Shown: one piece after another, positions 1 through 64,000 of the stretch
How the letters are laid out: each line of letters opens with the position of its first letter
Position numbering within the stretch: position 1 is the first letter of the stretch
From: Spirochaetia bacterium
GTDB taxonomy: Bacteria; Spirochaetota; Spirochaetia; Sphaerochaetales; Sphaerochaetaceae
Assembly (NCBI GenBank): GCA_022482625.1
Contig: JAKVOU010000001.1
Location: 2,094,784-2,158,783, forward strand
Direction of reading: 5' to 3'
Length of the DNA: 64,000 nt
The notes under the pieces: generated by a model
Database searches by the model: none
The model's input: the letters and a program-made list of their open reading frames with translations, nothing else
What the model was told of the DNA's origin: nothing
Made by a program: the position numbers and the translations under genes

Positions 1-1
1 A

Positions 2-466
2 TTGTTTCCTGATGGAACAGAAGATATTTATTTGCATTATGAAGATGGTAACTTGGTTTCATTTTTTGTTTCCTTGGATCAAAATTATACGGCAGTGGTC
101 AACATGGTAAACTATGGGAAGGTCAGGCAAAAGCTGGAAAATATGAATGCTTTGGATGCCTTTGATAGGCGGAAATTGGCTTCGGACCTGCTCAATGGGA
201 AACTTTGTGATTCTTCTTTTTCTGTGCAGGATTGCCTTACTGTCACGACAGGGCAAGTACCGAAAGGACATTGGATCAGTGAAGATTTGCGTGAGGAAGG
301 TTTTTGGATTGATGGAACTTCTGATAAGATTGTTACGCTGTTTCTGTGTGAAGGGACACATCGGTATCTTGAAACCGAGAGTGGACGGATGCTGACAGTT
401 GTTGTAGATGCTTCCGACAGGAAAGCCTATCTTACACTGTCCAAGGCCCCTCCTTGCCTGCTTTAA
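2..466 (+). CDS. Hypothetical protein, 3' part only
   Basis: The reading frame is open from the window edge to a TAA at 464-466, so only the C-terminal 154 or so residues are seen and the true start lies outside. The visible part is mixed polar and hydrophobic, has no clear membrane segment and ends in Leu-Ser-Lys-Ala-Pro-Pro-Cys-Leu-Leu. I do not recognise a family. The last 35 bases overlap the 3' end of the convergent acetyltransferase gene, so the two transcripts would be antisense at their ends. Confidence 0.6.
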   Translation: MFPDGTEDIYLHYEDGNLVSFFVSLDQNYTAVVNMVNYGKVRQKLENMNALDAFDRRKLASDLLNGKLCDSSFSVQDCLTVTTGQVPKGHWISEDLREEGFWIDGTSDKIVTLFLCEGTHRYLETESGRMLTVVVDASDRKAYLTLSKAPPCLL

Positions 467-980
467 GTAATGGTTTCGGGGACTTGATATCTTTATTCAG
501 CAGTTTTTCCATCCATACCATATCATGCCAAGTTCCTAGTTTATAACCGCACCGTGTAAAGCGTCCGATGGTTTCAAAACCTCTTTTTTTATGGAATTCG
601 ATACTTGCAGGGTTAGGAACGGAAATGCAGGCGTAGAGATTAAGGAAGTTGTGTTCTGCCAACAGCTGTTCAAGCCGGTCATATAAGATCGTACCGATGC
701 CAGCATGTCTTTTTTTTTCTGTTACGTAAACGGACAATTCACAGGACCAATCATATGCCGGTCTGTTTTTGAATGTTGAAGCATATGCATAACCTACAAT
801 TTCTCCATCCATAACAGCGACTATGTAAGGATATTTCTTGCATGTGTTTTGGATCCTCTGGGAAAATTCTTCTATGGTCGGGACTGCATACTCAAAGGTA
901 ATTGCAGTCTTTTCGACGTATGGAGCATAAATATGTACAAGCTCTGCTGCATCTGAAGGCTTTGCTTGCCTGATTTGCAT
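432..980 (-). CDS. GNAT N-acetyltransferase, phosphinothricin acetyltransferase-like
   Basis: A 182-residue acetyl-CoA-dependent N-acetyltransferase of the Pat/Bar type. The N-terminus (IRQAKPSDAAELVHIYAPYV, then a Thr-Ala-Ile-Thr-Phe-Glu segment) is typical of this subfamily. The acetyl-CoA motif A lies near residues 88-105 (VYVTEKKRHAGIGTILYDRL), followed by ACISVPNPASIEFHKKRGF. The natural substrate is not deducible; these enzymes acetylate amino-acid analogues such as methionine sulfoximine. It lies downstream of leuS on the same strand, behind a strong hairpin, so it may be a weak read-through partner or have its own promoter. Its 3' end overlaps the gene at the window edge. Confidence 0.85.
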   Translation of the reverse strand: MQIRQAKPSDAAELVHIYAPYVEKTAITFEYAVPTIEEFSQRIQNTCKKYPYIVAVMDGEIVGYAYASTFKNRPAYDWSCELSVYVTEKKRHAGIGTILYDRLEQLLAEHNFLNLYACISVPNPASIEFHKKRGFETIGRFTRCGYKLGTWHDMVWMEKLLNKDIKSPKPLLKAGKEGPWTV

Positions 981-996
981 ATCCTTATCCTCATCT

Positions 997-1035
997 GACA
1001 GAAACAGGACAGAAAATATTCTGTCCCGTTCTGTC
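997..1035 (-). terminator. Hairpin downstream of leuS
   Basis: A long near-perfect inverted repeat, with GACAGAA arms at the outside and GGACAGAA/TTCTGTCC at the inside, fills the gap between leuS and the acetyltransferase gene. The T-run that follows on the minus strand is short, so it may be a partial terminator or a stability element. Confidence 0.6.
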
Positions 1036-1042
1036 TGTCTTG

Positions 1043-3559
1043 TTATTTGATGACGAAATTAACAAGTCTGCCCGGGATAGCAATTTTCTTGACAATGGTT
1101 TTTCCTTTCAGCCATTTGCTAATATTGTCGTTATCCATTGCCAAGGAAATCATTTCTTCCTTAGGCGTTTCTTTCGGCATCATGGTTTTCGCCCTGACCT
1201 TGCCATTGACCTGTATGACTAGCTGGACCTCATCATCGATAGTCAGCTTTTCGTCATAGACAGGCCAGGCCACTTTTGAAACTGAAGGTTCATGCCCTGC
1301 CCGTTGCCACAGTTCTTCTGCAAGATGAGGTACGTAAGGCGAGAGCAGTTTGATTAGAGTCTCCCATACTTCGCGAGGAAGCGTCTCTGTCTTGTAAAGC
1401 TCGTTTACCAATACCATCATCTGTGAAATTGCCGTATTGAAACTTAGGTTTGCCGTATCATCAGTGACTTTCTTTATGGTCTTGTGCAGGAGCCTTTCCA
1501 AATCCTTGCTGGGTTTTTCTTCGGTGATCGTCCTTTCATCTCCGAGTCTCCATACCCTGTCAAGGAACCGGTAGACCCCGGAAATTCCAGAAGTAGACCA
1601 AGGCTTAGATACTTGCAGCGGTCCCATGAACATTTCATACATCCTCATCGAGTCTGCGCCATAGGAGGTAATTATGTCATCAGGATTGATGACATTCTTG
1701 AGACTCTTTGACATCTTGGCAATGACCCTGGTAAGGGGAATATCAGTTCCCTTTTCTACAAAATGATCATTTCCTTTGTCTTCGACCATATCGACGGAAA
1801 CCAACGATTTGTCTGGCCTTTCATAAGCAAAACTTGTTATCATGCCTTGATTGATAAGACGATGGAAGGGTTCTTTTGTATTAACCATGCCCAAATCATA
1901 GAGCACTTTATGCCAGAATCTTGCATAGAGCAAATGTAAGACGGCATGTTCGGCCCCGCCTACATAAAGATCTACCGGCATCCAGTAGTTCATCTTTTCT
2001 TTGCTTACGAATTCCTTGTCGTTATGCGGGTCGAGATAACGCAGATAATACCAGCATGAACCGGCCCACTGAGGCATGGTATTTGTTTCCCGTTTTGCAG
2101 GACCGCCACAAACCGGGCATGTAGTATTGACCCATGTATCGATCTTTGCCAAGGGGCTTTCTCCTGTTCCGCTTGGCTCGTAGCTGTCTACTTCAGGTAG
2201 TAACAGCGGCAATTGGTCTTCAGGTACGAGTACATTTCCACACTTGGGGCAATGTACCAATGGAATGGGTTCACCCCAATATCTTTGTCGGCTGAATATC
2301 CAATCCCGGAGTTTGTAGTTGACTGCTTTGTGTCCATAGCCTTTTTCTTCAAGCCATGCAAGCATCTTGTCAATGGCATCCTGTTTGTCAAGGCCGTCCA
2401 GAAATCCGGAATTGACATGAATACCGTCTTCTGTCCATGCTTGTTTTTGGACATCTACCTTGCTTTTCAATACTTCAATGATAGGAAGATTGAATTTCTT
2501 GGCAAAATCCCAGTCACGGGTATCATGTGCCGGTACGGCCATGATGGCTCCGGTTCCGTAGCTGATCAATACATAGTCTGCAATCCAGATAGGGATTTTT
2601 TTCCCATTTACCGGGTTGATCGCATAGCTGCCTGAGAATATGCCTGTCTTGTCTTTCGCGAGATCTGTCCGTTCCATGTCGCTTTTTTTTGCAACTTCGT
2701 CCAGATACTGTTCCAGTTCTTTCTTGTGTGCTTCTGTAGTAAGTTTATGTACCAGAGGATGCTCAGGTGAGATGACCATATAGGTCGCTCCGAAGAGCGT
2801 GTCACAGCGGGTCGTATAAACCTCAAGCTTATCGTCAAATTTTTCAAGCTGGAAGAAAACAGCCGCACCTTCACTTCTACCTATCCAATTACGTTGCATC
2901 GTCTTGACTGATTCGGGCCAATCCAGTTCATCAAGACCTTCAAGCAACTTGTCGGCATAGGCGGTGATTTTCAAGACCCATTGACGGATGTTCTTTCTGA
3001 CAACAACAGTCCCACATCGCTCGCATCGGCCTTCTTTGACTTCCTCATTGGCTAGTCCGGTCTTGCAGCTGGGACACCAATTTATGGGTGTCTGAGATTC
3101 ATAGGCAAGTCCCCGCTTGTAAAGCTGCTCAAAGATCCACTGCGTCCATTTATAATAATCCTCCTTGTGCGTGGATATTTCCCGGTTCCAATCGTAGCTG
3201 AAACCCAAGCTTTTGATTTGTCTTCTGAAATTGTCTATGTTCTTTTCTGTAGTTTCCCTTGGGTGTGTCCCTGTCTTGATGGCATAGTTCTCTGCCGGTA
3301 GACCAAAGGAGTCAAATCCCATGGGATGCAGTACATTGTAACCTCTCATCCTCAGAAAGCGGCAGTAGATATCAGTCGCTGTGTAACCTTCCGGATGACC
3401 GACATGCAGACCTGCTCCTGAGGGATAAGGAAACATGTCCAATACATACTTGCGTTTTTCCGGTGGGAAAGATGCATCTTCAGCAGTGGCGAAGGTCTGG
3501 TTTTTTTCCCAGTAAGCCTGCCATTTCTTTTCTATTTCGTTAAATGGATACGTGCTCAT
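1043..3559 (-). CDS. leuS: Leucyl-tRNA synthetase
   Basis: A class I aminoacyl-tRNA synthetase that charges tRNA-Leu, 838 residues from the chosen start. The HIGH-type motif is in [19 protein letters not shown], the editing domain follows ([33 protein letters not shown]), a Cys-rich zinc module is present (CPKCGNVLV ... CPVCGGPA), and the KMSKS loop is [15 protein letters not shown]. The end ([10 protein letters not shown]-type anticodon and C-terminal domains) is normal. The frame is open to an ATG at 3619, but I chose the ATG at 3559 because [18 protein letters not shown] is where LeuRS proteins normally begin. The 20 extra residues have no family support, although an AAAGGA box lies close to the upstream ATG. 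Confidence 0.97.
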
Positions 3560-3722
3560 GCGTCCAATCATACCTTTGCCGTTTGGTTGCGTCAATAAAA
3601 TGAAGGCATTGACATCCATATTCCTTTTTTCTTTCTAAAACAGCCTCAGGGAAGCAGGCTTCCACATATACTTCTTGATGAAAAGAACGGGTTCCGTTAC
3701 CGTTGGTCAGGGAGTTTTCGGG

Positions 3723-4629
3723 ATGTCAAATATCTTCATTTCAATTGTATTGTCCTGTTTCTTTTTCTGCTTTGTTCTCGTGCGGATTGCGGCAAGGAAA
3801 GCCGTATATCCTAGGGTCCCGACCCTTGAGGGAACAGAAAGGACAGTCAGGGAAGCCGGGCAATGGGGAGCTTATGATTCTCTTTCCAAACAGCCTTTGG
3901 ACTTTATGCTTGCTGATGGGTATATGATCCATGGGGTTCTGATTCTGGCTCCTGTGAAGACGGATCGGTACGTTGTTTTTGTACATGGATTTGGTTTTTC
4001 CCGTTACGGTGGCATAAAATATCTGCCTCCTTTTCTTAAGAATGGTTATAATGTCTTTCTGTATGACTTGCGGGGTCATGGGGCCAATAGTAAAGCTTTT
4101 GTCGGTATGGGGGAGCAGGAAAGCCGGGACCTTATGGAAATCATCAGCCAAATGAGGCAGCGTTTCGGCAAGCATATCCATATAGGCCTGCAGGGAGAAT
4201 CACTTGGGGCTTTTACCGCATTGCTTGTTGCTGCTTGTCGGAACGACATTTCCTTCTGTGTCGAGGATTGTGCTTACAGCAATACCAAGGACGAACTTAC
4301 CTATCAACTGCATAAGCAGATGCACCTGCCATCCTTTTTTCTATCCGTTGATTGCTTGTTTTGCGAAGTATCGCTATGGACAGCATTGGAATGACTACGA
4401 TGCCCGCAGGGCTCTTGCCGATTGCAAAGTTCCAATTCTTTTTATCCATGGTGATGCTGATTTGTTTACGCCTCCTGTTATGGCAAGACAATTATATGAC
4501 AGTGCGGCAAAGAGCAAGTATAGAAAACTTGTATATGTAAAAAATGCCGGGCATGCCTTATCTCAACCTACAGATCCTGTTCTTTATGATAAGGAAGTAG
4601 AGGATTTCCTTAAGCATGTCATTTGTTGA
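3723..4629 (+). CDS. Membrane-anchored alpha/beta hydrolase, split by a one-base frameshift
   Basis: The first frame runs to about 4340 and the second from there to the TGA at 4627-4629. Together they make a 301-residue hydrolase of the BEM46/alpha-beta family: N-terminal membrane anchor (SNIFISIVLSCFFFCFVLV), oxyanion region VVFVHGFGFSRYGG, nucleophile GESLGA, acid HGDADLFTPP and histidine NAGHALS. Serine lies before the break, Asp and His after it, so the triad exists only if the frames are joined. The break falls in a run of six T (4335-4340); removing one T restores the frame. I chose ATG 3723 (AGGGAG box 8 nt upstream) over 3675/3678. The IS element begins at the base after the stop codon. 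Confidence 0.8.
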
Positions 4630-5824
4630 GGCTCTGTTTTCCAAGTGTATTGCTAAGCGCTTGAAGCGACCGTCTTTTTGTAATACACTCAACATATGTT
4701 AGGTAAAAACAAAGAAACCATCAGCCTTGAAACATTGGCGGAAATGTTCGGGAATCTGTCGGAACAGGATCGCCAGAGGGTCATTGCATTGGCCGAACTG
4801 GCAACGGATGCTCCCGACAAGCATCGGGACAGTCACGAGGACATGCCGCGTTGTCCCCACTGCTCCGGTGTCCATGTCCGTCGCAACGGCTTCGTCAGGG
4901 GCAGGCAGCGGTATCTCTGCGGGGATTGCGGGCGTACGTTCGGGGCGACCACCGGTTCTGTGCGATACAAGAGCAAGCACGGCAAGGAAACCTGGGAGGC
5001 CTATCTGGAGGCATTCGCCCTGAGGCTTCCCTTGCGGGAGGCCGCACGCAAGTGCGGCATAGCGCTGAGCACCTCGTTCTTCTGGCGGCACAAGATCCTC
5101 GATGCACTGGCGACGGGATCCACGGGGAACTTGCTCAGCGGCCGGGTACAGGAAGACGAGACGTACATCCAGGACAACTACAAAGGCAACTGCGATGCGG
5201 AAAACAACTTGGGAATTAGGGGAAAGCGGCATCGGAGCCCGGCATACAAGACCCATAGGGTGACGGGCCATCGTCATGAGAGAGGGAAAGCGACCCATAC
5301 GAGGGGCTTGAGCAACCAGAAGGTCTGCGTGCCGTGCGCCATCGACGAGCAGGGGAAGACCCTGGCGAAGGCTGCCGGCAGGGGGATGGTGCAACCCCGC
5401 TACCTTTCCTTTGTCCTGGCCTCGCACCTGGGCGATGACGTGGTGATGGTGACCGACAAGAGCCGGGCAAGCCGGGAATTCTGCGCCTCGGATGGCCTGC
5501 CGGTGGTACAGCTGAAGGCGGGCATACAGGGATGCCCGGTACGAGGGCGATACAACTTGCAGAAGGTCAACAGCCTGCATAGCCGTCTTCGGGGGCTGCT
5601 GGCTGGATTCAGGGGTGTCTCCACGAAATATCTTGACAACTATCTTGCCTGGAATGGCTTCGAGGTCGAGAACCCCGGATCGAATCGCCTGGATCTGAAA
5701 ACCGTATTGCTGGACAAGATGCGGACAATCGGAACATGTTCAACCTATTGGGGGATATTTCACAAGCCTCCCTTGCCTTTTCCCACTGTTGGCTAGCCCT
5801 GCAATACACTCGGAAAACAGAGCC
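4630..5824 (+). mobile_element. IS1595-family insertion sequence, copy 1
   Basis: A 1195-bp element bounded by 23-bp terminal inverted repeats (left GGCTCTGTTTTCCAAGTGTA..., right the same with one mismatch, ending at 5824). It is flanked by an 8-bp target duplication TTTGTTGA at 4622-4629 and 5825-5832. An 8-bp duplication and one DDE transposase with an N-terminal zinc ribbon fit the IS1595 group. It is visibly more GC-rich than the surrounding genes. An almost identical copy in the same orientation lies at 27502-28696. Confidence 0.95.
4696..5796 (+). CDS. IS1595-family transposase
   Basis: A 366-residue transposase filling the element. A zinc ribbon lies near residues 53-80 (CPHCSGVHVRRNG, then CGDCGRTF), as in ISXO2-like enzymes. 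The catalytic core has a first acidic motif EDETYIQD, a second around DDVVMVTDKS, and a third region VNSLHSRLRGLLAGFRGV followed by STKYLDNYLAWNGF, which is characteristic of the family. It is intact. The large antisense frame over this gene (4699-5580) is a by-product of its GC-rich codons. Confidence 0.93.
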   Translation: MLGKNKETISLETLAEMFGNLSEQDRQRVIALAELATDAPDKHRDSHEDMPRCPHCSGVHVRRNGFVRGRQRYLCGDCGRTFGATTGSVRYKSKHGKETWEAYLEAFALRLPLREAARKCGIALSTSFFWRHKILDALATGSTGNLLSGRVQEDETYIQDNYKGNCDAENNLGIRGKRHRSPAYKTHRVTGHRHERGKATHTRGLSNQKVCVPCAIDEQGKTLAKAAGRGMVQPRYLSFVLASHLGDDVVMVTDKSRASREFCASDGLPVVQLKAGIQGCPVRGRYNLQKVNSLHSRLRGLLAGFRGVSTKYLDNYLAWNGFEVENPGSNRLDLKTVLLDKMRTIGTCSTYWGIFHKPPLPFPTVG

Positions 5825-6016
5825 TTTGTTGAAATAGAAGGATGAAGAAAAAGTTGTCCTTGGTTTCTTTTAAAGAAAATAGTTTTCATCAGTACCTTAT
5901 GGATTTTTCATCATGTAGATATATAAAAATTTATTATAGATATATAATAGACTATTATCTCGTTTTATTAATGTCCTGTGGTATGCTCTCCTTATATTTT
6001 TTAGGAGAGATAGTCT

Positions 6017-7048
6017 ATGTATGCCATTCGAAATTTGTCCAAAGGAATTCTGCTCAGCCTTGCTGTGGCTGTTCCTGCATATGTTTTAGGGAAGATTTTC
6101 CCAATCATCGGAGGTCCTGTATGTGCAATCCTCCTTGGTATGGCTGTTGCCCTGTTCCTTAAGGATAAGCCCCCTTTTGAAGCCGGAATACGTTTCACAT
6201 CAAAGAAAATCCTGCAGTATGCTGTTATCCTGCTTGGTTTTGGTTTGGACCTGCGGACGATAACGGCAACAGGACGGCAATCACTTCCTATCATCATAGG
6301 TACGATTTCTACCTCCTTGGTCATAGCTTTCCTTTTGAAGAAAGCCATGCATATCGATTCGAAGACTGCAGTATTGGTGGGAGTCGGTTCTTCTGTTTGC
6401 GGAGGGTCTGCCATTGCGGCAGCTGCCCCATGTATCGATGCCGATGACGAAGAAATTGCCCAAGCTATTTCTGTCATATTCTTTTTCAATGTCATCGCAG
6501 CTATATGCTTTCCTAATTTTGGAGCTTTGTTGGGTTTTGACCGGACCAGCGGCAATGCTTTCGGCGTATTTGCCGGGACAGCAATCAATGATACGTCTTC
6601 TGTGACTGCTGCGGCTTCCACCTGGGACAGCATGTTTGCCTTGGGAACAGCTACCTTGGACAAAGCTGTAACGGTCAAGCTTACGCGGACGCTTGCAATT
6701 ATTCCGATTACGCTTGTACTTGCGTTTCAACAGGCAAGAAAAAGAGAAGAAGCCAGAACCGAAAAGATCAACTGGTTCAAGGTTTTTCCTATGTTTATCA
6801 TCTATTTCCTGCTTGCTTCAGTCATTACTACGATAGCTGGTAGCTATGGCGTAGATGCTTCTTTTTTTCTGCCGATGAAACAACTAAGCAAATTCTTCAT
6901 TGTATTGGCTATGGCAGCCATAGGGCTCAATACGAATATCATAAAGTTGGTGAAGACGGGAGGAAAGCCTATCTTGCTTGGTTTCGCCTGCTGGATCGGT
7001 ATTACTTTCGTAAGTCTTTTATTGCAGCATGTAATGGGTATCTGGTAG
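6017..7048 (+). CDS. YeiH/UPF0324 family inner-membrane protein, putative anion exporter
   Basis: A 343-residue multi-spanning protein of the family often labelled putative sulfate exporter (YeiH). About nine or ten hydrophobic segments are visible. Family hallmarks are the N-terminal GGPVCAILLGMAVAL, the block SSVCGGSAIAAAAPCI, then FGVFAGTAINDTSSVTAAAS, and a C-terminal AMAAIGLNTNI segment. The transported substrate is not established from sequence. An AGGAGA box precedes the ATG. It converges on the CorC gene with only four bases between the two stops. Confidence 0.85.
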   Translation: MYAIRNLSKGILLSLAVAVPAYVLGKIFPIIGGPVCAILLGMAVALFLKDKPPFEAGIRFTSKKILQYAVILLGFGLDLRTITATGRQSLPIIIGTISTSLVIAFLLKKAMHIDSKTAVLVGVGSSVCGGSAIAAAAPCIDADDEEIAQAISVIFFFNVIAAICFPNFGALLGFDRTSGNAFGVFAGTAINDTSSVTAAASTWDSMFALGTATLDKAVTVKLTRTLAIIPITLVLAFQQARKREEARTEKINWFKVFPMFIIYFLLASVITTIAGSYGVDASFFLPMKQLSKFFIVLAMAAIGLNTNIIKLVKTGGKPILLGFACWIGITFVSLLLQHVMGIW

Positions 7049-7052
7049 AAAT

Positions 7053-8324
7053 TCAGTCGGGTTCTTCGGGTGGGGCTTTGGTGAAAAGGACATTTTCTAT
7101 TGAGTTGCCGTCCATGTGCCGGATCGTCCATGTACCCAAGTTGTCGGTCAGCACTTCTCCTTCTTGTGGAATATCCTTTTTCAATTCCATCAGGTATGCT
7201 GCGACTGTACCGTCTTTTTCTCTTGGAACCTTCCGTATATCCATTTCGTCGCAGAACTGGAGGAAGGGTGTGTCACCCTGGACCTTGAAAGTGCCTTCGA
7301 GTCCTTTGATTTTTTCAATTTGTTCACCTTGCCCTGTTTCGTGTTCGTCATAAAGTTCTCCGAACAGCTGTTCAATGACATCTTCCATTGTAACGATTCC
7401 AGAAAAACCTCCATATTCATCCAGGACTACAGCTAGCTGCAGCTTGGATTTCTTGAATTGGAAGAACATGTCATCTACATGTTTGCTTTCCGGGACAAAT
7501 ATCGGTTCCATTGCTATGCTTGTGATGGGTTGGTCAAGTTTTTCCTGCAACTGGGCCTCAAGGATGCTTCTCAGCAGTACGATTCCGATGACCTCTTCTT
7601 GGTTTTCGTGATAGATGGGGACTCTTGAGAAATGAGAATTGATGATGGGATCATAAGCTTGCCTGATCGTCAGGTCATCCCTGATGGAAAAGACATCCAT
7701 TCTATGTGTCATGATTGTCTTGACATGGGCCTGCGAAAAATGCAGTACCCTTTGCATCATATCAGATTCATAGGCGTCGACAACGCCGCCTTCCTGTGCA
7801 GCATCCACCACATGCATGATGCCTTCTACTGTAAGGCCGCTTTTTGTCTTCGGGGCAAAAAGTTTTCCGAAGCCTTTGCCGATTGCCTTGAACAGCCAGA
7901 CAAATGGATAAAGTACCAGGGAAAGGAATCGTATCGGGTAAGCCATCCGTGTTGCAATGGACATGGAATGGGTGATAGCAAGCTGTTTTGGAGTTATTTC
8001 ACCGAAAATAAGGATGATGACAGTCAGTATGCCGGTTCCTGCAGCAACAAGGCCAGAACCGAAGAACTGCAGGCAGAATGTCGTGACCAGGCTGGATGCA
8101 GATATATTGACGACGTTATTACCGATCAGGATTGTCGTCAGCAAGGTATCCTTGTCCTGAAGCAATTTTGCAGCCAAACGGGCAGATTTCCGGTCACTGT
8201 TTTCAAGTTCCTTTGCTTTTATCAAGGAAATGGAAGTGAAAGCTGTTTCCGTAGAAGAGAATATGCCACTGAGAAAAATCAGCAGCACGATAGTGAGGAT
8301 CTGGCTAACCATGTCGTCGCTCAC
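7053..8324 (-). CDS. CNNM/CorC/HlyC family membrane protein with CBS domains
   Basis: A 423-residue protein in three parts. Residues 1-190 are a DUF21/CNNM membrane domain (FLSGIFSSTETAFTSISLIK; IGNNVVNISASSLVTTF; IFGEITPKQLA). Residues 200-330 hold a CBS pair starting at MTHRMDVFSIRDDLT and ending GFSGIVTMEDVIEQLFG. Residues 345-420 are the CorC_HlyC transporter-associated domain. Family members are linked to Mg2+ or Co2+ efflux; older 'haemolysin' labels are misleading. Start at ATG 8324. It stands alone on this strand. Confidence 0.9.
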   Translation of the reverse strand: MSDDMVSQILTIVLLIFLSGIFSSTETAFTSISLIKAKELENSDRKSARLAAKLLQDKDTLLTTILIGNNVVNISASSLVTTFCLQFFGSGLVAAGTGILTVIILIFGEITPKQLAITHSMSIATRMAYPIRFLSLVLYPFVWLFKAIGKGFGKLFAPKTKSGLTVEGIMHVVDAAQEGGVVDAYESDMMQRVLHFSQAHVKTIMTHRMDVFSIRDDLTIRQAYDPIINSHFSRVPIYHENQEEVIGIVLLRSILEAQLQEKLDQPITSIAMEPIFVPESKHVDDMFFQFKKSKLQLAVVLDEYGGFSGIVTMEDVIEQLFGELYDEHETGQGEQIEKIKGLEGTFKVQGDTPFLQFCDEMDIRKVPREKDGTVAAYLMELKKDIPQEGEVLTDNLGTWTIRHMDGNSIENVLFTKAPPEEPD

Positions 8325-8462
8325 TTCTTGTCAATGAGTGTCTGTTGCAACACTCCCGCGTAGGTAAAGGGTCGTCCATATGATTCTAGCATACGTGATA
8401 GAAATGTTTTGTACAAGATGTAATCTGTTGTAAGCAAATGAATGGAAGCTGTCTATAAAGTC

Positions 8463-9041
8463 TTATTGTATTTGATAGGTAATGGTCACGTCACTATAGT
8501 AAGTGCCGGGATCCAAGGTCGAGTCACCATCCCAGCTGAGATAAAACTTTGTCAGGAGATCTACATGATAACCAGCGACAAGATAAATGCTTTTGTGGTA
8601 TGCATCAAAAGGCCGATAGTAATAATAATAAGAATTATAACTGTATTCTCCATCATCAGTAGTAGTATGGACGGTCGGAGTTATGGTGGTGGTCCTTGTC
8701 CTATTGTTTGCGTTGTTTGTTCCTTTGTAGAAGTTTGATGGAGAAATAAAGATATCCAAGTAACTAGGCCACCATGCATTATAGGCAAAGGCAATTCTGA
8801 AATCATGTGTCTGTCCATCTTCTGTCAAAGGTGGAATATCATCAATGATATAGCGGTGACCAGGGTTGGAATAGTCATCCAGTCCGACCCATTGGGTACC
8901 GTTCAGATTGTAAGAAAGGTAAGCAGAAAGATCTGATTCTGCAACAGTACCTGAAAGTTGAATATAACTTGCTGAATCATCTGCAAAGAGCGGAACAAGT
9001 GTCAAAAGCAATGCGGCACATGCTGCAATTAGTTTTTTCAT
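8463..9041 (-). CDS. Small secreted protein of unknown function
   Basis: A 192-residue protein with a clear signal peptide (MKKLIAACAALLLTLVPLFA, cleavage expected after ALF-A or similar, mature start DDSASYIQLSG). The mature part is rich in Tyr, Ser and Thr, with a run of tyrosines near residue 120 (EYSYNSYYYYYRPFD), and looks like an all-beta exported domain. I recognise no family. It has a GGAAGGAG box, but 10 or more bases from the ATG. It is flanked by AT-rich non-coding DNA, so it is probably monocistronic. Confidence 0.7.
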   Translation of the reverse strand: MKKLIAACAALLLTLVPLFADDSASYIQLSGTVAESDLSAYLSYNLNGTQWVGLDDYSNPGHRYIIDDIPPLTEDGQTHDFRIAFAYNAWWPSYLDIFISPSNFYKGTNNANNRTRTTTITPTVHTTTDDGEYSYNSYYYYYRPFDAYHKSIYLVAGYHVDLLTKFYLSWDGDSTLDPGTYYSDVTITYQIQ

Positions 9042-9406
9042 TTTCTTGCTCAGCTCCTTCCATTAATATCGATATCTGATATACCGTGTCTATAATATAC
9101 TTTATGATGAAACTTATGTCAACAGAAAAATAAAATCTATCATTGCATGCGATGTATATTTACTTAATTATTTAATTTAAAAGTAATTAAAATATAAGTA
9201 CTTTGACCAAAATGATGATTTTTATTGGAAATTTTATAAACATAAGCATTATTATCATGAAGATATCTGAGATTTAACGATGAGTATGTCAGAAGTTTCT
9301 TTGATTTTTGAAAATACTTTCCAATTGAAAAATGACAAATATCTTGCCTTCAGAGTTTTCTCTGTAGCCAAGATATATATAGTAAGGACTTTCAAATGAA
9401 TAAATA
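9042..9406. other. AT-rich intergenic region
   Basis: 365 bases between two minus-strand genes. The part next to 9041 should hold the promoter of the secreted protein (TA-rich blocks around 9070-9105). The far end holds the hairpin listed separately. No open frame with a ribosome binding site was seen. Confidence 0.6.
9339..9376 (-). terminator. Terminator of the yhhN-like gene
   Basis: A 17-bp stem with two mismatches (ATATCTTG...CAGAG paired with CTCTG...AAGATAT) around a TTTT loop lies 30 bases past the yhhN stop. It is followed on the minus strand by a T-rich stretch. Confidence 0.7.
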
Positions 9407-10028
9407 TCAGAGAAGTATCGTTCCTATGGAAAGAGCAATCAAAGCCAATCCGTAAGTTCCCATTACTTGGATATCAGAATGGATCTTTTTCTGTGAAGTG
9501 ACGTTTTTTGCCAGAAGCGTATCGCTCAGGGTAAAGATAGTGGTACCGAAAAGCAGGAAGAAATTCATTGTCATTGCACTGGATGCAATGAAGAAGCACA
9601 TCATCAGAGTATAGATTCGCATCGGCAACTTGGCTTTTCCTGCATTTCTTGTAATTGCAAGTAACTTATATAAAGGATAGAGCATAATTACGAGGACTAT
9701 CGGCAAAGCCATCGGATTCTTTATCCTTGCAAAGAACTGAAGGATGAAACATAAATGTCCCATGAAAAAAGCTATGATTCCCAAGCCGAATGATTTCTGG
9801 TCTGATCTAAGCAGAAAGAAATCACCGGCCATATAGCATAGATAGGCAAGTATAAGTAAATTCAGCAAATCGGAATCATGTGGAATATTCATAAAAGTAT
9901 TGAAAAATGCCAACGGAGCAAGCAGCAACTTAGTGATGTCCCCTGCCTTTCTTCAAATTCTTTGTCCGGACATAAAGATGGCAGATAAGTACAAGGAAGA
10001 ACAGGAAGAGGAAAATAAAGTTTTTCAT
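9407..10028 (-). CDS. YhhN/TMEM86-like membrane protein, split by a one-base frameshift
   Basis: The long frame (9407-9928, from TTG) encodes family features: YMAGDFFLL, GHLCFILQF, and a C-terminal TTIFTLSDTLLA. It lacks the first helix. That helix is in another frame from ATG 10028: MKNFIFLFLFFLVLICHLYV... Removing one A from the AAA at 9948-9950 (minus strand) joins them as KKAGDITKLLLAPL and gives exactly 206 residues, the normal family length. YhhN/TMEM86 proteins include lysoplasmalogenases; activity here is inferred only. The indel may be real or a sequence error. Confidence 0.75.
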
Positions 10029-10135
10029 ATAGCAATGATATGCCGTTTTTTCCAACAACGCAACGAAGAAATTTCATTTCGTATGTACGGTAGATATCGA
10101 TTTGGTCGAGGTCTGCATAAAGAAAAAAATTTTTG

Positions 10136-10163
10136 TTGACAGATTCCAGATTTGCTATAAGAT
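10136..10163 (+). promoter_or_regulatory. Promoter of the gntR-TRAP operon
   Basis: A perfect TTGACA (10136-10141) is followed after 16 bases by TAAGAT (10158-10163), overlapping TATAAG at 10156. The start of transcription would fall inside the palindrome just downstream. Confidence 0.6.
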
Positions 10164-10173
10164 GATACTTGCT

Positions 10174-10198
10174 AAGCTGTCAGACAGGTTGACAGCTT
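10174..10198 (+). promoter_or_regulatory. Palindromic operator, probably for the adjacent GntR regulator
   Basis: AAGCTGTCA (10174-10182) and TGACAGCTT (10190-10198) are perfect inverted arms. Inside sits a tighter CTGTC-A-GACAG palindrome with the GT-N3-AC core used by FadR/LldR-type regulators. Its place just after the -10 box suggests autorepression. Confidence 0.65.
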
Positions 10199-10217
10199 GA
10201 AAAAAGGAGTACGTAAC

Positions 10218-10982
10218 ATGGATGCAGGGTTTCATGTCAACAGGGTAAATCTTTCACAGCAGATTGCTGATCATATTGAGGAACTTATTCTTTCTCCTGA
10301 ATTCAATGTAAATGACAGGCTGCCGTCTGAGCAAGAACTTTCTTCGCAATTCAACGTCAGTAGGCCAATCATCAGGGAAGCTTTGAAGCTGCTGGTAGAA
10401 AGGGGCCTGATCGTACAGAAAAATGGAGCGGGGGCATTCATTACCAAACCTGGACAAAAGAATATCTATAAGTCGTTGTTCCGCATTGTTGCCATGGACA
10501 ATATCAACTATGAGGAAATCCACGAAACCCGACTGATTCTTGAAATTTCTTCTGCACGGCTTGCAGCAAAACGTATTACAGAAAAACAGTTGCAGCAGTT
10601 GGCTGAAATTTTCCAGCAGGAATTGGACATGAGCATAGATATGCATAAGCGGGTTTCCCTTGATGCCGAGTTTCATAACAAGATTGCCGAAGGAAGCGGC
10701 AATGATTTGCTGATGATGTTTGTACAGTCTCTTATTTCAATCACGGAAGGCTATATGGTCAAAGGTGGCATGATTGAAGGAGGCAAGGAAGATGCCATAA
10801 GGGAGCATCGGCTTATCTTGGATTCTCTCAGACAAAGAGATGAAGGAGAGGCTGCTGTGGCTATGAAGAAACATCTTATCCAAGCAATTACGAATGTCAA
10901 GAAATATTGCTTCGAACACCAGGAGATAACAGATCCATTGAAGGATTTTGAAAGTTTACATAACAAGGATCAAAAAAATTAA
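10218..10982 (+). CDS. GntR-family regulator with FCD domain
   Basis: A 254-residue regulator. The N-terminal winged helix spans residues 10-75 (DRLPSEQELSSQFNVSRPIIREALKLLVERGLI), and the C-terminal helical FCD domain has metal or ligand residues in the usual pattern (E..R..LE; DAEFHNKIAEGSGN; REHRLILDSLRQRDEGEAAVAMKKHL). FCD domains normally sense small organic acids. I chose ATG 10218 because AAGGAG sits 8 bases upstream; the TTG at 10197 lies inside the operator. It is first in the operon, 11 bases before the TRAP binding protein, so it probably controls that operon and itself. Confidence 0.92.
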   Translation: MDAGFHVNRVNLSQQIADHIEELILSPEFNVNDRLPSEQELSSQFNVSRPIIREALKLLVERGLIVQKNGAGAFITKPGQKNIYKSLFRIVAMDNINYEEIHETRLILEISSARLAAKRITEKQLQQLAEIFQQELDMSIDMHKRVSLDAEFHNKIAEGSGNDLLMMFVQSLISITEGYMVKGGMIEGGKEDAIREHRLILDSLRQRDEGEAAVAMKKHLIQAITNVKKYCFEHQEITDPLKDFESLHNKDQKN

Positions 10983-10993
10983 GGAGGTTTCTT

Positions 10994-12025
10994 ATGAATA
11001 AGAAAATTTCAGGTTTTGTAATCGTTGGATTGGCTGCAAGCTTATTGTTTGCCAATGGAACGACAGAAAGTGCACCAGCCAGCGGTACCAAGAGTCAGGG
11101 AAACAAGCCTGTCGAACTGGTTTACACGATGACTGCAGTTCCTACTGATGCGCATGCACAGGCTATGCAGGTATTCAAGAAGACCGTTGAAAAAGTTTCG
11201 AACGGTAATATCAAGGTCATTACCTATGACAGTGGGTCTTTGTTCAAGCAGGACCAGGAAGTTGCTGCTGTGAAATCCGGACAAGCCGATATTACGGCAA
11301 CTTCTGCCTCTTGGTTGACTGATGGTTCTCCTTGGGTAAGCATGTTTACGGCAGGATATATGTTCAAAAGTTATGACCATATGAGAGCCTTCTTTGATAG
11401 TGATGCAGCCCAGAAGATGTTTGGTCGAATAGCCAAAGAACAGGGTATCAGGCCGCTTGGTGCAGAATATCTGGGTACAAGGGAACTTGATATGGTCGAT
11501 GATATCGATGTCAAGACTCCTGCTGATCTCAAAGGTATCAACCTCAGGATGCCTAATTCTGAATCTTGGATTTTCTTAGGAAAGGCTTTGGGAGCAAATC
11601 CGACCCCAATCAGTTTCTCTGAATTGTATATGGCACTTCAGACCAAGACGGTTGATGGACAGGACAACCCGTTGCCGACTACCAAGAATGCCAAGTTCTA
11701 TGAAGTGACGAAATCCATTACTCTGACTGACCATTTGATTGATACTGTCTGGCCGACTATCAATGAAGCAAAATGGGAAAGCCTTACTGACCAGCAGAAG
11801 GCATGGATCATGGAAGGTGTGAAGGCTGGTATCGAATACTGTGACAAGACAAATCTGGATGCAGAAGCCAAATTGGTTCAGTTCTTCAAGGACCAGGGCC
11901 TGAAAGTATACCAAGCGGACAAAGACGCTTTCTCCTCTCATGTCTTGGATCTTTATCTGCAGAGCAAATATGCCGCTTCTTGGGATAAGGATTTGTACAA
12001 TCAAGTACAGTCCTTGGCGAAATAA
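10994..12025 (+). CDS. TRAP transporter substrate-binding protein (DctP type)
   Basis: A 343-residue periplasmic receptor. The signal sequence KKISGFVIVGLAASLLFANGT resembles other exported binding proteins in this window. The DctP fold follows, with the conserved arginine in GINLRMPNS that contacts the ligand carboxylate and the hinge region SFSELYMALQTKTVDGQDNPL. The ligand must be a carboxylate; the neighbouring lyase and aldolase genes point to a sugar acid. AAGGAGG lies 6 bases before the ATG. A strong hairpin follows the stop, probably raising its transcript level over the permease genes. Confidence 0.93.
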   Translation: MNKKISGFVIVGLAASLLFANGTTESAPASGTKSQGNKPVELVYTMTAVPTDAHAQAMQVFKKTVEKVSNGNIKVITYDSGSLFKQDQEVAAVKSGQADITATSASWLTDGSPWVSMFTAGYMFKSYDHMRAFFDSDAAQKMFGRIAKEQGIRPLGAEYLGTRELDMVDDIDVKTPADLKGINLRMPNSESWIFLGKALGANPTPISFSELYMALQTKTVDGQDNPLPTTKNAKFYEVTKSITLTDHLIDTVWPTINEAKWESLTDQQKAWIMEGVKAGIEYCDKTNLDAEAKLVQFFKDQGLKVYQADKDAFSSHVLDLYLQSKYAASWDKDLYNQVQSLAK

Positions 12026-12041
12026 CGGTTGTTTCTTTAGA

Positions 12042-12067
12042 ATCATCGCCGGAACTCCGGCGATGAT
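12042..12067 (+). repeat. Perfect inter-gene hairpin after dctP
   Basis: ATCATCGCCGG (12042-12052), loop AACT, CCGGCGATGAT (12057-12067). An 11-bp perfect stem with no T-run, so more likely an mRNA 3'-end stabiliser or attenuator than a full terminator. Confidence 0.75.
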
Positions 12068-12092
12068 CGCTTAGGATGATAAGGATATTTTC

Positions 12093-12644
12093 ATGCAAGA
12101 AAGAAAAAATTCAGCTTTCTCAAGGATTTTCCTACAGATAAGGAATTTTTTTGAGCTTTATCTGCCGATTGCCGTATTTGTACTTATGTTTACGGTGTTT
12201 ATTCTGCAGGTTTTTTTCAGATACGTCGTCAATCATCCATTGACATGGACCCAGGATGTGATTGTCGTATGCTTTTGTTGGCTTGTGCCCCTTGGGGCTT
12301 CCTATGCCATGAGAAAACATGACCATGTCATGTTTACGATGATTTATGACGGTGTGAAACCTAAGGTTGCTGCACTGCTGCGTCTGCTTGGAAACCTCAT
12401 TATCATCATCACGTATTTGGTCTTGATCATACCCTCGTATAAGTATTGCCATTTCGTGGCTTTTCAGAAAACTGCAACTCTTCGTCTTTCGTATTTTTGG
12501 GTATTCTTGCCTTTTGTATATTTTTTGATTGCTGTCATCGGATATACCCTCCCAGAAGTACGTGAAGATATAACTATATTGCTCGGAAAGAAAAAAGACA
12601 GCGCAGTACATGAACATTCAGTCTTGAAGGAGGCCAGCCGATGA
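12093..12644 (+). CDS. TRAP transporter small permease (DctQ type)
   Basis: A 183-residue membrane protein with four hydrophobic segments (IAVFVLMFTVFILQVFF; DVIVVCFCWLVPLGASYAM; LGNLIIIITYLVLIIP; FWVFLPFVYFLIAVIG). The motif QVFFRYVVNHPLTWTQD matches the conserved DctQ signature. It works with the large permease to move the bound acid inward using a Na+ or H+ gradient. The stop overlaps the dctM start by 4 bases, implying translational coupling. Confidence 0.93.
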   Translation: MQERKNSAFSRIFLQIRNFFELYLPIAVFVLMFTVFILQVFFRYVVNHPLTWTQDVIVVCFCWLVPLGASYAMRKHDHVMFTMIYDGVKPKVAALLRLLGNLIIIITYLVLIIPSYKYCHFVAFQKTATLRLSYFWVFLPFVYFLIAVIGYTLPEVREDITILLGKKKDSAVHEHSVLKEASR

Positions 12645-13930
12645 GTATTCCCTTGATCCTGGCATTGGCCATGTTTATCCTTATGTTTGTGTTGCGGATG
12701 CCGATTGCCATCGGTATGGTATCTGTAGCAGTCGTATACCTGCTTTCCAAGGGCATGGATCTGTCCTTGGTTACCAACATGGTAATGAATACCTACTTTA
12801 CCAATTATGTAATCATTGCAGTGCCTTTGTTCATTTTTACTGCCAATGTCATGAACAGCGGTACGGTTACCAATAAGATCTTCGGATTCTGCAATGCAAC
12901 TTTGGGAAGGCTGAGAGGTGCCCTTGGCCATGTGAATATAGTTGCATCCCTGATTTTTGCCGGTATGACCGGTTCGGCCATTGCCGATGCAGCAGGTCTA
13001 GGTAAGATTGAGATTACTGCTATGAACGATGCCGGTTATGACCCAGAGTTTTCTTGTGCCGTTACAGCTGCCTCTGCAACGGTCGGTCCTATTTTTCCTC
13101 CCAGTATTCCTCTTGTCATTTATGCAATGCTGAGTGGTACCAGTGTCGGCGCGCTGTTCCTTGGTGGTATGATACCGGCATTTTTACTTACGATTGCCTT
13201 GATGATCTATGTCGGTATCATTTCAAAGAAAAGAGAGTATCCCCGAGGACAGCATTTTACCGGTGCACAGATACTTGCCATTACTTTCCAGGCTGTTCCT
13301 GCCCTGCTGACCCCGGTTATCCTGCTTGTTGGCATCTATACCGGCGTCATGACACCGACAGAAGCTGGTGCAATTGCCGGTTTGTATGCGTTGCTTGTAT
13401 CGATTTTTGCCTATAAGAATATGAGCTTGAAGGAATTCTGGAATCTGCTGGTTACGACTATACATGATGTAGGTACTGTTTCCATTATCATCGGTACAGC
13501 ATCTGCTATCAGCTATATTGTAGCTCGGGAGCAGGTTGCCACGGTTGTTGCTGAGTATATCACCCGTATCTGCACGAATCCGAATACATTCCTGTTGCTT
13601 GTCAATGTTACCATACTGATTCTTGGCATGTTCATTGATACATCTGTAATACAATTGGTATTTGTCCCGATACTGATTCCTATTGCCTCTTACTATGGCA
13701 TTGATTTGATACATTTCGGCTTGGTGGTTACCTTCAATATGATGGTTGGACTTTCGACGCCACCGTTCGGCATGCTGTTGTTCATTACATCCGGGATATC
13801 CGGTACCAGCCTGAAAGGAATCATGAAAGAAATTGTATGGCCGTTGGTTGTCATGATCCTTTGCTTGGTTGTCATTACCTATTTCCCTGATTTTGTACTG
13901 TTTTTACCAAAAACCTTTGGAATGATGTAA
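12641..13930 (+). CDS. TRAP transporter large permease (DctM type)
   Basis: A 429-residue protein with about a dozen membrane segments. It carries the family hallmarks AGMTGSAIADAAGLGKIEI, SATVGPIFPPSIPLVIYA, GVMTPTEAGAIAGLYAL and VGLSTPPFGMLLF. It forms the conducting subunit of the TRAP system with the preceding small permease. Ten bases separate it from the lyase gene. Confidence 0.95.
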   Translation: MSIPLILALAMFILMFVLRMPIAIGMVSVAVVYLLSKGMDLSLVTNMVMNTYFTNYVIIAVPLFIFTANVMNSGTVTNKIFGFCNATLGRLRGALGHVNIVASLIFAGMTGSAIADAAGLGKIEITAMNDAGYDPEFSCAVTAASATVGPIFPPSIPLVIYAMLSGTSVGALFLGGMIPAFLLTIALMIYVGIISKKREYPRGQHFTGAQILAITFQAVPALLTPVILLVGIYTGVMTPTEAGAIAGLYALLVSIFAYKNMSLKEFWNLLVTTIHDVGTVSIIIGTASAISYIVAREQVATVVAEYITRICTNPNTFLLLVNVTILILGMFIDTSVIQLVFVPILIPIASYYGIDLIHFGLVVTFNMMVGLSTPPFGMLLFITSGISGTSLKGIMKEIVWPLVVMILCLVVITYFPDFVLFLPKTFGMM

Positions 13931-13940
13931 GGAAAAGAAG

Positions 13941-14861
13941 ATGAAGGAATATCATGGTTGCTGGCCTACGATGATTACACCGTATACACCAGAAGGAAAA
14001 ATTGATTATAAGGCAGTTGACGGTCTTGTAAAATGGTATATTTCGAGAGGCTGTGACGGTATCTTTGCTGTATGCCAAAGCTCTGAAATGTTTTTTCTCA
14101 CTGATCAGGAAAAATTCGATCTTGCAAAAGCAACGAAGGAAGCTTCCCAAGGAAAAGTAAAAGTCATAGCTTCCGGACATACTGATGATGATCATGCCAA
14201 GCAGATCGATGAACTTGGAAAAATGAGTGAAACCGGTGCCGATGCTGTCGTATTGGTCAGCAACCGGATGGCAAGGCAGGAAGAAGGTGAAGATGTCTTT
14301 GAGAAAAATGCTTCGGATATATTCCGGCAACTTCCAGATGTGACTTTCGGATTGTATGAATGTCCCTATCCGTACCGGAGACTTTTGACGACGGATTTTC
14401 TCTATGACTGTGCTAGGACGGGCAAACTGGTCTTTCTGAAGGATGTGAGTTGTTCCAAGGCCATATTGAAGGAACGGATCGGCAGGATAAAGGATACGAA
14501 ACTCAGCCTGTTCAATGCAAACACTTCTACATTGCTGGATTCCTTTATATATGGAGCCGACGGCTACAACGGGGTCATGGCGAATTTCCATATCGATCTA
14601 TATAAGTGGCTTTATGAGAATTTCCGTCACGAGCCGGAACTTGCGCAGGAACTTCAGGACTTTTTGACGCTCAGCGCCATCACTGAGGCCCGTTGCTATC
14701 CTGTCAGTGCAAAATGGCATCAGAATGCCTATGACGTGCCGATGCAACTGGTTACGAGGAGCAAGGATGTCAATCTGCTCGTTGAGAATGACAGGAATGA
14801 ACTTGAAGCTTTGCATAGAAGGGAAACAGCTTGGCGGAAACGCCTTGGTCTTCCTCAATAG
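13941..14861 (+). CDS. DHDPS/N-acetylneuraminate lyase superfamily aldolase
   Basis: A 306-residue class I aldolase fold. The catalytic lysine is in LVFLKDVSCS and the tyrosine in FGLYECPYPY. The position normally occupied by GTTGE or GGSTGE reads CQSSE (IFAVCQSSEMFFLT), so this is neither a standard DapA nor a standard NanA. Family members cleave or dehydrate 2-keto acids through a Schiff base. With the TRAP transporter and aldolase alongside, breakdown of an imported sugar acid is the best inference; sialic acid is possible but no nanE or nanK is present here. Last gene before a terminator. Confidence 0.85.
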   Translation: MKEYHGCWPTMITPYTPEGKIDYKAVDGLVKWYISRGCDGIFAVCQSSEMFFLTDQEKFDLAKATKEASQGKVKVIASGHTDDDHAKQIDELGKMSETGADAVVLVSNRMARQEEGEDVFEKNASDIFRQLPDVTFGLYECPYPYRRLLTTDFLYDCARTGKLVFLKDVSCSKAILKERIGRIKDTKLSLFNANTSTLLDSFIYGADGYNGVMANFHIDLYKWLYENFRHEPELAQELQDFLTLSAITEARCYPVSAKWHQNAYDVPMQLVTRSKDVNLLVENDRNELEALHRRETAWRKRLGLPQ

Positions 14862-14869
14862 AAACAAAA

Positions 14870-14896
14870 GCCGGCCAGAGTAGGCCGGCAATTTTC
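14870..14896 (+). terminator. Terminator of the TRAP/lyase operon
   Basis: GCCGGCC (14870-14876), AGAGTA loop, GGCCGGC (14883-14889), then AATTTT. It is weak in T but well placed between the lyase and the next gene, which may read through. Confidence 0.75.
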
Positions 14897-14930
14897 ATTC
14901 AGAAGAGATATTGATAGACAGGAGCAGGAT

Positions 14931-15707
14931 ATGAACAAAGGAAGAGCACTGTTGGACAGGATGAAGGATCCCTCCGCAGCAATGGTTGTCGGTGGTCATG
15001 TTTTTCTTACGGATCCTTCCATAAGTGAAGCCATGGCAGGATATGGATATGATTTTATTTGGATTGACGGTGAGCATGGTCCTTTTGACAAGAATACCTT
15101 GCTTTCCCATGTCGTATTTGCGAATGAGGGGGGAGCCGCTGCTTTTGTCAGGGTGCCGAAAAATGATCCCGATGTGATCAAACCGATATTGGAAATGGGT
15201 ATTGATGGTATAATTATTCCACAGGTCAAGTCTGCGGAAGAAGCAAAGGCGGCGCTTTCGGCGTGCCTGTATCCCCCGAGAGGCATCAGAGGGTTTGGAC
15301 CGAGAAGGGCAATAAAATACAATGCAATGAGCATGGGTGACTATCTGTCTGATGCTGACGATTCGTTCCTGCGAATTCTCCAGATCGAGCATGTCGATGC
15401 TGTCCGCCATATCGATGAAATTGTGGCCCTTGATGGCCTTGATGCACTGATAATCGGCCCGATGGACCTGAGCAGTTCCATCGGCTTGCTGGGGAAACCG
15501 CTTGCTCCAGAAGTGGTGGAGCTTGGAGTCAAGACAATCAAGGCTGCCAAACGACATGGTATTCCTTGTGGCGTATCAATTGGACCGGATGCAACACTAA
15601 TCAATGCATGGAAAAAAGCCGGCGTTGATTTTATCAGTTGTGGTGATGATGTTTCTTTCTTGCAGATCGGTGCCGCAAAGACAATTGCTGAAATAAGGAA
15701 GGCATAG
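14931..15707 (+). CDS. HpcH/HpaI family class II aldolase
   Basis: A 258-residue metal-dependent pyruvate aldolase fold. Visible signatures are YDFIWIDGEHGPFD, the metal and substrate glutamate in IEHVDAV, GIIIPQVKSAEEAKAA, and the YPPRGIRGFGPRRA loop typical of 2-keto-3-deoxy-acid aldolases such as RhmA and HpaI. It should split a 2-keto-3-deoxy acid into pyruvate and an aldehyde. It follows the TRAP operon terminator by about 35 bases on the same strand and very likely belongs to the same pathway. Confidence 0.9.
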   Translation: MNKGRALLDRMKDPSAAMVVGGHVFLTDPSISEAMAGYGYDFIWIDGEHGPFDKNTLLSHVVFANEGGAAAFVRVPKNDPDVIKPILEMGIDGIIIPQVKSAEEAKAALSACLYPPRGIRGFGPRRAIKYNAMSMGDYLSDADDSFLRILQIEHVDAVRHIDEIVALDGLDALIIGPMDLSSSIGLLGKPLAPEVVELGVKTIKAAKRHGIPCGVSIGPDATLINAWKKAGVDFISCGDDVSFLQIGAAKTIAEIRKA

Positions 15708-15718
15708 CCATCGATATT

Positions 15719-16183
15719 CTATCGGACGGCAATCTTTACCACTACCTTTGTTACTTGGCAATGTGTCTTTTCACAGTCGATGCAGGGCATGTGTGCATCT
15801 TTCGGATCGAGTAAAATCAAAAGTCCGTTGCCAAGGACAATGCAATGTGCCGGTGACTCGGAAGAACCAAGGACAAAATCATGTGTATCATCAAATGGTT
15901 CTGCGAGGTGTACTGTACTGCTGTCAACTACATAGACTTTTTCTGATCCCCTTGTAAGGTATTGGAGGTCAATATATTTCTTGTGGTATTCATATTTGCC
16001 TTCTTCCACGGGTTTTGTGGCATATTGTGAAACCATGGCAAACACATTGTCTCCATCGATTTCATATCGGCCGGTTGCCAGACTTTCCAAGTCCGTGGAT
16101 GCAAGCCAGGAAACAGCTGTTTTGATATTTGCAGAATTGCTGCCATTATATCGGATGAAGTTCTGAAGGTCTGCAATAAACAT
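15719..16183 (-). CDS. YhcH/YjgK/YiaL family protein (DUF386)
   Basis: A 154-residue cupin-like protein (FIADLQNFIRY; KYEYHKKYIDLQYLTRGSEKVYV; LDPKDAHMPCI). Family members occur in sialic-acid and other sugar-acid clusters; E. coli NanQ, a sialic acid anomerase, belongs here. The first ATG in frame lies at 16219, but the family starts at MFIADLQ, so I use 16183, which has a GGGGAGG box. It converges on the aldolase gene with 11 bases between, so it is a separate transcript of the same functional cluster. Confidence 0.88.
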   Translation of the reverse strand: MFIADLQNFIRYNGSNSANIKTAVSWLASTDLESLATGRYEIDGDNVFAMVSQYATKPVEEGKYEYHKKYIDLQYLTRGSEKVYVVDSSTVHLAEPFDDTHDFVLGSSESPAHCIVLGNGLLILLDPKDAHMPCIDCEKTHCQVTKVVVKIAVR

Positions 16184-16364
16184 GGTAATCGATCCTCCCC
16201 TTCGATGCCCATAGGGCAATCTGTCTAAGAATGTAGCTTTTTACCTGTTGTTCTGCAAGCAGGACTCTGGAAAGTTTTTGCCCTATGATGCAACAGCAGT
16301 TTTTCCTTTCCTGTCATGCAGAATGTTTGTAAAAGATGTTTTTCTGGTGTATAGTAGTCTGCAT

Positions 16365-18179
16365 ATGGCAAAGACAGCAAAGCACGATTACAACGAAGAC
16401 CAGATCCAGACTTTGTCAGCTCTGGAGCATATCAGGCTTCGCTCCGGTATGTACATAGGGCGTCTGGGCAATGGCAGTCATGAGAATGACGGTATCTATG
16501 TCCTTTTCAAGGAGGTCATAGATAACAGTATCGATGAATTCAATGAACATTTCGGGACAAAGATTGAGATAACACGCAAGGATCAGATGATATGTGTCCG
16601 TGACTATGGCAGAGGCATACCTCTTGGAAAGGTCATTGACTGTGTTTCAAAGATCAATACAGGGGCAAAATATACCAATGAAGTCTTTCACCGTTCCGTC
16701 GGATTGAACGGCGTAGGAACCAAGGCTGTCAATGCCTTGTCTTCCCATTTCCTGGTGACGAGCTATCGGGCAGGAAAATATATGAGCGCAATCTTTGCGA
16801 GAGGCAAGCTTCTCTCGCAGAAAAAAGGGACAGCAGCAAAGGAAGCGGATGGCACCTATACTGAATTCATTCCGGATGTGGAAATCTTCAAGCACTATGA
16901 TTTCAATGAGGATTTTCTTGACACAAGACTCTGGAACTATGCCTATCTCAATCCTGGTCTTACCCTATTGTACAATGGCAAGCGTTATCAATCCTCAAGA
17001 GGGCTCCTTGATTTGCTTGAAAAAGAAATCGACGGAAATGAGTTGTACGACTTGATTCACTATCGGGGAGAGTTCATTGAGTTTGCCTTTACCCACATTG
17101 CCAATAGTTATGGGGAAAATTATTTTTCTTATGTAAATGGGCAGCATACGGTTGACGGAGGTACGCATCTTTCTGCGTTCAAGGAGGGAGTCCTTAAGGC
17201 TGTCAATGAATTTTTCAAGAAAAGCTGGAGTACGCAGGACGTAAGAGAAGGTATCCTAGGGGCCATTTCAATAAAAATTGAAAACCCGGTATTTGAAAGC
17301 CAGACAAAAAATAAATTGGGTAATACGGAAATCCGAAGCTGGATAGTCCAGGAAGTCAAGGACGGAACCATCGATTTCCTTTTCAAGAATCCTGAAGCAG
17401 CCCAGAAACTGTCTGAAAAAGTCGTCCATAATGAAAAACTGCGCAAGGAACTGAATGAAGTGAGAAAGAGTTCCCGCAATTCAGCCAAAAGGATTTCCCT
17501 CAACATCCCGAAACTCAAGGACTGCCGTTATCATCTCAAGCAAAGTGCATCCCATGAGACAGAGTGTGAGAATTCCATGATTTTTCTTACTGAAGGAGAC
17601 AGTGCCTCCGGGTCCATAACAAAGACCAGGGATGTACATACGCAGGCAGTCTATAGCCTTCGTGGCAAGATTCTCAATGTCTACAATAAGAGTAAATCAG
17701 AAATATATAAGAACACGGAACTCTATGATATGATGAAAGCTCTTGGAATCGAAGATGGCGTGGATGGCCTGAGATACGGGAAAGTCATCATAGCTACAGA
17801 TGCCGATACCGATGGCTACCATATCAGGAACCTGCTGATGACATATTTCTTGACTTATTTTGAGGATTTGGTCCTTGCGGGCCGGCTCTATATCCTCGAA
17901 ACACCATTGTTCAGGGTACGTAATAAAAAACAGACGGCCTATTGTTACACGGAAGAACAGAGAGACTTGCTTGTCCAGCAGATCAAGGGTGCAGAGGTAA
18001 CACGGTTCAAGGGACTTGGGGAAATCGATCCCAAGGAATTCGGTGCATTCATAGGAGAAGATATGAAACTTGAGCCGGTGACTGTCGGGACTTTGGCTGA
18101 AGCTAAGAAAGCCGTAGGTTTCTATCAAGGTGACAATACCCCTGAAAGAAGGGATTTCATCATGGAGAATCTGATCTGA
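16365..18179 (+). CDS. parE: DNA topoisomerase IV subunit B
   Basis: A 604-residue type IIA topoisomerase ATPase subunit. The GHKL ATP site shows FKEVIDNSIDEF, VRDYGRGIPLG and SVGLNGVGTKAVNALS. The transducer and TOPRIM domains follow: EGDSASGSI and the metal-binding DADTDG; the end is PERRDFIMENLI. Adjacent parC and the shortened C-terminus favour ParE over GyrB. The frame is open upstream to 16248, but homology begins at MAKTAKHDYNEDQIQTL, so I use ATG 16365. Its TGA overlaps the parC ATG by one base. Confidence 0.93.
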   Translation: MAKTAKHDYNEDQIQTLSALEHIRLRSGMYIGRLGNGSHENDGIYVLFKEVIDNSIDEFNEHFGTKIEITRKDQMICVRDYGRGIPLGKVIDCVSKINTGAKYTNEVFHRSVGLNGVGTKAVNALSSHFLVTSYRAGKYMSAIFARGKLLSQKKGTAAKEADGTYTEFIPDVEIFKHYDFNEDFLDTRLWNYAYLNPGLTLLYNGKRYQSSRGLLDLLEKEIDGNELYDLIHYRGEFIEFAFTHIANSYGENYFSYVNGQHTVDGGTHLSAFKEGVLKAVNEFFKKSWSTQDVREGILGAISIKIENPVFESQTKNKLGNTEIRSWIVQEVKDGTIDFLFKNPEAAQKLSEKVVHNEKLRKELNEVRKSSRNSAKRISLNIPKLKDCRYHLKQSASHETECENSMIFLTEGDSASGSITKTRDVHTQAVYSLRGKILNVYNKSKSEIYKNTELYDMMKALGIEDGVDGLRYGKVIIATDADTDGYHIRNLLMTYFLTYFEDLVLAGRLYILETPLFRVRNKKQTAYCYTEEQRDLLVQQIKGAEVTRFKGLGEIDPKEFGAFIGEDMKLEPVTVGTLAEAKKAVGFYQGDNTPERRDFIMENLI

Positions 18180-20173
18180 TGGCCCAAGCAGAAAAACTAT
18201 TCAGAAACAATTTCCTGGAGTACGCTTCGTACGTCATCAAGGACCGTGCCATTGCGGATATCAATGATGGTTTCAAACCTGTACAACGAAGGATCATCCA
18301 TACGTTGTTTGAAATGGATGACGGCAAGTTCCATAAGGTTGCAAATGTCGTCGGGTGGGCCATGCGGTATCATCCCCATGGAGATGCTTCCATCTATGAG
18401 GCATTGGTAAATCTTGCAAACCACGACCTTCTCATTGAACGCCAGGGTAACTTCGGCAATGCCATGACCGGTGACAGGGCTGCAGCTTCCCGTTACATTG
18501 AATGTAGGATAAAGCCTTTTGCAAAGAAAGTACTCTATAACCCCGAACTGACAGAATACGTGGATTCTTATGATGGTAGGAACAAGGAACCTGTTTCCTT
18601 TCCTGCAAAGATTCCCTTGGTTATCATCCAAGGTGTCCAGGGTATAGCTGTCGGGATGGCCACGACTATTTTCCCGCATAATCTTGAAGAAGTCCTTTCT
18701 GCCATGGAGAGTGAACTGAGGGGCAGGAACTTCGTACTGTATCCTGATTTCCCAAGTGGCGGTCTGGTTGATGTCTCGGATTATCAGGATGGCAAGGGCA
18801 GTGTCCTGGTCAGAGCAAAAGCTTGATACTTCAGATCCGAAGAAGATTGTAGTCACGGAACTTCCTTATGGAATTACCAGTGAACGCCTGATTACGACGA
18901 TTGATGCCGCAGCAAAGAAGGGAAGGCTCAAACTGGCATCAATCAATGACTATACGGCTGAAAAGGTCAACATAGAAATCAACCTTGCAAGAGGTATCTA
19001 TAGCGAAGATGTTGTCAAAAGCCTGTATGCCTATACGGAATGTGAGAAGAAACTCAGCGGCAATCCGTTGGTAATCAGGGACAATATACCGGTCATCATG
19101 GGAGTCAGTGAAATCGTCAAGTATCATACTGCTCATTTGCTTGATATACTGAAGGCCGAGCTTGAACTGGAAAGAGGACATCTGGTTGACCGTCTCCATC
19201 AACGGACTTTGGAAAGGATTTTCATAGAAGAACGCATATATAAGAAGATAGAGAAACAGAAAAGTGCCGAAGGTGTCCTGCAGGCTGTCATTACGGGATT
19301 CGGTCCTTTTGCAGACCAGATGATACGGCCGGTAACTGCAGATGATGTCGATCGCTTGCTGAAGATTCCTATCAGGAGAATCAGCTTGTTTGATATCTCC
19401 AAGAACAAGGAAGAAATCGAAGGTATCAATGGAGATATTGCAAAGGTTGAGGATAAGCTGGCCCATTTGAAGGATACGGCGGTTTCATTTCTTCATGAGC
19501 TGAAGGCAATGGTCCCGAAAGAGAGATTGCAGCGAAAAAGCAAACTGACTAATTTCGAGACGGTCAGTGAGAAGGAAATTGCAGCAAGGGACCTTGCTCT
19601 CAGGTATGATGCAAAGACCGGTTATCTTGGCTATGAGATCAAAAGCGGGACAGCCATGCTGGATATCAGTCGTTTTGACAGGATCCTGATAGTCATGAAA
19701 GATGGGACCTACAGGTTCTTGTTGATCCTGCAAAGGAATATATCGGCAAAAAAATGCTTTATCTTGGCTATGGCGAGAAAGAAGATCTTGGAAAGGTTAC
19801 TTTTTCTCTGATCATGCAGCAGAAACAATACAAGTATCTGTTTATCAAACGGTTCCAGATCAAACCCGGACAGCTGAACAAGGCTTATGAATTGCTTCCT
19901 TCCGACAGTTTCAAGGTAGTCAAGTTGAGTACCTGTGAAGATGCAGAGATACGGGTTGTCTATAAACCGAAACCAGGTATCAGGGTCAAGGAAGAATGCT
20001 TTTATCTCAGCAGTTTCCTTGTCAAGAACAGTAGGTCCAAAGGAGTACGTCTGACCGTAAAGGAAGTACAGTCCCTGCGGATGCGACCGGTCAAACGAGT
20101 CGAAGAACCGGCTGACCAGCAACCATCGCTTTTCAATGAAAATGAAGAGGAGGAGAACAATGATGATGTTTGA
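18179..20173 (+). CDS. parC: DNA topoisomerase IV subunit A, interrupted by two compensating frameshifts
   Basis: Three successive frames (18179-18826, about 18821-19714, about 19716-20173) make one continuous ParC. The first carries the winged-helix region and catalytic tyrosine (AASRYIECR), the second the tower and coiled coil (ERIFIEERIYKKIE), and the third the C-terminal barrel. Break 1 is at AAAA 18817-18820: dropping one A gives VLVRAKLDTSDPKK. Break 2 is at GG 19714-19715: adding one G gives GTYRVLVDPAKEYIGKK. Corrected length is 664 residues. As the partner of parE it should be essential, so the indels are probably sequence errors. Confidence 0.88.
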
Positions 20174-20873
20174 AGAATCGGTCAAAAACAGGATCCTTTA
20201 TGAAGACAACCATCTTATTGTCATAAACAAACTGCCCGGGGAATTGGTCCAAGGGGATGAAAGCGGTGACAGGACCCTTGCTGATGATGTAAAGGACTAC
20301 CTGAAGAAGACCTATAACAAACCTGGCAATGTTTTTCTAGGCATTCCTCACCGATTGGACAGACCGACTAGCGGAATCGTCATCTATGCCAAGACTGACA
20401 AGGCCCTGAAAAGGCTTTGTGATATGTTCCGTCGCAATGAAGTGAAAAAAATCTATTGGGCTATCGTAGACAAAATGCCAGAGAAACCCTCGGGGACATT
20501 GGTCCACTATCTGGTCCGTAATGAACGGCAGAACAAAAGTGTTGCAACACCTGTAGAAAAGAGGGGAAGCAAGCTGGCAAAGCTATCCTATCGTCTGCTT
20601 GCATGTTCAAAGACTTATTTTTTGCTTGAAATTGATTTGCATACAGGGCGTCATCATCAGATAAGAGCCCAGCTGGCTGCCATCGGCCTGCATATAAAGG
20701 GTGACCTGAAATATGGGGCGGCAAGGAGCAATCCCGATGGTGGAATCAGCTTGCATGCCAGAAAGGTTTCCTTTGAGCATCCGGTGAAAAAGACGCCGCT
20801 GGTCCTTGTTGCGGAGCCACCTCATGAAGTTGTGTGGAATGCTTTCATGGCTGCCCGGCCTGACCAGGACTGA
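20160..20873 (+). CDS. RluA-family pseudouridine synthase
   Basis: A 237-residue RNA pseudouridine synthase. The catalytic aspartate motif is IPHRLDRPTSGIVIYAKT, and the family blocks LLEIDLHTGRHHQIRAQLAAIG and DLKYGA follow. There is no S4 domain, as in the small RluA/TruC-type enzymes, so the target (rRNA or tRNA) cannot be fixed. I chose ATG 20160 because a GAGGAGG box lies just upstream; it overlaps the parC end by 14 bases and is probably co-transcribed with parE-parC. Confidence 0.9.
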   Translation: MMMFEESVKNRILYEDNHLIVINKLPGELVQGDESGDRTLADDVKDYLKKTYNKPGNVFLGIPHRLDRPTSGIVIYAKTDKALKRLCDMFRRNEVKKIYWAIVDKMPEKPSGTLVHYLVRNERQNKSVATPVEKRGSKLAKLSYRLLACSKTYFLLEIDLHTGRHHQIRAQLAAIGLHIKGDLKYGAARSNPDGGISLHARKVSFEHPVKKTPLVLVAEPPHEVVWNAFMAARPDQD

Positions 20874-20914
20874 CCGTTTCTGTATGCTTTTTGATTCAAG
20901 TATTTCCAATGTAT

Positions 20915-20947
20915 CTTCCCTTATTGCCTGAGGGAAGAATTTTTTTA
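20915..20947 (+). terminator. Terminator of the parE-parC operon
   Basis: CTTCCCT (20915-20921) pairs with AGGGAAG (20931-20937), followed by AATTTTTTT. Confidence 0.85.
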
Positions 20948-21010
20948 GCAAAAAGAAGCAGTTTTTATTATAGATATACATATAATATTTTAGGTTTATT
21001 TAAAAAATAC

Positions 21011-21054
21011 TTGACAACTCACACTTGTAAGGTATCCTAATAATAGCGTTAACG
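21011..21054 (+). promoter_or_regulatory. Promoter and candidate operator of the arabinoside operon
   Basis: TTGACA (21011-21016), 16 bases, then TATCCT (21033-21038). Just downstream, at the expected transcript start, is the palindrome CGTTAACG (21047-21054), of the type bound by LacI-family repressors. The local regulator is ArsR-type, so the binder is unknown. Confidence 0.55.
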
Positions 21055-21089
21055 TAAACATAGAAAGTATTTTAAAAAGGAGGAACATA

Positions 21090-22448
21090 ATGAAGAAGTT
21101 ATTGATCGCACTTATGGCTTGTTGCCTATGTGCAGGAATGGCTTTTGCCAATGGAACTTCAGAACAGCAAGAACCGTCTGAAACAGCTCCAGCAACGGAA
21201 GAAGGATCCATTGTCGGGCGCAATACCTTTGTGAAAGGCGGTACGGATCTTTCACTATGGACGTTCCAGGAGCTCCATGTGGGGTTCTATACTGCCATGG
21301 CTGATGCTTGGAACAAGGCATATCCGAATGAGCCTATCAACCTGACGGTTTCGACAGGTGACAGTACTGCCATGCATACGAAGATGCTGGTTGCCCTGCA
21401 GTCCGGTACGGGTGCTCCCGATATCTGTGATGTTGAAATAGGACATTTCGGCACATTCCTCAAAGGCAATTATCTGCTTCCGCTCAATGATGTAGTAAAG
21501 CCTTATCAGAATGATGTAGTCATGTCCCGTATCAAGATGTATGGAGATAGGACCGGTAACTGGTATGGAATAGATTTCCATGTCGGAGCAGCTGTTACCT
21601 ACTATAACATGGATATCATGAATGCTGCAGGTGTTGATCCTGCCGATATAGTTACGTGGGATGATTACTACAATGCAGGGCTCAAGGTCCTACAGAAGAC
21701 CGGAAAGCCGATGTGTGCTGTTGAAGTAAGGGATTTGTTCCTGCCACAGCTTATGTTGCTTGAAAAGAACACCCAGTATGTTGCTGCGGACGGACAGCCC
21801 CAGATATATACCCGACAGCATGTTGATGTCGTCAACTTCATAAGGAAAATGCTCAAGGCAGGTATCTGTATCATAGCTCCGGGCGGTGGCTATCACACTG
21901 AGGAATGGTATGGATTCTTTGACAAAGGTGGAGTTGCTTCCATTTCAATGCCGCTGTGGTATATGGGAAGATTCACTGATTACATGACCGATCTTGATGG
22001 CAAGATGGGCATCTATGAGATTCCTGTATGGAAGAAGGGCGATACCCGTTGTGTGCTTCAGGGTGGAACCGGTACTGCCGTGACTGTACAGTCCAAGCAT
22101 CCGGACCTTGCAAAGCGTTTCCTTGCTTATGCAAAACTGTCTGATGCCGGCAACCGTTACATCTGGAACATCCTTGGATTTGATCCTATCAGGACTTCCC
22201 TGTGGACCGATCCGACTGTGACGAAGGATCCGAATAATAAATTCTTGAAATTCTTCAAGACCAATCCGTTTGACATTCTCAATGATGTCGGTTCGGATCT
22301 GACAGCTCCGAATATTTCAGGAGCATATGCAGCAACATATTCTGTCCTTGTTTCAACGACTTACAGCAATGTATTTGAAAATGAGGTTGATCAGGACGCT
22401 GCATCCATTTTGAAGGATGAGCAGGCTTCCGTAATCTACGACGAGTAA
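21090..22448 (+). CDS. ABC sugar transporter substrate-binding protein, probably for arabinosides
   Basis: A 452-residue family 1 extracellular solute-binding protein. It has a signal peptide (KKLLIALMACCLCAGMAFA) and a Ser/Glu-rich linker starting NGTSEQQEPSE. The fold is shown by SLWTFQELH, ALQSGTGAPDICDVEIGHF, YGIDFHVGAAVTYYN and SISMPLWYMGRFTDYM. Its neighbours (two permeases and a GH51 arabinofuranosidase) make arabinose-containing oligosaccharides the likely ligand, as for Bacillus AraN. No ATPase gene is nearby; a shared MsmX-like ATPase elsewhere is the usual solution. A hairpin after the stop probably raises its expression over the permeases. Confidence 0.92.
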   Translation: MKKLLIALMACCLCAGMAFANGTSEQQEPSETAPATEEGSIVGRNTFVKGGTDLSLWTFQELHVGFYTAMADAWNKAYPNEPINLTVSTGDSTAMHTKMLVALQSGTGAPDICDVEIGHFGTFLKGNYLLPLNDVVKPYQNDVVMSRIKMYGDRTGNWYGIDFHVGAAVTYYNMDIMNAAGVDPADIVTWDDYYNAGLKVLQKTGKPMCAVEVRDLFLPQLMLLEKNTQYVAADGQPQIYTRQHVDVVNFIRKMLKAGICIIAPGGGYHTEEWYGFFDKGGVASISMPLWYMGRFTDYMTDLDGKMGIYEIPVWKKGDTRCVLQGGTGTAVTVQSKHPDLAKRFLAYAKLSDAGNRYIWNILGFDPIRTSLWTDPTVTKDPNNKFLKFFKTNPFDILNDVGSDLTAPNISGAYAATYSVLVSTTYSNVFENEVDQDAASILKDEQASVIYDE

Positions 22449-22467
22449 TGCTTTATGCGTGACCAGT

Positions 22468-22495
22468 GGAACAGAGGCCTTCAGGCTTCTGTTCC
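22468..22495 (+). repeat. Hairpin between binding-protein and permease genes
   Basis: GGAACAGAGGCCT pairs with AGGCTTCTGTTCC (one mismatch) around TC, then a partly T-rich stretch. It probably acts as an attenuator or 3'-stabiliser that favours the binding protein. Confidence 0.7.
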
Positions 22496-22519
22496 CTTCT
22501 GTTTTTCAAAGGAAATTCC

Positions 22520-23425
22520 ATGGACAAGTCTTTTTTCAAGCATTTTCTTTATTCGCAGAAAATAGCTCCTTATGTTTTCCTGTTGCCTTTTGTCATTACC
22601 TTCTGTGTCTTTTTCATCTACCCGGTCTTTGATACGGTGATGATGAGTTTTCAGAAAGTATCGGCAGGCGGAAACACATTCAGAGGACTGAAGAATTACC
22701 GATTGCTGATGAATCCTATTTTTTTCAAGGCATTGGGGCACAGCGTATTCTATACCATCGTTACTCTCTGCCTTATGATTCCTATTCCCATGGTATTGGC
22801 AGCTTTGCTTGATTCCCGTCTGATGAAAGCAAAAACCATATTCAGAGGCATCATGTTCATACCTGCATTGACGTCTGTCGTCGTCGCAGGAACTGTGTTC
22901 CGGTTGATGTTCGGGGAACTTGAAGGCTCTTTCTGCAATCAGGTGCTGGCATTCTTTTCATATGGACCGCTGGTATGGCTAAGGAAACCTGTCACGGTCT
23001 GGATAGCTCTTTTCCTTTTGTGCCTATGGCGTTGGACCGGTGTGAACATGATGTATTATCTGGCAGGGCTACAGCAGATTCCACGGGAACTATATGAATC
23101 GGCAGAAGTCGATGGTGCGGGACCTTTGTCCAGATTTTTTAGGATTACCCTTCCTCTCCTTAGGCCTACTACCATATATGTGCTGACGATTTCCATTTAT
23201 GGAGGCATGGCGATGTTCACTGAGTCCTATATTCTTTTCAACGGGAATAGTTCTCCAAACAATGTAGGACTGACCGTTGTCGGTTACTTGTATCGGATGG
23301 GATGGGAACAGAACAACATAGGACTTGCCAGTGCCACCAGCTGTATCCTTCTCTTCATTGTCATGACAATCAATGTCATACAGCTTGCTTGCAACGGGAC
23401 TTTCCGGAAAGGAGCTGACAAATGA
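22520..23425 (+). CDS. ABC sugar transporter permease, first subunit
   Basis: A 301-residue carbohydrate ABC permease with six membrane segments (APYVFLLPFVITFCVFFIYPV; HSVFYTIVTLCLMIPIPMVLAALL; and others). The EAA loop is ELYESAEVDGAGPLSRFFRITLPLL. It pairs with the next gene to form the channel. I chose ATG 22520 (AAAGGA box) because the GTG at 22466 lies inside the hairpin. Its stop overlaps the next start by 4 bases. Confidence 0.93.
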   Translation: MDKSFFKHFLYSQKIAPYVFLLPFVITFCVFFIYPVFDTVMMSFQKVSAGGNTFRGLKNYRLLMNPIFFKALGHSVFYTIVTLCLMIPIPMVLAALLDSRLMKAKTIFRGIMFIPALTSVVVAGTVFRLMFGELEGSFCNQVLAFFSYGPLVWLRKPVTVWIALFLLCLWRWTGVNMMYYLAGLQQIPRELYESAEVDGAGPLSRFFRITLPLLRPTTIYVLTISIYGGMAMFTESYILFNGNSSPNNVGLTVVGYLYRMGWEQNNIGLASATSCILLFIVMTINVIQLACNGTFRKGADK

Positions 23426-24261
23426 AAAACAGATCAGATACCTTTCGTTCGGTTTTGTTGTTCGTTTTGTTCGTCATAGTTGTTTTTTTGATACTCTTGC
23501 CGCTTCTGCTTCTTTTTGTAGCTTCTTTTCGTCCTGGTGCCGATCTCATGAGGGAGGGACTTAGCTTCAGGATTGATTGGCAGCATTCCAGTCTTAGGAA
23601 CTATCTGTTGCTTTTCAGTGGCAAGAATCCATACTTTACCTGGTACGTCAACAGCCTTTATCTTATGATTCTCCAGGTTGCACTATCCTTATTGCTGAGT
23701 GCCTGCGTCGGCTATGGCTTTGCTATGTATGATTTCAAGCTCAAAAACTTCCTGTTCGGCTGTGTCCTTCTTGTCATGATGGTACCCACCGAGGCTATCA
23801 TGCTTCCCTTGTATAGGCTGACAATAAAAATGGGAAATATAGACAGCTACAGTGGTATTCTCTTGCCTTATATTGTCATTCCTATGCTGATCTTTTTCTT
23901 CCGGCAGTATCTGAGCGGTATTCCTAGGGACTTCCTTGATGCTGCACGGATAGATGGCTGCTCGGAATATGGTATCTTTGTGAGGGTCATGGTTCCGTTG
24001 ATGAAACCTTCCTTTGCTGCAATGGGTATATATGAAGGGATGCAAAGCTGGAATAATTTCCTATGGCCGATGATTGTCATCAGGACATCGACAAAGACGA
24101 CATTGCCTGTCGGTCTTGCTGGTCTGATTACTCCATATGGAAACAATTATGACATTCTTATTGCCGGTTCGTGCTTTGCGATAGTACCGGTGCTGATACT
24201 TTTTGTCTGCTTCCAATCGTATTTCATCGATGGCATGACTGCCGGTGGTATCAAAGGATGA
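23422..24261 (+). CDS. ABC sugar transporter permease, second subunit
   Basis: A 279-residue AraQ/MalG-type permease. Membrane segments begin with VLLFVLFVIVVFLILLPLLL, and the EAA loop is DFLDAARIDGCSEYGIFVRVMVPLM. The C-terminus (QSYFIDGMTAGGIKG) is the standard ending of this subunit. It is translationally coupled to the preceding permease and followed after 58 bases by the arabinofuranosidase. Confidence 0.94.
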   Translation: MKNRSDTFRSVLLFVLFVIVVFLILLPLLLLFVASFRPGADLMREGLSFRIDWQHSSLRNYLLLFSGKNPYFTWYVNSLYLMILQVALSLLLSACVGYGFAMYDFKLKNFLFGCVLLVMMVPTEAIMLPLYRLTIKMGNIDSYSGILLPYIVIPMLIFFFRQYLSGIPRDFLDAARIDGCSEYGIFVRVMVPLMKPSFAAMGIYEGMQSWNNFLWPMIVIRTSTKTTLPVGLAGLITPYGNNYDILIAGSCFAIVPVLILFVCFQSYFIDGMTAGGIKG

Positions 24262-24313
24262 AAATCGGTATAGATATGAAAATACAAGCCATAGTAACAT
24301 GGGCTATAGATAA

Positions 24314-25819
<1,506 letters not shown>

Positions 25820-25968
25820 GACAAAACTTCCTGCAGGATGGCAATCTTGTCATCCTGTGGTCAGAAAAAGATTTGCATTCGAGAGTCAAAGGCCTGTCCT
25901 TGACTTATTTCTTGTAAGCCTTCATGATTTTTATCTGTTGATTTCCCAACGATAAAGAAGGTATTCCT

Positions 25969-26895
25969 ATGTTACATATCCATTCCCTTCATGAAGGGCT
26001 TCCAGTCTTCAAGGCATTGGGGTCCGAAGTCCGGGTCAAGATCCTGGAGCTTTTGCTTGAAGATGATACCATAAGTCTCAATGAGCTTGCCAAGAAACTG
26101 AATATAACCAATGGAGCTCTTTCTTCACATATCAAGAAGCTGGAATCGTGTGGTTTGATATCAATTGCAAAGGAAAATGGTCCTGGACATGGGAACTTGA
26201 AGAAGTGCAAGGTCTATGTAGACAAGATTCTCATTGAACTTGAAAACCAGGCTTATCTGAACAATGTGTATCAGGCGGAAATACGAATCGGACATTACAG
26301 TGATCATGAGGTATATCCGACTTGTGGTTTGGCATCGGCAAAATCTTTGATCGGAGAAGTCGATGACAGTCGATATTTTGATCATCCTGACCGGTATGAG
26401 GCAGATTTGCTTTGGTTTACCAAAGGCTATGTTACCTATGAAGTTCCGAATTTTATTCCACCGAACCAAAAGATTGATCAGATTTCGCTTTCCTTTGAAA
26501 TCGGCAGTGAGGCTCCCGGTTCAAATGACAACTGGCCCTCGGATATCTATTTCCTTTTGAATGGGAAAAATATAGGAAAGTGGCTCAGTCCCGGAGATTT
26601 CGGAAGTTCAAGAGGACTTTTTTCTCCTGATTGGTGGTACCCGAACTGGAACCAGTATGGGTTGCTGAAGTTGCTGGTAGTAAACAGGAGGGGAACCTTC
26701 ATCGACGGAATCAAGATTTCAGATGTCTCACTCAAGGATTTTGATTTTGGGTACCGTAGTCGTATTTCCATAACTTTCAGTGTCCCTGAGTATGCCGAAC
26801 ATGTAGGTGGACTGACTCTGTTCGGGAAATCCTTCGGTAACTACAGGCAGAATATCAACGTCCAGCTTTACTATAGTCCTGTCAACGGTACGTAA
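25969..26895 (+). CDS. ArsR-type HTH regulator with a C-terminal sensor domain
   Basis: A 308-residue protein. Residues 10-95 are an ArsR/MarR-like winged helix (VFKALGSEVRVKILELLLEDD; SLNELAKKLNITNGALSSHIKKLESCGLI). Residues 110-305 form an aromatic-rich, probably beta-sandwich domain (NDNWPSDIYFLLNGKNIG; PDWWYPNWNQYGLLK; EHVGGLTLFGKSFGNY). It lacks the metal-binding cysteines of true ArsR. Its place behind abfA suggests it senses an arabinose-derived sugar and controls the preceding operon; that role is inferred. A GGTATTCCT stretch rather than a clear ribosome box precedes the ATG. Confidence 0.82.
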   Translation: MLHIHSLHEGLPVFKALGSEVRVKILELLLEDDTISLNELAKKLNITNGALSSHIKKLESCGLISIAKENGPGHGNLKKCKVYVDKILIELENQAYLNNVYQAEIRIGHYSDHEVYPTCGLASAKSLIGEVDDSRYFDHPDRYEADLLWFTKGYVTYEVPNFIPPNQKIDQISLSFEIGSEAPGSNDNWPSDIYFLLNGKNIGKWLSPGDFGSSRGLFSPDWWYPNWNQYGLLKLLVVNRRGTFIDGIKISDVSLKDFDFGYRSRISITFSVPEYAEHVGGLTLFGKSFGNYRQNINVQLYYSPVNGT

Positions 26896-27074
26896 CGGCT
26901 TTTGCTGGACTCACATAGGTGACTTGGTCACTGAAAACCATATTTGATTTTCCTATTATATAAGCATAAGGAAGGAATACATCTATTCTTCACAGTCAAT
27001 GCCTGACGGTTTTGTTGGTTCCTACTTATATTTGGTTTATACAGAAAGATCCTTCGGGAAAAGGAGTGATGCTT

Positions 27075-27482
27075 ATGTCATGGACAGTTTGGTTGCTGAT
27101 AGGTTCAGCCTTTGCACTATATGGTTATTATAGAAAAAATATAAATGTGATGGCAAATGCCGTGGCTGCTTATGTTGCGGGAACACTTGTACATCTTGGT
27201 CTGACGGATTCACTGATTCCTTACGTAGCTTTTATTTTGGTTTCATGGACACTTGTCATTGCACAGACGCGCTGGCTTGCAGGTGCTTATGCATATCTGT
27301 TGGGGCGGCAGGTCCGTCTTGACAAGAATCTTGAGCCTGGCCAGACGCAGGAGATTGAACTTGACCATAAGGCTTTCAGGATCAAAAGCATTACGGGTCA
27401 GAAGCTCAAGGCTGGAGCCAGGACTGTCATCGTAGCAGTCAAAGGTTCTGTTGCTTTGGTCAAGGCTGTGGATGAAGGGTAA
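27075..27482 (+). CDS. NfeD-like membrane protein
   Basis: A 135-residue protein with an N-terminal block of three or four hydrophobic segments (SWTVWLLIGSAFALYGYY; MANAVAAYVAGTLVHLGL; YVAFILVSWTLVIAQTRW) and a soluble C-terminal beta domain of the NfeD OB-fold type (GQTQEIELDHKAFRIKS; GARTVIVAVKGSVALVKAV). NfeD proteins normally pair with SPFH/flotillin proteins; none is adjacent here. I chose ATG 27075 (AAAGGAG, 8-base spacing). The second IS copy begins 19 bases after the stop and separates it from its likely terminator. Confidence 0.75.
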   Translation: MSWTVWLLIGSAFALYGYYRKNINVMANAVAAYVAGTLVHLGLTDSLIPYVAFILVSWTLVIAQTRWLAGAYAYLLGRQVRLDKNLEPGQTQEIELDHKAFRIKSITGQKLKAGARTVIVAVKGSVALVKAVDEG

Positions 27483-27501
27483 GGCTTTCATAAAAAGATA
27501 T

Positions 27502-28696
27502 GGCTCTGTTTTCCAAGTGTATTGCTAAGCGCTTGAAGCGACCGTCTTTTTGTAATATACTCAACATATGTTAGGTAAAAACAAAGAAACCATCAGCCTT
27601 GAAACATTGGCGGAAATGCTCGGGAATCTGTCGGAACAGGATCGCCAGAGGGTCATTGCATTGGCCGAACTGGCAACGGATGCTCCCGACAAGCATCGGG
27701 ACAGTCACGAGGACATGCCGCGTTGTCCCCACTGCTCCGGTGTCCATGTCCGTCGCAACGGCTTCGTCAGGGGCAGGCAGCGGTATCTCTGCGGGGATTG
27801 CGGGCGTACGTTCGGGGCGACCACCGGTTCTGTGCGATACAAGAGCAAGCACGGCAAGGAAACCTGGGAGGCCTATCTGGAGGCATTCGCCCTGAGGCTT
27901 CCCTTGCGGGAGGCCGCACGCAAGTGCGGCATAGCGCTGAGCACCTCGTTCTTCTGGCGGCACAAGATCCTCGATGCACTGGCGACGGGATCCACGGGGA
28001 ACTTGCTCAGCGGCCGGGTACAGGAAGACGAGACGTACATCCAGGACAACTACAAAGGCAACTGCGATGCGGAAAACAACTTGGGAATTAGGGGAAAGCG
28101 GCATCGGAGCCCGGCATACAAGACCTACAGGGTGACGGGCCATCGTCATGAGAGAGGGAAAGCGACCCATACGAGGGGCTTGAGCAACCAGAAGGTCTGC
28201 GTGCCGTGCGCCATCGACGAGCAGGGGAAGACCCTGGCGAAGGCTGCCGGCAGGGGGATGGTGCAACCCCGCTACCTTTCCTTTGTCCTGGCCTCGCACC
28301 TGGGCGATGACGTGGTGATGGTGACCGACAAGAGCCGGGCAAGCCGGGAATTCTGCGCCTCGGATGGCCTGCCGGTGGTACAGCTGAAGGCGGGCATACA
28401 GGGATGCCCGGTACGAGGGCGATACAACTTGCAGAAGGTCAACAGCCTGCATAGCCGTCTTCGGGGGTTGCTGGCTGGATTCAGGGGTGTTTCCACGAAA
28501 TATCTTGACAACTATCTTGCCTGGAATGGCTTCGAGGTCGAGAACCCCGGATTGAATCGTCTGGACCTGAAAACCGTATTGCTGGACAAGATGCGGACAA
28601 TCGGAACATGTTCAACCTATTGGGGGATATTTCACAAGCCTCCCTTGCCTTTTCCCACTGTTGGCTAGCCCTGCAATACACTCGGAAAACAGAGCC
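27502..28696 (+). mobile_element. IS1595-family insertion sequence, copy 2
   Basis: 1195 bp, same ends as copy 1, with its own 8-bp target duplication AAAGATAT at 27494-27501 and 28697-28704. By eye it differs from copy 1 at about ten positions. Different target duplications show two independent insertions. The two copies are direct repeats about 23 kb apart, so recombination between them could delete everything from yeiH to nfeD. Confidence 0.95.
27568..28668 (+). CDS. IS1595-family transposase, copy 2
   Basis: A 366-residue transposase, intact, identical to copy 1 except for three amino-acid changes: Phe to Leu at residue 16, His to Tyr in the KTHRV segment, and Ser to Leu near the C-terminus. 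The zinc ribbon and all acidic motifs are kept, so it is probably active. The promoter is not obvious within the 65-base leader, so expression may depend on flanking transcription. Confidence 0.93.
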   Translation: MLGKNKETISLETLAEMLGNLSEQDRQRVIALAELATDAPDKHRDSHEDMPRCPHCSGVHVRRNGFVRGRQRYLCGDCGRTFGATTGSVRYKSKHGKETWEAYLEAFALRLPLREAARKCGIALSTSFFWRHKILDALATGSTGNLLSGRVQEDETYIQDNYKGNCDAENNLGIRGKRHRSPAYKTYRVTGHRHERGKATHTRGLSNQKVCVPCAIDEQGKTLAKAAGRGMVQPRYLSFVLASHLGDDVVMVTDKSRASREFCASDGLPVVQLKAGIQGCPVRGRYNLQKVNSLHSRLRGLLAGFRGVSTKYLDNYLAWNGFEVENPGLNRLDLKTVLLDKMRTIGTCSTYWGIFHKPPLPFPTVG

Positions 28697-28732
28697 AAAG
28701 ATATTGATGATAGAGTCAAGGATACTTTGTTC

Positions 28733-28764
28733 AAAGGCGGCAGCTAGACAGTTGTCGCCTTTTT
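28733..28764 (+). terminator. Terminator facing the nfeD side, displaced by IS copy 2
   Basis: AAAGGCGGCA (28733-28742) pairs with TGTCGCCTTT (28753-28762, one G-U), followed by TT. It now lies downstream of the transposase and just past the stop of the convergent gene at 28766. Confidence 0.75.
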
Positions 28765-28765
28765 A

Positions 28766-31702
28766 TCAATGGACTGTGATGATTCCCCTTCTTTCCAATC
28801 CGTCTATCCTGATATCAAAAGATTGAGTGTTCCGATAATGGATGAAATGGGAACTTTCTTCAACCTTTTCCAATTTGCTGAATCCATCCAGGTTGAGTTT
28901 CCCTTGGTTGAAGGAAGGATTGACTGTCATATAACAGTTTCCTAATAATGTCAGGTTCTGAAAGAAATGTGTACCTTGGCTGGGCTCTACCTGAAAATCA
29001 GGGAATCCTGTTTCTACAATGACTCGTGCGTGTGAAATCTGTGCCCATACGACAGGTATACCGAGCCAAGGATCACAGGAACCTAGTCTTCCTGCCACAA
29101 TCAATAGAAAATCCTGTCCGGTAGACTCGGCCTCGGTATTGAATTTTTCTATTTCTGTTGCCATGCCGGCCATTTCCTTTGGATTGAACTGATCGTATTT
29201 GATGACGATGGCATCCTTGATTTCTGAAATCTTCCCATTTCCCATGACCATTTCAGAATAAACCAATGCATCTGTCTGTTCTGATTCATCGATTCTTACA
29301 TCACTTTCTTCCATACCTTCTGCAATAGGTCTTATCTGGAGTAGGCTGAATTCTGGTTTTTTGGGAAGTTTTCTATTTAGGTTTACGGCAAATTCAATTT
29401 CGATGGGAGTATTCATGGCTTTTTGCCCAAGCTCAAGGATATCTCTGACAATTGCTGCAAGAGGAAACATATCATATTTGAGTATGCCGTTGAAAGTAAG
29501 GATTTTTTCCCCTTTTGCATTGCAATCTTCATTCAGCAGGCCTGTTGAAAGATCGATTGTAGAAGCGCAGCCTTTCAGTACATCAGGAAACTGTCCTGCT
29601 TCTGTTATGTCGAGTAATTTCAGATTGTCAACATCGTCAAACGGATGATATCCCTGATGCATGTGCAGTGCATAGAATGAAGTCTGGTTGCTTGCTCCGT
29701 TTCCGGTAAGATTCTGAATTGGTTTTTTGGGGTATCTAGGAGAAAAACGAAAAGCTTTGCCATTGTCAACAATTGTCTTTCCGAATCCAAAAGACAACAT
29801 ACCTATGCCGTCTCTGGGGTCTTCGCCTGGAAGGGGATAGTAGTTGAGGGAACGGGCTACGCCGCTGATGTTCGGATACCAGTAATCTCCATGCCGAGAA
29901 CCGATGACTTGCTGTATGATGACTGCCATCTGTTCTTCTTCCAATATATGGTCAGTAGCTTTCATATATTCCTTTGCATGCCTGAAATAAGTTGAAGCCC
30001 ATACAGTCTTGACTGCGGCTTCAAGTTCAAATAGCCTTTTGCCTTCGTTGCCGACATTTGGTATCATGCAGGTTTCATATACGCCGGCAAACGGTTGGAA
30101 ATGGGAATCTTCAAGCAGGGATGAAGAGCGGATGGAAATCGGTTGAGAAATGACATTGATGACAGCCGTCAGGTCTGCCTTCAGGTCTTGTTCCAGTGGT
30201 TTTGAAAGGAACAAAGAGAGCAGTTTTTTATCATCCATATCCTGTAGCACCATTTCCTTAAGTCCGTTTTCTTCCATGAATTGGACAAAGCTGCCTGTCG
30301 AAATGACGACTGTGCGGGGTATGGAAAGATAGACTTCAGGATATTTGTCGATGATGCCGCTTGCTCTCAGTTCCATGTTGATGAAAGCCAAGCCACGGCC
30401 TTTGCCGCCCAAGGAACCATTTCCGATTCGGGAAAAGAACAGGGTCTCATCATAATTGTCCCGTGAGAACTGGGCCAATACCCCACGAGTCCTTTCTGTC
30501 CTGTATTCTTTGATTTTTGAAACAAGATCTTCCCGTGCTTTTTCAGGATCCATGTATGCTTCGATTTTCAACGGTTTCAGCTGTGCTGCCAGGACATAGA
30601 GGCTTTGGGCCCTGAGCCATCTGGAAAAATCATTCCTGTTGCTATGGTAGATATATGAGTTGATCGGTATTGCAGCAAGGGCATGCTGCAACTCTCTCAT
30701 GGTCGTTGCGATTGCAATTGTCTTGCCGGTATCCGGATCCTTGAAATGGAATGGCCCGAACCCGTAGTGTGCTATGACGTAATCATGCAAATCAGACAAT
30801 AACGTGCTTGACTTTTTCCATAAGAAACTTGCACCTTCATCCCGGCATGTCTGTGCACAGCCTTCATCCATGCTCTGGATCAGGACAGGAAGCGATGGAT
30901 TATCTGCTTTGACCTTCCTACATAGTTCCAAACCGGCCAGTTTGTCTTCCTTTCCGTTTCTTTCATAGGACATGTCCGTGATGAGACCAAGGATATTGTT
31001 TCTGAAGGTCGCATACAGATCCCATGCCTTCTCAAAGTTTTTTGCCAATACAATTTTGGGCCGTCCTCTCATACGGAGGATTTTTCCCCAGCTGTTGAGC
31101 CCTTCGAGGATACTTGATCTGTTTTGCTGTATCAAGCACGTGTAGAGCAAAGGCAGGAAGGATGAATAAAACCGTACGGAATCCTCGACAAGTATGATTA
31201 CCTGTATTTCCGCTTCATGCGTGTCATGTACCAGATTCATCTCATCTTCCATCAGTTTGACCATTGCCAGGAAGATGTTCGGGTCGCCTTGGTAGTAGAA
31301 GAAATTGTCGATTGAAGTTGACATGCTTCCTTTTATCTGCTTGTTTCTCCTGTGGACAGGAGAAGGAGACAGGACTACCACAGGCATGGTCGGGTACAAT
31401 CTCTTTATTTCGTCTGCCAGCTGTTCGACATTCTCGCTGCCGAGGTCAAGCATTGATATGACGAGTTCAAATTTTCGATCTGACTTGAGGGCTGCCAAAG
31501 CTTCTTCCGGGGTATTGGCATGGGTAATTTTAGGCGGTGTGCTCAAACCTAACTGGGTATATTCCAGAAAAAGTTCTTCTTCAACCCTGCCATCTTCTTC
31601 AAGAAGGAACCTGTCATAATCACTGCAGATAAGCAGTACATTGTATATATGCCGGAGCATGAGATTGCTGAAAGGCAACCATGTCGGATCAAGTGTGTAC
31701 AT
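28766..31702 (-). CDS. Two-receiver PEP/pyruvate-binding domain protein
   Basis: A 978-residue protein. Residues 20-155 look like a degenerate receiver (VLLICSDYDRF; LVISMLDLG). Residues 165-300 form a complete receiver with the acidic pair in ILVEDSVRF, phospho-acceptor Asp in ITDMSYE, and later Ser and Lys (LIQSMDEG; FLWKKSS). From about residue 430 comes a PPDK/PpsA-type ATP-grasp nucleotide-binding domain (GNGSLGGKGRGLAFINMEL; ISIRSSSLLEDS; FNGILKYDMFP). The swivelling phospho-histidine domain and the PEP barrel of PpsA are not seen. It is likely a regulated kinase-like protein rather than a full PEP synthase. It stands alone. Confidence 0.8.
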   Translation of the reverse strand: MYTLDPTWLPFSNLMLRHIYNVLLICSDYDRFLLEEDGRVEEELFLEYTQLGLSTPPKITHANTPEEALAALKSDRKFELVISMLDLGSENVEQLADEIKRLYPTMPVVVLSPSPVHRRNKQIKGSMSTSIDNFFYYQGDPNIFLAMVKLMEDEMNLVHDTHEAEIQVIILVEDSVRFYSSFLPLLYTCLIQQNRSSILEGLNSWGKILRMRGRPKIVLAKNFEKAWDLYATFRNNILGLITDMSYERNGKEDKLAGLELCRKVKADNPSLPVLIQSMDEGCAQTCRDEGASFLWKKSSTLLSDLHDYVIAHYGFGPFHFKDPDTGKTIAIATTMRELQHALAAIPINSYIYHSNRNDFSRWLRAQSLYVLAAQLKPLKIEAYMDPEKAREDLVSKIKEYRTERTRGVLAQFSRDNYDETLFFSRIGNGSLGGKGRGLAFINMELRASGIIDKYPEVYLSIPRTVVISTGSFVQFMEENGLKEMVLQDMDDKKLLSLFLSKPLEQDLKADLTAVINVISQPISIRSSSLLEDSHFQPFAGVYETCMIPNVGNEGKRLFELEAAVKTVWASTYFRHAKEYMKATDHILEEEQMAVIIQQVIGSRHGDYWYPNISGVARSLNYYPLPGEDPRDGIGMLSFGFGKTIVDNGKAFRFSPRYPKKPIQNLTGNGASNQTSFYALHMHQGYHPFDDVDNLKLLDITEAGQFPDVLKGCASTIDLSTGLLNEDCNAKGEKILTFNGILKYDMFPLAAIVRDILELGQKAMNTPIEIEFAVNLNRKLPKKPEFSLLQIRPIAEGMEESDVRIDESEQTDALVYSEMVMGNGKISEIKDAIVIKYDQFNPKEMAGMATEIEKFNTEAESTGQDFLLIVAGRLGSCDPWLGIPVVWAQISHARVIVETGFPDFQVEPSQGTHFFQNLTLLGNCYMTVNPSFNQGKLNLDGFSKLEKVEESSHFIHYRNTQSFDIRIDGLERRGIITVH

Positions 31703-31914
31703 ACCAGAATCATAACACTGTCATAGTGTGAATACAACTTTTTATTTCTTGGAGACAATGTAAGAATTGGGCTATGGAAGTGGATTAAGGGATTTTCATC
31801 ATGTCAATTGGTTCTTTTCGTTACGTATAAAATTAATTGGTAAATATTGAAAAAATATTATTTTTTTTGATGATATACATTAATCTGTATAATAATTTTT
31901 ATGTATATTGCAAC

Positions 31915-31962
31915 TTGACTGAACGTGTAACTGGGTTTACCCTATTCTCGCTAACAAAGCGA
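31915..31962 (+). promoter_or_regulatory. Promoter and leader hairpin of gdhA
   Basis: TTGACT (31915-31920), 17 bases, TACCCT (31938-31943). A small hairpin TCGCT-AACAA-AGCGA (31948-31962) ends directly at the AAGGAG ribosome box and could mask it. Upstream DNA (31760-31910) is very AT-rich. Confidence 0.6.
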
Positions 31963-31978
31963 AAGGAGACAGATTAAC

Positions 31979-33316
31979 ATGTATGATCTAGAGACGTTCA
32001 TGACATGGCTGAAACAAAAGAATCCAGGACAGAAAGAATTTCTGCAGGCTGCAAGGGAAGTGCTTGAATGCATTCTGCCGGTAGTCAATGACAATCCGGT
32101 ATATTGTAAGAACAAGATTCCTGAAAGGATTACCGAACCTGACAGAATCTATGAATTTAAGGTTGAATGGGAAGATGACAACGGAGAAATACAAGTAAAT
32201 CGAGGTTGGAGGGTACAGTTCAACAATGCACTGGGACCGTACAAAGGGGGACTGAGGTTCCATGCATCAGTTACGTTGGATTCCCTGAAATTTCTTGGTT
32301 TTGAGCAGACCTTCAAGAACAGCCTGACAGGGCTTCCGATGGGCGGAGGCAAAGGTGGTTCTGATTTCAATCCGAGGGGAAGAAGCGATAGTGAAATATT
32401 ACGGTTCTGTCGGAGTTTCATGAGTGAGCTTTATCATTATATCGGAAGTAATACCGATGTTCCTGCCGGAGATATCGGAGTCGGAGGTAGGGAGATAGGT
32501 TTCCTTTATGGGCAGTACAAACGTCTGAAGAAAGAAAATACAGGTGTGCTTACGGGAAAAGGGCCCGGTTGGGGAGGATCTTTGGTAAGACCTGAAGCAA
32601 CGGGCTATGGAACAATGTATTTTGCCCAAGAAATGCTAAGCCGTAACGGGGATTCAATCAAGGGAAAACGAATTGCAATAAGCGGCTTTGGCAATGTTGC
32701 CTGGGGCGCAGTCATGAAAGCTGCGCAATTGGGAGCCAAAGTTGTTACTATCAGTGGCCCTGATGGCTATATCTTGGATGAAGAAGGCATCAATACCAAG
32801 GAAAAAATGGACTATATGCTGTATCTGAGGGCCTCAAACAATGATGTTGTAGCTCCCTATGCCAAGCGCTTCAATGCTAAGTTTATTCCACACAAGAAGC
32901 CTTGGGAAGTTCCTGTGGCCATGGCATTTACCTGCGCCATTCAGAATGAGCTGGATATAGCGGATGCAAAACAACTTGTTGCCGGCGGCTGCAAATATAT
33001 AATAGAAACGAGCAACATGGGCGTTACTTCGACGGCTATGGAATATCTGCTTGAGCAAAAGATTGATTTTGCACCGGGTAAGGCTGCAAATGCCGGAGGC
33101 GTGGCTGTCTCAGGACTTGAGATGAGCCAAAATGCCATGCATCTGTCATGGCCTGCTGATGAAGTTGATGAGAAGCTGAAACATATCATGCAGAATATAC
33201 ATCAGATGTGTGTCAAGGAAGGTCTCCGTGAGGATGGAACCGTCAATTATGTCAGAGGAGCTAACATAGCAGGTTTCCGCAAGGTAGCCGATGCAATGGT
33301 TGCACAAGGGTATTGA
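31979..33316 (+). CDS. gdhA: NADP-type glutamate dehydrogenase
   Basis: A 445-residue hexameric-type enzyme that makes glutamate from 2-oxoglutarate and ammonium. The substrate-binding and catalytic region is GPYKGGLRFH and GLPMGGGKGGSDFNP with the essential lysine, followed by PAGDIGVGGREIGFLYGQYK. The Rossmann motif is ISGFGNVAWGA. Size and motifs match bacterial gdhA. AAAGGAG precedes the ATG. It is flanked by its own promoter and a hairpin, so it is monocistronic. Confidence 0.96.
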   Translation: MYDLETFMTWLKQKNPGQKEFLQAAREVLECILPVVNDNPVYCKNKIPERITEPDRIYEFKVEWEDDNGEIQVNRGWRVQFNNALGPYKGGLRFHASVTLDSLKFLGFEQTFKNSLTGLPMGGGKGGSDFNPRGRSDSEILRFCRSFMSELYHYIGSNTDVPAGDIGVGGREIGFLYGQYKRLKKENTGVLTGKGPGWGGSLVRPEATGYGTMYFAQEMLSRNGDSIKGKRIAISGFGNVAWGAVMKAAQLGAKVVTISGPDGYILDEEGINTKEKMDYMLYLRASNNDVVAPYAKRFNAKFIPHKKPWEVPVAMAFTCAIQNELDIADAKQLVAGGCKYIIETSNMGVTSTAMEYLLEQKIDFAPGKAANAGGVAVSGLEMSQNAMHLSWPADEVDEKLKHIMQNIHQMCVKEGLREDGTVNYVRGANIAGFRKVADAMVAQGY

Positions 33317-33351
33317 GCACTTCCCGATACTCTCGGTTGGTTTTTGTTTTG

Positions 33352-33377
33352 CAGGCGGTCGGATTATCGGCCGCCTG
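33352..33377 (+). terminator. Hairpin downstream of gdhA
   Basis: CAGGCGGTCGG pairs with CGGCCGCCTG around ATTAT. The T-run after it is poor. Confidence 0.6.
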
Positions 33378-33460
33378 ACCTCTTTGTTGGAAGACTGATT
33401 TATCTGCAGGGTCTGTTTTGCCCAAGATGACATTGGGTTCAGACTGTTTTTGTAATCATA

Positions 33461-34513
33461 TCATGATGTCTTGTGTTGGTCCGGATTCATTGCATTTTCC
33501 TTGATGACAAGTACTGTATCGACAATAGTATCAGGAACAGTTCCTTGTTTTTTGTTTACCAGATAATCAAACATCTTGGAAACAGATTCATATCCTTGCC
33601 GATAAGGTTGCTGACAGACAGTTGCATCTATGATGCCGCGTTCCAGTAACTGTGCCGTGGCCTTGCTTCTGTCGAAAGTAAGGATATGCGGTCTGTGCCC
33701 TTTTCTTGTTTCTTCAATGGCCCGGCATGTTCCTGCAACGCCACCGGCAACGATAAAAACGGTAGTTATTTCCTTGTGTGTTTCCAAAGCTTTTCTGCTC
33801 AGTTCGTATCCATGGTTCTCATCATCAAGAGATTCCAGCATGTCAACGATTTTGTAGTCCAGGCCCTTTGCCTGTAGGGTATCAAGAAATCCTTTTACCC
33901 TTTGGTTATGTCCATACATGGATCGAGAACCGGAAACAATGAGTATATGCTGTGGCTCTTTTGTCATTAAGGCTAGCATTCCCGCAGAAGTACAACCTGA
34001 TTGGTAGTAATCCGGCCCTATATAGAAAAGTCTCAAAGATGTCGGGATATCCGTATTGACGCAGCCGACAGGCAATCCTTGCTTTGTGAAGGTTTCTATT
34101 TTCTTGGCAACCATCGGATCGTCGGGTGAAACGATAAGGAGGGCATCCGCTCCTTTTGCAACAAGGCTGTCCATGTATCGGCAATGTTCTTCCAGTCCAT
34201 ATCCTTTTATATTCCTTATATCCAAAGAAAGGCCATAGTCCTTGTTGTCTTCCTGGAAGGTTTCAAGGCCTCTGATAAGCTCGTCAAAGAAATGATTGCC
34301 TATACTTGGAAGCAAGCAGCCGATTCTTATCGGGGATTTATTGGCCGCAAGGAGCCTGCCGGCTTTATTGGTGGTGTAACCCATTGTCCGGCATAAAGTT
34401 CTGATTCGGATGGCAACTTCACTGTTTACTCCGGGACGGTTGTGCAGTACCCTGTCTACCGTTCCTCTTGAAACACCTGCTTTGGCTGCAATATCCTTGA
34501 TTGTAATTGCCAT
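33461..34513 (-). CDS. LacI-family transcriptional regulator
   Basis: A 350-residue repressor. The N-terminal HTH is ITIKDIAAKAGVSRGTVDRV, and the hinge region includes KAGRLLAANKSP. The periplasmic-binding-protein-like ligand domain resembles ribose-type binding proteins (ADALLIVSPDDP; FIVAGGVAGTCRAIEE). It is divergent from the DUF4867/isomerase-like pair and probably controls it, with a sugar of that pathway as inducer. Confidence 0.93.
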   Translation of the reverse strand: MAITIKDIAAKAGVSRGTVDRVLHNRPGVNSEVAIRIRTLCRTMGYTTNKAGRLLAANKSPIRIGCLLPSIGNHFFDELIRGLETFQEDNKDYGLSLDIRNIKGYGLEEHCRYMDSLVAKGADALLIVSPDDPMVAKKIETFTKQGLPVGCVNTDIPTSLRLFYIGPDYYQSGCTSAGMLALMTKEPQHILIVSGSRSMYGHNQRVKGFLDTLQAKGLDYKIVDMLESLDDENHGYELSRKALETHKEITTVFIVAGGVAGTCRAIEETRKGHRPHILTFDRSKATAQLLERGIIDATVCQQPYRQGYESVSKMFDYLVNKKQGTVPDTIVDTVLVIKENAMNPDQHKTS

Positions 34514-34620
34514 GTTTGCTCCTGAGCTTTGATTCTAACATGGTCAGGAACAGTAAACCATATCAATTGGAGAAAAAGTTCCTGTTACTGTCCCTTGTGT
34601 GGAATCTTGTATTTTTTCTT

Positions 34621-34672
34621 TTGACAATCAGTAGAGGCAATGGTACAATAACCAGAGTCGTGTACGAGCACG
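34621..34672 (+). promoter_or_regulatory. Promoter and possible operator of the DUF4867 operon
   Basis: TTGACA (34621-34626), 17 bases, TACAAT (34644-34649), a strong promoter. An inverted repeat CGTG-N6-CACG (34659-34672) sits at the transcript start and is a candidate site for the divergent LacI regulator. Confidence 0.6.
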
Positions 34673-34718
34673 GTATATCAAGAATTTTTTAAATTTGCAA
34701 GGAGAGAAGGAAGAAATC

Positions 34719-35345
34719 GTGAATATTCGACCGGTAACTTCAGAATATTTCAATACTTATGGGGCGGTTATTTCCGGCTATGATGTCAGTGGCTTGCTCA
34801 AGACGCTTGATGAGAAGACTCCTAAGCCTGGAAAAGGTACGGTCTATGTAGCAAGTTGTTCGGATTTGGAGAAAGTTTTGATTACAAAAGAGCTTGAAGC
34901 CAATGCATACGGCGGCTTGCCCATAGAGGTCGGTTACTGCAATGGCAATAACCATGTACTCAATTGCTTGGAATATCATCGGGGAAGTGAGCTCAATATT
35001 CCATCTCAGGATGTAATCCTTTTACTGGCAGACAAAAGGAAGATGAAGGACAATACGATTGATACACAGGAAATAGAAGCTTTTCTTGTTCCTGCCGGAA
35101 CGGTTGTCCAACTTTATGAAACGACCTTGCATTATGCTCCTTGTACTGCTCCGGGGCAAGAAGGCTTTCGCGTTGTCATTGTTCTTCTGAAAGGTACCAA
35201 TACACAAAAGGAAGATATTGTTGTGAAAAGCGACGAAGACAAGCTCCTCTTCGCAAGAAATAAATGGCTTGTTGCACATAAGGATAGTCCGGAAGCAAAG
35301 AGAGGGGCTTTTGTGGGCTTGCATGGAATCAATCTGACCGTATAG
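34719..35345 (+). CDS. DUF4867 family protein
   Basis: A 208-residue protein of a family found in sugar-catabolic clusters, probably a cupin-like fold (NTYGAVISGYDV; YGGLPIEVGYCNGNNHVLNCLEYHRGSELNI; VVQLYETTLHYAPC). The biochemical function is not known to me. I chose GTG 34719 because a GAAGGAAG box lies 5 bases upstream; the TTG at 34695 would place the ribosome box inside the coding region. It is followed after 11 bases by the isomerase-like gene and is co-transcribed with it. Confidence 0.8.
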   Translation: MNIRPVTSEYFNTYGAVISGYDVSGLLKTLDEKTPKPGKGTVYVASCSDLEKVLITKELEANAYGGLPIEVGYCNGNNHVLNCLEYHRGSELNIPSQDVILLLADKRKMKDNTIDTQEIEAFLVPAGTVVQLYETTLHYAPCTAPGQEGFRVVIVLLKGTNTQKEDIVVKSDEDKLLFARNKWLVAHKDSPEAKRGAFVGLHGINLTV

Positions 35346-35356
35346 GAGGGAACAGT

Positions 35357-36829
35357 ATGCAGAATATTCCAAAAGTAAAATTGGGAATCATAGCTGTGTC
35401 ACGGGATTGTTTTGTCATTTCTCTTTCACAGTCTCGCAGAAAGGCAATTGTCGAAGCTTTTGGGCCAGGGTTATACGAAGCCAAGACAACGGTAGAAAAC
35501 GAACTCGATGCCAAGAAAGCCGTCGAGGAAGTAGTAGCTGCCGGATGCAATGCACTATGCGTTTTCCTTGGGAACTTTGGTCCGGAGACACCGGAGACTC
35601 AAATTGCACAGTATTTCGAAGGACCTGTTATGTATGCTGCTGCAGCAGAGGATGGAGCAGACAAGCTGGTCGGTGACAGGGGAGATGCTTACTGTGGGAT
35701 GCTGAATTGTTCCTATAACCTAGGGCTTAGGAAAATTAAGGCTGTCATCCCTTCTTATCCTGTCGGTACTGCTGCAGACATTGTAAGAATGCTCAAGGAT
35801 TTTATCCCGGTAGCCAGAGCTATCATAGGGCTGTCCAGTCTGAAGGTAATTTCTTTTGGACCTCGGCCCCAGGACTTTTTTGCCTGCAACGCTCCGATAA
35901 AGCCATTGTATGATCTTGGGATTGAAATTCAGGAAAATTCTGAGCTTGACTTGCTGGTTGCTTATCGCAGCCATGCAAATGACAAACGTATTCCTGCCGT
36001 GGTCAAGGATATGGAACAGGAACTAGGAAAAGGAGAACACTATCCTGATCTTCTGCCGAAGTTGGCACAGTATGAACTTACCTTGCTTGATTGGATAGAA
36101 GCAAACAGAGGTTCGCGTTCCTATGTAGTCTTTGCAAATAAATGTTGGCCGGCATTTCCTAAGGAATTTGGCTTTGAACCTTGTTACGTAAATAGCCGGC
36201 TGGCATCCAAGGGCATTCCTGTTGCATGTGAAACTGATATCTACGGTGCTGTTTCAGAGTATATCGGAACCTGTATTACCGATGCCCCGGTTACCTTGCT
36301 TGATATCAACAATACCGTACCAGAGGATATGTATAGCGACCAGATTCAAGGAAAATATCCGTATGTCCTGCATGATACCTTCATGGGCTTCCATTGTGGT
36401 AATACGCCATCATGTAGACTTACATGCGGAACACTTAATTACCAGCTGATTCAAAATCGCCTTTTGGAAGACGGTGGTACACCTGATTTTACAAGGGGAA
36501 CATTGGAAGGGGATATTGCCGCAGGACCTATAACGTTCTTCAGATTACACGGCAATCCTGATTCTTCTCTTCAGGCATATGTAGCTCAGGGAGAAGTGCT
36601 TCCTGTACCTACTCGTTCTTTTGGGGGAATCGGAGTCTTTGCAATTTCTGAAATGGGCAGATTCTATCGACATGTCTTGATTTCCAAGCATTACCCGCAT
36701 CACGGTGCCGTTACCTTCGGACATGTAGGCAAGGCTCTGTATGCATTGTTTGATTATCTGGGAATTCCTGATATTTCTTTCAACCAGCCCAAGGGAATGC
36801 TGTATAAGGATGAAAATCCTTTTGATTGA
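35357..36829 (+). CDS. L-fucose/L-arabinose isomerase superfamily protein
   Basis: A 490-residue protein of the FucI/AraA fold. The N-terminal part has VKLGIIAVSRDCF and NALCVFLGNFGPE. The C-terminal half has potential metal ligands in ACETDIYGAVSEY, LLDINN and FMGFHCGN. It is more distant than true FucI (which is about 600 residues) and could be an isomerase for an uncommon deoxy sugar or sugar alcohol derivative. The substrate is unknown. Its operon with DUF4867 under a LacI regulator supports a catabolic role. Confidence 0.8.
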   Translation: MQNIPKVKLGIIAVSRDCFVISLSQSRRKAIVEAFGPGLYEAKTTVENELDAKKAVEEVVAAGCNALCVFLGNFGPETPETQIAQYFEGPVMYAAAAEDGADKLVGDRGDAYCGMLNCSYNLGLRKIKAVIPSYPVGTAADIVRMLKDFIPVARAIIGLSSLKVISFGPRPQDFFACNAPIKPLYDLGIEIQENSELDLLVAYRSHANDKRIPAVVKDMEQELGKGEHYPDLLPKLAQYELTLLDWIEANRGSRSYVVFANKCWPAFPKEFGFEPCYVNSRLASKGIPVACETDIYGAVSEYIGTCITDAPVTLLDINNTVPEDMYSDQIQGKYPYVLHDTFMGFHCGNTPSCRLTCGTLNYQLIQNRLLEDGGTPDFTRGTLEGDIAAGPITFFRLHGNPDSSLQAYVAQGEVLPVPTRSFGGIGVFAISEMGRFYRHVLISKHYPHHGAVTFGHVGKALYALFDYLGIPDISFNQPKGMLYKDENPFD

Positions 36830-36864
36830 TTTCCCTGACGGTTTGTAAGTACCTTCCTGTGTCA

Positions 36865-36905
36865 GGTACGGTTGCATATGTTTGCAACCGTACCGTTTTC
36901 TTTTT
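36865..36905 (+). terminator. Strong terminator of the isomerase operon
   Basis: GGTACGGTTGCA (36865-36876) and TGCAACCGTACC (36883-36894) form a perfect 12-bp stem, followed by GTTTTCTTTTT. Confidence 0.95.
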
Positions 36906-37241
36906 GCAGAAAACAAGCTGTGTCCATCAATGTGGAAAGCTTTTGATGTTTTTTTTGTGTTGATATAGTTTCTTTTTTTATGGAATTGAGAGGTTTTTGA
37001 AAAAAAATAAAAATTTCTTAAAATTTTTTTGCCGAACAGTCTTTGAAATCAGGTGCAAAACCTATTTTGTATTACTTGATTTCTATAAGTGATACTTGGA
37101 AAAATGATAGTTCCGATGTGAGTAAATACAAAAAACTTATATAAAATTTTAGTATTTTTTTAACTCCTGCATGCCTCTTGCATACGTATGGAAACCGTGA
37201 TAGGGTGTCGACGTGTAAAAGAAAGGAAGGAGTAATTAAGT
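36906..37241 (+). promoter_or_regulatory. AT-rich leader region with promoter of the small gene at 37242
   Basis: No gene is seen. Long A and T runs lie at 36945-37030. A promoter TTGCAT (37178-37183), 17 bases, TAGGGT (37201-37206) precedes a strong AAAGGAAGGAG ribosome box. Confidence 0.5.
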
Positions 37242-37469
37242 ATGGCTTCTAATGAATTACAGACTTGCAGGGACAATAATGCCTTATCCATACAGCGACT
37301 TAGTCTTGGAAATTCACAGGGAATGTTTTCGCCTTTGGGAGAAGCCAGAAAAGATGTGATAGAGGAACTACGCAAGGAGCCGGAACCTGTTCGGATGGAG
37401 AGTGTCCATGTATCACCGAGGAAGACTCAGAAAAAGAAACAGGGCATATTCAAATGGTTTACGAAATAA
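37242..37469 (+). CDS. Small basic protein of unknown function
   Basis: A 75-residue protein with no recognised family. The N-terminal half is polar (ASNELQTCRDNNALSIQRLS), the middle is acidic and proline-containing (DVIEELRKEPEPVRMESVHV), and the end is strongly basic and aromatic (KKKQGIFKWFTK), which could bind nucleic acid or membrane. It has its own promoter, an excellent ribosome box and a perfect terminator, so it is very probably a real, well-expressed single gene. Confidence 0.7.
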   Translation: MASNELQTCRDNNALSIQRLSLGNSQGMFSPLGEARKDVIEELRKEPEPVRMESVHVSPRKTQKKKQGIFKWFTK

Positions 37470-37498
37470 AATAATCCAAAAGGTTTCCATTATACTTG

Positions 37499-37532
37499 AA
37501 TCCCCATCGAAGCGATGGGGATTGTTGTTTTT
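37499..37532 (+). terminator. Terminator of the small gene
   Basis: AATCCCCATCG, loop AAG, CGATGGGGATT (perfect 11 bp, 37499-37523), then GTTGTTTTT. Confidence 0.95.
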
Positions 37533-37584
37533 CCCTGATTACAAAAATGACTGACAGTATAAGAATTTTAATACTTTGTTCTAC

Positions 37585-37613
37585 TTGCAATCAGAAAAAT
37601 CGTGTACTATAAT
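37585..37613 (+). promoter_or_regulatory. Promoter of nifJ
   Basis: TTGCAA (37585-37590), exactly 17 bases, TATAAT (37608-37613). It leaves an untranslated leader of about 90 bases before the ATG at 37710. Confidence 0.8.
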
Positions 37614-37709
37614 GAAATTCGTGTGCAATAGCCAACCTATTGCTGCTTTGTGCAATGTATGGTCCCGTGAGGGAATTCATCAAAATATACGATTTATGGA
37701 GTGTCGAAA

Positions 37710-40700
37710 ATGGACAACAAGAAAATGGTTACGATTGATGGTAACACTGCTGCTGCGCATATTGCATATGCCTTCAGCGATGTGGCTGCCATTTATCCGA
37801 TCACTCCTTCTTCACCAATGGGAGAATACGCTGATGCTTGGGCTAGCACCGGACGCAAGAACCTTTGGGGTAAGAAGGTCGAAATTATGGAAATGCAGTC
37901 GGAAGCCGGTGCATCCGGAGCGGTACATGGTGCTTTGTCTGCAGGTGCTTTGACGACGACATTTACAGCTTCCCAGGGTTTGTTGCTTATGATCCCGAAT
38001 ATGTACAAGATTGCCGGTGAAATGATTCCGACTGTCTTCCATGTGTCCGCAAGATCTCTTGCTGCTCAGTCACTCTCCATCTTCGGAGACCATTCTGATG
38101 TCATGGCTTGCCGTAACACCGGTTTTGCAATGACTGCAGCAAGCAGCATTCAGGAAACTATGGATATGGCGCTGGTAGCCCATCTGTCTACCCTTAAGAG
38201 CAAGGTTCCGTTCCTTGCATTCTTTGATGGGTTCCGGACTTCTCATGAAATCCAGAAGGTAGAAGAAATTTCCTATGATGATATCAGACCTTTGGTCGAC
38301 GAATCTCTCATCAAGGAATTCCGTGAACGTGCTCAGCGTCCTGAGCATCCCATGGTCAAAGTTGCTGCCCAGAATGAAGATGTATATTTCCAGGGCCGTG
38401 AAACCGTCAATCCTTATTATGATGCTGTACCAGAAATCGTACAGGGTTACATGGATGAGGTTTCAAAACTGACAGGCCGTCCTTTGCATCTATTTGAGTA
38501 TTCAGGAGCTTCTGATGCTACTGATGTTATTATTGTCATGGGCAGTGGTGCAGACACCTGTGAATGGGCTAGCAAATACATCAATGAACGTGGTGGTAAG
38601 ACCGGTGTCATCAATGTACATCTGTATCGTCCTTTCAGTGCAGAGCATCTGGTTGCTGCACTTCCCAAGACCGTAAAGAGGATTGCAGTTCTTGACAGGA
38701 CAAAGGAACCGGGAAGTCTTGGTGAACCTTTGTATCTGGATGTTGTTGCAGCTTTGGAGCAGATGGGTAAGACTGGTATCAAGGTCATCGGCGGACGCTA
38801 TGGCTTGAGCAGCAAGGATTTCCCACCGACTCATGCAAAGGCTGTTTTCGATCATCTTGCAGGACCGGCTTTCCATAACTTTACCGTTGGTATCAACGAT
38901 GATGTTACCCATAAGTCCATCAAGATCGGTGATTCGATTGATGTTACACCCAAGGGCGTTGTTTCCTGCATGTTCTGGGGCCTTGGTTCCGATGGTACTG
39001 TCGGTGCAAACAAGAACTCCATCAAGATCATCGGTAACAACACTCCCCAGAATGCACAGGCTTATTTTGCCTATGATTCCAAGAAGTCCGGCGGTATTAC
39101 CGTCAGCCATCTTCGTTTCGGTGAAAGCAAGCTGAATATGCCATGGTTGATCGACCATGCTGATTTCGTTGCTTGTCATAATCCTGCTTATATCGGCCGT
39201 TATGATATGCTTGGTCCATTGAAGGAGGGCGGAGTATTTCTTCTCAATAGCCAGATTCCTTCTGATGAAGTATTCGAGCATCTTACCCGTGATATGCAGG
39301 AGCAGATCATCAACAAGAAGATTCGTTTCTTCAATATCAATGCTCTTGAGATCTCCGGTGCCGCTGGCCTTGGTACAAGGATCAATACGGTCATGCAGGC
39401 TGCTTTCTTCAAGATCAGCCGTATCCTTCCAGAAGAAGAAGCCATCAAGCTGATCAAGGAATACATCAAGAAGACCTTCCTCAAGAAGGGCGAAGATATC
39501 GTCAAGAAGAACTGGGCTGCCGTTGACGGTGCATCCGATGCACTCCACGAAGTCAAGATTCCTGCTACGATTACCAAGAGCTGTGAACCACCGGTTCTGA
39601 TTTCTGCAGATGCCGATGAGTTTGCACAGGACATCATCAAGCCGATCATGCATCGTCAGGGTGATACTATTCCTGTTTCCAAGATGTCTTTTGACGGTAA
39701 GTTGCCTACTGGTACCGCAAAGCTTGAGAAGCGTGGTGTTGCACCGTTCATTCCTCATTGGATGAGTGAGAACTGTATCCAGTGTAACCAGTGCGTACAG
39801 GCTTGCCCGCATGCAGCAATTCGTGCAAAGCAGATTGAACCTGCCAAACTTGAAAATGCTCCGGAAGGATTTGTTACCATCAAGTCCAACACCAAGAACA
39901 CCAAGGACCTTCGTTTCAAGATTCAGGTCTATCCTGAAGACTGCCAGGGTTGTGGCGTCTGTGTTGAGACCTGCCCGGCAAAGAACAAAGCTCTGGAGAT
40001 GCGTCCTGTTCAGGATGAAAGAGATGCAGGAGCTGACAAGTATGCTGAATTCTTCGAAGATCTGCCTTATGCAGTGATGGATGGTGTTTCTGATACGACC
40101 GTCAAGGGTCTGCAGTTCAAACAGCCTCTGTTTGAGTTCAGCGGTGCCTGTGCAGGTTGTGGAGAAACTCCTTATGTCAAGCTTGTTTCCCAGATTTGTG
40201 GCGAGAACATGATTGCAGCCAATGCTACAGGATGTTCTTCCATTTATTCAGGAACATTCCCGACTATTCCGTATACCAAACGCCAGAGTGATGGCCGTGG
40301 TCCAGCATGGGGCAACAGTCTGTTCGAAGACAATGCCGAATATGGCTTGGGCATGCGCCTTGCATTGGATAGCAACCGTCACCAGTTGAAGATCTATATC
40401 GATCAGTTGCTGGAAGCTGGTACTACTCCGGAACTGACTGAAGCAATCAAGAAGAGCCTTGATGTCTGGGGTTCAGCCAAGGAAGATGCAATTGAAGCAC
40501 AGAATGCTGTACAGGCTGCACTTCCTGCTGCTCTTGCTGCTGCAACGGATGCCAACAAGGGTATTCTTGCCAAGATCGATGAGTTCAAGGATTATTTCTG
40601 TGACAAGAATGTATTCATCATCGGTGGTGATGGCTGGGCATATGATATTGGCTATGGTGGTGTTGACCATGTTGTTGCCAGTGGCAAGAATGTCAATATT

Positions 40701-41246
40701 CTTGTCCTTGACACAGAAGTATATTCCAATACCGGTGGACAGGCTTCCAAGGCTACGCCACTTGCAGCTGTTGCAAAGTTTGCAAATGCAGGTAAGCAGG
40801 TCGGTAAGAAGAACATGGGCTTCATGTGCATGAGCTATGGCTATGTGTATGTAGCTTCCATCAGCTTGGGAGCCAACAGGGCTTTGGCTCAGAAAGCACT
40901 GCAGGAAGCTGTTGCATGGAATGGTCCTTCCATTGTCTTCTGCTACGCTCCTTGTATCAACCATGGTATGAATATGAGATTCAGCCAGGTTGAAGAGAAG
41001 AGGGCAGTTGATGCTGGTTACTGGCCGTTGTATCGCTATAATCCTGCACTGCCTCAGGGTGAGAGATTCTCTTGGGATATCAAGAAGGCTCCGACAATTG
41101 ATTATCTCGACTTTATCAAGGGTGAAGTCCGCTACAAGTCATTGTACAAGACTAATCCGGAACATGCAGATGAACTGTTTGACAAGGCAAAAGCCGATGC
41201 AGCAAATCGCATGAGTTTCTATGAGAGAGTCGGTAAGCTTATGTAA
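37710..41246 (+). CDS. nifJ: Pyruvate:ferredoxin (flavodoxin) oxidoreductase
   Basis: A 1178-residue single-chain enzyme that converts pyruvate and CoA to acetyl-CoA, CO2 and reduced ferredoxin. The pyruvate-binding N-domain has AAIYPITPSSPMGEYAD. Two 4Fe-4S sites are in CIQCNQCVQACPHAAI and CQGCGVCVETCPAKNKAL. Further cluster cysteines lie in CAGCGETPYVKL and NATGCSSIY. The thiamine diphosphate site is GDGWAYDIGYGGVDHV with NTGGQASKATP. I chose ATG 37710 (GGAG 8 bases upstream) over the GTG at 37701. Strong promoter and codon regularity point to high expression, as expected for central fermentation. Confidence 0.98.
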   Translation: MDNKKMVTIDGNTAAAHIAYAFSDVAAIYPITPSSPMGEYADAWASTGRKNLWGKKVEIMEMQSEAGASGAVHGALSAGALTTTFTASQGLLLMIPNMYKIAGEMIPTVFHVSARSLAAQSLSIFGDHSDVMACRNTGFAMTAASSIQETMDMALVAHLSTLKSKVPFLAFFDGFRTSHEIQKVEEISYDDIRPLVDESLIKEFRERAQRPEHPMVKVAAQNEDVYFQGRETVNPYYDAVPEIVQGYMDEVSKLTGRPLHLFEYSGASDATDVIIVMGSGADTCEWASKYINERGGKTGVINVHLYRPFSAEHLVAALPKTVKRIAVLDRTKEPGSLGEPLYLDVVAALEQMGKTGIKVIGGRYGLSSKDFPPTHAKAVFDHLAGPAFHNFTVGINDDVTHKSIKIGDSIDVTPKGVVSCMFWGLGSDGTVGANKNSIKIIGNNTPQNAQAYFAYDSKKSGGITVSHLRFGESKLNMPWLIDHADFVACHNPAYIGRYDMLGPLKEGGVFLLNSQIPSDEVFEHLTRDMQEQIINKKIRFFNINALEISGAAGLGTRINTVMQAAFFKISRILPEEEAIKLIKEYIKKTFLKKGEDIVKKNWAAVDGASDALHEVKIPATITKSCEPPVLISADADEFAQDIIKPIMHRQGDTIPVSKMSFDGKLPTGTAKLEKRGVAPFIPHWMSENCIQCNQCVQACPHAAIRAKQIEPAKLENAPEGFVTIKSNTKNTKDLRFKIQVYPEDCQGCGVCVETCPAKNKALEMRPVQDERDAGADKYAEFFEDLPYAVMDGVSDTTVKGLQFKQPLFEFSGACAGCGETPYVKLVSQICGENMIAANATGCSSIYSGTFPTIPYTKRQSDGRGPAWGNSLFEDNAEYGLGMRLALDSNRHQLKIYIDQLLEAGTTPELTEAIKKSLDVWGSAKEDAIEAQNAVQAALPAALAAATDANKGILAKIDEFKDYFCDKNVFIIGGDGWAYDIGYGGVDHVVASGKNVNILVLDTEVYSNTGGQASKATPLAAVAKFANAGKQVGKKNMGFMCMSYGYVYVASISLGANRALAQKALQEAVAWNGPSIVFCYAPCINHGMNMRFSQVEEKRAVDAGYWPLYRYNPALPQGERFSWDIKKAPTIDYLDFIKGEVRYKSLYKTNPEHADELFDKAKADAANRMSFYERVGKLM

Positions 41247-41269
41247 TTGTTTCCTGCAATGGAAATATG

Positions 41270-41300
41270 CAAGGGTCCTTTCGGGGGGCCCTTGTTTTTT
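41270..41300 (+). terminator. Terminator of nifJ
   Basis: CAAGGGTCC pairs with GGGGCCCTTG, followed by TTTTTT. Confidence 0.9.
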
Positions 41301-41504
41301 CTGCCATTACCAGAGTATTTGATTTTTTGACAATTTGTCTTAATTGTTTTCCTGTCGTCAGGATCATGACATTGAGATGAAAGCGGATGTCAAAAGGGTT
41401 GTTTCTGTAATTCCAATGTACGTATGAAGTTCAATTGACATTCAGTTGTTTGTATGATTAAATCAACAGTGATATTGTCCAATGGATACTTTAAGAAGGT
41501 TTGG
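41301..41504 (+). promoter_or_regulatory. Intergenic region with promoter of the lipoprotein transcript
   Basis: TTGACA (41435-41440), 17 bases, TTAAAT (41458-41463). The transcript would start near 41470 and include the short frame at 41505. No other gene is seen. Confidence 0.55.
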
Positions 41505-41621
41505 ATGTCGGAGATTTTATTTCCAGATGCCCAAAGGTCGGCTGATCAAGTGTTGAAGGCAACCATTCTGAATCTGTTGATCGGGATGGACCTGGATTGC
41601 TATGGATGGAGGAATTCATGA
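41505..41621 (+). CDS. Possible 38-residue leader peptide overlapping the lipoprotein start
   Basis: An ATG with AAGAAGG five bases upstream opens a frame of 38 codons (MSEILFPDAQRSADQVLKAT...). Its TGA overlaps the lipoprotein ATG as ATGA. The arrangement is that of a translationally coupled upstream frame. The peptide matches nothing I know, and a chance frame is possible. Confidence 0.35.
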   Translation: MSEILFPDAQRSADQVLKATILNLLIGMDLDCYGWRNS

Positions 41622-42862
41622 AAAAATTGAAAAACACCTTATTGATGACGATGCTTGCCGTTTTATTGTGCTCATGTGCCGGTACAGCAGCAAATACAGC
41701 ACCGGCAATCGAGTATGACAGCCAGAACAGTACCTATCTGCAGGAAGTCCTGGGAGTAAAGCAGTTCGCGGGAACAGTATCTTCTGCTGATTTTACTGCA
41801 GCAGCGAACAAGATTACAGGGAAGGAAATAACTGCTGATGCGGATATCCTGAAAGTATTGGTACAGGAGGCTGATTTCGATGAACTTGCCCAAACCTATT
41901 CTCGGGATAAAGTCTCGGCACGCTTGAAGAATTATGGCATTGCCGATACTGGCACATATGACCAAAAGTATGTTGTCTGTGCCTTGGATGCACACCTTGT
42001 TGATACCCTTCATTTCCAGGCAATCGTAAAGGAAGGAAGTCTCGATCCTGACATGGCAGACTATCTGCTGATGCAATTAGCCAAGACTACCGGCCAGGCC
42101 CGACATTATTTGGGCAGGGTTTCAGATCCTGATATCATCAGCAAGATTTCTACAGCTTTTGACAATTTGTATCTGTTCTCATACAGCGATCTTGACAATG
42201 CAGGAGCTAAATTGGTCGAAGATAAAGTTACGACTGGATATAACCTCAAGGAGGATGGCTATAATGCCAATTTCCTACCGGAACTGACAATCAAATACGG
42301 ACATAGTGAAGAAGTCCATCTCAAGCAGCTGGTTGCCTTGCTCAACAGTGAGGGAATTGACGCACGCTTGCAGCTTGAACCAAAAATATCCATCTATCAG
42401 TACTTGCTTGAATGGGGCCCGATTCCGGAACCGACACCGACCTATCGTGTAGAAAAATATTCTGATAATCTCTATTTGGTCTATGCTACGGAATATGATG
42501 CGATGTTTGAGTTTGACAATGAAAGTGACTTGGAAGCCTTTGATGGCATAATCAATAAATATTCAAAGAAAAACTCAGCTAACCAAGCAAAAGGCAGTGA
42601 TGTCAAATTGATTTCCGGTGCTTGGTGGCAGCCTCTGTATAGCACGATGGATAAGAATCATGACCAGAGTGCTTACAAGGCCGTCTATGATTGCAGTGCA
42701 TCTGAGAATGGATATACATTCCATTCATTCTGCTTGCCTGCAGTCAAGGACAACCTGCTTGCAGCAATGAAGAAAGAAATGTCTGATAAGGCAAAGATTT
42801 CCGTTGCTCCACTCTATGTTGACAATGCCTTCTACAGGTATCTGAATGGAGAATCAGAATAA
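41618..42862 (+). CDS. Lipoprotein of unknown function
   Basis: A 414-residue protein with a type II signal peptide: MKKLKNTLLMTMLAVLLCSC, with the lipobox LLCSC. The mature part is mostly soluble and acidic, with no recognised domain (LARLKNYGIADTGTYDQKY-like helices; later LAEWGPIPEPT and WWQPLYSTMDKNHD). I chose ATG 41618, with GGAGG five bases upstream; the TTG at 41597 is not needed. It has its own promoter and a perfect terminator, so it is a single-gene transcript apart from the possible leader frame. Confidence 0.8.
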   Translation: MKKLKNTLLMTMLAVLLCSCAGTAANTAPAIEYDSQNSTYLQEVLGVKQFAGTVSSADFTAAANKITGKEITADADILKVLVQEADFDELAQTYSRDKVSARLKNYGIADTGTYDQKYVVCALDAHLVDTLHFQAIVKEGSLDPDMADYLLMQLAKTTGQARHYLGRVSDPDIISKISTAFDNLYLFSYSDLDNAGAKLVEDKVTTGYNLKEDGYNANFLPELTIKYGHSEEVHLKQLVALLNSEGIDARLQLEPKISIYQYLLEWGPIPEPTPTYRVEKYSDNLYLVYATEYDAMFEFDNESDLEAFDGIINKYSKKNSANQAKGSDVKLISGAWWQPLYSTMDKNHDQSAYKAVYDCSASENGYTFHSFCLPAVKDNLLAAMKKEMSDKAKISVAPLYVDNAFYRYLNGESE

Positions 42863-42881
42863 ACAGCTGATTATATGTGCA

Positions 42882-42909
42882 AACCGGAAGCAGTTTGCTT
42901 CCGGTTTTT
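42882..42909 (+). terminator. Terminator of the lipoprotein gene
   Basis: AACCGGAAGCA, loop GTT, TGCTTCCGGTT (perfect 11 bp), then TTT. It sits just before the 3' end of the convergent acc operon. Confidence 0.9.
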
Positions 42910-42935
42910 GCTTCTAAGTCTGGAAAGGCATACCC

Positions 42936-43859
42936 CTATGAAAGTTGGTTTGTACTTTCAATTTTCTGCATCAAGAGAAGCAAGGGTTGCCACCATTCAT
43001 GTTGGTCTGGGTCTGCACCGATACTCCTTATTTTCTTCAATCGGTAACGCACCAAGCTGTCTTTATTCTTCTTGCAGAGGATATCAAGATCCTTTCGGAT
43101 AGTTTCTCTTATGGCCTGGGCTGTAAAATCTGGATCTGCCTGGGCTCCTTCTTCGACTTCAGGAATAATACCATTGATGATTTTCAAAGCAAGAAGGTCT
43201 CTGGAAGTCATTTTCATGATATCAGCGGCTTCCTCGGCCTTACTGGGATCATGCAGGAGTATTGATGCAAAACCTTCAGGAGTGATGACTGAATATACTG
43301 CGTTCTCCAAAAGGTATATCTTGTCTGTGATGCCGATACCCAAGGCGCCACCACTACCGCCTTCACCGATGATGAAGCTTATCGTGGGTATCTTGAGCAA
43401 AGCAAATTCCCTGAGGTTTTTCGCTATGGCTTCGCCGATACCCCGTTCTTCTGAATCAATGCCGGGATAAGCTCCTGGTGTGTCGATGAAACTGATCAAG
43501 GGACGATGGAACTTTTCTGCCTGTTTTGCCAGCCTAAGAGCTTTTCTGTATCCTTCGGGTCTGCTCATACCATGGTTGCAATCAAGATTTTCCTTGAGGT
43601 TTGAACCTTTTTTTATGCCGATGACCGTTACTGGTCTGCCCTCGAACAGTGCAATGCCACCTATCATTGCAGGATCATCTCCGAAAGCACGGTCTCCATG
43701 CAGTTCCATAAAGTCATCAAAGAGCAGATGTATGTATTCCATTGTACCTGGACGTTTGATATCCCTGGCCAGCTGCACGCAATTCCATGCAGATCTCGGC
43801 GTTACTGCTTTATCAACAGAAGACAGCCGTTTCTTGATTGTCTGATAGTTATTGTTCAT
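42936..43859 (-). CDS. accA: Acetyl-CoA carboxylase carboxyltransferase subunit alpha
   Basis: A 307-residue carboxyltransferase alpha subunit, which with AccD moves CO2 from biotin to acetyl-CoA. Signatures are ARDIKRPGTMEYI, FMELHGDRAFGDDPAMIGGIA, ISFIDTPGAYPGIDSEERG and the glycine-rich IIGEGGSGGALGIG. The start overlaps the accD stop by 4 bases. Last gene of the accBCDA operon. Confidence 0.97.
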   Translation of the reverse strand: MNNNYQTIKKRLSSVDKAVTPRSAWNCVQLARDIKRPGTMEYIHLLFDDFMELHGDRAFGDDPAMIGGIALFEGRPVTVIGIKKGSNLKENLDCNHGMSRPEGYRKALRLAKQAEKFHRPLISFIDTPGAYPGIDSEERGIGEAIAKNLREFALLKIPTISFIIGEGGSGGALGIGITDKIYLLENAVYSVITPEGFASILLHDPSKAEEAADIMKMTSRDLLALKIINGIIPEVEEGAQADPDFTAQAIRETIRKDLDILCKKNKDSLVRYRLKKIRSIGADPDQHEWWQPLLLLMQKIESTNQLS

Positions 43860-44632
43860 GTTGCCTCATGTGTCCGCAATAGGAACGAAAGTGTCCTGTG
43901 CAGGTCTTTTCTCTCGACGATGGCATCAAGAAATCCATGTGATTGTTGGAATTCAGAAGTCTGAAAGCCTTTAGGCAGTTTTTCTCTGATGGTTCCCTGT
44001 ATGACTCTGGATCCTGCAAAACCTATCAAAGCCTGTGGTTCTGCAAGTATGACGTCTCCGAGCATGGCAAAGGATGCCGTAACGCCACCCATCGTTGGGC
44101 TGGTCAGCAGAATGAAGAGTGGTACGGCAACTTCACCCATCAATGCAGCCGCCGCGCTTGTCTTTGCCATCTGCATCAGGGAGAAGATACCTTCCTGCAT
44201 CCGAGCACCGCCACTGGCCGTACAGATGATCAGAGGGAGGTCTTCAAGTGCAGCTTTGATCATTGCTGCTGTAATTTTTTCTCCTACGGTGGCTCCCATG
44301 GAGCCTCCCATGAAATCGAAACTCATGACGCAGAGTATGACCTTCTTTCCGTCAATCGTACAAGTTCCTGTAGAAACTGCATCATTCTGCCGTGCCTTTT
44401 CCTTATTTTCCTGTAATTTTTTATCATAGCCGGGAACTCCTAATAAATTCGTTGCTTTCATGTCCTCGGCAAATTCTTTATAAGAGCCATCATCACAGAT
44501 AAGGGTAAGCCTTTTCTCCCAGTCCATCCTGAAGTAATGGTGGCAGTATGGGCAGATGTCTAGATTTTCTTCTAGTTCTTTTTCAGAAAGCTCCCTGTTG
44601 CATCCAGGACAGATTTTTACTGATTCCTTCAT
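43856..44632 (-). CDS. accD: Acetyl-CoA carboxylase carboxyltransferase subunit beta
   Basis: A 258-residue beta subunit. The N-terminal zinc ribbon is CPGCNRELSEKELEENLDIC followed by PYCHHYF. The carboxyltransferase core follows (MSFDFMGGSMGATVGEKI; ICTASGGARMQEGIFSLMQMAKT; TSPTMGGVTASFAMLGDVILAEP). It overlaps accC and accA by 4 bases each, giving equal translation of subunits. Confidence 0.97.
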   Translation of the reverse strand: MKESVKICPGCNRELSEKELEENLDICPYCHHYFRMDWEKRLTLICDDGSYKEFAEDMKATNLLGVPGYDKKLQENKEKARQNDAVSTGTCTIDGKKVILCVMSFDFMGGSMGATVGEKITAAMIKAALEDLPLIICTASGGARMQEGIFSLMQMAKTSAAAALMGEVAVPLFILLTSPTMGGVTASFAMLGDVILAEPQALIGFAGSRVIQGTIREKLPKGFQTSEFQQSHGFLDAIVERKDLHRTLSFLLRTHEAT

Positions 44633-45954
44633 AGTTTTCCTTCCTTTTCCAGGATGTCGTAAAGATCAGTTGCGAACTTACCGCTGGAAAACTGTTCGCT
44701 GTCCAATATGGTTCTTACTGCTTCTTTGTTTGTATGAATGCCTTGTATATCCAATTCGTCCAGAGCTTCATGCATGGTCCTTATGGATTCTTCCCTGCTG
44801 TCTGTATGTACGATGATCTTTGCCAACAAGGCATCATAGAAAGGACTGACCGTATAGCCTTCATACAGATGGGAATCACAACGTATGCCGCAGCCGATCG
44901 GTGGGATGAACTTGGTGACCTTTCCACAGGAAAGGGCATTTATCCTGACTTCGAGTGCATGTCCCTGGAGCGGTGGATCTTCTCCCAGGCATCGTGAAGG
45001 AATCCCGTCACTTATGAGGACCATCTGTTTTACCAAATCAATGCCCGATACGGCTTCCGAGACTGTGTGTTCGACTTGGATTCTTGCATTGACTTCCATG
45101 AAACAGCAGTTGTGATCCTGTATAAGGAATTCAATGGTTCCTGCACCTTTGTACGCCAAAGTACGGAACAGATTTACAGAAGCTTTTCTCAGTCGAGTCC
45201 TTAAGTCTCTTGAAACGACAGGAGAGGGACTTTCTTCAATAATTTTCTGATGATTCTTTTGCACGGAGCAGTCTCTTTCACCAAGAAAGATTACATTGCC
45301 GTTACCGTCGGACAAGAGCTGTACTTCTATATGCCTGGGATGTTCCAGGTAGGCTTCCATATGAACTGTACTGTCACCAAAGAACAATTTGGCTTCTTTC
45401 TGTGCAATGCCAAGTCCTTCTGCAAGTTCCTCTTCCTTGCGTATGATTCTCATTCCTTTGCCGCCGCCTCCCAAGGAAGCTTTGAGTATGATGGGATAGC
45501 CGATATCCTTTGCGGTTTTCTTTGCTTCCTCAATGGTCTTGACTGCGCATTCTGAACCAGGAGTAATATCCAGGCCTGTGGCTTTTGCCTTTTTTCTGGC
45601 TTCAATCTTGTTACCTAGCAGATTGATCGTGGTGGGGTCTGGTCCGATGAAGATGAGACCCGCTTGACAGACTCTGTCGGCAAATGTTCCGTTTTCGCTG
45701 AGGAAACCTACTCCTGGATGAATTGCCTGGCAATGTGTATAGAGTGCTGCTGCAATAATATTCTGCATGTTGAGATAACTGCTTTCACAATCTTTATCCC
45801 CGATGCAGATAGCCTCATCTGCCATTTTCGTCCAAAGTCCATCGGCATCTGGTCGGGAAAAAACAGCAACGCTGCCTATTCCCATCATTTTCAGGCAACG
45901 GATGATTCTTACGGCAATTTCTCCACGATTTGCTACAAGCACTTTGGTGATCAT
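44629..45954 (-). CDS. accC: Biotin carboxylase subunit of acetyl-CoA carboxylase
   Basis: A 441-residue ATP-grasp enzyme that carboxylates biotin on AccB. It starts ITKVLVANRGEIAVRIIR, has the glycine-rich ATP loop KASLGGGGKGMRII, then ERDCSVQKNHQKIIEESPSP and FMEVNARIQVEHTVSE. I place the start at ATG 45954, which overlaps the accB stop by 4 bases and matches the family N-terminus; the frame is open further to 46032 inside accB. Confidence 0.97.
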   Translation of the reverse strand: MITKVLVANRGEIAVRIIRCLKMMGIGSVAVFSRPDADGLWTKMADEAICIGDKDCESSYLNMQNIIAAALYTHCQAIHPGVGFLSENGTFADRVCQAGLIFIGPDPTTINLLGNKIEARKKAKATGLDITPGSECAVKTIEEAKKTAKDIGYPIILKASLGGGGKGMRIIRKEEELAEGLGIAQKEAKLFFGDSTVHMEAYLEHPRHIEVQLLSDGNGNVIFLGERDCSVQKNHQKIIEESPSPVVSRDLRTRLRKASVNLFRTLAYKGAGTIEFLIQDHNCCFMEVNARIQVEHTVSEAVSGIDLVKQMVLISDGIPSRCLGEDPPLQGHALEVRINALSCGKVTKFIPPIGCGIRCDSHLYEGYTVSPFYDALLAKIIVHTDSREESIRTMHEALDELDIQGIHTNKEAVRTILDSEQFSSGKFATDLYDILEKEGKL

Positions 45955-46385
45955 AGTGGTTTTACCTTGAACAGAGGTTGCCCGAATTCTACCAATGAGC
46001 CTTCCTGTGCCAGTACTTCCATGATTTTGCAATCTTCATCTGCTGGCATTTCGTTCATCATTTTCAATGCTTCTATAATGCAAAGTGTCGTGCCTTTTGT
46101 TATTGTCGTACCGACAGGAGCAAATGGCAAAGCATCAGGAGATGGTGCGCTGTAGAAGGTGCCTACCAGGGGAGCTGTGATTGTCTTATATGTTTCTGTG
46201 CCAGATTCTTTGCAGTCTCCTTCAGAAAATTCCTTTATTACAGGGACAGAACTCTGTGCTGGACCTGAGGAGTTTTTTTTCATATGTAATCTGCATCCCT
46301 CAACTTCAAGTTCAAGTTCCGTCATGGAACTGCTATTGAAAAGGGCTGTGATATCCTTGATTGTCTTGATGTCGATATGTTCCAT
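45951..46385 (-). CDS. accB: Biotin carboxyl carrier protein
   Basis: A 144-residue carrier. The N-terminal segment (DIKTIKDITALFNSSSMTELELE) is the usual AccB start, a Ser/Glu-rich linker follows, and the biotinyl domain has the biotinylated lysine in EALKMMNEMPA and ends in GQPLFKVKPL. A GAGGTG box precedes the ATG. First gene of accBCDA, divergent from fabH across a shared palindrome. Confidence 0.97.
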   Translation of the reverse strand: MEHIDIKTIKDITALFNSSSMTELELEVEGCRLHMKKNSSGPAQSSVPVIKEFSEGDCKESGTETYKTITAPLVGTFYSAPSPDALPFAPVGTTITKGTTLCIIEALKMMNEMPADEDCKIMEVLAQEGSLVEFGQPLFKVKPL

Positions 46386-46444
46386 AATTCACCTCATGTA
46401 GCAGAAGTATTGACTATGTTTTATAATTACAGTATTTCTAATTT

Positions 46445-46460
46445 ATGTCAATATTGACAT
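46445..46460. promoter_or_regulatory. Shared palindromic operator across the divergent acc and fab promoters
   Basis: ATGTCAATATTGACAT is a perfect 16-bp palindrome. Its right half supplies TTGACA (46454-46459) for the fab operon, followed 18 bases later by TATTAC (46478-46483). Its left half, read on the other strand, supplies TTGACA (46446-46451) for the acc operon, followed after about 16-18 bases by an AATTAT-like -10. One dimer bound here would block both -35 boxes. Confidence 0.7.
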
Positions 46461-46499
46461 TTTTTTAAAATGTGTAGTATTACATATACAGGAGATGAC

Positions 46500-47435
46500 A
46501 TGATACGTCAAGCATCGATAGATATAACGGCAGTAGGTGGTTACCTGCCTTTGAAGGTAGTAGTGAATGATGATTTTGCCAGCATGGTAGCTACCAGCAA
46601 TGAATGGATAACTTCACATACAGGCATCAGGGAAAGGCGTTTTGCTTCTGTTTCTATGTTGACAAGCGACATGGCTGCGGAGGCTGCACGAAGCATGTCT
46701 GTCGATTTGAGTGATGTGGACGGGATTATTGTGGCTACGGCTACTCCTGATTATCAAGGATTTCCATCAACTGCCTGTGTATTGGTTGAAAAACTTGGGC
46801 TCAGTCAGGTGAAAATTGCCTTTGATCTTGTGGCAGGTTGCACTGGATTCGTGTATGCACTGGAACAGGCCAGGGCACTTGTCCATTGTGGCAGTTGCAG
46901 AAAAATGCTTGTCGTGGGTGCTGAGAAGATGTCTTCTGTCCTTGATTTTTCTGACAGGAATACCTGTGTACTTTTCGGAGACGGAGCTGGATGTGTGATC
47001 GTTGAAGAAGGGGACGGACTCAAACGAACCTTGCTGGGCGTTGAAGGCAAGGGAGCTGATAGCCTATATATCAATCAATCACGTCATATCGTCATGAATG
47101 GGCGGGCGGTCTATAACTTTGCCGTAACAAAGATGACTGAAATAATTGCAAGATTGACGCAGGAAGAAGGAATAAGTCTTGCAGATATTTCATGGATTGT
47201 ACCTCATCAGGCAAATGAGAGGATTATAAAGGCTGCAGCAGAAAGGCTGGGTGTCGATGTCGAAAAGTTTTACCTCAATGTCAGCCGCTATGCCAATACC
47301 AGTGCGGCAACAATTCCATTGGCATTATGGGATATGGAAAAGGAAGGAAAGCTGAAACAGGGTGATATCCTGTTGCTTGTTGCTTTCGGTGCAGGCCTTA
47401 CGTATGGAGGAAATTGTCTGGTATGGAAAAAATAA
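46500..47435 (+). CDS. fabH: 3-oxoacyl-ACP synthase III
   Basis: A 311-residue initiating condensing enzyme that joins acetyl-CoA (or a branched acyl-CoA) to malonyl-ACP. The catalytic triad is visible: Cys in DLVAGCTGFVYAL, His in WIVPHQANERI and Asn in RYANTSAATIPLA. The start (ASIDITAVGGYLP; TSNEWITSHTGIRERRF) is standard. I chose ATG 46500 with AGGAG upstream. First gene of the fab operon; its end overlaps fabD. Confidence 0.97.
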   Translation: MIRQASIDITAVGGYLPLKVVVNDDFASMVATSNEWITSHTGIRERRFASVSMLTSDMAAEAARSMSVDLSDVDGIIVATATPDYQGFPSTACVLVEKLGLSQVKIAFDLVAGCTGFVYALEQARALVHCGSCRKMLVVGAEKMSSVLDFSDRNTCVLFGDGAGCVIVEEGDGLKRTLLGVEGKGADSLYINQSRHIVMNGRAVYNFAVTKMTEIIARLTQEEGISLADISWIVPHQANERIIKAAAERLGVDVEKFYLNVSRYANTSAATIPLALWDMEKEGKLKQGDILLLVAFGAGLTYGGNCLVWKK

Positions 47436-48373
47436 TTGTTTCATTTCCTGGCCAGGGAGCCCAGTATCCCGGTATGGCTATGGACTTCTATAAACAGAGT
47501 GCTATGGTCAGGGATTTGTTTGGACAGGCTTCTGATGCCTGTGGGCTTGACTTGAAGAAGCTTCTTGAAAGCGGAAATGCAGAGAAACTGAAAGATACCC
47601 AGGTTGCACAAGCTGCCATTGCCTTGGCAGATCTTGCCAGTCTTGCCATATTGGAGGAAAAAGGTTGTATTCCCGCAGCTGCTGCAGGTTTCAGTCTGGG
47701 AGAATATGTAGCCTGTTACGCTGCAGGAGTCTTTGATATCCCTACTTTGTTTCAGCTTGTGGGGCTACGTGGCCGTCTGATGCGTGCTGCCTGTGAATCT
47801 GCTGTAACCTCATATGGCAAGCTTATGATGGCTGCTGTAATCGGTATCAACAGGGAAACCGTAGACAGAATATTGGAAGAAAATAAAGCTGATGGGCTCT
47901 TTTTAGCCAATGACAACAGCACCCGCCAGGTAGTTCTGTCAGGCAGGGAAAGTGAATTGGAGCGGTTGCTTCCGGTCTTCAAGAAGGCTGGAGCCAGAAG
48001 AATTGTTCCTTTGTCAGTTTCAGGACCTTTCCATTCGCCATATATGGCACAGGCAGGAAGAGAATTTGCCAAGCGAATTGGGTCGATACCTTTCAATGAT
48101 CCAATCATACCGATTTTCAGCAATGTGACTGGGGTACCTATGTTGACCGGACAAGAGGTCAAGGAACTGGCAGGATTGCAGATTACCAGTACCGTTGCGT
48201 GGAGAAAAACGATGGAATCAATCATTGCAAGTTTCGATAAAGATGTGCTGTATGTTGAAGCTGGCCCAGGTAAGGTCCTTACAGGATTTTGGAAAACAAT
48301 GGATGTAAGTTGCTGCCCTTGCGGGACCATGGAGGCAATAGAGAAAACTATGGAGAAAAAAGACAATGTGTGA
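47423..48373 (+). CDS. fabD: Malonyl-CoA:ACP transacylase
   Basis: A 316-residue transacylase that loads malonate onto ACP. Motifs: FPGQGAQYPGM, nucleophile in GFSLGEYVACYA, and the catalytic histidine in SGPFHSPYMA. It overlaps fabH by 13 bases and fabG by 8. I chose ATG 47423, with GGAGG upstream inside fabH. Confidence 0.96.
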   Translation: MEKIIVSFPGQGAQYPGMAMDFYKQSAMVRDLFGQASDACGLDLKKLLESGNAEKLKDTQVAQAAIALADLASLAILEEKGCIPAAAAGFSLGEYVACYAAGVFDIPTLFQLVGLRGRLMRAACESAVTSYGKLMMAAVIGINRETVDRILEENKADGLFLANDNSTRQVVLSGRESELERLLPVFKKAGARRIVPLSVSGPFHSPYMAQAGREFAKRIGSIPFNDPIIPIFSNVTGVPMLTGQEVKELAGLQITSTVAWRKTMESIIASFDKDVLYVEAGPGKVLTGFWKTMDVSCCPCGTMEAIEKTMEKKDNV

Positions 48374-49085
48374 CAGAAACATGAAGAAGGCCATCCTTAC
48401 CGGGGGATCCAGAGGTATCGGTCTTGCAATAATCAAGGCATTGCTGGCTGACGGGTATGAAGTCTGGTATCTCAGCAGGACTCCGATTTCAGAAGAAATA
48501 GCAGGGACCGCACATCATCTTAGCTGTGATGTGATGGATCGGATGGCTTTTGAAAAAGCCCTGAAGACAGCAACGGAAGAAGCTGGAGAAATAAGCCTGC
48601 TGGTCAATGATGCCGGTATTACCCGTGATGGATTGATTATGAGAATGAAGGATGCGGACTGGGATGATGTCCTGAAAGTCAATCTTACTTCTGTATTTCT
48701 GTCCTGCAGGGCTTTGTCAAGGCAGTTCCTGCGTCAGCGCTATGGCGTAATCATTAACATAGCAAGCGTTGTCGGCATTGTAGGTAATCCAGGACAGGCA
48801 AATTATGCGGCATCAAAAGCAGGAATAATCGGATTGAGCAAGAGCCTTGCAAAAGAATTTGCTTCCAGAAATATACGCGTCAATTGTATTGCTCCTGGCT
48901 TTATTGATACCAGTATGACACAGAAGCTCAATGAAGAACAGAAAAAGTCAATTTGTGACAAAATTCCGCTTGGTTACATCGGAGATGCAGAGCAAGTCGC
49001 CAAGGCTGTACGTTTCTTGGCTTCTGCTGATGCATCATACATAACCGGACAGGTATTGGCCGTCGACGGCGGCATGACCATGTGA
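48366..49085 (+). CDS. fabG: 3-oxoacyl-ACP reductase
   Basis: A 239-residue short-chain dehydrogenase that reduces 3-oxoacyl-ACP with NADPH. The cofactor motif is LTGGSRGIGLAI, and the catalytic residues are in NIASVVGIVGN and YAASKAG. The C-terminus VDGGMTM is typical. The start is ATG 48366 or 48381; the second begins MKKAILTGGSRG, a more typical N-terminus. Confidence 0.96.
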   Translation: MCDRNMKKAILTGGSRGIGLAIIKALLADGYEVWYLSRTPISEEIAGTAHHLSCDVMDRMAFEKALKTATEEAGEISLLVNDAGITRDGLIMRMKDADWDDVLKVNLTSVFLSCRALSRQFLRQRYGVIINIASVVGIVGNPGQANYAASKAGIIGLSKSLAKEFASRNIRVNCIAPGFIDTSMTQKLNEEQKKSICDKIPLGYIGDAEQVAKAVRFLASADASYITGQVLAVDGGMTM

Positions 49086-49095
49086 GGGACAGACA

Positions 49096-50353
49096 ATGGA
49101 AAAACAGAGAAAAGTAGTAATCACAGGTATGGGAACCGTAAATCCCATCGGCAAAGATGTTGCAGAGTTCTATACCAATATTCGCAAGGGCAGTTGTGGA
49201 ATTTCTCGCATCACACGGTTTGATATCACTGATTATCCTGTCAAGATTGCAGGAGAGGTCAGGGATTTCGAACCATCCCTTCGCATTGACAAGAAGAATT
49301 TGAGGTCCATGGCCTTGTTTTCACAATTTGCTGCCTATGCAGCACAGGAAGCCATGGAAATGGCAGGCATCGGTGGCAAGGCTGAGGATGGCAACAGGAT
49401 AGGTGTCTATGTCGGCAATGGGATAGGAGGCTTTGATGTTGCAGAAAACAACTTGGAGAAGCTTTTTCCCAGAGGCCCTCGGGCGATATCTCCGCTTACT
49501 ATCCCTATGTTGATTGGTAACGAGGCTGCCGGTAATATTGCCATACTCCATAATCTCCAGGGGCCGTGCCATACCATCGTTACGGCTTGTGCTTCGGGGA
49601 CAGATGCCATAGGCACTGCCTTTCTGGCCGTCCGTTCAGGACTGGTTCGACATGGCTATTACCGGTGGCACGGAAGCTGCCATTACCAGGCTTGCAATGA
49701 GCGGGTTTGCAAGACTCCATGCCTTGTCTGCTTCTCATAATGATGATCCCCTTCATGCCAGTTCTCCTTTTGACAAGAACCGTGATGGGTTTACCATGGG
49801 AGAAGGTGCCGGTATGCTTGTCATTGAAAGTGAAGATTCGGCAAGAAGCAGAGGTGCTGTCATCTTGGGTGAAATTCTAGGTTATGGGGCGTCCTGTGAT
49901 GCTTTCCATATCACTTCTCCTGAACCTTCGGGCATCGGTGCAGCAAAGGCAATGAAGGAAGCCTTGTCTATGGCCGGTCTGGGTACATCTGATATAGACT
50001 ATATCAATGCGCATGGTACCAGTACCCCTGCCAATGATGCAATGGAAACCAATGCCATTAAACTGGCTTTCGGTGAAGATGCCTATCGCCTGAAGGTATC
50101 TTCAACCAAGGGAATGACAAGTCATCTTGTCGGAGCAGCAGGAGCTGTAGAGGCAATCGTGTGTGTGAAATCAATCCAAGAAGGATATTATCCTGCAACG
50201 ATCAACTATCACACTCCTGATGAGCAATGTGATCTTGACTATGTGCCTAATATAGGTATTGATGCGCCGATGCACTATGCGCTCAGTGAATCCTTGGGCT
50301 TTGGAGGTCACAACGGGGCACTGGTGTTCGGCAGCTATGAGGAGAATAGATAA
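49096..50353 (+). CDS. fabF: 3-oxoacyl-ACP synthase II, split by a one-base frameshift
   Basis: The first frame (49096 to about 49648) carries VITGMGTVNPIGKD, the gatekeeper region and the catalytic Cys in IVTACASGTDAIG. The second frame (about 49648 to 50353) carries MAITGGTEAAITRLA, the histidines in NAHGTSTPANDAMETNAI and SHLVGAAGAVEAI, and the end SLGFGGHNGALVF. Removing one base from GGTTC at 49644-49648 joins them and gives 418 residues, the normal FabF size. All catalytic residues survive. With no other fabF or fabB in view, the indel is probably a sequence error. Confidence 0.9.
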
Positions 50354-50355
50354 CC

Positions 50356-50781
50356 ATGGAAATTACTGACATATTGTTACACCGGAAACCCTTTCTTTTT
50401 GTCGATACCATCGAGAAGGCTGATGAAAAGCAGATTGTCGGTACTTACACGTACCGTGAAGATGAATTTTTCTTCAAAGGGCATTTCCCTCAATATCCTG
50501 TTGTCCCCGGTGTCTTGCTTATTGAGTTCCTGGCACAGGTGGGGGGAGCAGGCCTGGGCATGACGCAGGTGCTTGCCCCCGGTTCACTTTTTGTCCTCGG
50601 TACGGTCGAGAAGGCAAAGTTCCGCCATCAGGTACGACCCGGCGATACTGTCAGAGGTGAAGTGGAGAACCTTAGGGTTTCAAGTCATATCATCCGTCAG
50701 CAAGGCAAGGTAAAAATCGGAGATATAATCTGTGCCGAGGCTTCATGGATGTGTCTGTTGTCAGGAGAAGGAGACAGGTAG
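50356..50781 (+). CDS. fabZ: 3-hydroxyacyl-ACP dehydratase
   Basis: A 141-residue hot-dog-fold dehydratase. Active-site His is in FFKGHFPQYPVVPGVLLIE and Glu in LLIEFLAQVGG. It makes trans-2-enoyl-ACP for FabV. It starts 2 bases after the fabF stop; its stop is one base before the fabV start. Confidence 0.96.
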   Translation: MEITDILLHRKPFLFVDTIEKADEKQIVGTYTYREDEFFFKGHFPQYPVVPGVLLIEFLAQVGGAGLGMTQVLAPGSLFVLGTVEKAKFRHQVRPGDTVRGEVENLRVSSHIIRQQGKVKIGDIICAEASWMCLLSGEGDR

Positions 50782-50782
50782 A

Positions 50783-51979
50783 ATGATCATAGAGGAAAAA
50801 GTCTTGCATGGGGTATGTCTGACCGCGCATCCTACTGGGTGCAGGACATATACGACAGATGAAATTACGTTTGTAGAAGATGCCTGCAAAGGGCTTGAGG
50901 GAGATAGATACAAACCCTTTGAAAAAACACATCCGAAGGCGCTTGTCCTTGGTTGTTCAACAGGATATGGTCTTTCCAGCAGGATAGTTTTGTCTTTTGG
51001 CTGTGGAGCTGATACACTTGGTGTTTCTTTTGAGCGAAGTCCGAAAAAAAACAGATGTGCGACGCCTGGCTGGTACAATACCAAGGTGTTTGAGGAAAAA
51101 GCAGCACATGAAGGTCTCTATTGCAAGACATTGGACGGTGATGCTTTTTCTGATGCTATGAAACAACAGGTAGCACAGCTCATCAAGGAAGAACTGGGCA
51201 AGGTGGATTTGGTCATCTATAGTCTGGCTTCCCCTGTCAGGATTGATCCTGTGACTGGTGAGACATACAAATCCGTACTCAAGCCGGTCGGTAAGGATTT
51301 TACTTCCCTTTCTCTTGATCCTGCGACTGGTCAGATTGGTCAGGTAACACTGTCTGCTGCAGATGAAAAGCAGGTCGAGGCTACCATCAAAGTGATGGGA
51401 GGTGAAGACTGGTTACTTTGGATTGATTATCTTTCAAAACAAGGATGTCTTGCTGATGGTGCAAAAACGATAGCTTATTCTTACATTGGGCCGAATATTA
51501 CAGCACCTATTTATCGAAATGGTACTATCGGTCAGGCAAAAAAGGATTTGGAACGTACTGTTCCGAAATTAAATGGAATCATGGCTGGGATCGATGGCAA
51601 AGCCTATGTATCTGTAAATAAGGCTTTGGTAACAAGGGCAAGTGCCGTTATACCTGTAGTGCCTCTTTATATAACAATTCTCTATCGAATAATGAAACAG
51701 AAAGGGTTGCACGAAAGTTGTATAGAACAGATGTATAGGCTATATCGTGACAAGTTTCCTGCGGAAATGGTAGAAGAAGATGGACTCCTACATATGGATG
51801 ACTTTGAAATGCAGCAGGACGTTCAGGATGAGGTTAGGAAAATCTGGGCGACACTGCACGAGGGACAGGTCATTGGAGATGAGGAACTGGAGCAATTCCG
51901 AACGGACTATGCACATCTTCATGGATTCGGTTATCGGACAATTGACTACGGTAAGGATGTTGATCCATTGAATCCTTAG
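50783..51979 (+). CDS. fabV: Trans-2-enoyl-CoA/ACP reductase, FabV type
   Basis: A 398-residue NADH-dependent enoyl reductase of the FabV/TER family, much longer than FabI. Family blocks: TAHPTGC near the N-terminus, LVLGCSTGYGLSSRI, GADTLGVSFE, LVIYSLASPVR, VMGGEDWLLWI, and the Tyr-x8-Lys region IAYSYIGPNITAPIYRNGTIGQAKKD. It completes the elongation cycle and replaces FabI/FabK, neither of which is seen. Start ATG 50783 has AAGGAGACAGG upstream; the longer frame from 50732 overlaps fabZ and is not supported. Confidence 0.95.
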   Translation: MIIEEKVLHGVCLTAHPTGCRTYTTDEITFVEDACKGLEGDRYKPFEKTHPKALVLGCSTGYGLSSRIVLSFGCGADTLGVSFERSPKKNRCATPGWYNTKVFEEKAAHEGLYCKTLDGDAFSDAMKQQVAQLIKEELGKVDLVIYSLASPVRIDPVTGETYKSVLKPVGKDFTSLSLDPATGQIGQVTLSAADEKQVEATIKVMGGEDWLLWIDYLSKQGCLADGAKTIAYSYIGPNITAPIYRNGTIGQAKKDLERTVPKLNGIMAGIDGKAYVSVNKALVTRASAVIPVVPLYITILYRIMKQKGLHESCIEQMYRLYRDKFPAEMVEEDGLLHMDDFEMQQDVQDEVRKIWATLHEGQVIGDEELEQFRTDYAHLHGFGYRTIDYGKDVDPLNP

Positions 51980-51988
51980 AAAATAAGA

Positions 51989-52013
51989 CCGCTGCAGATA
52001 TCATTTGCAGCGG
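51989..52013 (-). terminator. Hairpin between fabV and rubredoxin genes
   Basis: CCGCTGCA and TGCAGCGG arms around GATATCATT. On the minus strand it is followed by TCTTATTTTC, so it mainly terminates the rubredoxin transcript; it may also slow the fab transcript. Confidence 0.7.
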
Positions 52014-52039
52014 CCAATAGTTACCTTTGTAAAAATACT

Positions 52040-52201
52040 TCAATCACAGGGTGAAAAATCATCCTTTGAAGCTCCGCAAAGAGGACATACCCAATCATCA
52101 GGGAGATCTTCAAAAGCTGTGTTTGGTGCGATTCCTCCGTCAGGATCACCGACGGCGGGATCATAGACATACCCACATAAATTACATTCGTACTTTTTCA
52201 T
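52040..52201 (-). CDS. Rubredoxin
   Basis: A 53-residue electron carrier with one Fe(SCys)4 centre. The two pairs are [19 protein letters not shown] and, near the end, [17 protein letters not shown]. Size and spacing are those of classical rubredoxin. The gene has an AAGGAG box 9 bases before the ATG and its own promoter. In anaerobes it supports oxygen and peroxide detoxification or other low-potential electron transfer. It lies alone between fabV and the WYL regulator. Confidence 0.96.
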
Positions 52202-52222
52202 TGCGTTGTTCTCCTTGGTTTG

Positions 52223-52251
52223 ATAATACTCGACAAAGCTTTTCTGTGCAA
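52223..52251 (-). promoter_or_regulatory. Promoter of the rubredoxin gene
   Basis: On the minus strand TTGCAC (52246-52251), 17 bases, TATTAT (52223-52228). Confidence 0.7.
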
Positions 52252-52256
52252 GTCAC

Positions 52257-53216
52257 TTAATGATATAGGGATAGAATTCCTTCCAATAAATAAACAAACC
52301 TACTTCTGAAGTTCTCTGGTTCGAGAATTTCTACGGAATTTCCACATTGGATGATTTTGAGAAGCAGGTCTGTAGAATTTTCGACATCCATGGTACAAAT
52401 AGAGTAACCATCAAAATTTTCAATCTTTGGTTCATCATGATTGAGGCCATGGAATACGTTCATTGCCGATTCTTCCTTTATTTTCAGAGAGAGGTGAACC
52501 ATGTCGATGGAATCGTAGCTGTCACTCTCTTCAGGACGTTTGAATGGTTTCAGATTATCTGGGATAGTATAGGTCTGATCTAAGATGACAGCCTTTGTAA
52601 TGGTGCTGATATCTATGGTTACCATTTCCGGAGTATGCCGCAACCGTCCTGTTACGCTTATGGGATTCCTGCCTGTCGAATCTTCCCTGAAACCGATAAA
52701 ATAAGGGGCCAGTTCTGTTTCGCTTTTCTTTTCCCCGATTTTTTGTTCAATCTTTACGATTCTGCCAGAGACCCAGGAATCTATCAGGACATCAAGTATG
52801 CTGCTGTATTGGCTATTGCCGCTTTTTTTCTGGACTTCTTTGTCTATTTCTTCTGCCAGCTGCATGATATTTTCGCTGATTTTCGGTGCATAGACTCTCA
52901 TGCTCAGTGCAATTTTTCTCAGGCCTGAAGCAAGATGTGGATTTTGGAATTCAGTGTTTTGGGCCAGTATTTCTGCAGACATATTGAATGCAAGACTTTC
53001 ATAGACGGACAATTCAATGTTTTCGTCTTCATTTTTGTTTCTGATTTTGATGAGATTGTTTTCTTCATATACGTCAATATATTGACTGAGGTCCGTAACG
53101 TATCTGCTGATAGTTGACCGATGTACGCCAAGTCTCCGTGCTATTTCTGCTCTTCTCAGGCCCTCAGGATGGGAAAGCAGGAGCAATTCCAATTGTGCAA
53201 CTCGTTCTCCTTTCAT
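52257..53216 (-). CDS. HTH regulator with WYL domain
   Basis: A 319-residue regulator. The N-terminal helix-turn-helix is LRRAEIARRLGVHRSTISRYVTDL. Helical and WYL/WCX-type domains follow; the usual Trp-Tyr-Leu motif is degenerate (RIVKIEQKIGEKKS; APYFIGFRED), but the C-terminal ending SVEILEPENFRSRFVYLLEGIL is typical. WYL proteins respond to nucleic acids or small ligands. The target is unknown, and its nearest partners are a rubredoxin gene, slyX and a lipid thioesterase. Its promoter is buried in an inverted repeat, suggesting autoregulation. Confidence 0.88.
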   Translation of the reverse strand: MKGERVAQLELLLLSHPEGLRRAEIARRLGVHRSTISRYVTDLSQYIDVYEENNLIKIRNKNEDENIELSVYESLAFNMSAEILAQNTEFQNPHLASGLRKIALSMRVYAPKISENIMQLAEEIDKEVQKKSGNSQYSSILDVLIDSWVSGRIVKIEQKIGEKKSETELAPYFIGFREDSTGRNPISVTGRLRHTPEMVTIDISTITKAVILDQTYTIPDNLKPFKRPEESDSYDSIDMVHLSLKIKEESAMNVFHGLNHDEPKIENFDGYSICTMDVENSTDLLLKIIQCGNSVEILEPENFRSRFVYLLEGILSLYH

Positions 53217-53272
53217 AATGCCTCCGATAAATAGAACTTATTGCAGTGGGACATCAGCTTGCAACGACGTTA

Positions 53273-53337
53273 ATCATAGCATTTTTTTTAAAAAATGCAA
53301 CAAAAATTCAACATTTAATTCCATATGTTGCATTTTT
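53273..53337 (-). promoter_or_regulatory. Promoter and inverted-repeat operator of the WYL regulator
   Basis: On the minus strand TTGCAT (53295-53300), 16 bases, TATGAT (53273-53278). The spacer and -35 are covered by GCATTTTTTTTAAAAAATGC (53279-53298). Next to it AAAAATGCAACA (53291-53302) and TGTTGCATTTTT (53326-53337) are perfect 12-bp inverted arms. Confidence 0.6.
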
Positions 53338-53427
53338 GTTTTGTTTGAGCCGTTTGTTTTTCAAGGATTTTTCTGTTGTTGTTTTGTTTCTTTCGTGATG
53401 ATACTATGCCTTGGGAGGAGAGAGTCT

Positions 53428-53640
53428 ATGAAGGATGATGAAGCGCGTACTACTGCCATTGAGATCAAGCTTGCCTATGCAGAAGAAATGATAGCCCAGC
53501 TCAATGAGGTAGTCATAAGGCAACAGAAAGATCTGGGGGTGTTGGAAAACCATGTGGCAAAACTTGAAAAGAAGATGAAGGATTTCATTGACAATTCAGA
53601 AGGGGAGGAAAGACCGAACCGCAGACCGCCACATTATTGA
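53428..53640 (+). CDS. slyX: SlyX-like protein
   Basis: A 70-residue coiled-coil protein. The pattern IEIKLAYAEEMIAQLNEVVIRQQKDLGVLENHVAKLEKK and the C-terminal ending RPPHY are diagnostic of SlyX. Its function is poorly defined in all bacteria. A GGGAGGAG box lies before the ATG at 53428; the longer frame from 53218 runs through the operator region and is not supported. It is divergent from the WYL regulator and convergent with the thioesterase. Confidence 0.9.
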   Translation: MKDDEARTTAIEIKLAYAEEMIAQLNEVVIRQQKDLGVLENHVAKLEKKMKDFIDNSEGEERPNRRPPHY

Positions 53641-53648
53641 TTCAGCAG

Positions 53649-54491
53649 TCATTCTACCTCAATCCTGGGTTTCCATGTAGTTTTGGCTTCAAATACCTTT
53701 GATTTGCTTCCGTCCTGCTCATCTTTCCAAATCTGATGAAAAAAAATCGGAGCTGGCCCAGAAAAGGGATTGTCAGCATCACTGAATGTCTGTACATGGA
53801 TATGGTCAGCAAGGAAAGTCTGTCGAAGCCATGAAACAGTAATCTGAGAAACCTTGTAGAGATCCCTGAAATCATTGGGCATTGCAGTAAGCAACCAGTT
53901 GATATAAGCAACATTGTTGACATGATGGTTGGAGTCTGTTACTCCGTAGGTAACATCTGGCTGTGTATGTGATATTTCCTGTATATCCTTTGGTATGATC
54001 CTTGATATTCGGGGAGGAAGTGCACAGTGCTGGGGGTAACGCTCACTATCTGTAGGCTGTATAAGTTTTTCCATGATTTTGGAAGGCACACGGGGCCGGC
54101 CTGTGTTGGTATCCAGGATTGCCCAGAAGGTTTTTGCAAGAAAACATCTTTTGCCATACTTGTCGTAAGCACGAACAGAACGGGGGATAAAGATACCTGA
54201 TGGATTCTGTGCCCAGGTTTCCATGTGGACGACTTCTGGCCAATGAGGATATCGGTCAATTTGCATCTCTGTGTGGGTAATGACCCATGTACAGCCTATC
54301 TCATGCAATTCAGGAATACTGCAATGACGCTGTACTGCGTGGAACGCCGCCATTTCCTGTGCCAATTCAAAGAACCAACTAAGTTTTGCAACCATATGGC
54401 TATCTTCGTTATAGGTATAGCTTCTAAAGTCTTCTCTGAAGACATTGTCTGCATCTATTTCTCTCAGTCCGTCAAGATCCATGGGCTGCAT
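53649..54491 (-). CDS. Acyl-ACP thioesterase (FatA/FatB family)
   Basis: A 280-residue double hot-dog enzyme that releases fatty acids from ACP. The N-half has FREDFRSYTYNEDSHMVAKLSW and WVITHTEMQIDRYP; the C-half has the catalytic-type block TDSNHHVNNVAYINWLL, equivalent to the plant Asn/His active site. It may supply free acids for exogenous-type phosphorylation or for cofactor synthesis. It lies near the fab locus and overlaps the rsmD stop (TAATG). Start ATG 54491 or the Met three codons later. Confidence 0.92.
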   Translation of the reverse strand: MQPMDLDGLREIDADNVFREDFRSYTYNEDSHMVAKLSWFFELAQEMAAFHAVQRHCSIPELHEIGCTWVITHTEMQIDRYPHWPEVVHMETWAQNPSGIFIPRSVRAYDKYGKRCFLAKTFWAILDTNTGRPRVPSKIMEKLIQPTDSERYPQHCALPPRISRIIPKDIQEISHTQPDVTYGVTDSNHHVNNVAYINWLLTAMPNDFRDLYKVSQITVSWLRQTFLADHIHVQTFSDADNPFSGPAPIFFHQIWKDEQDGSKSKVFEAKTTWKPRIEVE

Positions 54492-55054
54492 TACTCTTTC
54501 TCCTCCGTTGCCAAGCTGATCCTACGGTAAAATATAAGCTGGCTTCTGCCATATTTCCGTTGGTCACAGCAAGTCAGTTCTCCGATATGTTCCGGCCAGT
54601 TGTCTTTTTCTTCCACAGGATAATGGATGATGAACAAGCCGTTTCCCTTTACCAGATGGTTGCTTTCAACCAAGCGGGCAAGGGAAACTTTACCTTCCAT
54701 ATTGAACGGAGGATCGGCATAGACGATATCGTATTCCTGCTTGGCAGTCGGAATAAAACGTTTGACATCAACCATGAACAGCTTTATCTGGGAACCTTCA
54801 ACGATGGACAGGTTCTTCTGTATGACTGTTTTCTTACCTCTGTCTTTTTCTACTACATGTACAGGATCTGCACCTCTGCTGGCAGCTTCGATGCCTACAC
54901 ATCCGCTGCCTGAAAAAAGATCAAGGAAAGACATACCATCCAGGTTGCCTAAGATTGAAAAAAGCGATTCCCTCATCCTGTCCATTGCCGGTCGTATGAC
55001 TCCCGGTGGGCAGACAACTGTCCTGCCTCTATACACTCCGCCTGTTATCCGCAT
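54491..55054 (-). CDS. rsmD: 16S rRNA (guanine-966-N2)-methyltransferase
   Basis: A 187-residue SAM-dependent methyltransferase. The N-terminus MRITGGVYRGRTVVCPPG, the glycine-rich SAM loop LDLFSGSGCVGIEAASRGA and the catalytic YADPPFNME are all RsmD signatures. I place the start at ATG 55054 because family homology begins there and a good promoter lies at 55086-55114, which would be inside the longer frame from 55114. Confidence 0.94.
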   Translation of the reverse strand: MRITGGVYRGRTVVCPPGVIRPAMDRMRESLFSILGNLDGMSFLDLFSGSGCVGIEAASRGADPVHVVEKDRGKKTVIQKNLSIVEGSQIKLFMVDVKRFIPTAKQEYDIVYADPPFNMEGKVSLARLVESNHLVKGNGLFIIHYPVEEKDNWPEHIGELTCCDQRKYGRSQLIFYRRISLATEEKE

Positions 55055-55085
55055 CTGTATGCTCCGTGATTCAGATTCTTTGTAC

Positions 55086-55114
55086 AGTATAGCCATTGGA
55101 AGCTGAAAGTACAA
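55086..55114 (-). promoter_or_regulatory. Promoter of rsmD and the thioesterase
   Basis: On the minus strand TTGTAC (55109-55114), 17 bases, TATACT (55086-55091), about 30 bases before the rsmD ATG. Confidence 0.75.
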
Positions 55115-55146
55115 ACAGGGAGCAAAAAGAAGTGTATTTTTCTGTT

Positions 55147-55264
55147 TTGGTGTTTTCTCTATGATCGGTTATAATGTTATCCTGAATGAACTGGTTTGTC
55201 TGTACTGCATTAGGTCATTTTTGCATCTGCGGGGTAATGCCTGAAAGCGGAACGCAGGTTTTTT
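55147..55264 (+). ncRNA. Candidate small RNA with promoter and terminator
   Basis: TTGGTG (55147-55152), exactly 17 bases, TATAAT (55170-55175), would start a transcript near 55183. It would end at a hairpin (CCTG...GCG-GAA-CGCAGG, 55240-55258) followed by TTTTTT (55259-55264), about 80 nt long. Inside, GCATTA (55207-55212) pairs with TAATGC (55235-55240). There is no open frame with a ribosome box. I could not match it to 6S, SRP or tmRNA. Confidence 0.4.
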
Positions 55265-55327
55265 CGAGAATCCTAGAACTTATCCAAAAAAAGGGGTGAC
55301 AGTGTAATTATGTAATCTTTATGATTT

Positions 55328-56293
55328 CTATGCCATGTCTTTCAAAATAGTACATCTTGTCTGTATCAACCCTTTTAGACTGGTTTTCAATGGCTTCTGT
55401 AGATATGAGCTATCAATGATAGGGTTGAAGGAACTTGCTTTTTCAATCAGCTCGTCCATCATGTTGAGGATTGCCTTGTCATTGATTCCAAGATTCTGAC
55501 CCAAAGCAATGAAATCCTTGCGTCCTATCTTGTTTTTTTTGCCGTTCAATGTCAGTGCAGTTTGTTCCGTATCCATGGGATTGACCAGCTGTACAGGCAG
55601 AAGGTCATAGGCTTTCGACAGGCGAAAGGCATGGTTTTCATTTTCAATCAACGAAAAATTCTTCAAGTGCATGTCTGAGTTTCCTGTGATGAAGTTGAAC
55701 AGGGTAAGTCTGAAAAACCCTGTGATATCTATCCCAGGCATTGAAGACCATTTCCTGATAATCTTTCCGCATTGCTCATATGAACCTTTGTATTTGTCTT
55801 CAGTAAGGCGTTCTGAAAGTTGACAGAAGTCCTCCATCTGCAATTTGTTTTTTCCTTTTCTGTCTATTCGCTTCGTAATATATGCAGGTGTCCCATCCTT
55901 CATAAGGATCAATGCATGCGGAACCGTCGGAATACCGATTGAATCTGCAAGCAACATGACGGTGTGTTCTGCTTCCGGTAATTGTTGGTAGCCCTTGCTT
56001 TGGGGTTTCAATATGAATCCTGCAGGGTAGCCGATGAGCGTCAATCGAAAATCCTTTTTATGTATGTTTTCGGAGCTTAGGTGTAGGGATAGTTTCTTTT
56101 GAATGCCTGTAACGGTAAGTCCTTTCTGAACAGTTTCTTCTGCAAGTCTGTTGATACCCTCATCATCCAGCTGTAACCGAGGAAGAGAAGAAGTACTGAA
56201 GAATTTCTTTATGCAGCCTTGATGCCATCCGGTAGCATATTCATTTTGTAATTCCAATGGTCTTCCACAACAAAGGCAATGATCATATTTCAT
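55328..56293 (-). CDS. hipT: HipT-like toxin kinase
   Basis: A 321-residue kinase of the HipA core type without the N-terminal subdomain. A short Cys motif (CLCCGRPLE, then WHQGCIKKFF) opens it, followed by the glycine-rich region TVTGIQKKLSLHL, the ATP-lysine segment FILKPQSKGYQQLPEAEH, the catalytic loop ITGNSDMHLKNFSL and the metal site AYDLLPVQL. HipT of the tripartite system phosphorylates tryptophanyl-tRNA synthetase in E. coli; the target here is unknown. Autophosphorylated serines in the loop of known HipT appear as Thr-Val-Thr here. It overlaps hipS by 11 bases. Confidence 0.88.
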   Translation of the reverse strand: MKYDHCLCCGRPLELQNEYATGWHQGCIKKFFSTSSLPRLQLDDEGINRLAEETVQKGLTVTGIQKKLSLHLSSENIHKKDFRLTLIGYPAGFILKPQSKGYQQLPEAEHTVMLLADSIGIPTVPHALILMKDGTPAYITKRIDRKGKNKLQMEDFCQLSERLTEDKYKGSYEQCGKIIRKWSSMPGIDITGFFRLTLFNFITGNSDMHLKNFSLIENENHAFRLSKAYDLLPVQLVNPMDTEQTALTLNGKKNKIGRKDFIALGQNLGINDKAILNMMDELIEKASSFNPIIDSSYLQKPLKTSLKGLIQTRCTILKDMA

Positions 56294-56612
56294 CTGCTAC
56301 CACGCTCACAGCACCGATGCAATCTTTGCAAGTTGTCATCAACAGTCCCATTCTGTCATAGGAATTAAGATTCCATTTTTTGATGGCGATATTCAGCAAC
56401 CACCCTTCTGGAATCAATCCATCAAAAAAAGGAAAGAATGTCTTGCTCTTATATGGTTGTTTTTGCAGGGGAAGTGTCAGGCTTATCGGAAGTGCATCTT
56501 TATCCATGAGGTAGTTTTCCGTATAGATGAATTCATACCCATCTTCGGTTTCCTTTATGGTTCCTGCTTTCTTGTCATACATGTACACTGATCCTTGTCG
56601 TTTGTCGGTCAT
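56283..56612 (-). CDS. hipS: HipS-like antitoxin (HipA N-terminal subdomain)
   Basis: A 109-residue protein equal to the N-terminal subdomain of HipA on its own: VYMYDKKAGTIKETEDG, ISLTLPLQKQPYKSKTFFPFFDGLIPEGW. In the described E. coli system HipS neutralises HipT, with a tryptophan blocking the active site; Trp71 here, in GLIPEGWLL, is the likely counterpart. It is coupled to hipB by an ATGA overlap and to hipT by an 11-base overlap, giving a compact three-gene operon. Confidence 0.85.
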   Translation of the reverse strand: MTDKRQGSVYMYDKKAGTIKETEDGYEFIYTENYLMDKDALPISLTLPLQKQPYKSKTFFPFFDGLIPEGWLLNIAIKKWNLNSYDRMGLLMTTCKDCIGAVSVVADEI

Positions 56613-56823
56613 TCTTTTTCTTCCCTGTCAAGCATGACTGGTCCCAATTCTTTTCCGAACATTGCCAGAGCTTGGTTGACCTTGTCCATCCGGACAGGTT
56701 TCTTTTCCTTGTTCCAGCTCTCTGACGAATCTAAGGCCCAATCCAGACCGGAGTGCAAATTCCTGTTGCGTCAGTCCTGCTTCCCTGCGGTTTTTTCTTG
56801 ATGTAGTTTCCAACTATATTCAT
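56609..56823 (-). CDS. hipB: HipB-like HTH antitoxin, with two one-base frameshifts
   Basis: Three frames together encode a Cro/C1-type HTH: MNIVGNYIK in the first (ATG 56823), KNRREAGLTQQEFALRSGLG with LRFVRELEQGKET in the second, and VRMDKVNQALAMFGKELGPV to the stop at 56609 in the third. Dropping one A from the A6 run (56791-56796, minus strand) and one base near 56695-56699 gives exactly 70 residues of typical HipB. The restored stop overlaps the hipS ATG as ATGA, which supports the reconstruction. If the indels are real, only truncated repressor would be made, which would be expected to derepress the operon. Confidence 0.75.
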
Positions 56824-56831
56824 TAATCTTA

Positions 56832-56860
56832 TTTATATACCCTATCGGGTGTAATGTCAA
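56832..56860 (-). promoter_or_regulatory. Promoter of hipBST
   Basis: On the minus strand TTGACA (56855-56860), 17 bases, TATAAA (56832-56837). Only eight bases separate the -10 box from the hipB ATG, so transcription would begin at or next to the start codon, a leaderless message. Confidence 0.7.
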
Positions 56861-56935
56861 CTATTTTTTATATTTTTGTACCCGTTAGGGTATAATTGGT
56901 ACTATCATATAGTGTTTTATACCTTTTCGGGTGTA
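56836..56935. promoter_or_regulatory. Three regularly spaced HipB operators
   Basis: Three 18-bp inverted repeats: TATACCC-TATC-GGGTGTA (56836-56853), TGTACCC-GTTA-GGGTATA (56877-56894), TATACCT-TTTC-GGGTGTA (56918-56935). Starts are exactly 41 bp apart, about four helical turns. The first fills the spacer between -35 and -10 of hipBST. Known HipB operators are also inverted TATCC-type repeats, so autorepression is likely. Confidence 0.8.
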
Positions 56936-57406
56936 TCCCTTGTACAAAGACTATCGGAATGTGTGAATTATAGGCTGATATGAGGTGGCCGTTTGTCAAG
57001 CACTATTGTAACAATCTTTACTCCTTTTTCATCGGTTGAGCCGTTTCTGCAGATGTCATGGACGTGGATAAGGAAAAGGCTACAGTCTTTTCGACACTTG
57101 GCCATTCTGATATACGTGGATTGGGTACCTACAGGTCAATGGTTCGTCGAAAGCCCTTTCAGTCTACAAGCGAGAGTCTGTTTCATAGACAATATCAGTA
57201 ATCCTATACCCAGGTTTCTCTATATGCCTTTTTTTCCAACATGAAACTTTCTATTGTTTCTTTGGTGTTGTTTTCTAGAAGCAAAGGAGAGAACTGATGT
57301 GTTCCTGCATGATCAAGGCAGTCAATGCATCTTGATTTGATTACCTGCAGCCCTCCCTGTATATTTTTTCCTTTAATCAACAATATATAATTTAAGGAGA
57401 TAAGAA
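56936..57406. other. Unassigned, probably decayed DNA
   Basis: Short frames are present, for example on the plus strand 57059-57200, containing HSDIRGLGTYRSMVRRK, but none has a ribosome box and a recognisable protein. It probably holds remnants of an older gene. AT content rises toward 57400. Confidence 0.4.
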
Positions 57407-57590
57407 GTGATACGAATCAAGGTATGGAGGTACGAAAAACATATCTTTGGTTGAATATGTTTTTTCTATTGATCCAAAAAAAATAATCCCGAAATATAAC
57501 GTTATTCTAGAATCATTTGGATGTCGTACTGGTATAGCAAAACAGGAAAGAAGGGAAGAGAGAGCCAGGAGATATATATCGGGATGACAG
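57407..57590 (+). pseudogene. Possible remnant of a LacI-type N-terminus
   Basis: AAGGAG lies 7 bases before GTG 57407, which opens with IRIKV, like the start of LacI proteins (IKDIA). The frame stops after 14 codons; a neighbouring frame continues with LVEYVFSIDPKKIIP before stopping near 57590. The resemblance to a helix-turn-helix is weak. It could be the missing front of the LacI remnant at 58590-59216. Confidence 0.25.
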
Positions 57591-57714
57591 AAGATGTCCT
57601 ATGCGTATCTTTATAGAAATATTATCCAAAACAATATAAAGATTGTTAGGTGAGTTCATTGGACAATTGAATTAATATTACTTTTTTGGTAATCCGTATT
57701 TGGAGGATAATTAA

Positions 57715-58509
57715 ATGTCAAATATCAATGTACGAAATTGCGTGATTGAATATAATATCCAAGGATCTGGACCTGCAATTGTTTGGGGGCATGGGCTCGC
57801 ATCATCAATGAAGCAAGAAGATTCCTTTAAAGTTGTTGATTTGGCAGGATTACAAAATGATTATTCAATTCTTCGGTACGATGCCAGAGGTCATGGTGCA
57901 AGTAGCTTTACTAAAAATTTGGAAGATTATTCTCTAGAAAATCTTGCAAGAGATCAGCTTGAGTTAGCAACCTCATTAGGTTTTAAGAATTATATTGCTA
58001 CAGGAATATCTATGGGAGCATCAACAGCAATAACAGCAGCAATTATTTCACCTGAAAGAATTAAGGCGTTAATACTTGTACTTTTGCCAACTGCCTGGGA
58101 ATTTAGGAAGGCACAAGCTGAAAGATATGAAAAAATTGCAGAGTGCATTGAATCAGGAGATATGGAGGGATTTCAGAAACTTATGAAATCTGTTCCTTTA
58201 CCAGATCCCCTTGCAAGGTTTTCATCGAAAAAAGGAAAGGGACCAACGGTTCTTGAGGAGGATGAAAAAAATCGGTTATCGTTAATTTTTCGTGGACTGA
58301 GTAAGACAGATTTGCCTTCAGTTGAATTAATAAATCGTATAAGTCAGCCGACTCTGATTCTTGGCTGGACGGGCGATGAAAATCATCCTTTAACTACAAC
58401 TGCAAGATTCCAGGAGTTGGTACCGCATTCAAAGATTGTTTTAGCTACAACTTTTGACGGAGTAAAAAAATGGAATGAGCATATTAAAAGCTTCGTGGAA
58501 AATATATGA
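57715..58509 (+). CDS. Alpha/beta hydrolase, AT-rich and probably acquired
   Basis: A 264-residue hydrolase. Oxyanion region PAIVWGHGLASSMK, nucleophile serine in ATGISMGASTAI, acid in LGWTGDENHPL. The terminal histidine motif is not the usual Gly-His; the last candidates are in WNEHIKSF, so activity is uncertain. GGAGG lies a few bases before the ATG. Its A/T-rich codon choice contrasts with nearby housekeeping genes, and it sits between LacI remnants in the accessory island, both signs of transfer. The substrate is unknown. Confidence 0.85.
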   Translation: MSNINVRNCVIEYNIQGSGPAIVWGHGLASSMKQEDSFKVVDLAGLQNDYSILRYDARGHGASSFTKNLEDYSLENLARDQLELATSLGFKNYIATGISMGASTAITAAIISPERIKALILVLLPTAWEFRKAQAERYEKIAECIESGDMEGFQKLMKSVPLPDPLARFSSKKGKGPTVLEEDEKNRLSLIFRGLSKTDLPSVELINRISQPTLILGWTGDENHPLTTTARFQELVPHSKIVLATTFDGVKKWNEHIKSFVENI

Positions 58510-58589
58510 AAAGTAAAAAAAATTGCATTTAGCAATTGCTGCAACCTGATAATTTCTTTTGTCATGAAACGTACAAGCGAGAGAGCAAA

Positions 58590-59216
58590 GATAGCTGTTG
58601 TCTCTCAAGGTTCAATGGTTTGTATGCTGATAACATTGTCTTTGTAGGAAAACTTGCAATGATACCTGATCAGTATGATGTGGTTACGTATGATGTACAT
58701 GCTGCCATATATCTGGCAATGGATTTCCTGATGGAAAAAACATTGCTGAGGTTGTATTTTTCGACGGCAAGGATACCTGTAACATCCCAAGGTATTATTG
58801 GAAATCAACTCAGGTAAAATACTTTGTGGAAGAAAATCCTCAGATTTCTCTGAAGGAAGACATCTTGTGTGATGGTTTTGGTTCGATTGCGGGCTATGAT
58901 GCACTGAAAAGTTATATACAGGCGGGTAAATCGATTCCTCAAGCAATCTTTACCGGAACGGATTCCCTTGCCATAGGGGTTCTCAAGGCTATGCATGAAT
59001 TCCATAAACCTATACAGAATATCATTTCCATCAATGGAGATTCTTCTGGTGCTTGGGCACATCCTCAACTGACCAGTGTTGATATCAATGCAAGGCTTAT
59101 GGAATGGAAGCAGTCTCCCTGATTTTACAGAATTCAAAAATGTTCTGTTGGTTCGCAAGATGGTTTCATTCGGACCTCATATAATTGACCGTGATAGTGT
59201 TGTTGCAGGTAAGTAG
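58590..59216 (+). pseudogene. Decayed LacI-family regulator, C-terminal part
   Basis: Three frames together give a LacI ligand-binding domain: GLYADNIVFVGKLAMIPDQY and YDVHAAIYLAMDFLMEK in one, VVFFDGKDTCNIPRYYWKS through GYDALKSYIQAG, IFTGTDSLAIGVLKAM and HPQLTSVDI in the next, then GMEAVSLIL and later PHIIDRDSV in other frames. The HTH domain is missing from this stretch. With at least two frame breaks and no start, it is non-functional as written. Confidence 0.8.
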
Positions 59217-59344
59217 CTTGGGGAAAGAAAAAAATCGGGAAAACAGCCTGTCCAAGAGATAGAAACGGGTATGTTCAGAACCCCATGGAATATGTATTGA
59301 TACTGTTTGTCTAAGGATTGTTGCAGAGATTATGCGTTTTGCCT

Positions 59345-61429
59345 TTAATCTCTTTCCCTGTCCGGAAATGGATTCGCTTCTTCCAGTACCCTTGCAATGA
59401 CCCGGTTTTCTGCCCGAATGAATCCGGGGTCTTCTTCCAATATCCGATCGCAGCAATCCCTTGCTTGCTTGATCAGCTCAAGGTCATCAGTCAAGGATGC
59501 AAAATGTAATCTGAGATAACCGCTTTGTCTGGTACCGGTAAGCTCTCCGGGGCCTCTGATCTTCAAGTCTTCCTCAGCAATCTTGAAACCGTCATCTGTT
59601 TCACGCATGATCTTGAGCCGTTTTATTGCATCTTCACTGAGATTGTCTGAGAATACAAGAAAGCAATAAGACTGTAACTGTGAGCGTCCTACACGTCCCC
59701 TGAGCTGGTGCAGCGCTGACAGTCCGAAACGATCGGCGTGCTCGATAATGATACAGGTAGCATCAGGAATATCAATACCGACTTCGATGACACTGGTTGA
59801 GACGATGTACATCAATTCTTTCTTCTTGAATTTTTCCAGAATCTGTACTTTCTCTTCATCTTCCACTTTACTGTGCAACAAGGCAGAAGGGACACCTGGA
59901 TATTGGTTTTTCAGATATTCAAACATATTGGTGACATCTCTCAGTTCACTTTGTCCTGAGTCATCAATCCTGGGATAGACAAAATATGCCTGATGTCCTC
60001 TGTTGAATTCAACGGCTACTGCCTTGTACATACGTTCCCTGCTGGCTTCTCCTACCAGATGGGTAATGATTTTCTTTCTGCCCTTCGGCATCGTATTGAT
60101 TGTTGAAACTTCCAAGTCGCCATAGATGGTCAGTGCAAGTGTCCGTGGAATCGGGGTTGCACTCATCATCAGTACATGGGGCATTTTACCTTTCTGGAGA
60201 AGCTGTTCCCGTTGTTCTACGCCGAAACGATGCTGTTCATCGATGATGACGAACCTTAGGTCGGCAAAGGTGACTTGATCGGAAAACAAAGCATGGGTAC
60301 CGATGATGATATCTATTTCTCCGGCTTTGATTGCTTCAAGCAGAGGACGTCTGTCTTTCTGTTTCGTTGAACCGATCAGCAGCCCTATCCTGATACCGAA
60401 TGGTTCCAGCAGTCTTGCTGCGTTTTCTGCATGCTGGAGAGCCAAAAGCTCAGTAGGGGCCATGAAAGCAACCTGTCCATGGCGGGAAAGTACATGCAAG
60501 GCACTTACCCATGCGACCAATGTCTTGCCACTGCCCACATCACCCTGAAGCATTCTGTTCATCGGTATATCGGCATCCAGATCTTCCCGTATCTGTCTGA
60601 GAACTTTGATTTGGTCGGGAGTCAGTGAAAAAGGAAGTGAAGCTACAAACCTGTTTTCCAATTCTGTCGGGATTGATTGCCCGTGGACTTTTCTTTTCTT
60701 TGACAGGTTTCTTCGGGCAAGAATCTGCAGGTAGAAAAGCTCTGTGAACGCAAGGGAACGACGAGCGGAAGCTCTGGAAGTGGAATCAGGAGGAAAATGG
60801 AAGCATCTGATTGCCGTGTCACTGTCCATAAGATGCAAGTCTGCCGTAAGTTCCTGTGGGAGTTCGTTTTCAAATGAAGTATTTTCCTGCAGGATCTGAT
60901 GTATGGCTTTTCTCAGTATTTTTTGGGTCAGGGTACCTCGAAGAGGGTAAACGGGAAGTATCTGCCCAAACGGCGCTGGTGGTTCTTGTCCCAATTGCAT
61001 TTCGGTAAGTTCAAAAGACCCGGTCTGAAGTGAACTGCCCCGGCGTGTCACGTTTGTTGCGTAAAGGTAGAATACGTGATGAAGCCTGATGGTCCGTTGC
61101 AGGAAGTTCCTGCCGAAACATAGAAGCTGTATGTTGCCGGTTTCTTTTCCGCTGACATCTTGCATCAGTAGTTTCAAGGTGCGTTTTGCCCCGCCTCCGA
61201 AAAATTCATAACCGGTTGCCATGACTATTGTATTGACCGTTACGGGTTGTCCTAGATAAGGTGGAAACTGCCCTAACGGCGTAAGGACCGATCGATCTTC
61301 CCAACTCCGGGGGGCCAGGAGCAACAAATCTTTCTGGCTTTTGACATCAAGTGTAACCAAGGATGCCTCAGCCGATTTTCCTATGCCTTTCAGCAGTGAA
61401 ACTTTCTTCTCGAGTGCCCTGATGAACAT
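59345..61429 (-). CDS. recG: ATP-dependent DNA helicase RecG
   Basis: A 694-residue branched-DNA helicase that rescues stalled replication forks. The N-terminal wedge/OB domain (PRSWEDRSVLTPL) is followed by superfamily 2 motifs: Walker A GDVGSGKTLVAW, DEQH box IDEQHRFGVEQRE, MSATPIPRTLALTIYGD, and motif VI HQLRGRVGRS. The end (AEEDLKIRGPGELTGTRQSG) is typical. It starts 10 bases after the YggT-like gene and is probably co-transcribed with it and dnaE. Confidence 0.97.
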   Translation of the reverse strand: MFIRALEKKVSLLKGIGKSAEASLVTLDVKSQKDLLLLAPRSWEDRSVLTPLGQFPPYLGQPVTVNTIVMATGYEFFGGGAKRTLKLLMQDVSGKETGNIQLLCFGRNFLQRTIRLHHVFYLYATNVTRRGSSLQTGSFELTEMQLGQEPPAPFGQILPVYPLRGTLTQKILRKAIHQILQENTSFENELPQELTADLHLMDSDTAIRCFHFPPDSTSRASARRSLAFTELFYLQILARRNLSKKRKVHGQSIPTELENRFVASLPFSLTPDQIKVLRQIREDLDADIPMNRMLQGDVGSGKTLVAWVSALHVLSRHGQVAFMAPTELLALQHAENAARLLEPFGIRIGLLIGSTKQKDRRPLLEAIKAGEIDIIIGTHALFSDQVTFADLRFVIIDEQHRFGVEQREQLLQKGKMPHVLMMSATPIPRTLALTIYGDLEVSTINTMPKGRKKIITHLVGEASRERMYKAVAVEFNRGHQAYFVYPRIDDSGQSELRDVTNMFEYLKNQYPGVPSALLHSKVEDEEKVQILEKFKKKELMYIVSTSVIEVGIDIPDATCIIIEHADRFGLSALHQLRGRVGRSQLQSYCFLVFSDNLSEDAIKRLKIMRETDDGFKIAEEDLKIRGPGELTGTRQSGYLRLHFASLTDDLELIKQARDCCDRILEEDPGFIRAENRVIARVLEEANPFPDRERD

Positions 61430-61438
61430 CGTCAGGTC

Positions 61439-62062
61439 CTACAGTGTGTAAAGAAAGGCCCATAAGCGGTATAGGCCTATCCGACAGGCTATGAAAAGAA
61501 CGACCACGAAGATGAGGCTGACGATCAGCAAGTGTCCGTCATTTGCAATATTTGAATTGAAAAAGACTTTCTGTGTCCAGTTTATGATACCCTCGGTCAG
61601 GTTGTTGCATATCCTGCTCAGCGTAATCGGTGCCGGACCACTTTTGTAGAAGAAAAACAATCTAAGTGCCAGGGCAATGATGATGATCCAGAAGATGAAG
61701 GCTATGATGGATTGCCAGAGTATCTGCATTGACAAGGCTATGCATATACCCCAAGTCAACTTTCCTGTCCTGCTGAAGATACTTAATATGGCCTGGACAA
61801 AGGAAAGCAGGGCAAACCCAAGGACAGGCGTAAAATCAATGACCCCTTTCCGTAACCATCCTACTCCGATGAACAAGTTGAGGAAAGGATCGACTATCTT
61901 GACGAGCCATCGGGTAAAACCATTGTTTCCTAGTTGTGTTCCAGGGATACGGATCCATGTCAGGATTACCCTGATCCAAATCAAGAACATATAAATCTGT
62001 ATCAAGCCAGCACCTAAGCCTGCCAGCTTCATCAGTAAGGTAGGTGCATCATACACACTCAT
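61439..62062 (-). CDS. YggT family membrane protein
   Basis: A 207-residue protein with two YggT repeats and about four to five membrane segments (IQIYMFLIWIRVILTWI; DFTPVLGFALLSFVQAIL; IIAFIFWIIIIALALRLFFF; LIVSLIFVVVLFIACRIGL). DPFLNLF and the aromatic GFTRWL segment fit the family. Its role is unclear; YggT proteins are linked to ion homeostasis or cell-division loci. It lies 14 bases after dnaE. Confidence 0.8.
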   Translation of the reverse strand: MSVYDAPTLLMKLAGLGAGLIQIYMFLIWIRVILTWIRIPGTQLGNNGFTRWLVKIVDPFLNLFIGVGWLRKGVIDFTPVLGFALLSFVQAILSIFSRTGKLTWGICIALSMQILWQSIIAFIFWIIIIALALRLFFFYKSGPAPITLSRICNNLTEGIINWTQKVFFNSNIANDGHLLIVSLIFVVVLFIACRIGLYRLWAFLYTL

Positions 62063-62076
62063 GGATTCCTCCTTCC

Positions 62077-64000
62077 TTAGTTGAACCAGACGTCTGTAAC
62101 GACAGGAATCTGTTTGGCTTCCTGGGAGAAACCTTCATTGTACGAAATAGAAAATTCCGGACCGCAGATGATTTTCGTTTCTTCAGTCGGACTTTCCTGC
62201 TGTTCGTCTTCTTCAGTATAGGTTTCATCTTCAATTCTGGCCGATGAGTTGTCTTTTTGGAACAACAAATCTACCTGTATAGTTCCGTTTCCATCTGCAT
62301 GGGTAACCAAAAGATCCCTTAGTTGCGTAAGATAATCCATGTTTGATTGGGCAATTGTCTGATTTACTTTTATGAAGCAGTTTTTCAATGCAACAGGAGG
62401 TAGCTGTGAAGGATCAACAACCTCATCAATGAGGAAACTGATTTTGTCCATGCCCCTTTTGTTGTCAAATTTTCCTGTAAAACCATGGATGCTGTCTGCT
62501 GCTAGGAGATCTTTATAACGTTCCCAACCATCAGAGAATATCGTAGCATCTATGGTACCGTTTTTGTCAACCAAAGTAAGGAATCCCATCCGCTTGTTGT
62601 TTTTCTTGCTTGTGTATTGCTTGACGGATTGAATCATTGCAATGATGGAAACTGTTCTTCCGAAAGGAAGCTTTGTCGGCTCACCGAGATTTACTACGAC
62701 ACTTTTCTTTATGGCATCTGCGTACACATCCATCGGATGTCCTGAAATATAGAAACCGAGCAGTTCTTTTTCTTTTTCAAGTTTTTCCATGATTTTCCAA
62801 TCAGGAACCGGAACCATGTTGAACTGATTGATTTCTTCCGTTTCTTCTTCGCCGAAGAGAGAAAGTTGCCCATATTGGTTGTCTTCATGGCTCTTTGCAA
62901 CGAATTTCAACATTTCCGGCAGATTGGTCAGCAAGGTGGGTCTGTTGACACCGAGCTTGTCAAAGACTCCTGCACAGATCAGTGATTCTATGAGCTTGGA
63001 GTTCAATACCTTCGAGCTGCTGCGCATAAGGAAATCCATGAAATCCTTATACGGTCCGTTTTTCTCCCGTTCTTCTACTATTTGCTGCACAGCACCTTCT
63101 CCAACGTTCTTGATACCGCTCAATCCGTAGATGATCTGGTTGTCAACGACTGTGAATTGGTTTTCGGAGTAGTTGATCGTCGGGGGCAATACCTTGATAC
63201 CCATTTCCTTGCATACGGCCAGATATTCGCTGTATTTGTCTGGATTGTTGATTTCATTGGTAAGGTTCGCGGCCATGAACTCTGCAGGGTAGTTTGCCTT
63301 GAGATAGGCAGTCTGGTAAGCAATGATGGAATATGCCACTGCATGAGACTTGTTGAAACCATAGCCCGCGAAAGGTTCAAGCATTTCAAATATTTCTATG
63401 GCATGCTCTTTGCTATGGCCTTTCTTTGCCGCTCCTGCGATGAACTTGACCTTTTCCTCTGCCAAGGCATAGACTTTTTTCTTACCCATGATCCTACGAA
63501 GGATATCTGCTTGCCCCAGGGTGTAGCCTGCAATGATCTGTGCAACCTTCATTACCTGTTCCTGGTAGACTATGACGCCATAGGTAGTCTTCAGTTCATC
63601 TTCAAGAGAAGGGTCTGCATAGGTAATCTGTTGTCTGCCATGCTTGCATTCGATGAATTGTGGGATATAAGCCATCGGTCCCGGCCTGTACAAGGCATTC
63701 AATGCAACCAGGTCTTCCATGTTGCTGGGGGCCGCGTCCCTGAGGATTTTCTGCATGCCGACGGATTCAAACTGGAATACGCAGGTACTGTCACCTTTTC
63801 TCAGCATATCGAAAGTCTGTTGGTCTTCATCTGAAATTGCCTTGAGATCAAAATCAGGATTTCTCTTGTGTATCAGGTCAACGCAATGCTTGAGCAAGGT
63901 AAGAGTCTTCAATCCCAGAAAGTCCATCTTTACGAGGCCGCACTGTTCGATGAGGTCCATCGTGTACTGTGTGGATATGGCACCTGTCTTCGAATCAGAA
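62077..64000 (-). CDS. dnaE: DNA polymerase III subunit alpha, C-terminal part
   Basis: The frame is open to the window edge, giving about 640 C-terminal residues of the replicative polymerase. It includes the end of the palm (LVKMDFLGLKTLTLLKHCVD), the fingers region (VFQFESVGMQKILRDAAP; LNALYRPGPMAYIPQFIECKHG; YQEQVMKVAQIIAGYTLGQADILRRIMGKK), helix-hairpin-helix (YGLSGIKNVGEGAVQQIVE) and OB-fold (VSIIAMIQSVKQYTSKKNNKRMGFLTLVD). The N-terminal PHP domain and catalytic aspartates lie beyond 64000. Confidence 0.97.
   Translation of the reverse strand, partial: SDSKTGAISTQYTMDLIEQCGLVKMDFLGLKTLTLLKHCVDLIHKRNPDFDLKAISDEDQQTFDMLRKGDSTCVFQFESVGMQKILRDAAPSNMEDLVALNALYRPGPMAYIPQFIECKHGRQQITYADPSLEDELKTTYGVIVYQEQVMKVAQIIAGYTLGQADILRRIMGKKKVYALAEEKVKFIAGAAKKGHSKEHAIEIFEMLEPFAGYGFNKSHAVAYSIIAYQTAYLKANYPAEFMAANLTNEINNPDKYSEYLAVCKEMGIKVLPPTINYSENQFTVVDNQIIYGLSGIKNVGEGAVQQIVEEREKNGPYKDFMDFLMRSSSKVLNSKLIESLICAGVFDKLGVNRPTLLTNLPEMLKFVAKSHEDNQYGQLSLFGEEETEEINQFNMVPVPDWKIMEKLEKEKELLGFYISGHPMDVYADAIKKSVVVNLGEPTKLPFGRTVSIIAMIQSVKQYTSKKNNKRMGFLTLVDKNGTIDATIFSDGWERYKDLLAADSIHGFTGKFDNKRGMDKISFLIDEVVDPSQLPPVALKNCFIKVNQTIAQSNMDYLTQLRDLLVTHADGNGTIQVDLLFQKDNSSARIEDETYTEEDEQQESPTEETKIICGPEFSISYNEGFSQEAKQIPVVTDVWFN

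Follow-up and report, generated by a model that had tools for sequence, protein, structure and literature searches.

A conserved palindrome over the -35 boxes of divergent acc and fab operons in Spirochaetia, a probable operator of a TetR-family regulator

A perfect palindrome, ATGTCAATATTGACAT, lies between the divergent acc and fab operons in the window (the whole 64,000-nucleotide stretch of DNA that was analysed) and spans the predicted -35 boxes of both. Its 14-bp core, TGTCAATATTGACA, is kept at the same place in related genomes, and an orthologous group of TetR-family proteins accompanies it. Probably a homodimeric TetR-family regulator uses the palindrome as its operator, co-represses acc and fab, and also acts on genes of acyl-chain handling. 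It is also reasonably likely, if somewhat less so, that this regulator is an undescribed, orthologous master regulator of lipid synthesis found across several families of the class, whose operator doubles as both -35 boxes. We infer three things here, namely binding of the TetR protein to the site, repression, and the ligand that is sensed.

The divergent operons and their promoters

The genes and predicted promoter elements are as follows.

42936–43859, minus strand: accA, carboxyltransferase alpha (TIGR00513, 357 bits, above cut-off)
43856–44632, minus strand: accD, carboxyltransferase beta, of zinc-finger type by sequence (open reading frame, place in the operon, same order in relatives)
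44629–45954, minus strand: accC, biotin carboxylase (PRK08591, 559 bits, cut-off 597; TIGR00514, 527 bits)
45951–46385, minus strand: accB, biotin carboxyl carrier protein (TIGR00531, 123 bits, cut-off 115)
46423–46431, minus strand: extended -10 of the acc promoter, TGT-AATTAT, 17-bp spacer (predicted from consensus)
46445–46460, no strand: perfect palindrome ATGTCAATATTGACAT
46446–46459: conserved 14-bp core TGTCAATATTGACA, proposed operator, kept in relatives
46446–46451, minus strand: TTGACA, -35 box of the acc promoter (sequence and spacing table)
46454–46459, plus strand: TTGACA, -35 box of the fab promoter (sequence and spacing table)
46476–46483, plus strand: -10 region of the fab promoter, AGTATTAC, with TG before it (predicted from consensus)
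46500–47435, plus strand: fabH, first gene of the fab operon (TIGR00747, 344 bits, above cut-off)
47423–48373, plus strand: fabD (TIGR00128, above cut-off)
48366–49085, plus strand: fabG (TIGR01830, above cut-off)
49096–50353, plus strand: fabF, two reading frames with an apparent frame shift near 49,645 (reading of the open reading frames)
50356–50781, plus strand: fabZ (PRK00006, above cut-off)
50783–51979, plus strand: fabV, enoyl reductase, last gene of the fab operon (PF12241, PF12242, PF07055)

AccB, FabH, FabD, FabG, FabZ and AccA all scored above curated NCBIfam cut-offs, AccC fell slightly under the cut-offs of both its curated models, and FabV carries three trans-2-enoyl reductase Pfam domains. 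The accB gene starts at 46385 on the minus strand. For fabH the start is most plausibly 46500 on the plus strand, after AGGAG, and the listed start of the open reading frame at 46470 would then be an upstream in-frame ATG. The two frames of fabF are split at 49630–49660 by an apparent single extra base (GGACTGGTTCGACATGG); possible causes are a sequencing error and a genuine frameshift, the gene being an important one. An acyl-ACP thioesterase gene (53649–54491, PF01643), whose promoter lacks the motif, follows the fab operon at a distance of a few genes. Further on, two adjacent open reading frames (55328–56612) resemble a split HipA-type kinase and are adjoined by a small HTH gene, an arrangement like that of a toxin-antitoxin system.

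The first-pass annotation had placed, within 46423–46483, one palindrome over the -35 boxes of both operons with an AT-rich -10 at promoter distance on either side, and both parts of this description were confirmed. The core is composed of two TTGACA hexamers, one on each strand, with TA in between. On the accB side a -10-like AATTAT, preceded by TGT, is found 17 bp from the -35 box, and on the fabH side the -10-like AGTATT or TATTAC, preceded by TG, is found at a spacing of 16–18 bp. Beside the latter, the TGTA of TGTAA (46471–46475) is near-invariant in the window and 26 relatives, exceeding the -10 hexamer in this respect. A similar TNACA occurs 13–14 bp outside the outer arm of the site at the alcohol dehydrogenase promoters described below, though no gene starts there. 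Possible readings of TGTA/TNACA are an additional half-site and a second, hidden promoter.

Perfect palindromes of 16 bp are expected by chance 0.98 times in 64 kb and one was found, so that palindromy alone proves nothing and the actual evidence is conservation. The exact element is present as a single copy in the 3.47 Mb genome from which the window derives, while at up to three mismatches 49 copies were counted in that genome versus 14 for the reversed control.

Conservation of the site and its further targets

Relatives of the locus were gathered by homology of the AccB protein alone, with no use of the motif. Of the 16 divergent loci (the window's own included), 15 have the core, 13 in exact form and two with a single mismatch at the outer end. 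The partner divergent from accB is fabH, or fabD in one genome (G024). AccB identity to the window ranged from 33 to 48% over the listed full-length comparisons and, for the divergent loci only, from 40 to 55% over the matched stretch, the value of 55% coming from one partial match. The sixteenth locus (G060) has the acc and fab operons as a divergent pair and is without the palindrome, its best match having four mismatches. Among the loci of the AccB homology set, the core was absent where accB sits in other gene orders. Alignment of 26 divergent loci gave the consensus AT-TAACA-N-TGTCAATATTGACA-N14-TGTAATAA, which reads as predicted back-to-back -35 boxes with the -10 boxes outside, and the central TA of the core is invariant at the acc/fab loci. 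As a separate observation on gene order, in genome G019 (L359, 6463–7110) a gene resembling the redox regulator Rex is immediately followed by a fatty acid operon of fabK type.

A scan of 395 genomes of the class returned 59 exact copies of the core in 50 genomes, versus 2 for the reversed pattern. In 39 genomes, belonging to four families, the site is located at acc/fab, at a fabH beside a sugar kinase, or at an iron alcohol dehydrogenase. Absence of the motif from related genomes had been named beforehand as grounds for dismissing the proposal; instead it is kept at the same place in nearly all of the divergent loci and appears in three further families by the exact scan. The other exact copies are mostly within coding genes, and those found in lepA and in an ABC ATPase gene in several relatives were judged to be chance on account of their coding position. 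A scan of the named genome collection brought up no close relatives.

Further targets suggested by the position of predicted sites are an acyl-CoA synthetase gene and, in relatives, an alcohol dehydrogenase gene. In the genus of the window, the acyl-CoA synthetase gene beside asnS, from which it diverges at a distance, carries the site with no mismatches in G003, one in G001 and two in the window's own genome (G000). In genus g17 the site stands upstream of an iron alcohol dehydrogenase. Promoters of this gene were gathered by protein homology and 14 of them were readable. The gene-side TTGACA is present in 13 of the 14 and the outer arm is YGTY in all of them, with the full outer hexamer in only 4, and the neighbour on the outer side mostly runs in the same direction, i.e., there is mostly no divergent gene. 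The retention of the outer arm as YGTY without the full hexamer implies a function other than that of a -35 box, which favours a protein operator of the form TGTY-N6-GACA.

Two of the lipid genes that had been suggested as places to look for the motif did not hold up as targets: PlsX was found neither in the window's genome nor in five genomes of the group, and the acpP operon is without a site, its best match, with three mismatches, being inside the next gene, which is rnc-like. Near-perfect copies, TGTCAATATAGACA and TGTCAATAATGACA, were also observed in genus g17 (L135, 990–1515, and L136, 994–1515) before a two-gene unit which encodes a 159-aa protein without a Pfam match and a second iron alcohol dehydrogenase. 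In the window's own genome, a one-mismatch copy TGTCAATAATGACA is located just upstream of a small unknown gene (L162, 3379; G000:C1:153878), with a solute-binding protein gene on the opposite side, and this gene is a possible further target.

A candidate regulator of the TetR family

Regulators of the TetR and MarR families were surveyed in 11 site-bearing genomes. The candidate in the window's own genome is a TetR-type gene at G000:C1:2242341-2242952, which is 83 kb outside the window and upstream of clpB. Its product contains the TetR_N domain (PF00440) at G000:C1:2242380-2242511 with 52 bits against a cut-off of 24, placing it in the TetR family, and its ortholog in family f17 scored 61 bits with the same model. 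In five genomes of two families the tetR gene is the next one after fabV and is transcribed the same way (G149, G135 and G119 of f17; G208 and G244 of f26), and in three others of f26 (G239, G279, G291) it is found on the same contig, approximately 5 kb from the site. Genome G119 has the TetR gene within the fab operon, yet the outer arm of its site is lost.

Homology searching identified one clear TetR ortholog per genome, mostly with E-values of 1e-31 to 1e-103, whereas paralogs did no better than about 1e-15. Orthologs (E up to 1e-30) were found in 118 of the 395 genomes overall and in 38 of the 39 site-bearing genomes, a co-occurrence with a Fisher p of 3e-21 that is inflated by shared descent, the genomes not being independent. 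About 80 genomes have the TetR protein and not the exact site. In G060, the genome with a divergent locus and no palindrome, the TetR protein is also absent. In G003 and G285, both of them draft genomes, the site is present and the homology search did not find the TetR protein.

Sites were recognised at the promoter of the tetR gene itself in other lineages. These comprised TGTCAATATTAACA with one mismatch in G109, a weaker site TGTCAATAAAAACA with three mismatches in G039, and, in G014 and G031, a perfect TGTC-N6-GACA palindrome, TGTCTTTTTAGACA, 21 bp before the start codon. The tetR promoter of the window's own genome, where the gene adjoins clpB and not fab, has no recognisable site (best match with 4 mismatches, p 0.31).

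Within the TetR group the DNA-binding region is more uniform than the ligand domain (mean majority 0.84 versus 0.63). The nearest NCBIfam model to the candidate is that of FadR of Bacillus (NF053878), with 48.2 bits and an E-value of 1e-12 against a cut-off of 200; the FasR model (NF053731) gave 39.2 bits against a cut-off of 330. Among its best PDB matches is 3whb, which is a regulator of fatty acid metabolism. As FadR and FasR are nearest and the scores are far under their cut-offs, the candidate is closest to lipid regulators and outside those equivalogs.

Several other genes were considered and rejected. MarR genes near acc/fab in G025 and G109 are each beside a MATE pump and are not conserved with the site, and an HTH regulator in the window (52257–53216, approximately 319 aa, convergent with fabV) has no relative beside fab in the other loci compared. 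In G230, a TetR gene near an exact copy has an unrelated palindrome (GCGATCA..TGATCGC) at its start, and the exact copy, farther upstream, was taken as chance. The palindrome concerned (GCGATCAGTTGATCGC; L186, 1640–1690) is followed by a similar one, GAGATCAATTGATCTC, and resembles that TetR protein's own operator.

Proposed regulation and its alternatives

The following mechanism is proposed. A TetR homodimer on TGTC-N6-GACA would hide both abutting -35 boxes from RNA polymerase, such that malonyl-CoA supply and chain elongation would be turned off together while it is bound and both turned on upon its release. The same protein would act on the acyl-CoA synthetase gene in the genus of the window and on the iron alcohol dehydrogenase gene in another genus. 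Repression is proposed as the sign of control because the site lies over the -35 boxes and the candidate belongs to the TetR family. A long-chain acyl-CoA or acyl-ACP is the probable signal, by analogy with FadR of Bacillus and FasR.

One alternative does without a regulator: two consensus -35 boxes would stand back to back around a central TA, kept by the need for strength in both promoters. TGTCAA-TA-TTGACA is indeed exactly two abutting -35 hexamers, and -10-like sequences are found at 16–17 bp on both sides in nearly all divergent loci. This explanation is nevertheless unlikely: it does not account for the YGTY arm at alcohol dehydrogenase promoters, where there is mostly no divergent gene and the arm is no longer a -35 box, nor for the TGTC-N6-GACA palindrome that G014 and G031 have just ahead of tetR, nor for the central TA being invariant as well at acc/fab, and in G060 the divergent pair exists without a palindrome. 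It is about as improbable that the site is the operator of a regulator from another family, with the TetR link incidental. The survey covered TetR and MarR families only, and the window's own tetR gene sits beside clpB with no clear site at its promoter; against this, the TetR gene is linked to the fab operon in two families, tetR promoters of other lineages carry sites, and the co-occurrence extends to all but one of the site-bearing genomes.

The lowest probability is assigned to the operator serving an activator, or a dual activator/repressor, or to the two promoters competing for RNA polymerase through their shared -35 region. FasR of mycobacteria (the subject of model NF053731), a lipid regulator of the same fold, is named as an activator, but a protein bound over the -35 boxes, as it would be at this site, normally keeps polymerase out. 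Competition is known at the bidirectional promoters of E. coli, in which a short symmetrical sequence gives two divergent transcripts from a shared -10 element, whereas in the present arrangement it is the -35 boxes that adjoin, with the -10 boxes outside (PMC12825309).

Co-repression by the TetR-family protein therefore remains the preferred reading, and it can be compared with systems already described. Most of what has been worked out on the control of fatty acid synthesis comes from Proteobacteria, Firmicutes and Actinobacteria. FapR and FabT are Firmicutes fatty-acid repressors of fab operons with the operators TTAGTACCTRRTACTAA and TTTGATNATCAAA; they belong to other protein families, and TGTCAATATTGACA is unlike either operator. 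FadR of Bacillus subtilis (TetR family, PDB 3whb) is alike in being a lipid regulator and has the closest NCBIfam model, but it controls degradation genes and its operator, TGAATGANTANTCATTCA, is unlike the one described here. In Corynebacterium glutamicum the TetR-type protein FasR represses accBC, accD1 and the genes of both fatty acid synthases through fasO operators (PMC6460773). The likeness to FasR would lie in TetR-type control of acetyl-CoA carboxylase and fatty acid synthase genes, with a predicted site common to acc and fab. The fasO sites, however, are separate and serve type I synthases, while here there is one 14-bp site for divergent acc and type II fab operons. In Thermus thermophilus, FadR is a TetR dimer that binds a 15-bp pseudo-palindrome at lipid operons (PMC5597230); its consensus, TTRNACYNRGTNYAA, misfits TGTCAATATTGACA and its targets are mainly degradation genes.

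The earlier suggestion of one regulator for acc and fab, distinct from FapR and FabT, thus stands as the best reading of the predicted site, given its conservation and the TetR candidate found, and the idea that a new fatty-acid regulator is involved gains support, with the orthologous TetR group as its putative identity. No paper on such a regulator in comparable organisms was found in the open literature, most subscription journals being outside the coverage of this search. With gene, operator and target set all named, control of the whole pathway is directly testable in this lineage. One site on two -35 boxes would be a compact lock of malonyl-CoA supply to its use and, if the proposal is true, the same 14 bp would specify both promoter strength and coordinate repression.
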